Source of the DNA: an uncultured Prevotellaceae bacterium
GTDB lineage: Bacteria > Bacteroidota > Bacteroidia > Bacteroidales > Muribaculaceae
Assembly: GCA_945921235.1 (NCBI GenBank)
Contig: CAMEKH010000006.1
Span: 1 to 35,805, forward strand
Direction of reading: 5' to 3'
Length of the DNA: 35,805 nt
The notes below the pieces were generated by a model, which was not told the DNA's origin, did not search any database, and was given only the letters and a program-made list of their open reading frames with translations. A program made the translations under genes and the position numbers. This document shows, piece after piece, positions 1-35,805 of this stretch (within the stretch, counting starts at the first letter, position 1; each line of letters begins with the position of its first letter).

Positions 1-29
1 CAGGAGCATAAAGCATCTGCTATCGAAAG

Positions 30-60
30 TTGTATCGTTCAAAAATTTTCGGTAATTTTG
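30..60 (+). promoter_or_regulatory. Promoter for cdsA (Bacteroidetes type)
   Basis: TTG at 30-32 (-33 element) and TAATTTTG at 53-60 (-7 element, consensus TAnnTTTG) are separated by exactly 20 bp, the usual Bacteroidetes spacing. Transcription should start near 64. This excludes any cdsA start codon lying inside the -7 box and supports the GTG at 94. Confidence 0.75.
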
Positions 61-93
61 TGGTGTTTTTTAATTACGTCAAATTATAACGTC

Positions 94-942
94 GTGAAAA
101 AGATTCTAAAAAGGTTAATCACAGGAATTATATATGTGGCATTGATTGTCGCACCGCTTTTGGCAAGCAGTGCCTTGCCTTTTCTCATAATATTTTCATT
201 ATTCACTGTGTTTGGCGTCAATGAATTTCACAATATCATTGATAAAGGAGATGACACACTGAAGCACGGACGGATAGTTAAGTATATGGATATGACCGGT
301 GCCGTGATGATGTTTGTAGCACTATTTTTTGAGTATTACAGCCAAGCGTTAGAGCATATTTGGCTTGTTGTGGCGTTGATATATTTTGTGGTGAGAATGG
401 TAACACAACTTTATATAAAGTCGCCGAATGCTATAAAGGATATTGCCATTTCGATGATGGGAATTGCTTATGTGGCAATCCCTATCAGCCTGCTAAATGT
501 GATATATTTTGCTTATAGTCAGAAGATACTTTTAGCAACGTTTATATTCATATGGATAAATGATACGGGTGCCTATTGTGTGGGAAGCACCATAGGCAAG
601 CATCGCTTGTTTGAGAAAGTATCGCCCAAGAAATCATGGGAAGGCTTTTGGGGCGGATTGGTATTTTGCGTAATTGCAGCATGGTTGATGTATAATTGCA
701 ACGAGTTTTTCAATGGTCCTGATTTGCTTGTGTGGATAGGATTCGGCTTGATAGTATCGATATTTGCCACATTAGGCGATTTGTGCGAATCATTGATAAA
801 GCGCACCCTTAAAGTGAAGGATTCCGGTTCTCTATTGCCGGGGCATGGTGGAATATTAGACCGTATTGATAGCCTTTTGATAGTGGCACCGTCGATATTG
901 GTGTATTTTATGATAATAGCATTTTTCAGTAATCTACAATAA
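94..942 (+). CDS. cdsA: Phosphatidate cytidylyltransferase
   Basis: Inner-membrane CDP-diglyceride synthase: converts phosphatidic acid and CTP to CDP-diacylglycerol, the precursor of all phospholipids. The protein (282 aa from this start) is almost entirely hydrophobic, with about seven to eight membrane segments. Near the C-terminus it has the family signature: S-L-I-K-R, then K-V-K-D-S-G, then L-P-G-H-G-G-I-L-D-R-I-D. I chose GTG at 94 because an in-frame TTG at 58 lies in the promoter -7 box, and because the protein then begins VKKILKRLITG, a basic start right before the first helix as in relatives. purM follows after 17 nt and is probably co-transcribed. Confidence 0.93.
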   Translation: MKKILKRLITGIIYVALIVAPLLASSALPFLIIFSLFTVFGVNEFHNIIDKGDDTLKHGRIVKYMDMTGAVMMFVALFFEYYSQALEHIWLVVALIYFVVRMVTQLYIKSPNAIKDIAISMMGIAYVAIPISLLNVIYFAYSQKILLATFIFIWINDTGAYCVGSTIGKHRLFEKVSPKKSWEGFWGGLVFCVIAAWLMYNCNEFFNGPDLLVWIGFGLIVSIFATLGDLCESLIKRTLKVKDSGSLLPGHGGILDRIDSLLIVAPSILVYFMIIAFFSNLQ

Positions 943-959
943 AATAACGTAACAAGATT

Positions 960-2126
960 ATGGTAAACCAACGATATGATATGCGTGGAGTGTCGGCATC
1001 GAAAGAAGATGTACACAACGCAATAAAGAATGTAGACAAAGGCTTGTTCCCCAAGGCATTCTGTAAGATTATTCCTGATGTTTTGGGTGGAGACCCCGAT
1101 TATTGCAATATAATGCATGCCGATGGTGCAGGCACTAAATCGTCGTTGGCTTATGCCTACTGGCGAGAAACCGGCGATTTGAGTGTATGGAAAGGTATTG
1201 CCCAAGATGCTCTGATTATGAATATTGATGATTTACTTTGTGTAGGGGCTACGGATAATATACTCTTGTCGTCGACGATAGGTAGGAATAAGATGTTGAT
1301 TCCCGGTGATGTTATTGCCGCTATTATAAATGGAACGGAAGAGCTGCTTACCGATTTGCGTAAACTTGGCGTAAATATAATTTCAACGGGTGGCGAAACA
1401 GCCGATGTGGGCGATTTGGTGCGGACGATTATAGTGGATAGCACAGTAACTTGCCGAATGAAACGTGCTGATGTAATTGACAATGCAAATATCAAAGGTG
1501 GAGATGTGATTGTGGGATTGGCTTCGTCGGGAAAGGCTTCCTATGAAACTGAATATAATGGTGGAATGGGAAGTAATGGCTTGACTTCGGCTCGTCATGA
1601 TGTTTTCTCTAAATATCTTGCTTTGAAGTACCCTGAAACTTTCGATAAAAATGTGCCTGATGAACTTGTATATTCAGGAAATGTTAGTTTGACAGATGCA
1701 GTAGAGGGAGTGGATTGTAATGCCGGAAAATTAGTGTTGTCACCTACGCGAACTTATGCTCCTGTGATAAAGCGTCTTCTTGATGAGATGCGGAGTGCCG
1801 TGCATGGCATGGTGCATTGTTCGGGGGGTGCACAAACGAAAATTATGCATTTTGTCGAGAATAAGCATGTGATTAAGGATAACCTCTTCCCTATTCCACC
1901 GCTTTTCAAACTAATCCACGAGCAGTCGGGGACAGATTGGAAAGAGATGTACAAGGTGTTCAATATGGGGCATAGAATGGAAATTTATGTATCGGCTGAG
2001 AATGCTCAAGCTGTAATAGACATTGCTCGTTCTTTCGACATTGATGCAAGAATTGTAGGTCGTGTGGAGGATTCCGATAGTAATAAGTTGACTATAAAAT
2101 CGGAATTCGGCGTATTTGAATATTAA
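960..2126 (+). CDS. purM: Phosphoribosylformylglycinamidine cyclo-ligase (AIR synthase)
   Basis: Fifth step of de novo purine synthesis: ATP-dependent closure of FGAM to aminoimidazole ribotide, cytosolic. At 388 aa it is longer than E. coli PurM (345 aa) but matches the long Bacteroidetes form. Visible AIR-synthase features are the N-terminal H-A-D-G-A-G-T-K-S segment (about residue 52), the acidic M-N-I-D-D-L-L-C-V-G-A segment (about 88-98), the glycine-rich S-T-G-G-E-T-A-D stretch (about 142) and V-G-L-A-S-S-G-K in the C-terminal half. It lies 17 nt after cdsA on the same strand. No separate promoter is visible, so it is probably second in that transcript. Confidence 0.93.
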   Translation: MVNQRYDMRGVSASKEDVHNAIKNVDKGLFPKAFCKIIPDVLGGDPDYCNIMHADGAGTKSSLAYAYWRETGDLSVWKGIAQDALIMNIDDLLCVGATDNILLSSTIGRNKMLIPGDVIAAIINGTEELLTDLRKLGVNIISTGGETADVGDLVRTIIVDSTVTCRMKRADVIDNANIKGGDVIVGLASSGKASYETEYNGGMGSNGLTSARHDVFSKYLALKYPETFDKNVPDELVYSGNVSLTDAVEGVDCNAGKLVLSPTRTYAPVIKRLLDEMRSAVHGMVHCSGGAQTKIMHFVENKHVIKDNLFPIPPLFKLIHEQSGTDWKEMYKVFNMGHRMEIYVSAENAQAVIDIARSFDIDARIVGRVEDSDSNKLTIKSEFGVFEY

Positions 2127-2180
2127 TCGCTTTTTGGAGATTATCGAGATATTATTGCTCGTATTTAATTTAGATTTACG

Positions 2181-3575
2181 ATGCGTCTGCTCGAATATTA
2201 TGTGGTCTGTATATTAGTTGCGATAGGTTTGATGCAGGTTGTTGCATGCGGGAACCGCATGACCGATGATGAAAAAAGCTATCGACTGCCCGATACTTTG
2301 CGGGTGGGAACTTTGTACAGTCCTACTTCATTGTTTATATTCCGTGGAGATACAATGGGATATGAATACGAACGTATTTCAAATTTCGCTAAGGACAAGA
2401 AACTGAAATTGGAGTTTGTTGTGGCACGCAACATGGAATCAATGATTGAATTGCTTGATTCGGGCGAGATAGATATTATTGCCTATGAAGTGCCTGTCAC
2501 GGCTGAATACAAGAATAAGGTTAGGAATTGCGGAACTGATAATATAACGCATCAAGTTCTTGTGCAGCGCAAGGGCGATAATATTATTAGTGACGTTACA
2601 CAACTTGTCGGTAAAGAGATTTATGTGGAAAGTGGCTCGAAATATGAGTCGAGGTTACTTAATCTTGACAATGAAATAGGTGGAGGAATAAAAATCCATA
2701 AAATCAGAGAAGATTCGTTGATAACCGAGGATTTGATTAGCCTTGTTTCGGAGGGCAAAATTCCATATACTATTGTCGACAGCGATATTGCCAAACTCAA
2801 TAGCACATACTATAGTAATATTGACATATCGATGTCGGTGAGTTTTCCGCAAAGAGCTTCGTGGGCTGTAAGGCTTGAAGATAAGTGGCTTGCCGATTCA
2901 GTTAATGCTTGGAGCCGATTGGCAAAAAGTCGGCAGGAGTATAAAAAAGTGTTGAAGCGCTATTTTGAAATGAGTAAATCTGAAATAGCTGAAAACAACA
3001 CCGAATATTATATTCCGGGAAATAGGCGCGGAAAGAAATTACGGCAATTATCGCCATTTGATGAAATCTTCAAGCACTATGCAGGCTCGATTGATTGGGA
3101 TTGGAAAATACTTGCTGCTCAGGCTTGGATAGAATCGAGATATGATACTACGGCAGTGTCGTGGGCTGGAGCGCGAGGATTGATGCAGATTATGCCCGGC
3201 ACCGCAAGGGCATATGGAGTTAATCCTATGGAATTGGTTAATCCCGAGAAGAATGTAATGACTGCAGTAGCATCAATAAAAGACCTTGACAACTATTTGT
3301 CGAAGCGCATAAAAGATGACAGTGAGCGCATAAAATTCATTATAGCAGCCTATAATTCAGGCATTGGGCATGTGGTTGATGCTATTGCTTTGGCCGGGAA
3401 GTATGGCAAAAATCCATACGTGTGGTTTGGAAACGTGGAAGATGCTATACTATGGAAGTCGAATCCCGATTACTATAATGATGATGTGTGCAAATTTGGG
3501 TATTTTAGAGGTCGACAGACGGTGGCTTATGTGAAAAAAGTCTTGCATCAGTATGAAATATTCAAGAAAATATAA
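2181..3575 (+). CDS. MltF-like membrane-bound lytic transglycosylase (lipoprotein)
   Basis: Peptidoglycan lytic transglycosylase, probably anchored in the outer membrane. The N-terminus is a lipoprotein signal ending V-V-A-C with Cys23 as lipidation site. Residues ~40-270 resemble a periplasmic solute-binding domain (SBP family 3), and residues ~285-460 are an SLT domain. The SLT core A-W-I-E-S-R-Y-D contains the probable catalytic Glu318 and is followed by G-A-R-G-L-M-Q-I-M-P and a later A-A-Y-N-S-G-I-G-H motif. This two-domain layout is that of MltF, where the solute-binding domain modulates activity. Length 464 aa is normal. It stands alone 54 nt after purM. Confidence 0.88.
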   Translation: MRLLEYYVVCILVAIGLMQVVACGNRMTDDEKSYRLPDTLRVGTLYSPTSLFIFRGDTMGYEYERISNFAKDKKLKLEFVVARNMESMIELLDSGEIDIIAYEVPVTAEYKNKVRNCGTDNITHQVLVQRKGDNIISDVTQLVGKEIYVESGSKYESRLLNLDNEIGGGIKIHKIREDSLITEDLISLVSEGKIPYTIVDSDIAKLNSTYYSNIDISMSVSFPQRASWAVRLEDKWLADSVNAWSRLAKSRQEYKKVLKRYFEMSKSEIAENNTEYYIPGNRRGKKLRQLSPFDEIFKHYAGSIDWDWKILAAQAWIESRYDTTAVSWAGARGLMQIMPGTARAYGVNPMELVNPEKNVMTAVASIKDLDNYLSKRIKDDSERIKFIIAAYNSGIGHVVDAIALAGKYGKNPYVWFGNVEDAILWKSNPDYYNDDVCKFGYFRGRQTVAYVKKVLHQYEIFKKI

Positions 3576-3622
3576 GATGAAAGTTAATCTATTATATTAT
3601 TAAACTAAACAAGTAAATTATT

Positions 3623-4168
3623 ATGAAAAAGAATTATTTATCAGTAGCCTTAGTCCTAACTTTAGCCGGTTCAATGATGTTTACTTCTTGTATAGGAAGT
3701 TTTCAGTTGTCAAACAAGGTCCTTGCATGGAATAAGCAAGTAGGTAATAAATTTGTGAATGAACTCGTGTTTTTTGCATTTTGGATTCTTCCTGTTTATG
3801 AAATAACTACAATATCCGATTTACTTGTATTGAATAGTATTGAATTTTGGTCAGGACGTAGCCCTATAAGAGCAGAGACCAAAGTAATAGATGGTAAAGA
3901 TGCTCGTTATGAAGTGAAACGTGATATGGCAGGATACACAATTACTAATTTGAAGAGCAAGGAGATTGTGAGATTTGATTTCAGTGAGGCAGATAATTCG
4001 TGGTCGGTAACTGCCGATGGTAAGACACTGAAATTTATGGAATTCGTCGATGATTGTCATGTAAGAATGATTACTCCCGACGGTTCATTCAAGAATGTGG
4101 AACTATCGCAAGAGGGTGTTTACGCTTATCAGCATATTGCCGGACTTTCGCAATATGCAGCTCGATAA
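3623..4168 (+). CDS. DUF3332 family lipoprotein
   Basis: Protein of unknown function found across Bacteroidetes. The signal peptide ends at a lipobox (M-F-T-S-C) with Cys23 as lipidation site. Then comes the strongly conserved segment L-S-N-K-V-L-A-W-N-K-Q-V-G-N-K-F-V-N-E-L and a hydrophobic stretch F-F-A-F-W-I-L-P-V-Y-E, possibly one membrane-inserted helix, followed by L-L-V-L-N-S-I-E-F-W-S-G. The C-terminal ~90 residues look like small beta strands. It follows the transglycosylase by 47 nt and converges on the TPR gene. Family assignment is firm; no function can be inferred. Confidence 0.85.
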   Translation: MKKNYLSVALVLTLAGSMMFTSCIGSFQLSNKVLAWNKQVGNKFVNELVFFAFWILPVYEITTISDLLVLNSIEFWSGRSPIRAETKVIDGKDARYEVKRDMAGYTITNLKSKEIVRFDFSEADNSWSVTADGKTLKFMEFVDDCHVRMITPDGSFKNVELSQEGVYAYQHIAGLSQYAAR

Positions 4169-4190
4169 TAGGCATTATGAGTGTATGTGC

Positions 4191-6251
4191 TTATCGTGTC
4201 ATGCGTTTTAGCACATTGTAGGAAGGGAGAATGCCAAGTTCACCGGCTTTGCTTAAATCGGCAACACCTTTTTCCTTATTACCTAAGCGCAGATACATAA
4301 GTCCTCTGTTGTAATATGCTTCGCCGAAATCGGGCTTTATCTCAAGCGCTTCATCGTAGCAACTTATAGCTGCTGTGTAGTTTTGCATTATAAGGTATGC
4401 ATTCCCTTTATTGAACATTGCATATACATTGCGTGGAGAAAGTGAAATAACTTTATTCAAATCATCAATTATTTCGCCCATCACATGGTTAGTTTTTTTC
4501 TCTTTGAGAATTGATTCGCCCGTGTTGGGCTTTTTAATTGTCGTAGAATTGGACTCAGCCTCATTGCCGCTCTGCTGCTCTAATTGCAGTTGCATATATT
4601 TTGCATAAGAACGTCCCAAATAAGAAAGAGCAAATTCAGGGCTTGATTCAATGGCTTTATTGAAGTCAGCAATTGCTTGTTCCGGATTTCTCACCATCAT
4701 AAAATCCATTGCACGGGCAAAGTAGTCGATAGAACGAGCATTGGAGGTGGAAAGAACCCCATTATAATATTCAATAGAATTGAAATGCTTCTTTATTTGG
4801 TCTTCGTAGAGCCTTGTAGGTGCATTTGTCAGGACAAGGGTGAATGGAAGCAGACGTGAAGTATTCAAGTCAGTAATTTCTTTGATATAATTGGTGTTGT
4901 TGCGCAGTTTATCGTCTTTCATATAGTAAGACAAAAAGAACATTTGTTCAGGGTCGATTTTTACGTTATTATCTTGGATTCTTCCCCGGGTTCGGTTCTC
5001 ATATTTAGGCTTAATCTCATTATCGGTTTCAACTGTAAGTAAAGTGTTGAACTTATTCATTACCGCCGATGTGCTTTCCACCTGTTCAGTAGCTTCTTCG
5101 TCATCAGCATTGCCGGTTTCGGTTATTTTCTTTTTTTTCTTATAAAGTTCGCGAGAGCGATTATAGTCGCGTTCGCCACCTGCCATATCACCTATTTTAC
5201 GCTTACACTCACTTCGAGCATATAACCCGGCTTCGAAGTCGGGATATTTTGCCAGCACAATATCAAAGTCGCTGATTGCATTTTTATACTGCCCTATTTT
5301 ATAATAAAGCAATGCTCTGTTGTATCGTGCCATGAAATTGTCGGGTTCGCTACGCAAAACATAGCTGAAATCCTCTATAGCCTTATTGTTTTCGCTAACC
5401 TCGGTGAGTATCAGTCCGCGATTAAAGTGTGCGGTGACATTTGTGGGGTCAATGCTCACAGCATAGTTGAAATCGGCCATAGCGCCGAAATAATCATCGA
5501 GATTATATTTCATATATGCACGATTAATGAAATAACCGGCATAATTGGGTTCAAGTTTTATGGCTTCGTCCATATCGGTGAGAGCGGCTTTAAAGTCCTT
5601 TTTAAATTTCATATTAATTTCAGCTCTCATAACGTAGGCATTTGAGTTGCTTTTGGTCAATTCGAGGCACTTATTAATATCGGTTTCAGCATTGACAGTA
5701 TCTCCTTTAGCCATTTTTAGCTGAGCACGACCAAGATAAGCGTTGTCGAATTTAGGATATAGTTTTAGTAATTTATCGTAGGATTTTTCAGCCTTGTCAT
5801 ATTCTTTCAACGACTCCTCACACACTGCTTTATTCATTAAGAAGGCTTTGTGCTCCGGCAAATATTTAAGCCCTATTTCGTAATCGGCTATAGCTCCTTT
5901 CGTGTCTTTTAACGTCTGTCGCGCTATTCCTCTCACCTGATAAGCATCGACAATAAACGGATTTCGCTCAATGGCGAGAGAGCAATCTTCTTCAGCACCT
6001 TTGTAATCCTCAAGTTCCAATTTTGCTATTGCCCGATAAAAATAAGGTTCAGCCAAGTAAGGTTTTGATTTTACTACTTGATTGAAATATTGGATTGAGA
6101 GAAGATAATCTTCGAAATACAAAGCATTACGCCCAATGTTCATTACTTGTTCGGTGTTAATCTGTGAATGAACGAACAATGGAGTCAAAGCAAATAATGT
6201 GTACACAATTGCTCGGCTAACAAATATTTTGATTATGTCGATATATACCAT
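4191..6251 (-). CDS. Large secreted tetratricopeptide-repeat protein
   Basis: The 686-aa protein starts with a signal peptide (hydrophobic to about residue 28, ending V-H-S-Q) and is then built of TPR repeats. A first array covers about residues 35-370 with canonical units such as A-Y-F-Y-R-A-I-A-K-L-E-L-E-D-Y-K-G-A. A charged, low-complexity linker follows (about 372-400, K-K-K-K-K-I then D-D-E-E-A), then a non-repeat stretch and a second group of about four repeats (about 510-680). Such proteins are periplasmic or outer-membrane scaffolds in Bacteroidetes; the partner cannot be read from the sequence. A -7 box lies 48 nt upstream, and the gene is divergent from the META lipoprotein. Confidence 0.85.
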   Translation of the reverse strand: MVYIDIIKIFVSRAIVYTLFALTPLFVHSQINTEQVMNIGRNALYFEDYLLSIQYFNQVVKSKPYLAEPYFYRAIAKLELEDYKGAEEDCSLAIERNPFIVDAYQVRGIARQTLKDTKGAIADYEIGLKYLPEHKAFLMNKAVCEESLKEYDKAEKSYDKLLKLYPKFDNAYLGRAQLKMAKGDTVNAETDINKCLELTKSNSNAYVMRAEINMKFKKDFKAALTDMDEAIKLEPNYAGYFINRAYMKYNLDDYFGAMADFNYAVSIDPTNVTAHFNRGLILTEVSENNKAIEDFSYVLRSEPDNFMARYNRALLYYKIGQYKNAISDFDIVLAKYPDFEAGLYARSECKRKIGDMAGGERDYNRSRELYKKKKKITETGNADDEEATEQVESTSAVMNKFNTLLTVETDNEIKPKYENRTRGRIQDNNVKIDPEQMFFLSYYMKDDKLRNNTNYIKEITDLNTSRLLPFTLVLTNAPTRLYEDQIKKHFNSIEYYNGVLSTSNARSIDYFARAMDFMMVRNPEQAIADFNKAIESSPEFALSYLGRSYAKYMQLQLEQQSGNEAESNSTTIKKPNTGESILKEKKTNHVMGEIIDDLNKVISLSPRNVYAMFNKGNAYLIMQNYTAAISCYDEALEIKPDFGEAYYNRGLMYLRLGNKEKGVADLSKAGELGILPSYNVLKRMTR

Positions 6252-6299
6252 AATAAGGCTATATATGTTTTTATAATAATAAAAATAATCTATAAATTA

Positions 6300-6307
6300 C
6301 AAAGATA
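6300..6307 (-). promoter_or_regulatory. Putative -7 element for the large TPR gene
   Basis: On the minus strand this reads TATCTTTG, a full match to TAnnTTTG. No TTG is found at the expected -33 distance, so the promoter is partial. It would give a leader of about 45 nt before the start at 6251. The rest of the 196-bp divergent gap is AT-rich; on the plus strand a near-match GAAATTTG (6415-6422) could serve the META gene. Confidence 0.45.
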
Positions 6308-6447
6308 AGAATTATAAGTGTGCTGATGTAAGTCATAATGATGTGTTTAACATTAATTAATTGCATTTCTGTAATTTCAAGAATATTTACTGCTATTATT
6401 CAAATTAAAATTCCGAAATTTGGGAGATAATTTTTAAATGATAAAAT

Positions 6448-7338
6448 ATGGATATAATTAAGATTATTAAAGTTTTATTTTTCTTGTTAGTATTAGTCGT
6501 TTTGGAAAGTTGTAATACGAATAAAGCTGTAAATAATGTTTCTAAAAAGGATTATTCGCGCACTGAGGTGGATTATGACCATGAAGATAAAAAAAACAAT
6601 TCCGGCAATAGGTCAAATCTCACGTATGTGGGTGTAAATGATATTAAGAAGCAGTTGGGAGGAGAATGGAATATTATCACTGTTAATGGGAAAAAGGTAA
6701 CAGCTCAAGACCGGGCATATCTTAACTTCGATTTCAAAACACATAGATTATATGGCAATAATGGCTGTAATTATGTAAATGGTGATTTTAATGCTGAAGC
6801 GAATAAGGTGTCGTTGGGTAATCTTATAACTACGATGATGGCATGTCAGGCTACATCGGAGCGTGCCGTGATGAAAGCTCTCGGTGAGGTGGTTTCTTTT
6901 AAGTTGCTTGAAAAGAATAAAATAACATTTTTGCATCTTATTAATGCCAAGGGGCATACGGTGATGACGCTGCGTAGGCAAAATCTTGATTTCGTGAATG
7001 GAGCATGGACTGTGAAAGAAATTCATGGCTCTCCTACTATTGATAAAAATGTGAGACTTGTGATTGATACCGAGCAACAAAAGATTCATGGCTCTACCGG
7101 CTGTAATATTGTAAATGGTGATATTTACATAGATACTACAAAAGACCGTGCCATTCAATTCCAACAACTTGTTTCGACAAGGAAAATGTGTGCTGATATG
7201 AAAACCGAAACTGCGCTTTTGGTAGCTCTTGAAGAAACTTATTTCTGTGAGAAGACTTCTTCAAGTGAGATTAAATTAATTGATGAGAAAGGTGATGTGG
7301 TAGTGGTCTTGACTCGACTTGACCTTTCTTTGGAGTGA
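6448..7338 (+). CDS. Double META-domain lipoprotein (HslJ-like)
   Basis: The 296-aa protein begins with a lipoprotein signal ending V-L-E-S-C, Cys22 being the lipidation site. A short charged linker leads to two tandem META domains, about residues 68-178 and 180-290. Each starts with a G-x-W segment (G-E-W-N-I-I-T-V-N-G; G-A-W-T-V-K-E-I-H-G) and carries a G-N-N-G-C-N or G-S-T-G-C-N motif followed by N-G-D and a Met/Cys pair further on (M-M-A-C; K-M-C-A-D), so possible disulphides exist in each copy. META domains occur in E. coli HslJ (novobiocin resistance/heat shock) and in secreted proteins; the function here is unknown. The gene converges on yraN with a 4-nt gap. Confidence 0.85.
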   Translation: MDIIKIIKVLFFLLVLVVLESCNTNKAVNNVSKKDYSRTEVDYDHEDKKNNSGNRSNLTYVGVNDIKKQLGGEWNIITVNGKKVTAQDRAYLNFDFKTHRLYGNNGCNYVNGDFNAEANKVSLGNLITTMMACQATSERAVMKALGEVVSFKLLEKNKITFLHLINAKGHTVMTLRRQNLDFVNGAWTVKEIHGSPTIDKNVRLVIDTEQQKIHGSTGCNIVNGDIYIDTTKDRAIQFQQLVSTRKMCADMKTETALLVALEETYFCEKTSSSEIKLIDEKGDVVVVLTRLDLSLE

Positions 7339-7342
7339 CACT

Positions 7343-7720
7343 CTATCGGTAGGTGCGTAGAGGAGCACGGAATGCATCTTCAATATGCTCTATTTTTATA
7401 TTGTTGATATCATTGCCGATAATAGTAATAACATCAAATTGTACCTCGTGAGAAAGTCTGTAGGAATTAAGATATGCTTTTGCAGCTCTCACGAGGTATG
7501 ATATTTTTTCTCGAGTAATCGCATCGAGCGGACTGCCGAATTTATCGGAAGAACGCGTTTTTACTTCTACAATAATTATTCTATTGTTTTTTTCAGCTAC
7601 AATATCTATTTCAAGCCTATTAATTCTCCAATTGACGTTTCTTATAATATATCCTTTAGTTATAAGGTATTTAGCGGCTATTTGCTCACCCATTTTGCCG
7701 ATGTCATTGTGTAGTGCCAT
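7343..7720 (-). CDS. YraN/UPF0102 family putative endonuclease
   Basis: A 125-aa protein of the UPF0102 family, with a PD-(D/E)XK nuclease-like fold. Visible: N-terminal D-I-G-K-M-G-E-Q-I-A-A-K-Y-L, the R-L-E-I-D-I-V-A strand with the acidic residues, and the hallmark V-E-V-K-T-R-S. The C-terminal V-Q-F-D-V-I-T-I strand is also typical. The true start is the ATG at 7718-7720. A longer in-frame reading upstream to 7849 would run through the promoter and into the tRNA gene. The physiological role is not established; it is predicted to act on DNA. It has its own promoter, interleaved with that of the divergent tRNA. Confidence 0.9.
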   Translation of the reverse strand: MALHNDIGKMGEQIAAKYLITKGYIIRNVNWRINRLEIDIVAEKNNRIIIVEVKTRSSDKFGSPLDAITREKISYLVRAAKAYLNSYRLSHEVQFDVITIIGNDINNIKIEHIEDAFRAPLRTYR

Positions 7721-7773
7721 AAATTTTCTATATAAATATTTTATTGTGGAATGCAATTTTTTTGCTTCATGTA

Positions 7774-7804
7774 TTGCAAAATTAAAAAAAACATTGTAAC
7801 TTTG
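7774..7804 (+). promoter_or_regulatory. Promoter for tRNA-Glu
   Basis: TTG at 7774-7776 and TAACTTTG at 7797-7804 with a 20-bp spacer. Predicted start is near 7808, about 16 nt before the mature tRNA. It is interleaved with the opposite-strand promoter at 7777-7807: each -33 element directly abuts the other promoter's -7 element. Confidence 0.75.
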
Positions 7805-7807
7805 CAA
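7777..7807 (-). promoter_or_regulatory. Promoter for yraN
   Basis: On the minus strand, TTG (7805-7807) and TAATTTTG (7777-7784) are separated by 20 bp. Predicted start is near 7773, giving a leader of about 50 nt. Together with the plus-strand promoter it makes an almost perfect inverted repeat: TTGCAAAATTA against TAACTTTGCAA differs at one base of 11. Confidence 0.75.
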
Positions 7808-7823
7808 CGCAAAACAGAAAAAT

Positions 7824-7896
7824 GGTGATTTAGTGTAGTGGCCTAGCACGCCACCCTCTCACGGTGGAGACCCGGGTTCGATTCCCGGATTCACTA
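7824..7896 (+). tRNA. tRNA-Glu (anticodon CTC)
   Basis: A complete cloverleaf can be drawn. Acceptor strands are 7824-7830 (GGTGATT) and 7889-7895 (ATTCACT), D stem GTGT/GCAC at 7833-7836 and 7846-7849, anticodon stem CCACC/GGTGG at 7851-7855 and 7863-7867 with anticodon CTC at 7858-7860, T stem CCGGG/CCCGG around the loop TTCGATT (7877-7883), discriminator A at 7896. CTC reads GAG, hence Glu. CCA is not encoded. The acceptor stem has a G-T wobble at pair 1-72 and a T-T mismatch at pair 6-67. Terminator and promoter flank it closely, so it is a monocistronic tRNA. Confidence 0.93.
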
Positions 7897-7902
7897 CACA
7901 CT

Positions 7903-7938
7903 GAAAAAGGCGGAAACTTAATAAGTACCGCCTTTTTC
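7903..7938. terminator. Bidirectional intrinsic terminator (tRNA-Glu / mutS2)
   Basis: Perfect 11-bp stem: GAAAAAGGCGG at 7903-7913 with CCGCCTTTTTC at 7928-7938. T runs fall at the 3' side on both strands. It lies between the tRNA (+) and the end of mutS2 (-) and would stop both. Confidence 0.85.
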
Positions 7939-7957
7939 TATTTTTTCAAATAATCGC

Positions 7958-10411
7958 TTATGCAAGGTCAATAACGGTAATGCCGGCTCCTCCCAGTTGC
8001 ACGTGTTCATCACGATAGGATTTTACTCCCGACACTGTGTTTAAATACTCTCTAATACGAGTGCGCAATATTCCATTGCCTGTGCCATGCAGTATGCGCA
8101 CTGTTTTTGCATTGAATTGCAGTGCATCATCAATGAAATATGTTACTGCCTGAATTGCTTCATCAGCGCGCATTCCTCTCACATCGATATCTTGCTTAAA
8201 GTTCAATTGGCGTTGACGCATATCATTCGACGTTGATGTGCTTATGAAAGAAACCTTTCTGTCGTTTTCTGTGCGATGCGACACGAATGTGAGGCGACTT
8301 AGTGCTATTTTCGATTTGAATTCACCAATAGCCACCATAGCATATTTTTCATTGACTTCGAGAACAAGGCATTTTGAATTTCCATTGTCGACATACACAT
8401 AGTCATCGACGGCTATGCTCTGTTGTGTCTTATCCACAGGTTGTGCGGCAGAGATTTTCCTATTCTTCTTGTGCTTAAGTTCAGGATTGCGCTTAATAGA
8501 TATATTATCTTCAGCTGTTTCAAGACGTTCCTTAAATTCATCTAATTGTCGGCGTATCTCCTTGGTTTTCTCTTTTTCAGCTTGAGCTTTTTTAATTTCA
8601 TGAATAGTTCTCTCAATGCTTGCATTGCTTCGAGCCAAAATCTCTTTAGCTTCGGCTTTAGCAGCTTTGATTATTTCTCGTTGCTCGCCTGACAGTCGTT
8701 CAACTTCCGATTCATATTTTTCAATAAGCGATGCAAGTTTCTTCTCTTTTGAATGAATCTCCCGGCGTTTACCTTCCCAATATTTACGGTCACGGGCTAT
8801 GTCGAGCAGATATTTGTCCATGTTTATGTAGTCACTACCCACAATCTGCTCAGCATCTGATATAACGTCATGAGGCAACCCTATTTTGCGGGCAATTTCC
8901 ACTGCAAAGGAACTTCCCGGATAACCTATCGACAATTGGAATAAAGGTTGCAAATGCTGACGGTCGTATAACATAGCACCATTCACTATGCCATCGTTAA
9001 CATCGGCAAAGTGTTTCAGGTTTTGATAGTGAGTAGTAATTACTCCGAAAATATGCTTTGCGTTTAATCGGGCAAGAATAGCTTGAGCAATTGCCCCTCC
9101 TATTTGAGGCTCAGTGCCACCTCCGAATTCGTCAATAAGAATGAGCGTTTCAGGTCCGCCATTATTGATGAAAAATTTCATATTCATCAAGTGTGAACTA
9201 TAAGTGCTAAGGTCATTCTCAATAGATTGTTCATCACCTATATCCACAAATATATTACGAAAAATTCCTATGTGAGAATTACTATATACAGGAGGAAGTA
9301 ATCCGCACTGTGCCATATATTGCACCACGCTTACCGTTTTCAAGCACACGGATTTTCCACCTGCATTAGGTCCCGAGATAATTAGAATCCTGTTTTTGCT
9401 GTCGAGGGTTATATTGAGTGGAACCACAGCTTTTCCTTGAGCTTTGAGTGTGAGGAAAAGGAGTGGGTGCACTGCATGATACCATTCTATTTGAGCCGTT
9501 TGCTCAATTATTGGTAGCTCTGCCCCTATTTCTGTGGCAAAGAGTGCCTTGGCGCGAATGAAATCAATCAGTCCTAAAGTATTGTAGGATTGTATCAAGT
9601 CATCAATATGAGGACGAATAAGTGTGGCAACCGATAGAAGTATGCGCATGATTTCACGATGCATCTCGCCTTCAAGTTCTCTTATGGTATTATTAGCTTC
9701 GACAATTTCAGCCGGCTCTATGAAAATGGTCTTACCGGTTGATGATTCATCATGTACTATACCTTTAATTTTGCGTTTATTCATAGGCGACACAGGTATT
9801 ACAAGCCGCCCATCGCGAATTGAAGGTGTGGCATCTTTATCTAAATATCCTTCAGAACGTCCGGAATTGAGTATTTTGCGAAGAATGCCGTTGATGCTCG
9901 ATGTTGTCGATAGTATGCGGCGTTTAATTGCAAGTAATTCCGGCGATGCGTTGTCCTTGATGTTACCGAATTTATCGAGTATGCCATCTATATTGTCGAC
10001 AATTGCCGGAAAAGAAAGCATTGAAGCCACTACAGCCGTTAATTGAGGATATAATTGCTCATCATTATCGGATTCGTTAGGCTTAAAAAATTTTACAATA
10101 TCGGAAATTGTCGACAATGACCGTTTGAGGTTGTACAACTCCTGTTCATTAAGAAACGAGCCTTCAGCTCTTATGCCTTCAAGTTGCTGCGTGAGGTCGA
10201 AGTAGTAATTTATGGGAAATTCCACTCCGCTTTCAATGATGTGCTTAAACTCATTTGTCTGTTCAAGCATTGTGCACACCGATTCGTAATTCGATGAAAA
10301 ATGCATCTCATCGCATTTTTTCTCGCCAAGGGGACATAAGCATTTGTCCTTTAGAATATTCCTAATTGAAGCGAAATCGACTTTATTTTCAAAATTAGCG
10401 GGATATATCAT
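7958..10411 (-). CDS. mutS2: MutS2 family DNA-binding ATPase/endonuclease
   Basis: The 817-aa protein has the full MutS2 layout. MutS-like core and lever helices are at about 1-320, including the clamp region F-I-E-P-A-E-I-V-E-A-N-N. The ATPase has Walker A G-P-N-A-G-G-K-S at 347-354 and Walker B L-I-L-I-D-E-F-G-G-G-T-E. A long charged coiled coil follows (about 520-640), then a C-terminal Smr nuclease domain with D-V-R-G near 740 and H-G-T-G-N-G-I-L-R. MutS2 lacks the mismatch-recognition domain. In other bacteria it suppresses recombination or acts on collided ribosomes/branched DNA; which applies here is unknown. The start ATG gives MIYPANFE, as in relatives. A complete promoter ends 7 nt before it, so the mRNA should be nearly leaderless. 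Confidence 0.95.
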   Translation of the reverse strand: MIYPANFENKVDFASIRNILKDKCLCPLGEKKCDEMHFSSNYESVCTMLEQTNEFKHIIESGVEFPINYYFDLTQQLEGIRAEGSFLNEQELYNLKRSLSTISDIVKFFKPNESDNDEQLYPQLTAVVASMLSFPAIVDNIDGILDKFGNIKDNASPELLAIKRRILSTTSSINGILRKILNSGRSEGYLDKDATPSIRDGRLVIPVSPMNKRKIKGIVHDESSTGKTIFIEPAEIVEANNTIRELEGEMHREIMRILLSVATLIRPHIDDLIQSYNTLGLIDFIRAKALFATEIGAELPIIEQTAQIEWYHAVHPLLFLTLKAQGKAVVPLNITLDSKNRILIISGPNAGGKSVCLKTVSVVQYMAQCGLLPPVYSNSHIGIFRNIFVDIGDEQSIENDLSTYSSHLMNMKFFINNGGPETLILIDEFGGGTEPQIGGAIAQAILARLNAKHIFGVITTHYQNLKHFADVNDGIVNGAMLYDRQHLQPLFQLSIGYPGSSFAVEIARKIGLPHDVISDAEQIVGSDYINMDKYLLDIARDRKYWEGKRREIHSKEKKLASLIEKYESEVERLSGEQREIIKAAKAEAKEILARSNASIERTIHEIKKAQAEKEKTKEIRRQLDEFKERLETAEDNISIKRNPELKHKKNRKISAAQPVDKTQQSIAVDDYVYVDNGNSKCLVLEVNEKYAMVAIGEFKSKIALSRLTFVSHRTENDRKVSFISTSTSNDMRQRQLNFKQDIDVRGMRADEAIQAVTYFIDDALQFNAKTVRILHGTGNGILRTRIREYLNTVSGVKSYRDEHVQLGGAGITVIDLA

Positions 10412-10418
10412 AACGTTG

Positions 10419-10449
10419 CAAAATTACGCATTTTCGGCAATAAATTCAA
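10419..10449 (-). promoter_or_regulatory. Promoter for mutS2 (nearly leaderless transcript)
   Basis: On the minus strand, TTG (10447-10449), 20-bp spacer, TAATTTTG (10419-10426). Only 7 nt (10412-10418) lie between the -7 box and the mutS2 ATG, so transcription would start within a few nt of the start codon. Confidence 0.75.
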
Positions 10450-10499
10450 ATAAACTAACCTGATATATGGGGACCCCGTTAAGTTCCATTTTCGGCGGT

Positions 10500-10661
10500 A
10501 ATAAAGGAGAATGAATGCCCCTCGCATTCATTCTCCCTATAACATAAAAACTAAAAACAACCTTTTCTACATACTTTAACTAATTACTAACAATAATATG
10601 AAATAGACTAAACTTGATTAATCTCCATTATAAACTGTATACCTATGTATAATTTTTCTAT
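10500..10661 (-). ncRNA. Candidate small RNA ending in a 13-bp hairpin
   Basis: The 361-bp gap between mutS2 and the YcxB-like gene has no plausible ORF. On the minus strand there is a -7-like TAAATTTG (10666-10673, no clear -33), then about 120 nt of AT-rich sequence, then a perfect hairpin (10506-10536) followed by TTTATT. That fits a transcript of about 155-160 nt with its own weak terminator. The 5' part contains a small TATAC-ATAG-GTATA hairpin. Alternatively the hairpin could be the terminator of the upstream YcxB gene's mRNA. I do not recognise the RNA; comparison with the Bacteroidales-1 motif would be natural. Confidence 0.35.
10506..10536. terminator. Perfect 13-bp hairpin, possible terminator
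   Basis: GGAGAATGAATGC (10506-10518), 5-nt loop, GCATTCATTCTCC (10524-10536). On the minus strand it is followed by TTTATT, so termination in that direction is possible but the T tract is broken. On the plus strand there is no T run. Confidence 0.5.
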
Positions 10662-10772
10662 ATTGCAAATTTAGTAATATGACTATTAGTAATCGTAAAA
10701 AAATTGTGTCAAAAAAGTGCATTTTTGTGTATTGTCATCAGTTTGTTACGAAAAGAGCAGAAAAAATTATGT

Positions 10773-11270
10773 TTAGCTTACTATAATTTTTGCATTTCTT
10801 GCCATTTCTATAAATAATGTCAATTCTTCTTTGTTGTGAAATGAATCGTAGGGAATAGCGATAAAGTGTAATCGGCTGTTTTTTAATATCACAATAAGAT
10901 TATCTTGTGAGCCCATTATGCTTTTTATTCTCTCCCACTCCAATAAATCTTTTGAAGTGTCGTTGCCTTCATCGTCTATGAAAATAAATTCAATTCCTCG
11001 TTCATCAATAATCTTCCGACTCCGAAGAATCGAGTAGCGGCTTTCTTTCGTAAGTCCATAATTGATTAAGGATAGGCAAAAGAGCATGGGAGAAATGAGG
11101 AAAACATATATCAATGATAGAAAGATAAAGCGAATGTCGGTAATGCATATAGCTGCAATAATCAAAGCTATTGCAGGAAACGCATATAAATACCACATGC
11201 GCCGGATATACAGCTGGAAAAGCAACCCGAAATATTTACCACTTGATATGTTGCACGGATGTAAATTCAT
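10773..11270 (-). CDS. YcxB-like two-helix membrane protein
   Basis: 165 aa with no signal peptide. Two adjacent membrane segments (about residues 28-46 and 48-70) are followed by a soluble C-terminal domain whose pattern resembles the YcxB-like domain: L-L-E-W-E-R-I-K-S-I, then N-L-I-V-I-L-K, then F-I-A-I-P-Y-D-S-F, then a final helix with E-E-L-T-L-F. Members are uncharacterised. It starts 4 nt after the DUF486 gene ends and is probably the last gene of that operon. Confidence 0.6.
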   Translation of the reverse strand: MNLHPCNISSGKYFGLLFQLYIRRMWYLYAFPAIALIIAAICITDIRFIFLSLIYVFLISPMLFCLSLINYGLTKESRYSILRSRKIIDERGIEFIFIDDEGNDTSKDLLEWERIKSIMGSQDNLIVILKNSRLHFIAIPYDSFHNKEELTLFIEMARNAKIIVS

Positions 11271-11274
11271 TGAG

Positions 11275-11649
11275 CTATTTCATAAAAACGAAGTATACAG
11301 CAAGAATTAGGCATATGAATGCGGCAAAATGATTCCATTGAAGTGATTCCCCGCGAAAAAAGACCACTGTGAAAAGCGTAAATACAATCAGAGTAATTGC
11401 TTCTTGCATTATTTTTAGTTGCATAAGCGTGAATGGCCCACCATTACCGATAAATCCTATTCGGTTGGCGGGAACCTGGAATGAATATTCGGCTAATGCA
11501 ATACCCCATGAGAATAGAATTACGCACCATAGAGGCCAATTAGAGCTAATACCCGATGCTTGCAACTTAAGATGACCATACCATGCAAATGTCATAAAAA
11601 TGTTAGATATGATTAGCATACCTATTGTAAGTAAACCGTTGGTCCACAT
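11275..11649 (-). CDS. DMT-superfamily membrane protein (DUF486)
   Basis: 124 aa with four hydrophobic helices, matching the DUF486 family of small drug/metabolite-transporter-like proteins. Typical segments are F-A-W-Y-G-H-L-K after helix 1, G-I-A-L-A-E-Y-S-F-Q-V-P-A-N-R-I-G after helix 2, and Q-L-K-I-M-Q-E-A-I-T before helix 3. Half-size DMT proteins of this kind would need to dimerise to transport; the substrate is unknown. It lies 27 nt after the C45 hydrolase and 4 nt before the YcxB-like gene. Confidence 0.8.
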   Translation of the reverse strand: MWTNGLLTIGMLIISNIFMTFAWYGHLKLQASGISSNWPLWCVILFSWGIALAEYSFQVPANRIGFIGNGGPFTLMQLKIMQEAITLIVFTLFTVVFFRGESLQWNHFAAFICLILAVYFVFMK

Positions 11650-11676
11650 AGAAAAATTGTTTGTTTTAAATCGATA

Positions 11677-12804
11677 TTAATGTATTGTGAAGAAATTCTT
11701 TGCTCTTTTTTCTCGTTCGGCATATCCTTGTTCATATCTGAAAACATTTTCTACTAATGCTTTCTGACAATATCCGTTGCCGTGTCTGTTATAAAGTAAT
11801 TGCAGATTTAAATAGTATTTCCCACTACCTCTTTTTAATGAAAATACCTCATGTTTCTTTTTCACGGTTAAATCGCATAAAGGAGAATGTCCTCCTACCC
11901 CAATGCCGCACAGCTCTTTGGGAACGCCACCCTCACCAAGCCACACTGCTCTTATTGAGGAACATGGAGGATATCCCAAGCCAACCCACATCATGGTGAG
12001 ATATGGACTCTCGCCTTGAGCCACACCTTCAATTACTATTGTTGCCGTAGATGTACGTCGCGGAATAAAATCTTGGTCGATAATCCATTCGGCATCGCTA
12101 TGAGTAAAGTCTGTGTTGAGTTTACTATGATAAAATGTGCGTGACAACTTCTCGGTGAAAACGGCAGGTGTGAAGTTATTGTTAGTGATATGTTCTTCTA
12201 TTAAATCAATTGCATTTTGTTCACGAATGTAGCCATACCCTTCGCCTTCACGTCCACTATATGAATAATTACTTCGTGTAAGTACTCCATTGGGCGAATC
12301 TTTCAAGTCGAATCTCACAAACTCATAGTTGTTGGTTTCAAAATAAGCTCCATCGCCCTTTGCATCGATTACTCCAAAATTTGCTTCTACACCGAGTGGC
12401 TTGGGCAAAGAGCGTAGCAATGCCTGAAAATCATCGATAGTGCGGCAGCGTTGCAGTGCTTTTGTCATTAGCAAGCCTTCTTTGTCCATTTCACCAAAGT
12501 TATCATCTTTGATATTATATGAAGCCGTGTTCATCACTGCAAATCCTTGAGAGTTATACCCCATCCATGCTTCTCGGCATAAAGAGTCACTTGCATTGAA
12601 GATAGCAATATATTCATAGGTGCTATCAGTAGCCTCAATGCGTTCTATTTTATTATCTTCTTCACCGGTATCCCTGTTTTTCCAAAGTAGAGGACGACCA
12701 TTGATTGTTCTATTGCCCGATACTATTGCCGATGTGCACGCAAATGCGTTGAAAGAAAATTGAAATATGGCACAACAGATTAAAAAATATCCTAATACTT
12801 TCAT
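11677..12804 (-). CDS. Secreted C45/linear-amide hydrolase (Ntn-hydrolase)
   Basis: 375-aa Ntn-hydrolase related to the acyltransferase/peptidase C45 and choloylglycine hydrolase families. These cleave linear amides with an N-terminal Cys nucleophile. A signal peptide ends A-F-A just before Cys23, and C-T-S-A-I-V-S-G follows, so removal of the signal peptide itself would expose the nucleophile. Other family features: R-P-L-L-W-K-N-R-D (near 37), G-Y-N-S-Q-G-F-A-V-M-N-T (near 85) and L-T-R-S-N-Y (near 178). The substrate cannot be read; bile-salt or N-acyl amide hydrolysis are possibilities only. It heads an apparent operon with the DUF486 and YcxB-like genes. Confidence 0.8.
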   Translation of the reverse strand: MKVLGYFLICCAIFQFSFNAFACTSAIVSGNRTINGRPLLWKNRDTGEEDNKIERIEATDSTYEYIAIFNASDSLCREAWMGYNSQGFAVMNTASYNIKDDNFGEMDKEGLLMTKALQRCRTIDDFQALLRSLPKPLGVEANFGVIDAKGDGAYFETNNYEFVRFDLKDSPNGVLTRSNYSYSGREGEGYGYIREQNAIDLIEEHITNNNFTPAVFTEKLSRTFYHSKLNTDFTHSDAEWIIDQDFIPRRTSTATIVIEGVAQGESPYLTMMWVGLGYPPCSSIRAVWLGEGGVPKELCGIGVGGHSPLCDLTVKKKHEVFSLKRGSGKYYLNLQLLYNRHGNGYCQKALVENVFRYEQGYAEREKRAKNFFTIH

Positions 12805-12850
12805 TATGAATAGAAATTTCTATCAAAGATACTAATGAAATATGAAATCA

Positions 12851-12858
12851 CAAAATTA
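12851..12858 (-). promoter_or_regulatory. Putative -7 element for the C45 hydrolase operon
   Basis: Reads TAATTTTG on the minus strand, 46 nt before the start codon. No TTG stands at the expected -33 position. Confidence 0.5.
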
Positions 12859-12928
12859 TTGTGAATAGCGTAGCATAATAATTTTATCTACGAGCATTAA
12901 GAGTGTGTACTGATTGAGTAAAAATTAG

Positions 12929-12936
12929 TAAATTTG
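12929..12936 (+). promoter_or_regulatory. Putative -7 element for the thioesterase-dprA operon
   Basis: TAAATTTG, 35 nt before the thioesterase ATG. The -33 region (GTGTGTAC near 12903-12910) is not a good TTG match. Confidence 0.5.
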
Positions 12937-12971
12937 CAATATGTTTTAAGTTTACTCAAAAAGGAAATAAT

Positions 12972-13376
12972 ATGAACGAATATATATTCTCACTGACTTT
13001 AAAGGTGAGAGATTATGAATTGGATAGTGAGGGCATTGTAAACAATGCTAATTATTTGCATTATCTTGAGCACACTCGCCATGAATTTTGCGATATGGCA
13101 GGATTCTCCTTTAAACGAATGCAAGAGAGCGGTATTATCCCTGTGTTAAACAGAATAGAAGTTGATTATAAGATACCTTTGCGTAGCGGAGATGTTATGG
13201 AAAGTAAGTTGTGGGTGGAAATGAAAGGGGTTCGCTTTATTTTTCATCAGGATATCTATAATAAAGCTACGGGGAAATTATCGGTTCGTGCCGTTGTGAG
13301 CTGCGTGTGTGTGGAAAACGGAAAGTTGACACGTGGTGATGTTCTTGCGAATGCTTTCAAGCAGTATTTAAAATAA
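12972..13376 (+). CDS. Hot-dog fold acyl-CoA thioesterase (4HBT/YbgC-like)
   Basis: 134-aa single hot-dog domain. The N-terminal V-R-D-Y-E-L-D-S-E-G-I-V-N-N-A-N-Y-L-H-Y-L-E-H-T-R corresponds to the 4-hydroxybenzoyl-CoA thioesterase signature, in which the Asp (usual D-x-x-G-x-V-x-N-x-x-Y pattern) is catalytic. The length is typical. It probably hydrolyses acyl-CoA or acyl-ACP; chain length is unknown. Its stop codon shares one base with the dprA start (TAATG), indicating translational coupling. Confidence 0.88.
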   Translation: MNEYIFSLTLKVRDYELDSEGIVNNANYLHYLEHTRHEFCDMAGFSFKRMQESGIIPVLNRIEVDYKIPLRSGDVMESKLWVEMKGVRFIFHQDIYNKATGKLSVRAVVSCVCVENGKLTRGDVLANAFKQYLK

Positions 13377-14494
13377 TGGCTGAAGTGGAGCTTAAATATA
13401 AAATTGCATTTGCATCGGTGCGAGGTATGGGTTATGACCTTGCGAATAAGATTCTTGATATAATTCCATCGGAAGAGAGCTTTTTTGAAATGACGGAAAA
13501 AGACCTGGCAGCTACTTTGCAGGTTAAAAATCGTATAATTGATAAAGATTATAGGTTGAAACTTATTTCAAATGCTGAGAAAGAGATTGATTTTATTGAG
13601 AAAAATGATATTGGGGTGACCTATTTTACTGATGATGAATATCCCACTCGACTTCGTGATGCGCAAGATGCGCCATTGTTGCTTTATCATAAAGGTGATA
13701 TAGGCTGCTTGAATGCCGGAAAGATGATAAGTGTGGTTGGAACTCGTCATGCTACCCCCTACGGTGTCCATTTTTGTGATACACTAATCAGCGATATTGC
13801 CGATATGCTTGTGGATACGGTGATTGTCAGTGGTCTTGCATATGGAATTGACATTGCGGCACATAGGGCTGCTCTTGCCAATGGAGTGCCCACTATTGCC
13901 GTGCTTGCGCATGGGTTGAACACAATTTATCCATGTCAGCATAGAAATGATGCCATAAAGATTCTGAATGAAGGAGGAATGCTTGTAACAGATTATCCAT
14001 CGCATGCTGTTATGTCGCGTGCAAATTTCCTTGCGCGCAATAGAATAATTGCCGGACTTTCCGATTGTACGATTGTGGTGGAATCGGCAGAGAAAGGTGG
14101 TGCAATAGTCACTGCCGGATTGGCTTCGGGGTATAATCGCGATGTGTTTGCCGTGCCGGGAAAAATTTCCGACATATATTCAGCCGGTTGCAACAATCTG
14201 ATTATTCGCAACATAGCTTCTATGATAACGAAATGTGAAGATTTGATGAAATATATGCGATGGGATATGTTTGGAAGTGAAACTGTAGTACGTCAAAAGA
14301 GCTTGTTTCCTGAAATCACTGCTGAAGAGCAACCTGTGATAGATTTTCTTCGTTCGCATTCCGATTCTCATATCAACACGATAGGTTCGGCTCTCGGGAT
14401 TCCGATGTCGCAGCTAATGAGTATGCTTCTCGACCTGGAATTTAAGGGTGCAATATTAGTTGCCCCGGGTAATCGCTATTCGATTGCATATTGA
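13376..14494 (+). CDS. dprA: DNA-processing protein DprA
   Basis: 372-aa protein that loads RecA onto incoming single-stranded DNA in transformation; the gene is also kept in bacteria not known to be competent. It has an N-terminal helical (SAM/HhH-like) region to about residue 85, then the Rossmann-like core with V-V-G-T-R-H-A-T-P-Y-G, S-G-L-A-Y-G-I-D-I-A-A-H, F-L-A-R-N-R-I-I-A-G-L-S and G-G-A-I-V-T-A-G-L-A. A C-terminal winged-helix-like segment (about 310-372) follows. The ATG overlaps the thioesterase stop by one base. Confidence 0.94.
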   Translation: MAEVELKYKIAFASVRGMGYDLANKILDIIPSEESFFEMTEKDLAATLQVKNRIIDKDYRLKLISNAEKEIDFIEKNDIGVTYFTDDEYPTRLRDAQDAPLLLYHKGDIGCLNAGKMISVVGTRHATPYGVHFCDTLISDIADMLVDTVIVSGLAYGIDIAAHRAALANGVPTIAVLAHGLNTIYPCQHRNDAIKILNEGGMLVTDYPSHAVMSRANFLARNRIIAGLSDCTIVVESAEKGGAIVTAGLASGYNRDVFAVPGKISDIYSAGCNNLIIRNIASMITKCEDLMKYMRWDMFGSETVVRQKSLFPEITAEEQPVIDFLRSHSDSHINTIGSALGIPMSQLMSMLLDLEFKGAILVAPGNRYSIAY

Positions 14495-14537
14495 ATCATT
14501 AAGATGAGATATGTAGCTTCTTGTCAGCCCTATTCCT

Positions 14538-15062
14538 CTAAGATTCAGCTAATTCAAGTGCTAATGTCTTTGTGATTGCTACGTTTCGATTTATTTCGGA
14601 ATTGGCAATTCTGTAAAGTGTGGCACGGTTAATATTGATATCAAGAACTAAAAGATTTTGAGCCAAACGAAGTGCTAAGTATCTAAGAATATCGCTTGGT
14701 GAGTTGGAATACGATATATATAACTCCTCGGCATAATTGCAGTAACGTAGTAACTTGTGGCAAAGGATATCGGCAACTTCAGTGCTTTCTATTGAATTAA
14801 TCCATTCGTGAGCTTTTTCAATCGAAAAGCACTCTATAGGATATATCATTGGAGCAATTAATCGGCTTTCTCTTGTGTTGATATTGTTCCATAATTGTTC
14901 GGCAAGTGTAGCATCTTTGCCTGCTATGCGTGCTATCTCAATGATTTGAGGAAGATTTAGCCCAAAAATTACCTTATGAGCATCGCCTGAGCTTCTTAGC
15001 AAGTCGGCAAGCATTCCATTGCGATAGGTGAAAAATTGTTGCTTTATATCCTTTAATTCCAT
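14538..15062 (-). CDS. Helical-repeat protein, possibly DNA-alkylation-repair-like
   Basis: 174 aa, almost all alpha-helical, no signal peptide or membrane segment. The series L-P-Q-I-I-E-I-A-R-I, then A-E-Q-L-W, then E-S-R-L-I-A-P-M-I-Y, then A-H-E-W-I, and later D-I-L-C-H-K-L-L, resembles the HEAT-like repeats of AlkC/AlkD-type DNA glycosylases. It is shorter than those enzymes (about 220-240 aa), and I cannot see an unambiguous catalytic Asp/Trp pair. Enzymatic activity is uncertain. It sits 82 nt downstream of the DPP III gene on the same strand, with a hairpin between. Confidence 0.5.
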   Translation of the reverse strand: MELKDIKQQFFTYRNGMLADLLRSSGDAHKVIFGLNLPQIIEIARIAGKDATLAEQLWNNINTRESRLIAPMIYPIECFSIEKAHEWINSIESTEVADILCHKLLRYCNYAEELYISYSNSPSDILRYLALRLAQNLLVLDININRATLYRIANSEINRNVAITKTLALELAES

Positions 15063-15078
15063 AGTGTTATTTAATTAT

Positions 15079-15114
15079 AAGTGCGCATCGGAGCATTTAT
15101 TCCTTTGCGCACTT
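15079..15114. repeat. Inverted repeat in the DPP III-HEAT gene spacer
   Basis: AAGTGCGCA (15079-15087) and TGCGCACTT (15106-15114), perfect 9-bp arms with an 18-nt loop, extendable by TATAA pairing across one bulge. GC-rich arms stand out in an AT-rich spacer. There is no T tract after it in the direction of transcription, so an mRNA-processing/stability hairpin or weak terminator is possible. Confidence 0.5.
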
Positions 15115-15144
15115 TATAGGGGAATTTTAAAATGATGTGAATTT

Positions 15145-17169
15145 TTATTTCGTCAGTGGTGAATAATCTTTGGAATAACGTAGCATTTGGTCAACGTAAT
15201 TTTCGCTGTAATCAATCTTTATGTCCTTTATATTACCACTATTGTCGGTTATTGCGGTGTATACCGGATTTACGAATCCTTTATACGGAGCTATATTGAG
15301 CTTGCTATAACGCCTGAGCAATTCTTTATGCATATCGGAATCGAATTTCACGCCATATTGCTCAACGAGCTTTTTACCGCTTTCGTAATCACCCTCCGAC
15401 TTTATTCTCTGAATTTCTGCGAGAAGCTGACCAAAGAGGTTACGCAATTTTGAGTAATCATTAATTTTAACGAATGTTTTCCCATCGCGTTTAACGAATT
15501 CAATCACATTGTCCTTTTTCCCCTTCTCGTATGCCCATTGTGTTATGATGTGGCGGTTGCGCATGTGCGCTTCTTCAATGTCTTTTCCGGGCTCGATGCG
15601 CGTAAGTTGAGTCATTAAGCCATTCATTACGTATTTATAGTATTCGGCTTTATAAGTTTCAGGGCTACTGAAGATGCCTAATTCCACTAATTTCGGGTCG
15701 GCAAGATAATAAAGAGCAAATAAGTCGGCACGAGTTTCCTCGAGCGTAGAACCATGTTCTTTCAGGGCATCAGGGTCTACTCCCGGAAGCAGTTTTCCTG
15801 AGCCATGTCCAAGACACTCATGCAAATCAGTGTGAAGGTTATCGGCAATCGAGAGATATTTTTTCATCAATTCCACTTCTTTCGGCGAATAAGCAAATTC
15901 TTCGTAGAAACCATTGCCCTCTTCTGCTTTCCCATAAGCAGAGGTGATGTTTTCAAGTGTCACCGATTTTGAGCCATGTGCGGCACGTATCCAGTTGGCA
16001 TTTGGTAGATTAATGCCAATGGGAGTAGCAGGATAGCAATCGCCTGCCAAAATAGCAGCTGTAATAACTTTTGCAGATACGCCTTTCACTTTATCTTTCT
16101 TGAATCGAGCATCAACAGGTGAATTATCTTCAAACCACTGTGCATTATCGCTTATGATTTGAGTGCGAATAGACGACTTCTTGTTTTTGAAGTTGACCAT
16201 ACTCTCCCAAGCGCCTGTCATGCCGAGAGGGTCGCCATAGGATTCGATGAAACCATTGATGAAATCGATGTCACTCTTAGTGTCTTCAGCCCAGAGAATA
16301 GAATAATCATCGAATGTTTTCAAATCTCCGGTTGTATAGAATTCAATTAATTTACCTATATATGCTTTCATATTGTCGTTTTCGGCTACGCCCTCGGCTT
16401 TTTTAAGCCAATAAACAATTTTTTCTATTGCAGCAGAATATAGTCCGCCGATTCTATATACTTGTTCGGCGATTACTCCGTTCTCTTTCACAAGACGCGA
16501 GTTAAGTCCGTAGGATATCGGGGTGTTATCGTTCGGGTCTTTCAATTTATTGTAGTAATCTTCCACTTCTTTTTGAGTGACGCCATCATATAGGTTGTTG
16601 GCTGATGTCAAAATAAGGTCAACACCATCGGCTTGATTGACACGCTTCGACATCACTGCCGGATTAAAGATTACATCATCGATTATCTTGAGGAATTCTT
16701 CAACGCTCTGCCCTTTCTCAAGTGGTAGGGAGTGCTTGCCTAATTTTTTTACTTGAGCGTCGAAAAAACTTTGGCTGAATTCAGGGGTGAATTTATCCAT
16801 AGAATAGTGGTGGTGAATACCATTAGCAAACCACACCAACTTTAAGTATTTTTCAAGCCCTTTAAAATCTTTCGATGATTTGTCACCACTGAAGTTTGTG
16901 TATATTTTTTCAAGAGTAGTTCGAATGGCAAGATTGTATTTACCATTTTGGTCGAAAAGAATGTCACGGCCTTGAAGTGCCGCTTCATTAAGATAATAAA
17001 CTAACTCTTTTTGCCTAAGACTAAGGTCTTCAAATCCGGGGACTTGGTAGCGAAGAACTGCAATATCGGCAAATCTATCGACATTATAATTAAATTTTTC
17101 TTTAGCTGATGTCATAAAACTTGTTGACGCCATTGCTAATGCTGTGGCTGAAATTAAAAATTTATTCAT
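15145..17169 (-). CDS. Dipeptidyl-peptidase III family zinc peptidase (M49)
   Basis: 674-aa peptidase of family M49, which removes dipeptides from the N-terminus of oligopeptides. The zinc motif H-E-C-L-G-H is at 450-455 (the Cys variant known from Bacteroides DPP III, where most have HELLGH). The second motif E-E-T-R-A-D at 477-482 supplies the third zinc ligand. A signal peptide is visible (hydrophobic to about residue 19, ending T-S-A-K), so it should act in the periplasm, unlike cytosolic eukaryotic DPP III. Homologues are sometimes misnamed dihydrofolate reductase. It ends 83 nt before the HEAT-like gene; a promoter is not clear. Confidence 0.9.
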   Translation of the reverse strand: MNKFLISATALAMASTSFMTSAKEKFNYNVDRFADIAVLRYQVPGFEDLSLRQKELVYYLNEAALQGRDILFDQNGKYNLAIRTTLEKIYTNFSGDKSSKDFKGLEKYLKLVWFANGIHHHYSMDKFTPEFSQSFFDAQVKKLGKHSLPLEKGQSVEEFLKIIDDVIFNPAVMSKRVNQADGVDLILTSANNLYDGVTQKEVEDYYNKLKDPNDNTPISYGLNSRLVKENGVIAEQVYRIGGLYSAAIEKIVYWLKKAEGVAENDNMKAYIGKLIEFYTTGDLKTFDDYSILWAEDTKSDIDFINGFIESYGDPLGMTGAWESMVNFKNKKSSIRTQIISDNAQWFEDNSPVDARFKKDKVKGVSAKVITAAILAGDCYPATPIGINLPNANWIRAAHGSKSVTLENITSAYGKAEEGNGFYEEFAYSPKEVELMKKYLSIADNLHTDLHECLGHGSGKLLPGVDPDALKEHGSTLEETRADLFALYYLADPKLVELGIFSSPETYKAEYYKYVMNGLMTQLTRIEPGKDIEEAHMRNRHIITQWAYEKGKKDNVIEFVKRDGKTFVKINDYSKLRNLFGQLLAEIQRIKSEGDYESGKKLVEQYGVKFDSDMHKELLRRYSKLNIAPYKGFVNPVYTAITDNSGNIKDIKIDYSENYVDQMLRYSKDYSPLTK

Positions 17170-17197
17170 AATTTATATTTGCAAAAAATTATCATTT

Positions 17198-18382
17198 TTA
17201 TTCTACATATAGAACAAGCCCTTTCAGGTATTCACCTTCGGGGTGATAGATGTTTATGGGGTGGTCGGCGGGCTGAGTGAGTTGATGCAAAATTCTCACT
17301 TTTCGGCGTGCTTGTGCTGCTGCGCTGAACACCGCCAATCGGAATTGCTCCTTACTAACTGCTTGTGAGCATGAAAAAGTGAATAGGATTCCACCTTTTT
17401 CAATTTTCTCAAAAGCTCTTGAATTTAATTTACGATAGCCTATCAGCGCATTCTTTAGTGCGCTTTTGTGCTTTGCAAATGCCGGAGGGTCAAGTATAAT
17501 AAGGTCATAGTCGTCGTTGCCTATATGGGAAAGGAACTTAAATGCATCTTCAGCGAATGCTTTATGTCTATTGTCATTACTGAAGTTCAGTTCAACATTA
17601 CTATTCGTTAGTTGTATGGCTTTTTCTGAACTATCTACTGAATGGACGAGTTTGGCTCCACCTCTCATAGCATAAAAAGAGAAACCGCCGGTGTAGCAAA
17701 ACATATTAAGTACTTTTCGGTCCTTAGCATATTTTTCCAGTAGCGAGCGATTATCTCGTTGGTCAACAAAGAAACCGGTTTTTTGACCTTTCAGCCAATC
17801 GACGTGAAATTTAAGTCCGTTCTCTATAGCTATGTTGGTGTCGTATGCGCCTACGATGTAACCATTTTGTGCTTCAAGTTGCGCTTTATATGGCAGTGTT
17901 GTTTCCGATTTATAATACACATTTTTTATTAAGTTGCCGGGAAGACGCGTCAAAGCCGATGCAATCTTGCTATGTGCAAAATGCATACCGGGAGAATGAG
18001 CCTGTAATACTGCTGTAGAACCGTAAATATCTATTACGAGTCCGGGCAGAAAATCACCTTCACCATGTACCAAGCGGAAAGCATTATTGTCGCTTCTTAG
18101 CAAATTCAGTCGTTGCCTCACATCGTAAGCAGCTTTGAGTCGCTCATAGTAGAAATCATCGTCGATGGCATCATCGCCCCATGTCAGCATACGCACAGCA
18201 ATACTACCTATTTGGAAATGCCCATTACCTATCTGCTTTCCGGAGTGCGAATATACCGACACGCAATCGCCCTCTTCTATGTTCTCGTCAATCTGCGAAA
18301 TAGCTCCCGAGAACACCCATGGGTGGAATCTCATCAGTGATTCCTCTTTTCCTTTATGTAATATTATTTTTTTATATTCCAT
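17198..18382 (-). CDS. rlmI: Class I SAM-dependent rRNA methyltransferase (RlmI family)
   Basis: 394 aa. An N-terminal PUA domain (about 1-75) is followed by a linker and a Rossmann methyltransferase domain. Key segments are G-Q-K-T-G-F-F-V-D-Q-R-D-N-R (about 205), the SAM-binding M-F-C-Y-T-G-G-F-S, L-I-I-L-D-P-P-A-F-A and F-S-C-S-Q with the catalytic Cys region typical of m5C enzymes. E. coli RlmI methylates C1962 of 23S rRNA, and this is likely the same activity. It starts 12 nt after rseP and appears to be the last gene of dxr-rseP-rlmI. Confidence 0.88.
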   Translation of the reverse strand: MEYKKIILHKGKEESLMRFHPWVFSGAISQIDENIEEGDCVSVYSHSGKQIGNGHFQIGSIAVRMLTWGDDAIDDDFYYERLKAAYDVRQRLNLLRSDNNAFRLVHGEGDFLPGLVIDIYGSTAVLQAHSPGMHFAHSKIASALTRLPGNLIKNVYYKSETTLPYKAQLEAQNGYIVGAYDTNIAIENGLKFHVDWLKGQKTGFFVDQRDNRSLLEKYAKDRKVLNMFCYTGGFSFYAMRGGAKLVHSVDSSEKAIQLTNSNVELNFSNDNRHKAFAEDAFKFLSHIGNDDYDLIILDPPAFAKHKSALKNALIGYRKLNSRAFEKIEKGGILFTFSCSQAVSKEQFRLAVFSAAAQARRKVRILHQLTQPADHPINIYHPEGEYLKGLVLYVE

Positions 18383-18394
18383 TATTCCTATTGA

Positions 18395-19768
18395 TTATTT
18401 GAAGAAGAAACGATAGATATCATTTCCGTTTGCGAAAAGGAGCAAGGCAAAAAGAAAAGCCATGCCTGCCATTTGGGCATATTCAAGGAATTTTTCACTT
18501 GGTTGGCGTCGAGTAATTATTTCATAAAGCAGGAACAATACGTGTCCACCGTCGAGTGCCGGAATGGGTAATATGTTCATGAATGCAAGAATCACCGATA
18601 AGAATGCCGTAATCGACCAAAATTGTTCCCAATTCCATTCTTCGGGGAATATGTTGCCTATAGCTCCGAATCCTCCAAGGTTTTTTGCGCCTTCCGACGT
18701 GAATACATATTTCATTTGACCTACATAACTTGTCAGTTTGTCAACGCCAAGTTCTATACCTCGAGGTATTGATGCCAATAGTGAGTATTCGTGAGTGATG
18801 GTTGTGTATATGTCGGTAAGTTGTGTGAGCATAATTCCTATTTTCCCGGCACCATCAACCGCTATAGTGGTTTCTACGGCTTTACCTTTACGCATAAAGG
18901 TCATTTTTACGTCTTTGCCGGCATTTTTGTCAAGTTCTGATTTAAAAATATCGAATGATGGTGTGGGAATGCCGTTGATGCTAATAATGCTGTCGTTTTT
19001 CTCCATACCGGCTTTGTCGGCGCCCATTCCGGGTTGGATGTCGGATACTACAACGGGAAGACGATAAGCCATAAACATAGAGCCATTTTCAGCCTCTTTA
19101 TTTGCCGTGAAGATAAAACCCTCGGGGATATTGATGTTGACAGTATCTTTTTTATTGCGAAGCACTGTCATTGTTTTAGAGTCAAGCATTTTCATCAGTT
19201 CTTCGCCGCTATAATAATTAAGCTCTTTCCCATCGGCAAATAGAGGTATGTCGCCATCAATAAATCCTATTTTATGAGCAGCTTCACTATACATCATTCC
19301 CTCGGTAGCATTCCGGAAAGGAATGTATTTTTCTCCCCATGAATATACTATACCGGTGTAGATTATTATAGCAAGTAAAAAGTTGAATAGCACGCCGCCT
19401 ATCATAATAAGTAGCCTTTGCCAAGCAGGCTTTGAGCGGAACTCCCATGGCTTTGCAGGCTGTTTCATCTGTTCTTTGTCCATCGATTCGTCTATCATAC
19501 CGGCTATTTTGCAATAGCCGCCAAGAGGAAGCCAACCAATACCATATTCTGTGTCACGCCATGTCATTTTTTCTTCTTCATTATTAGCCGGTGCCGGTTT
19601 CTTAGGCTTGTATTTGTAGATAGTGAACCATGGATTGAAAAACAGATAGAATTTCTCAACTTTTACACCAAAAATTCTTGAAAATAAATAGTGTCCGAAT
19701 TCATGTATTAATACGAGTATAGCAAATGCTGCAATGAGTTGCGCTGCTTTCATTAAAAATGTTTCCAT
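18395..19768 (-). CDS. rseP: RIP metalloprotease RseP (site-2 protease)
   Basis: 457-aa intramembrane zinc protease. The active-site H-E-F-G-H is at 22-26 in the first membrane helix, and the third zinc ligand is in N-I-L-P-I-P-A-L-D-G-G-H near the C-terminal helices. Two PDZ-like segments lie between, the clearer one with V-V-S-D-I-Q-P-G-M-G-A-D-K-A-G-M-E. Family members cut anti-sigma factors or remnant signal peptides in the inner membrane. It lies 14 nt downstream of dxr, a classic bacterial neighbourhood. Confidence 0.95.
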   Translation of the reverse strand: METFLMKAAQLIAAFAILVLIHEFGHYLFSRIFGVKVEKFYLFFNPWFTIYKYKPKKPAPANNEEEKMTWRDTEYGIGWLPLGGYCKIAGMIDESMDKEQMKQPAKPWEFRSKPAWQRLLIMIGGVLFNFLLAIIIYTGIVYSWGEKYIPFRNATEGMMYSEAAHKIGFIDGDIPLFADGKELNYYSGEELMKMLDSKTMTVLRNKKDTVNINIPEGFIFTANKEAENGSMFMAYRLPVVVSDIQPGMGADKAGMEKNDSIISINGIPTPSFDIFKSELDKNAGKDVKMTFMRKGKAVETTIAVDGAGKIGIMLTQLTDIYTTITHEYSLLASIPRGIELGVDKLTSYVGQMKYVFTSEGAKNLGGFGAIGNIFPEEWNWEQFWSITAFLSVILAFMNILPIPALDGGHVLFLLYEIITRRQPSEKFLEYAQMAGMAFLFALLLFANGNDIYRFFFK

Positions 19769-19782
19769 TATTTATTTTTGAA

Positions 19783-20949
19783 TTAGTTTTTATAAATTGT
19801 TGACAAGGTAAATTCCCTTACTTCTTTATTTGTAGAAACATAATCTTCATACGATGGTTGAGCAATGATTGAAGTGGAATGAATTGCACGTTCGGCTATT
19901 ATCGGAATGTCAATAAATCTAATGTCATCATTAAGAAATGCCGCTACTGCAATTTCATTTGCTGCATTTAATGCACAAGGTATATTTCCACCCATTTTTA
20001 TGGCTTCGTAAGCTATTCCAAGCATCGGGAACTTATCGATGTCGGGGCGCTCAAAAGTGAGGTTGGCATAATCTTCAATACGCAGTTTGGGGCAATCAGA
20101 TGCCAATCGCTTGTCGGGAAGTCCAAGTGCATAGCGTATTGGCAGATGCATATCGGGCAATCCGAGTTGCGCCTTTACGGACCCATCTACAAATTCCACC
20201 ATAGAATGAATAATGGATTGCGGGTGTACGACTACCTCTATTCTATCGGCATCTACATCAAAAAGCCATTTTGCTTCCATTACCTCGAATCCTTTGTTCA
20301 TCATAGTCGCTGAATCTATGGTGATTTTTGCTCCCATATTCCAATTCGGGTGCTGCAATGCGTCATTTTTGGTCGCCTTTCCCAAGTCATTTTTACTCCA
20401 TGTGCGAAATGGACCTCCTGATGCAGTAAGAATCAATTTGTTAATGAATTCATGATTCTCCCCAACAAGGCATTGATAGATTGCTCCATGTTCTGAGTCA
20501 ACCGGGAATAATCGTGAGCTTGAACTTTTTAGCAGTTTTGTGATTAATTCACCGGCAACTACCAGCGTTTCTTTATTTGCAAGTGCTATATCTTTGCCGG
20601 ATTTTATTGCTTGAATAGTAGGTTCAAGACCGCTGTATCCTACCATTGCAGTTACTACGATATCAATTTCACTTGCTGTAACGGCATCGGCTATTGCTTT
20701 GCTACCACATGCTACTTGCACATTTGTTCCCGACAGTGCATTGCTTAGTTTTTCAAAGAATCGTTTGTCGGAAATTATGGCGAATTTGGGCTTATATTTT
20801 AATGCTTGCTCAATCAACAGGTCGACGCTTGTATTTGCTGTCAGAAGATACGGTGCAAATAAATCAGGATATTCCGATAAGATATCCAACGTCTGTCGCC
20901 CGATTGACCCTGTGCTGCCTAATATGGCAATTTGTTTTCTTTTATTCAC
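19783..20949 (-). CDS. dxr: 1-deoxy-D-xylulose 5-phosphate reductoisomerase
   Basis: 388 aa, second step of the MEP isoprenoid pathway (DXP to MEP, NADPH and divalent metal). The NADPH-binding G-S-T-G-S-I-G is at 11-17. The metal/substrate segments include V-D-S-E-H-G-A-I-Y-Q (near 150), A-S-G-G-P-F-R-T-W (near 180), H-P-N-W-N-M-G-A-K-I-T-I-D-S-A-T-M-M-N-K and the catalytic-loop region. Length is typical. First gene of dxr-rseP-rlmI. Confidence 0.96.
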   Translation of the reverse strand: MNKRKQIAILGSTGSIGRQTLDILSEYPDLFAPYLLTANTSVDLLIEQALKYKPKFAIISDKRFFEKLSNALSGTNVQVACGSKAIADAVTASEIDIVVTAMVGYSGLEPTIQAIKSGKDIALANKETLVVAGELITKLLKSSSSRLFPVDSEHGAIYQCLVGENHEFINKLILTASGGPFRTWSKNDLGKATKNDALQHPNWNMGAKITIDSATMMNKGFEVMEAKWLFDVDADRIEVVVHPQSIIHSMVEFVDGSVKAQLGLPDMHLPIRYALGLPDKRLASDCPKLRIEDYANLTFERPDIDKFPMLGIAYEAIKMGGNIPCALNAANEIAVAAFLNDDIRFIDIPIIAERAIHSTSIIAQPSYEDYVSTNKEVREFTLSTIYKN

Positions 20950-21047
20950 TGGTTGAAGTTTTATAAATCTGCAATTTCAATCAACAATCACATAAATAAC
21001 TTGCTTTATAAATATATAATATTTATTGTGAGTGTTCATATAAATTA

Positions 21048-21055
21048 CAAAATTA
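21048..21055 (-). promoter_or_regulatory. Putative -7 element for the dxr-rseP-rlmI operon
   Basis: TAATTTTG on the minus strand, 98 nt before the dxr start; the -33 position lacks TTG. The leader of about 95 nt is AT-rich without a clear hairpin. Confidence 0.45.
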
Positions 21056-21147
21056 CAAGAATATTTGCATTTACACTTAATAAGCTATGAAAATTTGATT
21101 TATTTAGCACTTTATTGCCTTAAAAAACAAAAAGAATTGTATCGGTG

Positions 21148-22161
21148 TTATCGGCGGCAAATCCATGATTCTTTAAATTCAGGCTGTAAATCTTTCTGGT
21201 ATGCAATCATTTCGTCATAGTTTTTGCCTGAAGCCGCATATACTCTATATCGGTCATTGAATCGATAGATTCTTAATTCTGTGCCTTTGTGTTGATTCAC
21301 GAATTTTTCAGCCTCTTTCATTGAGCTACCTGATGCCACTATCAGGTATAATCTCCCTTCTTGAAAGCGTGACGAAATGGGTTCAGCTATCTCGTCATTT
21401 GCAATAGCAGTATGTTGAGGCATTTCAAGTGTGTTGCTATCTGCCGATAGCGGTTTTTGTGATGAAACACTGTCGCTTGTTAAAGATATGGCATTATTGG
21501 CTTTTAACTTGAACGAGTCATTCATACCCGCAAAATCCACCGGCGAATTTACAGATATAGGTGTAGTCAATACAAACGTAAGGACTATAAGCAAAATGAT
21601 AGAGGCCGCTATTCGCATAAAGTCTTTGTTTATGCGATGGAACCACGCTATATTATCATCATTTTCATTGTCATAGTATTCAGGCGCAGAAACATCGATT
21701 CCATTAGCAGATTCTTCTACAAGCGGCTTATTCTCATAAGCAAGTTCTTCTAATGTCCTCATTTTAAATGGAGCTAATCCGTAGAACTCACAAGCGGCTG
21801 ATTGCTGCTCGAAAGGTGTAAACATTAATTCTCCATCGTTGTTCTTGTGGAATAGGCCTATGCGCCCCATTGCCACTTCACCACTTAAATCAATTTGATG
21901 TTTAAGCGAGGTTACAACGTTTTTTATATCTTCGCTTGCTGAATTGTAGGAACATTTGCGACTACGCATAATGGAATTTTCGATAATTCCGTCGCTGAAA
22001 GTCAACGCACCATTGAAGCTGTAGCGCCTTTTTGGTGGCATAAAGTTTTGCCCGTCATTACAAGCCGGAGAATGTTGTGCAATAAATGCACCCCATCCCG
22101 GGAGAATGACGCAATCATGCGCTCTAAGTAAATATTCAATGTGGTCAACTATAGAAATCAT
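21148..22161 (-). CDS. HU-CCDC81-like and SPOR domain envelope protein
   Basis: 337 aa from this start. The N-terminal ~130 residues match the paired HU-CCDC81 domains typical of Bacteroidetes (I-V-D-H-I-E-Y-L-L-R-A-H-D-C-V-I-L-P-G-W-G-A-F, then I-G-R-I-G-L-F-like M-G-R-I-G-L-F-H). A single membrane segment lies near 182-203, and the last ~75 residues are a SPOR domain (G-R-L-Y-L-I-V-A-S-G-S, then Y-R-V-Y-A-A-S-G). SPOR domains bind denuded septal peptidoglycan. The layout suggests an inner-membrane protein with the HU-like part in the cytoplasm, perhaps linking DNA or division proteins to the septum (inference). ATG at 22161 is chosen because the promoter occupies the nine codons upstream. 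Confidence 0.8.
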   Translation of the reverse strand: MISIVDHIEYLLRAHDCVILPGWGAFIAQHSPACNDGQNFMPPKRRYSFNGALTFSDGIIENSIMRSRKCSYNSASEDIKNVVTSLKHQIDLSGEVAMGRIGLFHKNNDGELMFTPFEQQSAACEFYGLAPFKMRTLEELAYENKPLVEESANGIDVSAPEYYDNENDDNIAWFHRINKDFMRIAASIILLIVLTFVLTTPISVNSPVDFAGMNDSFKLKANNAISLTSDSVSSQKPLSADSNTLEMPQHTAIANDEIAEPISSRFQEGRLYLIVASGSSMKEAEKFVNQHKGTELRIYRFNDRYRVYAASGKNYDEMIAYQKDLQPEFKESWICRR

Positions 22162-22165
22162 ACTA

Positions 22166-22196
22166 CAAATGTAGGGAAAATATGCCACATAGGCAA
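22166..22196 (-). promoter_or_regulatory. Promoter for the HU/SPOR gene (leaderless)
   Basis: On the minus strand TTG (22194-22196), 20-bp spacer, TACATTTG (22166-22173). Only 4 nt separate the -7 box from the ATG at 22161, so the predicted start is at or next to the start codon. Confidence 0.7.
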
Positions 22197-22217
22197 ATAA
22201 AGGAGCAGCAAAAAAAA

Positions 22218-23030
22218 TTATTGTTTTAAGAATTTTTTAATCTCATCTTTGTCAATTCCATATTTTTCAGCCAATTCCAAATCTTTTTTAACCGACATTT
22301 CATCGTAGCGCATTTTGTCTAATTTGGCTTTAAGCAGATATAGCGAACCTCTTTTGTCATCGAGCTGAAGAGCTGTGTGTATATCTTTTTCGGCATTATT
22401 AAGCTGCTTCATTGCCAAATAGCATTCAGCCCTATTAATGTATGCATCAATTGACGGGCGTGCTTTGATGATTTTGCCGAATCCATCAACTGCCTGTGTG
22501 TAATTGCCTCGAATCATATCATACACGGCATATCCATTGATTGCATAAAACGATTTGGGACTAATGGCTTTTATTCGCTCAAGGTCATCTTTGCATATCC
22601 CGAATTTCTTCTTGCCAATGGCTATCATGGCGTGATTGTAGAGTGATTCAATTTCTTTATTATCAAGTGATATTATTTTGTCGTAGTCTTGATAAGCCAA
22701 GTCTACGCTGTCTAATTCAAGATAGAGCGATGCTCTGTTTTTTAATAAAGTGACTGCGTTTGGAGTCATATAGAGTGCAATGGAATAGTTTTTCACAGCT
22801 TCAGCCGTCTTCCCTTGATATCGCTGAATAGTGGCAAGATTCGATAGTAATAGCGAGTTATTACTGTTGTCAGGCTCGGCTTCTAAGGCTTTTTTTGTGA
22901 AATACTCGGCTTTTGACCATTCCTTTGCTCCAATATAGAATTCAGCCGAATCGATATATTCATAATACCTTTGAGCATACATTGCTAAGCTAAAAAGGCA
23001 TATTGATATTGTGATAAAGCAACGTTTCAT
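22218..23030 (-). CDS. Secreted tetratricopeptide-repeat protein
   Basis: 270 aa with a signal peptide (hydrophobic to about residue 18, ending M-Y-A-Q) followed by about six TPR units. Examples are A-E-Y-F-T-K-K-A-L-E-A-E-P-D-N, A-V-K-N-Y-S-I-A-L-Y-M-T-P-N and Y-I-N-R-A-E-C-Y-L-A-M-K-Q-L-N-N-A-E. Likely periplasmic; partner unknown. It lies 56 nt upstream of the HU/SPOR gene, but that gene has its own promoter in the gap. Confidence 0.85.
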   Translation of the reverse strand: MKRCFITISICLFSLAMYAQRYYEYIDSAEFYIGAKEWSKAEYFTKKALEAEPDNSNNSLLLSNLATIQRYQGKTAEAVKNYSIALYMTPNAVTLLKNRASLYLELDSVDLAYQDYDKIISLDNKEIESLYNHAMIAIGKKKFGICKDDLERIKAISPKSFYAINGYAVYDMIRGNYTQAVDGFGKIIKARPSIDAYINRAECYLAMKQLNNAEKDIHTALQLDDKRGSLYLLKAKLDKMRYDEMSVKKDLELAEKYGIDKDEIKKFLKQ

Positions 23031-23055
23031 ATTTGTAAAAATTCAAAAATTCTTA

Positions 23056-23063
23056 CAAAAGTA
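23056..23063 (-). promoter_or_regulatory. Putative -7 element for the small TPR gene
   Basis: TACTTTTG on the minus strand, 25 nt before the start at 23030. The -33 region does not carry a TTG at the usual spacing. Confidence 0.45.
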
Positions 23064-23084
23064 ATTACTATTTGGCTTTCCGCG

Positions 23085-23115
23085 TTGCATCATTCTTGTT
23101 ATTTAGCTAATTTTG
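23085..23115 (+). promoter_or_regulatory. Promoter for the clostripain-like gene
   Basis: TTG at 23085-23087, 20-bp spacer, TAATTTTG at 23108-23115. Predicted start near 23119, about 19 nt before the ATG. Confidence 0.75.
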
Positions 23116-23137
23116 TGTCTTATTTAGATAAAATGAT

Positions 23138-24283
23138 ATGAACATATTTATAAAATCAATATTAAGCATTGTTACAATAGTTTTTATTACATCTTGTAGC
23201 AATAGTAATAATGAAGAACCGGAAATTATTATTCCGGAATGTAGGCGAACTGTGCTTGTCTATATGGTTGCAACCAATTCTCTCGGTGCAAAAGGATTTG
23301 ACGAACTTGATATGGAAGAGATGAGGACCGCAATGGGAAATTACAAAGGTGGCGATTGTCGATTTTTGGTTTATCGTGTGGTTTATAATCAAGTGCCTCA
23401 ATTGATTGAAATAAAAAATGAGGGAGACAAGGCAGTAGATGTGGTTCTGAAGAATTACACTCCTACTTTGCATGCTTCAGTGACTAAACAGCGTTTCTCG
23501 GAAGTTATTAATGACATAAAGACTTTGGCTCCGGCTAAGGATTATGGGCTAATATTGTGGTCACATTCAGATGGGTGGGCTACATCATTATATAAATCGG
23601 TTGCAAATCCAAGAGATTTCGGTGAAGACAATGGTGCCAAGATGCATATTGATTCACTTGCCGATGCTCTGCCTGAGCATACTTTTTCTTTTATCTATGC
23701 CGATGCATGCTATATGGGAGCCATAGAAGTGGCATATCAGCTACGCAAGAAGATAGATTATTTTGTGGGCAGTCCGGCAGAACTTCCTGCTAATGGAATG
23801 CAATATGATAAAAATATACCATGCTTTTTTGAAGAAGAGCCTGATTTGCTTCAAGCCTGCCGTAATACATTCGATTATTATAACAGTCTTAGTGGAGATA
23901 GCCGCACTCTTACGATTTCTTTAATAGATTGTTCGAAGCTCGATAAATTGGCGTCAGTGTGCAAGGAGATACATTCTTCGGCGCTACCTCTTACTTCAGT
24001 TGCAGGTTTGCAGTATTATAATCGCTTTCAGCCACGATTCTTTTATGATTTTGGGCAATATACCAATTTGATTGCCACTAATGAGTCTTTAAAGGAAAAG
24101 TTCAATGAAGCTCTCGGCGATGCTGTGATATACAAGGCGTGCACTCCTGCCATTTTCGGCTCATTATTTATTGATTCGGAGAACTACTCCGGTTTGTCTA
24201 CATATATTATGGGACAAGGTTCTATTGCAAATGAAGAATATTACCTTACCCTTGATTGGTATAAAGATGTACTCAATAATTAG
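23138..24283 (+). CDS. Clostripain-related cysteine peptidase (C11) lipoprotein
   Basis: 381 aa. Lipoprotein signal ends F-I-T-S-C with Cys20. The caspase-like C11 core shows R-T-V-L-V-Y-M-V-A-T-N-S-L at the start, the catalytic His in I-L-W-S-H-S-D-G-W (His143) and the catalytic Cys in Y-A-D-A-C-Y-M-G (Cys191), followed by Y-F-V-G-S-P-A-E-L-P-A-N-G-M. C11 enzymes cleave after Arg or Lys and often self-process. As a surface or periplasmic lipoprotein it could act on host or dietary peptides (inference). The mscS gene starts 7 nt after the stop. Confidence 0.88.
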   Translation: MNIFIKSILSIVTIVFITSCSNSNNEEPEIIIPECRRTVLVYMVATNSLGAKGFDELDMEEMRTAMGNYKGGDCRFLVYRVVYNQVPQLIEIKNEGDKAVDVVLKNYTPTLHASVTKQRFSEVINDIKTLAPAKDYGLILWSHSDGWATSLYKSVANPRDFGEDNGAKMHIDSLADALPEHTFSFIYADACYMGAIEVAYQLRKKIDYFVGSPAELPANGMQYDKNIPCFFEEEPDLLQACRNTFDYYNSLSGDSRTLTISLIDCSKLDKLASVCKEIHSSALPLTSVAGLQYYNRFQPRFFYDFGQYTNLIATNESLKEKFNEALGDAVIYKACTPAIFGSLFIDSENYSGLSTYIMGQGSIANEEYYLTLDWYKDVLNN

Positions 24284-24290
24284 AAATATT

Positions 24291-25394
24291 ATGATACTCA
24301 ACACGTTATTGTTACAAATTGAAAAATTAGGGAATGATACTATTGCGGCGAAAAAAGCTGAATCGATAAAGAATGCCATAGGCTCTTGGTCGTTTGATGA
24401 TTTCATAGCTAAGATGATTGATGGCGCCATAACACTTGGCATAAGAATTATTATTGCAGCATTAGTGTTCTACATTGGCAAATGCCTCATAAATCGATTA
24501 TATAAGATTGTGCAGGCTATTATGATAAAGCGCGAGTTCGACCGTTCATTGGGAACATTTGTGCTGAGCCTGCTAAAAATTTCTCTGCTTTTTATCCTTG
24601 TAGTTTCGGTAATCGGTATCCTGGGAATTGAAACGAGTTCGTTCATAGCAATATTTGCTTCGGCAGGAGTCGCAATTGGTATGGCATTGAGCGGTACTTT
24701 GCAGAATTTTGCCGGAGGAGTGCTGATTCTTTTCATAAAGCCATATAAAATCGGTGATTATATTGAATTCGGAGGTTTTACCGGTACGGTTAAAGAAATA
24801 CAAATTTTCAGCACTATAATAAATACCGTCGATAATAAATCTATTATAATACCCAATGGTCAACTATCGACAGGAACTATAAATAATTATTCAAAAGAGG
24901 AATATCGTCGGTTGGAATGGAAAATAGGTATATCTTATGGCGATGATGTGGATTTGGCTCGCAAAGTGGCTATGTCAATATTAGACTCCGATTCGCGCAT
25001 AGTAAAGAAATATCGAGAGGACGATAGGAAAATGCGAAATATTAGCGACAATATGGAGCCTGCTGAAACATCGAAGGAAATAGCAGAAGAGCCTAAGACA
25101 TCATTTATTAAGAAATTGTTCCGCCATCGTAGCAATTGGAAAGAGAAGGCTCTTGAATGGCAAAAACTTCAAGCGAAAAATTTAGAACAGAAAATCGAAA
25201 AATTGGATTGCACTCCCTATGTAGCTCTTGGTGAACTTGCCGACAGTAGCGTGAATATTGTGATACGAGCATGGACCCGCTCTGAATTCTATTGGGATGT
25301 GTATTTTAATGTTAATGAACGCATTTATAAGGAGTTCCCGAAGAATGGACTTAACTTCCCATTCCCGCAAATAGATGTGCATTTGCCCAAATAA
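24291..25394 (+). CDS. MscS-family mechanosensitive channel with a charged insertion
   Basis: About 367 aa. Two to three membrane helices (about 45-130), then the conserved pore helix and beta domain: A-S-A-G-V-A-I-G-M-A-L-S-G-T-L-Q-N-F-A-G-G and I-G-D-Y-I-E-F-G-G-F-T-G-T-V-K-E-I. The C-terminal alpha/beta domain ends L-A-D-S-S-V-N-I-V-I-R-A-W and F-P-F-P-Q-I-D-V-H. Between the end of the beta domain and that final part, residues ~240-306 are a highly charged insertion not present in E. coli MscS. It would release solutes on hypo-osmotic shock. I start at ATG 24291, 7 nt after the previous stop; an in-frame ATG at 24267 would overlap it. Confidence 0.9.
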   Translation: MILNTLLLQIEKLGNDTIAAKKAESIKNAIGSWSFDDFIAKMIDGAITLGIRIIIAALVFYIGKCLINRLYKIVQAIMIKREFDRSLGTFVLSLLKISLLFILVVSVIGILGIETSSFIAIFASAGVAIGMALSGTLQNFAGGVLILFIKPYKIGDYIEFGGFTGTVKEIQIFSTIINTVDNKSIIIPNGQLSTGTINNYSKEEYRRLEWKIGISYGDDVDLARKVAMSILDSDSRIVKKYREDDRKMRNISDNMEPAETSKEIAEEPKTSFIKKLFRHRSNWKEKALEWQKLQAKNLEQKIEKLDCTPYVALGELADSSVNIVIRAWTRSEFYWDVYFNVNERIYKEFPKNGLNFPFPQIDVHLPK

Positions 25395-25454
25395 AATGAC
25401 ATTCATTGTCTGCACACATCATAATCTTTGTTTAAATAATAAAAAAAATTTATT

Positions 25455-25483
25455 AGTGATAGTTTTTTCGCAAAACTATCACT
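25455..25483. promoter_or_regulatory. Perfect 12-bp palindrome at the recJ promoter (candidate operator)
   Basis: AGTGATAGTTTT (25455-25466), TTCGC, AAAACTATCACT (25472-25483): a perfect inverted repeat whose right arm ends on the first base of the -7 element and whose left arm occupies the -33 position, where TTG is absent. A regulator binding here would overlap RNA polymerase. No T tract follows on the plus strand, so it is a poor terminator for mscS. Confidence 0.55.
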
Positions 25484-25490
25484 ATATTTG
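25483..25490 (+). promoter_or_regulatory. -7 element of the recJ-recQ transcript
   Basis: TATATTTG fits TAnnTTTG; start predicted near 25494. The expected -33 TTG is missing and replaced by the palindrome, suggesting the promoter depends on a regulator. Confidence 0.55.
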
Positions 25491-25493
25491 CGT

Positions 25494-25526
25494 TAAATAT
25501 TGCGCAAGGTTAAAAAGCAATATTTA
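25494..25526 (+). promoter_or_regulatory. 5'-terminal stem-loop of the recJ leader
   Basis: TAAATATTGC (25494-25503) pairs perfectly with GCAATATTTA (25517-25526), 10 bp around a 13-nt loop. It begins at the predicted transcription start and could stabilise the 5' end of the mRNA. Confidence 0.5.
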
Positions 25527-25533
25527 GTAATGC

Positions 25534-25664
25534 GATAAATGCCATTTGTAGATGTGTAATCTCTCCTATTAAAATTCTACATGATAAGGCAGCCGCAAAA
25601 TGAATGTAGAAGCACTTGAATGCGGTGGCGCTATGGCATTTTGCCGGAGGGCAAAATGTTTATC
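25534..25664 (+). ncRNA. Structured recJ leader: three-way junction with pseudoknot
   Basis: Pairings found by eye: P1 GATAAA (25534-25539) with TTTATC (25659-25664). P2 TGCCAT (25540-25545) with ATGGCA (25633-25638). P3 hairpin TTTTGCC (25639-25645) with GGCAAAA (25650-25656), loop GGAG. P4 TTCTACAT (25575-25582) with ATGTAGAA (25604-25611), 21-nt loop. A pseudoknot joins GCCGCA in the P4 loop (25592-25597) with TGCGGT (25621-25626), including one G-T pair. All strands are used once and nest except the intended pseudoknot. The element ends 23 nt before the recJ ATG. The shape is that of a riboswitch or other regulatory RNA, but I recognise no known class. A free-standing small RNA is the alternative. 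Confidence 0.55.
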
Positions 25665-25687
25665 TCGATAATAAAAAAACAACATAA

Positions 25688-27430
25688 ATGATAAGTAAAT
25701 GGAATTACTTACCCTTTACATCCGAACAAAAATCCATAGCAGACAATTTGTCGAGCCTGTTCCCAAACAGCAAGACGATTAGTAGGCTACTTGCACTACG
25801 TGGGATTACTTCAGAGGAAGAAGCCAAGAAGTTTTTCAATCCCTCATTGTCCGACTTGCATAATCCTTTTATTATGCAAGATATGGATAAGGCTGTAAAT
25901 AGGCTTAATAAGGCCTTGGGTAGAAAAGAAAAGATTATGGTCTACGGCGATTACGACGTGGACGGTATTACTTCGGTAGCATTGGTCTATCGTTATCTTC
26001 AGAATTATTACTCAAATATCGAATATTATATTCCCACTCGCTATGAGGAGGGGTATGGTATTTCAGCGAAGAGCATTGATTATGCCGTAAGTATAGGCGT
26101 GTCGCTCATTATTGTCCTTGATTGCGGAATAAAAGCGGTGGAAGAGATAGAATATGCCAAGCGAAATGGCATAGATTTTATTATTTGCGACCACCACGTC
26201 CCCGATGACACATTACCAGAAGCCGTTGCAATACTTAATCCGAAGTTAGAAGGGAATCCCTACCCTTTCAAGCATCTATCGGGCTGTGGCGTAGGCTATA
26301 AGTTTATGCAAGCTTTCGCACAGAGCAATGGGCTTACTAATTCATACGAACTTGAGAATTTGCTCGACCTTGTTGCAGTGAGCATTGCCGCCGATATTGT
26401 GCCAATTGTTGGTGAGAACCGCATAATGGCATATTATGGAATCAAGCGCCTTAATTCTAATCCGAATATGGGATTGCGTAGCATAATCAAGATTTGTGGC
26501 TTGGCAAATAAGGAGATTACCATAAGCGATGTGATTTTCAAGATTGGTCCGCGAATAAATGCTTCGGGCAGAATGCAATCGGGAATGGAAGCTGTGGAAC
26601 TTTTGGTGACGAAAGATGCTACCGATGCATATCGTAAGGGCAAGAATATAGACCAATACAATAAAGACCGCAAGGAGCTGGATAAGCGTATTACAGAAGA
26701 GGCAAATGCTATTTTGGAAAATCGTGGAGAAATAGCCTCGAGTCGGAAACCTATTGTTATATACAATAAAGATTGGCATAAAGGTATTATTGGGATAGTA
26801 GCATCGCGCTTGACCGAAATATACTATAAGCCGGCTGTGGTTTTGACGCTTTCCAATGGCTTGGCTACAGGTTCTTCGCGTTCGGTGCATGGATTTGATA
26901 TCTATAAAGCCATTGAGTCCACTCGCGATTTGCTTGAGAATTTCGGTGGACATACCTATGCTGTGGGGTTGTCTTTGAAAGAGGAAAATATTCCTGAATT
27001 TACAAAGCGATTCGAACAATATGTTATTGATAACATAAAACCTGAGCAATTATCACAACTCATATCAATCGATAGTGAATTGGGCTTTGATGAGATTAAT
27101 ACCGATTTTGTTAATTGGCTTCGTGCATTCAATCCCTTCGGACCTTCGAATCAAAAACCGATATTCTCCACTAAAAATGTGTATGATTTCGGTACGAGTA
27201 AGCTCGTTGGTAAGAATATGGAGCATATTAAGTTGGAGCTTGTTGATAGCAAGTCGGAGGCTGTTCTCAATGGAATAGCTTTCAATCAAGCTGAATGTTT
27301 TGAGTATATTAAAGCTCACAAACCATTTGAGATATGCTATACCATTGAGGAAAATAAGCATCAAGGTAATGGCTCAATTCAGCTATTGATAAAGGGTATT
27401 AAAATAAGCGAAGAAAGTCAGGAAGATTAA
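25688..27430 (+). CDS. recJ: Single-stranded-DNA-specific exonuclease RecJ
   Basis: 580-aa 5'-3' ssDNA exonuclease of recombination and mismatch/base-excision repair. DHH-family metal motifs: Y-G-D-Y-D-V-D-G at 86-93, D-C-G-I-K (near 145), D-H-H at 168-170, and the later S-G-C-G-V-G-Y-K and D-L-V-A-V-S-I-A-A-D-I-V-P. DHHA1 domain with R-S-V-H-G-F-D-I and G-G-H-T-Y-A-V-G-L near 420-425. The C-terminal ~120 residues are an OB-like domain. recQ follows after 14 nt, pairing nuclease and helicase as in the RecFOR pathway. Its long structured leader and palindrome suggest regulated expression. Confidence 0.96.
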   Translation: MISKWNYLPFTSEQKSIADNLSSLFPNSKTISRLLALRGITSEEEAKKFFNPSLSDLHNPFIMQDMDKAVNRLNKALGRKEKIMVYGDYDVDGITSVALVYRYLQNYYSNIEYYIPTRYEEGYGISAKSIDYAVSIGVSLIIVLDCGIKAVEEIEYAKRNGIDFIICDHHVPDDTLPEAVAILNPKLEGNPYPFKHLSGCGVGYKFMQAFAQSNGLTNSYELENLLDLVAVSIAADIVPIVGENRIMAYYGIKRLNSNPNMGLRSIIKICGLANKEITISDVIFKIGPRINASGRMQSGMEAVELLVTKDATDAYRKGKNIDQYNKDRKELDKRITEEANAILENRGEIASSRKPIVIYNKDWHKGIIGIVASRLTEIYYKPAVVLTLSNGLATGSSRSVHGFDIYKAIESTRDLLENFGGHTYAVGLSLKEENIPEFTKRFEQYVIDNIKPEQLSQLISIDSELGFDEINTDFVNWLRAFNPFGPSNQKPIFSTKNVYDFGTSKLVGKNMEHIKLELVDSKSEAVLNGIAFNQAECFEYIKAHKPFEICYTIEENKHQGNGSIQLLIKGIKISEESQED

Positions 27431-27444
27431 TTGCAGCGACGAAT

Positions 27445-29346
27445 ATGTCGATTCATGATGTCCTTCAGAAGTATTGGGGGTATCCCGAATTTCGTGACCT
27501 TCAGGAAGATATTATTAATTCGGTTCTTGAGGGGCGTGATACACTTGGGTTGATGCCCACAGGTGGTGGAAAATCAATTACATTTCAAGTCCCTACCATG
27601 ATGCTCGATGGCATGGCACTTGTGGTCACTCCCATAATATCGCTTATGAAGGACCAAGTGGATAACTTGATTAAGCGAAAAATTAAAGCAACATTCCTGC
27701 ATTCAGGGCTTACGTTGGCTGAGAGGCGTAAAGCTGAAGATAAATGTATATATGGTGCATATAAATTCCTATATGTTTCGCCCGAGCGATTATCATCTGA
27801 TGCATTTATCGATAAATTAAGATTCATGAATGTCAGGCTTATTGTTGTCGATGAAGCTCATTGCATTTCACAGTGGGGATATGATTTCCGCCCCTCATAT
27901 CTAAGAATTTCCGCTATTCGCAGGCTGTTTCCTGATGCTCCTGTGCTGGCATTGACTGCAACTGCTACACCCGATGTCGTTTCGGATATAATGCAAAAGC
28001 TTGAGTTTAAAGCACAGAATGTCTATGCCAAAAGTTTTGAGCGCAAGAATATATCCTATGTCGTGAGGCAATGCGAAGATAAGTATGCGGAATTAGTGCA
28101 TGTGCTGAAAAGAGTCCCGGGGTCAAGTATTGTGTATGTAAGAAGTAGAAAAAAGACAAAATTAATTGCCGATGAATTGAATTTTAATGGCATTTCTGCC
28201 GATTATTATCATGCCGGACTTGATAATGAGGATAAGAATGATAAGCAAAATAAGTGGAAAACGGGAGAAACGAGGGTAATTGTTGCCACTAATGCTTTCG
28301 GCATGGGAATCGATAAGCCCGATGTCCGCACGGTAATTCATGCCGATGTACCTAATTCCTTGGAAGAGTATTACCAAGAAGCCGGACGTGCCGGGCGTGA
28401 TAGGCGAAGAGCTTTTGCCGTGCTACTTGTGTCTGATGTAGATTCGCGAACGCTACGTAGAAGGATAAGCGAGTCTTTTCCCGATAAATATTTTATAAGG
28501 AATGTATATGAGCGAGTAGGTAATTTCCTTGATATAGCTGTGGGCGAAGGGTATAATAACGTTTATGATTTCAATTTCGATTTATTCTGTAAAACATTTA
28601 ATTATCAACTGTTGCCGGCGTCAAATGCTTTAAAAATTCTTACGCGCTCGGGCTATTTGGAGTTCATTGAGGAGATTGACACTCAGTCGCGTGTGATGAT
28701 TTTGGTGGATAAGGGTGAATTATATCATATCCCGGGAAGTAATCCCGATATTGATAAGGTATTGCAAGCATTACTTCGCACCTACACCGGATTATTTTCC
28801 GACTATGTATTTATAAATGAGGCTGTAATTGCTCGAAGATACGGTCTTTCACAAGAATTGATATATAAGTCGCTTCTTCAGCTCACAAAATTACATATTC
28901 TTCACTATGTGCCTCAAAAGCGTACTCCTTACATTATTTATACGACATCTCGTGAAGAACCTAAATATGTTGTCATACCACGTAGTGCCTATGAAGACCG
29001 CATGGCAATTATGGAACATCGCATAAATAAGATGATAGAATATGCTTATTCCGATTCTAAATGTCGGGAAACGATGTTGCGTACTTATTTCGGAGAAAAA
29101 GAAGTGCAGGATTGCGGTAATTGCGATGTTTGTATAAATAAAAAGAAGAATGCCGCAAATATAGCATCTGTTGATGATATAATTGCCGGCATTCAGTATA
29201 TGGTGTCGTTGAAACCTCGTTCGATTTATGAATTTATCGACACATTGTCGTTTAATAGAGAAGAAATAATAAACATTGTAACTCGTATGGTCGATGATGG
29301 GCATCTCAAGTTTTCTCCCGAGGACCAACTGTATTCAAAGCCTTGA
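27445..29346 (+). CDS. recQ: ATP-dependent DNA helicase RecQ (no HRDC domain)
   Basis: 633-aa 3'-5' superfamily-2 helicase. Q-motif region W-G-Y-P-E-F-R-D-L-Q, Walker A P-T-G-G-G-K-S (Lys43), D-E-A-H at 136-139, and the aromatic-loop C-I-S-Q-W-G-Y-D-F-R-P. Motif VI is Q-E-A-G-R-A-G-R-D near 310. The zinc-binding cysteines of the RQC domain are C540, C557, C560 and C563. About 65 residues follow, so the HRDC domain of E. coli RecQ is absent. Together with recJ it can resect DNA ends or process stalled forks. Confidence 0.95.
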   Translation: MSIHDVLQKYWGYPEFRDLQEDIINSVLEGRDTLGLMPTGGGKSITFQVPTMMLDGMALVVTPIISLMKDQVDNLIKRKIKATFLHSGLTLAERRKAEDKCIYGAYKFLYVSPERLSSDAFIDKLRFMNVRLIVVDEAHCISQWGYDFRPSYLRISAIRRLFPDAPVLALTATATPDVVSDIMQKLEFKAQNVYAKSFERKNISYVVRQCEDKYAELVHVLKRVPGSSIVYVRSRKKTKLIADELNFNGISADYYHAGLDNEDKNDKQNKWKTGETRVIVATNAFGMGIDKPDVRTVIHADVPNSLEEYYQEAGRAGRDRRRAFAVLLVSDVDSRTLRRRISESFPDKYFIRNVYERVGNFLDIAVGEGYNNVYDFNFDLFCKTFNYQLLPASNALKILTRSGYLEFIEEIDTQSRVMILVDKGELYHIPGSNPDIDKVLQALLRTYTGLFSDYVFINEAVIARRYGLSQELIYKSLLQLTKLHILHYVPQKRTPYIIYTTSREEPKYVVIPRSAYEDRMAIMEHRINKMIEYAYSDSKCRETMLRTYFGEKEVQDCGNCDVCINKKKNAANIASVDDIIAGIQYMVSLKPRSIYEFIDTLSFNREEIINIVTRMVDDGHLKFSPEDQLYSKP

Positions 29347-29369
29347 TACTATTATTGATTTCACCTTTC

Positions 29370-30281
29370 CTATTTTAACATACCGCCGATTAATTCTTGC
29401 ATTGAGGCAATCCCATGGCGTTGCATGTAATTTTCAATGTAATCAATAATTTTTACCGTAACTGACGGGTCTATGAAATTTGCTGTACCTACTTGTATGG
29501 CAGTAGCTCCAGCAAGAATAAATTCAATAGCATCACGACCGTTCATTATGCCGCCTAAGCCTACTACGGGTATTTTTACAGTATTTGCAACTTGCCACAC
29601 CATACGTACGGCTATTGGGCGTATGCATGCTCCGGATAATCCTCCCGTGATAGTAGAGAGATATGGTCGCCTTGTTTCAGTGTTAATTGCCATTCCGAGG
29701 AATGTGTTTGTTAATGACACTGCATCGGCACCTTCGGCCTCAGCTGCGCTTGCAATTTCGGTAATATCGGTTACGTTAGGCGAAAGTTTCACAATCATAG
29801 TGCGGTTGAAAGCCTTGCGAACCTCCTTCGTGACGCTTGCAGCACCTGCACAGGTAGTCCCGAAAGCCATTCCGCCCTGTTTCACGTTCGGACATGATAT
29901 ATTGATTTCCACCGCAGCTATTTTGTTGAGTGGTTGCAATTTCTCACACACTGCTACATAATCGGGAATTGAAGCTCCCGACACGTTGACTATTATTTGC
30001 GAATTCACATCCTTTATTCTCGGGTAAATATGCTGAATAAAATAATCAACGCCCTTGTTTTGAAGTCCCACCGCATTCAGCATACCCGATGGTGTTTCAA
30101 CCATTCTTGGATAAGGGTTACCCTCTCGCGGATTTAGCGTGGTCCCTTTTACAATGAATCCTCCGAGTCTGTTCAAGTCAATGAAGTCACTGAATTCCTC
30201 TCCATAACCAAATGTTCCCGATGCTGTCAACACCGGATTTTTCAGCTCAAGCTGTCCTATTTTTACGCTTAAATCTACCAT
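29370..30281 (-). CDS. pyrD: Dihydroorotate dehydrogenase B, catalytic subunit
   Basis: 303-aa FMN-dependent class 1B enzyme, fourth step of pyrimidine synthesis (dihydroorotate to orotate, electrons passed to NAD+ through PyrK). N-terminal [15 protein letters not shown] and active-site base Cys130 in N-I-S-C-P-N-V-K, as expected for class 1. FMN-binding [11 protein letters not shown] and [12 protein letters not shown] near the C-terminus. Its start overlaps the pyrK stop by 7 bp, implying coupled translation and the 1B heterotetramer. Confidence 0.96.
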
Positions 30282-31036
30282 TTCAACTTGTCTATATTAA
30301 ATACCGGACCTTCTTTACATACACACACATTGCCTTCGGTGGTGTCTTCCACGCAACACAGACATGCCCCAATGCCGCATGCCATAACATTCTCAAGCGA
30401 TACTTCGCACTGAGTATTATGCAATCTTGCAATTTTTGCCACTGCTTTCATCATAGGTAGAGGTCCACAGCACTGAATAAGGTCGAATTTATCATTCAAT
30501 ATTGAGTGAGTCGTTACAAATCCCTTTTCTCCCATAGACCCATCTTCTGTCGACACGAAAACCTCACCATATTTCTTAAATTCTTCTAATTCAAGAAGGT
30601 CTTGCTTGCTACGCGCTCCAAGCAGGAACGATACGTTACTATCTTTTTCACTCAATATTTTGCCTAAATAGAGCAGAGGTGCCACCCCTACTCCACCTCC
30701 TATCAGAAGCATTTTCCCGTTATCAAGGGAGAAGCCATTACCTAATGGCAAAATCAGATTAATAGCTTCTCCTGCGGGTGCGCTTATGAGTGTGGAAGTG
30801 CCTTCGCCCGCACGTCGCACAAGAAGCCAAAGCAGATTCATCTCTTTGTCAACAAAATTAATTGAGATTGGGCGACGTAGAAATGTATTCTTTGAGCCTT
30901 TTATGTCGACCTGCACAAACTGTCCGGGAATCATATCAGGCATAATACCATCGGCAGGACTTAATTTTAGTAAAGAATACATTGAACCTAATTCAATATT
31001 TTCCTTTAAAATGAAATCTTTAATATATTTAATCAT
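30275..31036 (-). CDS. pyrK: Dihydroorotate dehydrogenase B, electron-transfer subunit
   Basis: 253-aa ferredoxin-reductase-like subunit with FAD and [2Fe-2S]. FAD-binding R-R-P-I-S-I near 55, NAD-binding G-G-G-V-G-V-A-P-L near 113, C-G-P-L-P-M-M near 192. The iron-sulphur cysteines are C220, C225, C228 and C240 in the pattern C-x4-C-x2-C-x11-C before K-E-G-P-V-F. Takes electrons from PyrD to NAD+. Has its own promoter 25 nt upstream. Confidence 0.95.
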
Positions 31037-31060
31037 TCTATCGATGTTTTATTCTTTCGA

Positions 31061-31091
31061 CAAAATTATTAAAATTCTGCACAAGCGGCAA
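31061..31091 (-). promoter_or_regulatory. Promoter for pyrK-pyrD
   Basis: On the minus strand TTG (31089-31091), 20-bp spacer, TAATTTTG (31061-31068); start near 31057, about 20 nt before pyrK. No attenuator or PyrR-type structure is visible in the short leader. Confidence 0.75.
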
Positions 31092-31161
31092 TATCATGGC
31101 GTAAATTTATGAGAAAAATCGAGCGGATTCATAAACTGCTTTTGTTATTTTTGCTATTTGT

Positions 31162-31192
31162 TTGCAGAAAAGCCGATTTTGAAATAATTTTG
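31162..31192 (+). promoter_or_regulatory. Promoter for the BIG2-like lipoprotein
   Basis: TTG at 31162-31164 (TTTG from 31161), 20-bp spacer, TAATTTTG at 31185-31192. Start near 31196, leader about 44 nt. It excludes the in-frame GTG at 31210 only weakly, but the ATG at 31240 gives a clean lipoprotein signal. Confidence 0.75.
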
Positions 31193-31239
31193 CATTAATA
31201 AAAAATGAAGTGCGATTGAATTTTTTAGTTGAAAAAAGT

Positions 31240-31599
31240 ATGAGAACAAATAGACATATAATTATTTGGCTTGCATTTTTAGCGGTTGTGCTGATTGCAT
31301 GCAATAAGGCGTTTTCAGTGAAATCGATAATTCTGCATCCTGCCTCTGTGGAAACAATAGTGGACGATACTATTCAATTATCGTTTGCAATGGATTATAT
31401 CGGTGGCGATTTTAAAGATGAAAATCTCATACAACCTGTTTGGGAAACGTCGGATAAAGCTATTGTAGATGTTGACCCACGTGGCAGAATATTTACAAAG
31501 GCTGTAGGTAATGCCGTAGTGACGATGTCGTGCGGTGGAGCTGTGGGAGAATGCCGAGTTAAAGTGAGAGAATCTGATTCACAGTCCGAGCCGCGTTGA
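31240..31599 (+). CDS. Small Ig-like (BIG2-type) lipoprotein
   Basis: 119 aa from the ATG. The lipoprotein signal ends V-L-I-A-C, Cys21. The remainder is one bacterial Ig-like domain of BIG2 pattern: V-K-S-I-I-L-H-P-A-S-V-E-T-I-V-D-D-T-I-Q-L, then V-W-E-T-S-D-K-A-I-V-D-V-D, then G-R-I-F-T-K-A-V-G-N-A-V-V-T. Surface or periplasmic; function unknown. It stands alone between the pyr genes and the aromatic operon. Confidence 0.75.
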   Translation: MRTNRHIIIWLAFLAVVLIACNKAFSVKSIILHPASVETIVDDTIQLSFAMDYIGGDFKDENLIQPVWETSDKAIVDVDPRGRIFTKAVGNAVVTMSCGGAVGECRVKVRESDSQSEPR

Positions 31600-31666
31600 A
31601 TTGTCGCATTTTTGTGATATTTGCTTACAATTTTCCTTATATGGTGCAAAAATTATTGATTTTAGT

Positions 31667-31696
31667 TTGGAATTTGAATGAAATAATATATCTTTG
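31667..31696 (+). promoter_or_regulatory. Promoter for the Phe/Tyr biosynthesis operon
   Basis: TTG at 31667-31669, 19-bp spacer, TATCTTTG at 31689-31696. Start near 31700, about 17 nt before the leader-peptide ATG. Confidence 0.7.
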
Positions 31697-31716
31697 CGAC
31701 ATAAAACGGATTTCAA

Positions 31717-31770
31717 ATGAAAAATTTTTATGCATATTATTTTTGCTTTTACTTTTATTTTAAGGAATAA
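31717..31770 (+). CDS. Phe/Tyr-rich leader peptide of the pheA operon
   Basis: A 17-codon ORF, MKNFYAYYFCFYFYFKE, ending in TAA at 31768-31770. Five residues are Phe and five are Tyr. It lies between the operon promoter and a terminator placed just before pheA, in a cluster that makes exactly these two amino acids. The composition and position are those of attenuator leader peptides such as pheL. Ribosomes would stall on it when charged tRNA-Phe or tRNA-Tyr is scarce. Confidence 0.88.
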   Translation: MKNFYAYYFCFYFYFKE

Positions 31771-31772
31771 GA

Positions 31773-31832
31773 GGCGAGATTTTATGCTATAGTTGATTTT
31801 GGAATGAATGATTAACAATATAAAATCCCGTC
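31773..31832 (+). promoter_or_regulatory. Antiterminator of the pheA attenuator
   Basis: GGCGAGATTTTAT (31773-31785), beginning 3 nt after the leader stop codon, pairs with ATAAAATCCCGTC (31820-31832): 13 positions with one A-C mismatch and one G-T pair. The right-hand strand is the left arm of the terminator, so the two structures exclude each other. A ribosome that reaches the leader stop codon would cover the left strand; one stalled at Phe/Tyr codons would leave it free. Confidence 0.75.
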
Positions 31833-31855
31833 AAATGAAAATGACGGGATTTTTT
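31822..31855 (+). terminator. Attenuator terminator before pheA
   Basis: AAAATCCCGTCA (31822-31833), 8-nt loop, TGACGGGATTTT (31842-31853), perfect 12-bp stem with the T run reaching 31855. It ends 14 nt before the pheA ATG, so it must be read through for the operon to be expressed. Confidence 0.9.
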
Positions 31856-31869
31856 AATATAGATAATTA

Positions 31870-32724
31870 ATGGCAAACAAAAGAATTGCAATACAAGGCG
31901 AACCCGGTTGCTTCCACGATGCTGCTGCGAGAAGTTTCTTCACTGACGATGAAGTTGAAACAATTCCGTGCGACACGTTTATAAGTATGTTTGACCTTCT
32001 GAAAACTGATGCATCAATGCTTGGAATTGTCGCTATTGAAAATACTATAGCAGGTAGCCTTCTCCAGAATCATGAATTATTGCGGCAGAGTAATCATATT
32101 ATTGTAGGTGAATATAAAATGCACATATCGCATGTGCTTGCGGCTTTGCCCGGACAGACAATAGAGGAACTTACCGAAGTTAATTCTCACCCTATGGCTT
32201 TGATGCAGTGTGAGCAATATCTGCTCAGGCACAGCAATCTGAAAATGGTTGAAAAGAATGATACGGCAGGAAGTGCAAAAGAAATTTCGGAGAAACATCT
32301 TATGGGGCATGCTGCAGTGTGTGGAAAATATGCCGCCGAATTATACGGATTGAATATACTTGAAGAGGGAATTCAGACTAATAAACGTAATTTTACACGT
32401 TTCCTTGTTATTGCCGACCCTGTGGAGGCACCGGCTATTCTTGGCAACAAAGTAAAGAACAAGGCTTCGCTCGTATTTACGTTGCCTCACACTCATGGCA
32501 GTTTGTCGAAGATTCTCACGATTTTTTCTTTCTATGACATAAACTTATCTAAAATACAGTCACTCCCAATTATAGGACGTGAATGGGAATATAGATTCTA
32601 TATAAATCTTACTTTCGATGATTACACTCGATACCGGCAGTCAATTGATGCTGTGCGTCCTTTAATCAACGATTTCAAAATCTTAGGTGAATATGCAGAA
32701 TTCAAAAATGAAACAGGAGCTTAA
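31870..32724 (+). CDS. pheA: Prephenate dehydratase
   Basis: 284-aa monofunctional enzyme turning prephenate into phenylpyruvate. Catalytic domain begins R-I-A-I-Q-G-E-P-G-C-F-H-D-A-A-A; the catalytic T-R-F is at 176-178. Other markers are A-I-E-N-T-I-A-G-S and N-D-T-A-G-S-A-K. The C-terminal ACT domain (about 200-275) has the L-P-H-T-H-G-S-L-S-K-I-L start, but where classical enzymes have E-S-R-P for Phe binding it has Q-S-L-P (230-233). Chorismate mutase is not fused here; it sits on the DAHP synthase. First structural gene after the attenuator; the next gene starts inside its end. Confidence 0.94.
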   Translation: MANKRIAIQGEPGCFHDAAARSFFTDDEVETIPCDTFISMFDLLKTDASMLGIVAIENTIAGSLLQNHELLRQSNHIIVGEYKMHISHVLAALPGQTIEELTEVNSHPMALMQCEQYLLRHSNLKMVEKNDTAGSAKEISEKHLMGHAAVCGKYAAELYGLNILEEGIQTNKRNFTRFLVIADPVEAPAILGNKVKNKASLVFTLPHTHGSLSKILTIFSFYDINLSKIQSLPIIGREWEYRFYINLTFDDYTRYRQSIDAVRPLINDFKILGEYAEFKNETGA

Positions 32725-33886
32725 TATTTTTCCGGCACAAAGGGTTAACAATGTTAAAGAATACTATTTCTCTAAAAAATTAAGGGAAATAGCTCAATTG
32801 AACGCAAAAGGCGAAGATATTATTTCATTGGGTATTGGTGGTCCCGACCGACCGCCCCACTCCGATGTTGTGGGCACATTGTGTGCGGAAGCGAGTAAAC
32901 CCGATGTACATGGCTATCAGCCCTATGTGGGGATTCCGGAATTAAGGAAGGCGTTTTCAGTATGGTATAAGACTTGCTATGATGTGGATTTAGATTCAAC
33001 CACTGAGATTCAGCCATTGATAGGTTCAAAGGAGGGTATTCTACACATCTCATTAGCATTTTTGAACCCCGGAGATGGAGTGCTTGTTCCTAATCCAGGA
33101 TATCCTACATATACTTCGGTAAGCAGGCTTGTGGGTGCTGAGATTTTCAATTATTCTCTTACTGAGGAGTCGCAGTGGGAACCCGATTTCGATGAATTGG
33201 AGAAAATGCCTCTTGAGCGTATAAAGTTGATGTGGGTTAATTATCCCCATATGCCTACCGGCAAGAAAGCATCGATGGAACTATATGAGAAAATTGTCGA
33301 TTTTGGCAAGAAGCATAACATTGTAATTGTCAACGATAATCCCTATAGCTTTATATTGAATGATTCGCCGATTAGTATTCTTAAAGTGCAAGACGCGAAA
33401 GATATTGCAATAGAGATGAATTCGCTGAGCAAATCGCACAATATGGCAGGTTGGCGTATCGGTATGCTTGCGTCGAATCCCACCTTTGTGAGCTGGATAC
33501 TCAAAGTGAAATCAAATATTGATTCGGGGCAATTCAAGCCTATGATGCTCGCTGCTGCGAAGGCTCTGAATTGTGGCAAGGAATGGTATGAAGAAGTTAA
33601 TGCTACATATCGTTGTCGCCGATTGATAGCTGAGGAGATAATGAACGTATTAGGCTGTACATTCGATTCGGAACAGAGCGGGCTATTTTTGTGGGGGAAA
33701 ATTCCCGAATCGGAAAATAGTTCGGAAGTACTTGCCGATAAAATTCTCTATGGAGCTAAAGTTTTCATTACTCCGGGTTTTATTTTCGGCTCGAATGGCG
33801 AGCGATATATTCGCATATCACTTTGTGCAACCAAGCAGAGAATGAATGAGGCTTTGGAGAGAATTAAAGCATATATTGGTAATTGA
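32708..33886 (+). CDS. Class I/II aminotransferase of the aromatic operon
   Basis: 392-aa PLP enzyme. The PLP lysine is Lys242 in N-S-L-S-K-S-H-N-M-A-G-W-R-I-G. Other fold-type I markers: N-P-G-Y-P-T-Y near 126, V-N-Y-P-H-M-P-T-G (usual N-P-N-N-P-T-G region) and V-N-D-N-P-Y-S-F. Position between pheA and the DAHP synthase suggests transamination of phenylpyruvate and hydroxyphenylpyruvate, the last step to Phe and Tyr; aspartate or LL-diaminopimelate-type activity cannot be excluded. The ATG at 32708 overlaps pheA by 17 nt; an in-frame ATG at 32693 is possible. Confidence 0.87.
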   Translation: MKQELNIFPAQRVNNVKEYYFSKKLREIAQLNAKGEDIISLGIGGPDRPPHSDVVGTLCAEASKPDVHGYQPYVGIPELRKAFSVWYKTCYDVDLDSTTEIQPLIGSKEGILHISLAFLNPGDGVLVPNPGYPTYTSVSRLVGAEIFNYSLTEESQWEPDFDELEKMPLERIKLMWVNYPHMPTGKKASMELYEKIVDFGKKHNIVIVNDNPYSFILNDSPISILKVQDAKDIAIEMNSLSKSHNMAGWRIGMLASNPTFVSWILKVKSNIDSGQFKPMMLAAAKALNCGKEWYEEVNATYRCRRLIAEEIMNVLGCTFDSEQSGLFLWGKIPESENSSEVLADKILYGAKVFITPGFIFGSNGERYIRISLCATKQRMNEALERIKAYIGN

Positions 33887-33920
33887 ATTAATTTTGATAA
33901 AACATAGTAATATTATAGAT

Positions 33921-34994
33921 ATGGAAAATTTAGAGTCAATTATTTTGCCCGGTTTAAGTGATAAGAAACCATTGATAATAGCCGGTCCATGTAGTGCCGA
34001 AACGGAAGAACAGGTGCTGACTACTGCTAAAGAGTTGGCGGCAAATGGCGTGAAAATATTCAGAGCCGGAATTTGGAAACCTCGTACTAAGCCCGGTGGC
34101 TTTGAGGGCGTGGGAATTGAAGGACTGGATTGGCTGAAAAAAGTAAAAGCTGAAACGGGAATGTATGTGGCTACAGAAGTTGCCAATAAAGCTCATGTAG
34201 AAGCCGCTTTGGCCGCAGGTGTAGACATTTTGTGGATTGGAGCGCGCACATCGGCAAACCCGTTTGCAATGCAGGAAATAGCAGATGCTCTCGTTGGAGC
34301 CGATACGGTGGTGCTCGTTAAGAATCCGGTAAATCCCGACCTTGAATTGTGGATTGGAGCAATGCAGCGAATATACAATGCCGGAATAAGGAAACTTGGA
34401 GCTATTCATCGCGGTTTTAGCTCTTATGGGAAGCATTTGTATCGCAATATGCCACAATGGCACATTCCAATTGAACTTAGCAGGCGTATGCCTAATTTGC
34501 CTATTTTGTGCGACCCTTCGCATATAGGAGGGAAACGAGAACTTGTTGCTCCTATTGCGCAGCAAGCAATGGATATGGGATTTGATGGCTTGATTATTGA
34601 GTCGCATTGCGACCCTGATTGCGCATGGAGCGATAAGAGTCAGCAAGTTACGCCCGATGTCCTTAATTATATATTAAATATGCTTGTTATTCGCGACACC
34701 AAACAGACTACGGAGAATCTCACACTTTTGCGCCAACAGATTGACCAAATTGACAATGAATTGCTTGAAATACTCAATAAGCGTATGCGTGTGTCGAGGG
34801 AAATAGGTCAATATAAGAAAGAACACAGCATGCAGATTGTGCAAACCGACCGATATGGTGATATATTGAAGTCGCGAATAAAACTTGCCGAAGAGATGGG
34901 AATGAGTGGCGATTTCATGAAAGATGTGCTTGTGTCGATTCATGAAGAATCAGTGCGTCAGCAAATAGAGGTCTTTAATAATAGGATAAAGTAA
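33921..34994 (+). CDS. Bifunctional DAHP synthase / chorismate mutase
   Basis: 357 aa. The first ~255 residues are a type I-beta 3-deoxy-7-phosphoheptulonate synthase: P-L-I-I-A-G-P-C-S-A-E, F-R-A-G-I-W-K-P-R-T-K-P-G-G-F-E-G, W-I-G-A-R-T-S, H-R-G-F-S, C-D-P-S-H-I-G-G-K. The last ~85 are an AroQ chorismate mutase: L-R-Q-Q-I-D-Q-I-D-N-E-L-L-E-I-L-N-K-R-M, then K-K-E-H. It thus joins the first step of the shikimate route with the branch step to prephenate, the substrate of both pheA and tyrA in this operon. The mutase is C-terminal, as in other Bacteroidetes. Start ATG 33921 is used since relatives begin here. Confidence 0.94.
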   Translation: MENLESIILPGLSDKKPLIIAGPCSAETEEQVLTTAKELAANGVKIFRAGIWKPRTKPGGFEGVGIEGLDWLKKVKAETGMYVATEVANKAHVEAALAAGVDILWIGARTSANPFAMQEIADALVGADTVVLVKNPVNPDLELWIGAMQRIYNAGIRKLGAIHRGFSSYGKHLYRNMPQWHIPIELSRRMPNLPILCDPSHIGGKRELVAPIAQQAMDMGFDGLIIESHCDPDCAWSDKSQQVTPDVLNYILNMLVIRDTKQTTENLTLLRQQIDQIDNELLEILNKRMRVSREIGQYKKEHSMQIVQTDRYGDILKSRIKLAEEMGMSGDFMKDVLVSIHEESVRQQIEVFNNRIK

Positions 34995-35000
34995 GCTATT

Positions 35001-35774
35001 ATGAAGATTCTGATTCTTGGCGCAGGCAAAATGGGGTCATTTTTCTGCGACCTTCTCAGTTTTGACCATGAGGTTGCTGTGCTTGATGTAGATAAGCAGC
35101 GTCTTCGTTTCACTTTCAATGCGCAGCGGTTTTCGTCATACGAAGAAGTCGTTGATTTCCAGCCTGAACTCATGATAAACGCTGTTACGGTGAAATACAC
35201 TATCGATGCATTTAAAAAAATTATGCCGTATTTGCCTGATAAATGTATTTTATCCGATATAGCATCGGTGAAAACCGGATTGCCTGAATTTTATGGCAAT
35301 TGTGGACACCCGTTTGTCAGCACTCACCCTATGTTTGGACCTACATTTGCTTCATTGAGCAATTTGTCGAGTGAGAACGCAATAATTATTACCGAAAGCG
35401 ACCATCTCGGGAAAGTGTTTTTTCGCGATTTATATAATCGATTGCACTTGAATGTGTGTGAATATTCTTTTAAAGAGCACGATGAAACTATTGCTTTTTC
35501 TCTTTCTATCCCATTTGCAAGCACTCTCGTTTTTGGAAGTGTTATGAAGCATCAAGATGCTCCGGGCACAACTTTTAAAAGGCACATGGCGATTGCTCGG
35601 GGGCTTATGTCGGAAGATGACTATTTGTTACAAGAAATTCTCTTTAATCCACATACTCCCGAACAATTGGATAAGATTCAAGCCAAGCTGTCAGCGTTAC
35701 GTGAGATTGTGGTTGAAAGAGATTCTGTGAAAATGAAAGAATTTCTCGATTCAGTGAGAGAAAACTTGAAGTAA
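35001..35774 (+). CDS. tyrA: Prephenate dehydrogenase
   Basis: 257-aa NAD(P)-dependent enzyme converting prephenate to 4-hydroxyphenylpyruvate. Rossmann G-A-G-K-M-G at 7-12, followed by V-A-V-L-D-V-D. Family segments are S-D-I-A-S-V-K-T near 88 and S-T-H-P-M-F-G-P near 105. Short, without an ACT domain, so Tyr feedback control may rest on transcription attenuation (inference). Starts 6 nt after the DAHP synthase stop. No terminator is visible in the remaining 31 nt. Confidence 0.93.
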   Translation: MKILILGAGKMGSFFCDLLSFDHEVAVLDVDKQRLRFTFNAQRFSSYEEVVDFQPELMINAVTVKYTIDAFKKIMPYLPDKCILSDIASVKTGLPEFYGNCGHPFVSTHPMFGPTFASLSNLSSENAIIITESDHLGKVFFRDLYNRLHLNVCEYSFKEHDETIAFSLSIPFASTLVFGSVMKHQDAPGTTFKRHMAIARGLMSEDDYLLQEILFNPHTPEQLDKIQAKLSALREIVVERDSVKMKEFLDSVRENLK

Positions 35775-35805
35775 TGTGATATTATATCACCAAAAATAAT
35801 TGAAA

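Follow-up and report, generated by a model that had tools for sequence, protein, structure and literature searches.

A single stretch of about 200 nt lies directly in front of four genes of aromatic amino acid biosynthesis in the DNA considered here (35,805 nucleotides from an uncultured Prevotellaceae bacterium, hereafter the window), and it raises the question of how one regulatory region could follow the supply of two end products. The genes, all on the plus strand, are pheA, encoding prephenate dehydratase (PF00800; 31870-32724), a class I/II aminotransferase gene, probably for Phe/Tyr aminotransferase (PF00155; 32687-33886, or from 32717), a gene for DAHP synthase fused to chorismate mutase (DAHPS-CM, PF00793 and PF01817; 33846-34994, or from 33918) and tyrA, encoding prephenate dehydrogenase (PF02153; 35001-35774). 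With these four gene products the operon serves the synthesis of Phe as well as of Tyr. On the same strand, just 5' of the region, lies a small lipoprotein-like ORF of 129 aa without a Pfam match (31210-31599), and the sole tRNA of the window is a tRNA-Glu with a CTC anticodon (7824-7897).

The leader region and its predicted mode of action

Upstream of pheA a Bacteroidetes-type promoter is found on the plus strand at 31666-31696, with TTTG at 31666-31669 and, after 19 nt, TATCTTTG at 31689-31696 (TAtcTTTG). It precedes a leader ORF of 17 codons, MKNFYAYYFCFYFYFKE (31717-31770, with ATG at 31717 and the TAA stop codon at 31768-31770), which is short, translatable and rich in codons for the end products, as in attenuators. 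Its control codons (31726-31761) read F Y A Y Y F C F Y F Y F, with five Phe and five Tyr, and none of 200 dinucleotide shuffles of this upstream region gave a run that matched it (p = 0.005, the lowest value attainable). Between the leader ORF and the first gene an intrinsic terminator (3:4, 31822-31855, plus strand) consists of a perfect 12 bp stem (31822-31833 with 31842-31853; −16.2 kcal/mol on folding) and a T run (31850-31855) that ends 14 nt 5' of the pheA ATG. Exclusive with it is an antiterminator (2:3, 31773-31832), in which 31773-31785 face 31820-31832 with 12 of 13 positions paired, one of them as G.U, and a mismatch of A at 31777 with C at 31828; the fold extends this duplex by the pair 31786/31819 and adds an inner helix of 31792-31798 with 31810-31816. 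By computation the 5' strand of the antiterminator would be freed by a stalled ribosome and covered by one that has reached the stop codon, 2 nt upstream. The antiterminator is weaker in isolation than the terminator (−13.2 against −16.2 kcal/mol) and can therefore prevail only because it folds earlier, as known attenuators do.

A third, protector structure (1:2, 31732-31787) pairs the control-codon region with the antiterminator strand, by way of 31732-31736/31783-31787, 31741-31746/31774-31779 and 31752-31760/31765-31773, and is predicted to bring transcription to an end if no ribosome is on the leader. The same kind of pairing was obtained on folding for most relatives: its signal is moderate in the window alone (z −1.6), and over 123 loci the mean z is −1.85, with at least 6 antiterminator nucleotides paired into the leader in 89%. 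Since the protector hairpin is conserved too, all the elements of a trp-type attenuator are present. The initial annotation of this DNA had lacked the protector pairing, which is an addition to it. For the rest, direct reading of the sequence agrees with its promoter and its leader of 17 codons with five Phe and five Tyr, coordinates included; the perfect 12 bp terminator with T run overlapping the antiterminator stands, and the domain assignments establish the order pheA-aminotransferase-aroF/CM-tyrA that it had proposed. The 13-position antiterminator was correctly placed, but it contains 12 pairs and one A-C mismatch.

Taken together, these sequence features most probably make up a ribosome-mediated transcription attenuator of the classical kind, in which the leader peptide mixes Phe and Tyr, a reading to which we assign a probability of roughly 0.93. 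We infer its regulatory behaviour as follows. Transcription from the promoter at 31666-31696 would yield a short leader mRNA. With charged tRNA-Phe and tRNA-Tyr both plentiful, the ribosome would pass the control codons, reach the stop codon and cover 31773-31785, so that the terminator at 31822-31853 would stop transcription 5' of pheA. If either tRNA were short, the ribosome would stall at any of the ten Phe/Tyr codons, and its leading edge would leave the antiterminator strand free to pair with 31820-31832, blocking the terminator and allowing transcription of the four genes. If the leader remained untranslated, the protector would sequester the antiterminator strand and transcription would end, as in trp.

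The protector would make read-through depend on any translation of the leader, a property shared with a different scheme, namely that the leader senses amino acids only in part and that the main signal is leader translation as such (the rate of ribosome arrival or general translation stress) or reinitiation at pheA; in Bacteroidetes a gene may be translated more strongly, through reinitiation, when a short ORF lies in front of it (PMC4833913). However, the leader stop codon of the window is about 100 nt from the start of pheA, with the terminator in between, as compared with 11-14 bp in the effect described in PMC4833913, and the identity of the codons is itself under selection, as detailed below, so that such a scheme is very improbable as the main account.

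Conservation and the register between codons and antiterminator

The comparison that supports the mixed Phe/Tyr attenuator included the pheA loci of 80 relatives taken from a public collection of genomes and mostly labelled Muribaculaceae, Bacteroidales (the near-relative set), and further pheA loci from order-wide (family-diverse) and phylum-wide genome draws, the identity of the pheA proteins going down to about 35-40%. Leaders were called by a scan for small ORFs in which the Phe/Tyr runs of every upstream region were compared with those of its own 200 dinucleotide shuffles (p ≤ 0.03). By this measure 139 of 175 scorable loci, drawn from across the phylum, have a leader with a Phe/Tyr run in front of pheA; these are 55/78 of the near-relative set (window included), 53/59 of the family-diverse order sample, 27/30 loci from other orders of the class and 4/8 from other classes, where it should be considered that loci of one clade are not independent. 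A permissive scan found the terminator in 135 of the 139 leader loci. The promoter motif TAnnTTTG just 5' of the leader ATG (within 90 nt) is present in 108 of 137 loci with about 9 expected, namely in 52/54 Muribaculaceae-like loci (expected 3.9) and 56/83 others (expected 5.1).

Some Muribaculaceae-like loci keep the operon and have no leader (e.g. L051, L060, L063, L071 and L079), and in these, as in L073, which lacks the leader too, a ychF-like sequence lies directly 5' of pheA. A second Muribaculaceae-like group without leader (L047, L049, L057, L059, L066, L074, L078) mostly lacks tyrA in the operon as well. The absence of the leader from tyrA-less operons was rejected as strong evidence, because L047, L049, L057, L066, L074 and L078 have similar upstream sequence and probably belong mostly to one clade.

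The strands of the two hairpins are coupled. Over 79 diverse loci the mean energy of the antiterminator duplex was −13.2 kcal/mol with the locus's own terminator 5' arm and −8.3 kcal/mol with swapped arms, and none of 10,000 permutations gave swaps as good as the own pairing. The arms are wholly changed between loci (for example L185, L186, L199 and L203), and pairing is kept despite strong sequence change, as in the three strands of L185 (AGGGATCTTTATGTG / AACATAAAGGTCCCA / TGGGGCCTTT) and those of L199 (AGGGGGACGCTG / GAGCGGTCCCCCA / GGGTACCGCTT).

The position of the antiterminator keeps register with the codons. Its start lies a median of 11-12 nt after the last Phe/Tyr codon (sd 3.4), just past the footprint of a ribosome stalled on that codon, and between about −35 and +7 nt relative to the leader stop codon (sd 12.1). 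When the search was left open from the leader ATG, 92% of the starts fell 5-16 nt past the last Phe/Tyr codon, against 14% for uniform placement. Because of the tight register at the last Phe/Tyr codon and the wide spread at the stop codon, the former distance is to be regarded as the conserved design parameter. In a model that puts the leading edge of the ribosome 13 nt from the first A-site base, the antiterminator stays whole (mean −12.1 or better) as long as the A-site holds a Phe/Tyr codon, the last one included, and its mean energy falls to −8.8, −5.1 and −3.0 at one, two and three codons past the last; with the ribosome at the stop codon more than half of the antiterminator energy is lost in 120 of 121 loci. 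The ORF of many relatives continues through the antiterminator strand (e.g. ...FYFAKNKNGILCA), so that completed translation covers the strand directly, and the layout of the window, with the stop codon just 5' of the strand, is a shorter version of it.

In light of these data, the 2 nt between stop codon and antiterminator that the initial annotation had pointed out are correct for the window, but the distance that is conserved is that from the last Phe/Tyr codon. It had also named loss of the leader ORF or of the antiterminator in relatives as evidence that would speak against it; both are kept phylum-wide, with strongly changed sequence.

A terminator with an antiterminator would by itself suit any attenuator, including a tRNA- or ligand-binding RNA (a T-box or a Phe/Tyr riboswitch) that controls the terminator while the ORF is incidental, the more so as Tyr operons elsewhere use T-boxes (PMC1262725). 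The T-box covariance model stayed without a match, both over the window at its gathering score and over 31600-31900 at E ≤ 10, and no riboswitch family matched at threshold in the window or at E ≤ 10 near the leader. Against such an RNA also stands the fixed distance from the last Phe/Tyr codon to the antiterminator, which would be needless for a ligand switch; control by an RNA of this kind is very improbable.

Leader codons follow the content of the operon

The mixed Phe/Tyr attenuator further predicts that the codons of the leader should match the genes it controls, and genomes in which the operon is divided bear out the proposal, already made in the initial annotation, that mixed codons reflect a joint Phe and Tyr operon. 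Where the operon contains the aminotransferase, DAHPS-CM or tyrA, Tyr is present in the leader run in 136/136 cases, with at least two Tyr in 135 of these and a mean Tyr share of 0.47. In front of pheA alone, L135, L149 and L164 have no Tyr in the run; the leader is Phe-only in three lineages, namely in G018 (MTRFFTHFFFFFTQQ), in G028/G462 (...FRFFFFFAFFF...) and in the family of G038 (...NNSFFFFFF...), and the Phe-rich runs of a fourth family (that of G099) contain one Tyr at most. In the same genomes, detached tyrA/DAHPS-CM operons have a Phe plus Tyr attenuator or leader of their own, as in G018 (MNNTFGYYAFYYYFFYNN), G028 (MIKNISVFAYFYYYFYFSKK) and G479 (MASLHTYYAWSFFFFYF...), and so do split operons of aminotransferase, DAHPS-CM and tyrA, the tyrA of which was recognized with an HMM built in this analysis. 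Where one family has both arrangements, its leaders diverge to match (G018 against the other members of its family; L270/L271 against L272/L274 in the G099 family). This codon-operon match is the strongest argument that the Tyr codons, as judged from the compared sequences, are regulatory and not a U-rich by-product.

It also bears on a last alternative, by which the hairpin would simply terminate the upstream gene (31210-31599) or an antisense transcript, while U-rich sequence would have produced the Phe/Tyr ORF by chance: the region is A/T-rich, TTT and TAT codons come easily in U-rich DNA and the hairpin has a terminator score on the minus strand as well, but, because the ORF exceeds all dinucleotide shuffles and is conserved phylum-wide, the terminator and antiterminator strands change together as the arm-swap permutations demonstrate, and the Tyr content of the leader shifts with operon content, it is refuted as the main account and retains a negligible probability.

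As to the third aromatic amino acid, outside the near relatives 25 Trp codons were counted in or beside the Phe/Tyr runs, against 9.4 expected from the local TGG frequency (non-Muribaculaceae loci with Trp are, for example, L157, L169, L174, L184, L194 and L221), an excess which suggests that some lineages may sense all three. The leader of the window has no Trp codon. In the host assembly PF00793 has two matches, the DAHPS-CM of the operon (33918-34991) and a KdsA-sized protein (G000 contig C53:7111-7866), and no class II DAHP synthase was found; with one DAHP synthase besides the KdsA-sized match, the sole DAHP synthase therefore seems to be under Phe/Tyr control by a leader without Trp. A dependence of the Trp codons on DAHP synthase copy number was considered and set aside, no clear relation being seen by eye, as they occur both with two PF00793 matches and with three. 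Tandem leaders are found 5' of an aminotransferase-tyrA-DAHPS/CM operon in L314, L322, L324 and L326 (G099, G486, G490 and G491, respectively), about 130 nt apart (e.g. MLTNYTYSYFFYWFYRL then MITSSFYYFWNYYYLFY); all are rich in Tyr/Phe, most include Trp, and behind each leader comes a separate terminator-like hairpin with a T run, as in a tandem attenuator.

With distinctly less assurance than for the locus itself, we are inclined to see here a single attenuator design across Bacteroidota that senses aromatic amino acids in combination, the sensed set being rewritten by codon substitution as operons split or fuse: Phe only for lone pheA, Phe and Tyr for joint or tyrA operons, Trp in addition in some lineages, with one genus placing two attenuators in a row. 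The leader would then act as an OR gate whose inputs can be read from its codons.

Relation to known attenuators and significance

In enterobacteria the pheA leader has Phe control codons and is not known to have Tyr ones, and tyrA is under TyrR. The attenuators of pheA and pheST in Gammaproteobacteria (Rfam Phe_leader, RF01859) resemble the one described here in having a leader rich in the end product, a protector, an antiterminator and a terminator, and in their position 5' of pheA; however, the Rfam model reached only 15.0 bits in the window (E 5.9; cut-off 55), and here one leader carries both Phe and Tyr codons for a joint operon. No Rfam family covers the leader of the window; ncr1175, ncr1575, rseX and other Rfam hits around the region, obtained at a low threshold, were rejected as apparent chance resemblances to the terminator hairpin. 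The Phe/Tyr T-boxes of Firmicutes likewise sense tRNA charging and control a terminator, whereas here, without a T-box match, sensing would be by the ribosome.

A 2005 paper counts phenylalanine among the cases of attenuation and tyrosine among those of T-boxes (PMC1262725), and, apart from the hisS system that it had itself found, a survey of 2010 was aware of no leader-peptide system beyond Proteobacteria and Actinobacteria (PMC2965389). The 2020 map of B. thetaiotaomicron contains small ORFs reminiscent of attenuation leaders and does not name a Phe/Tyr leader (PMC7366714). The closest element is a structured, unexplained one 5' of pheA in Flavobacterium psychrophilum, conserved in Flavobacteriaceae, in a paper whose main text reports strong clues for leader-peptide attenuation 5' of amino-acid biosynthesis operons (PMC9723704); it has in common with the present one the gene, the phylum and the lack of an Rfam match, but that main text names pheA only as an entry in a list and gives for it neither the sequence of a leader peptide nor Phe/Tyr codons nor a mechanism. 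Beyond it, no description of a Phe/Tyr leader in Bacteroidota, of its register or of the operon match was found in the literature searched, and some of these leaders may have been predicted in silico before (e.g. Lopatovskaya 2010, cited in PMC4833913). Ribosome-mediated attenuation is known; its mixed Phe/Tyr version across the phylum, absent from Rfam, was found undescribed.

Bacteroidota are dominant gut bacteria in which control of amino-acid synthesis is little studied, so that a phylum-wide attenuator on the shared Phe/Tyr pathway, not in Rfam, offers a directly testable regulator and an annotation marker for a small ORF that otherwise goes unannotated. It also provides a natural series of genomes in which one regulatory design is kept and the sensed amino acids vary with the controlled genes. 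Although it differs from trpL and its relatives in Proteobacteria and Actinobacteria in amino acids, phylum and operon, and its sequence is unrelated to theirs, it shares with them the four-segment 1:2, 2:3, 3:4 design and the predicted stalling on control codons.
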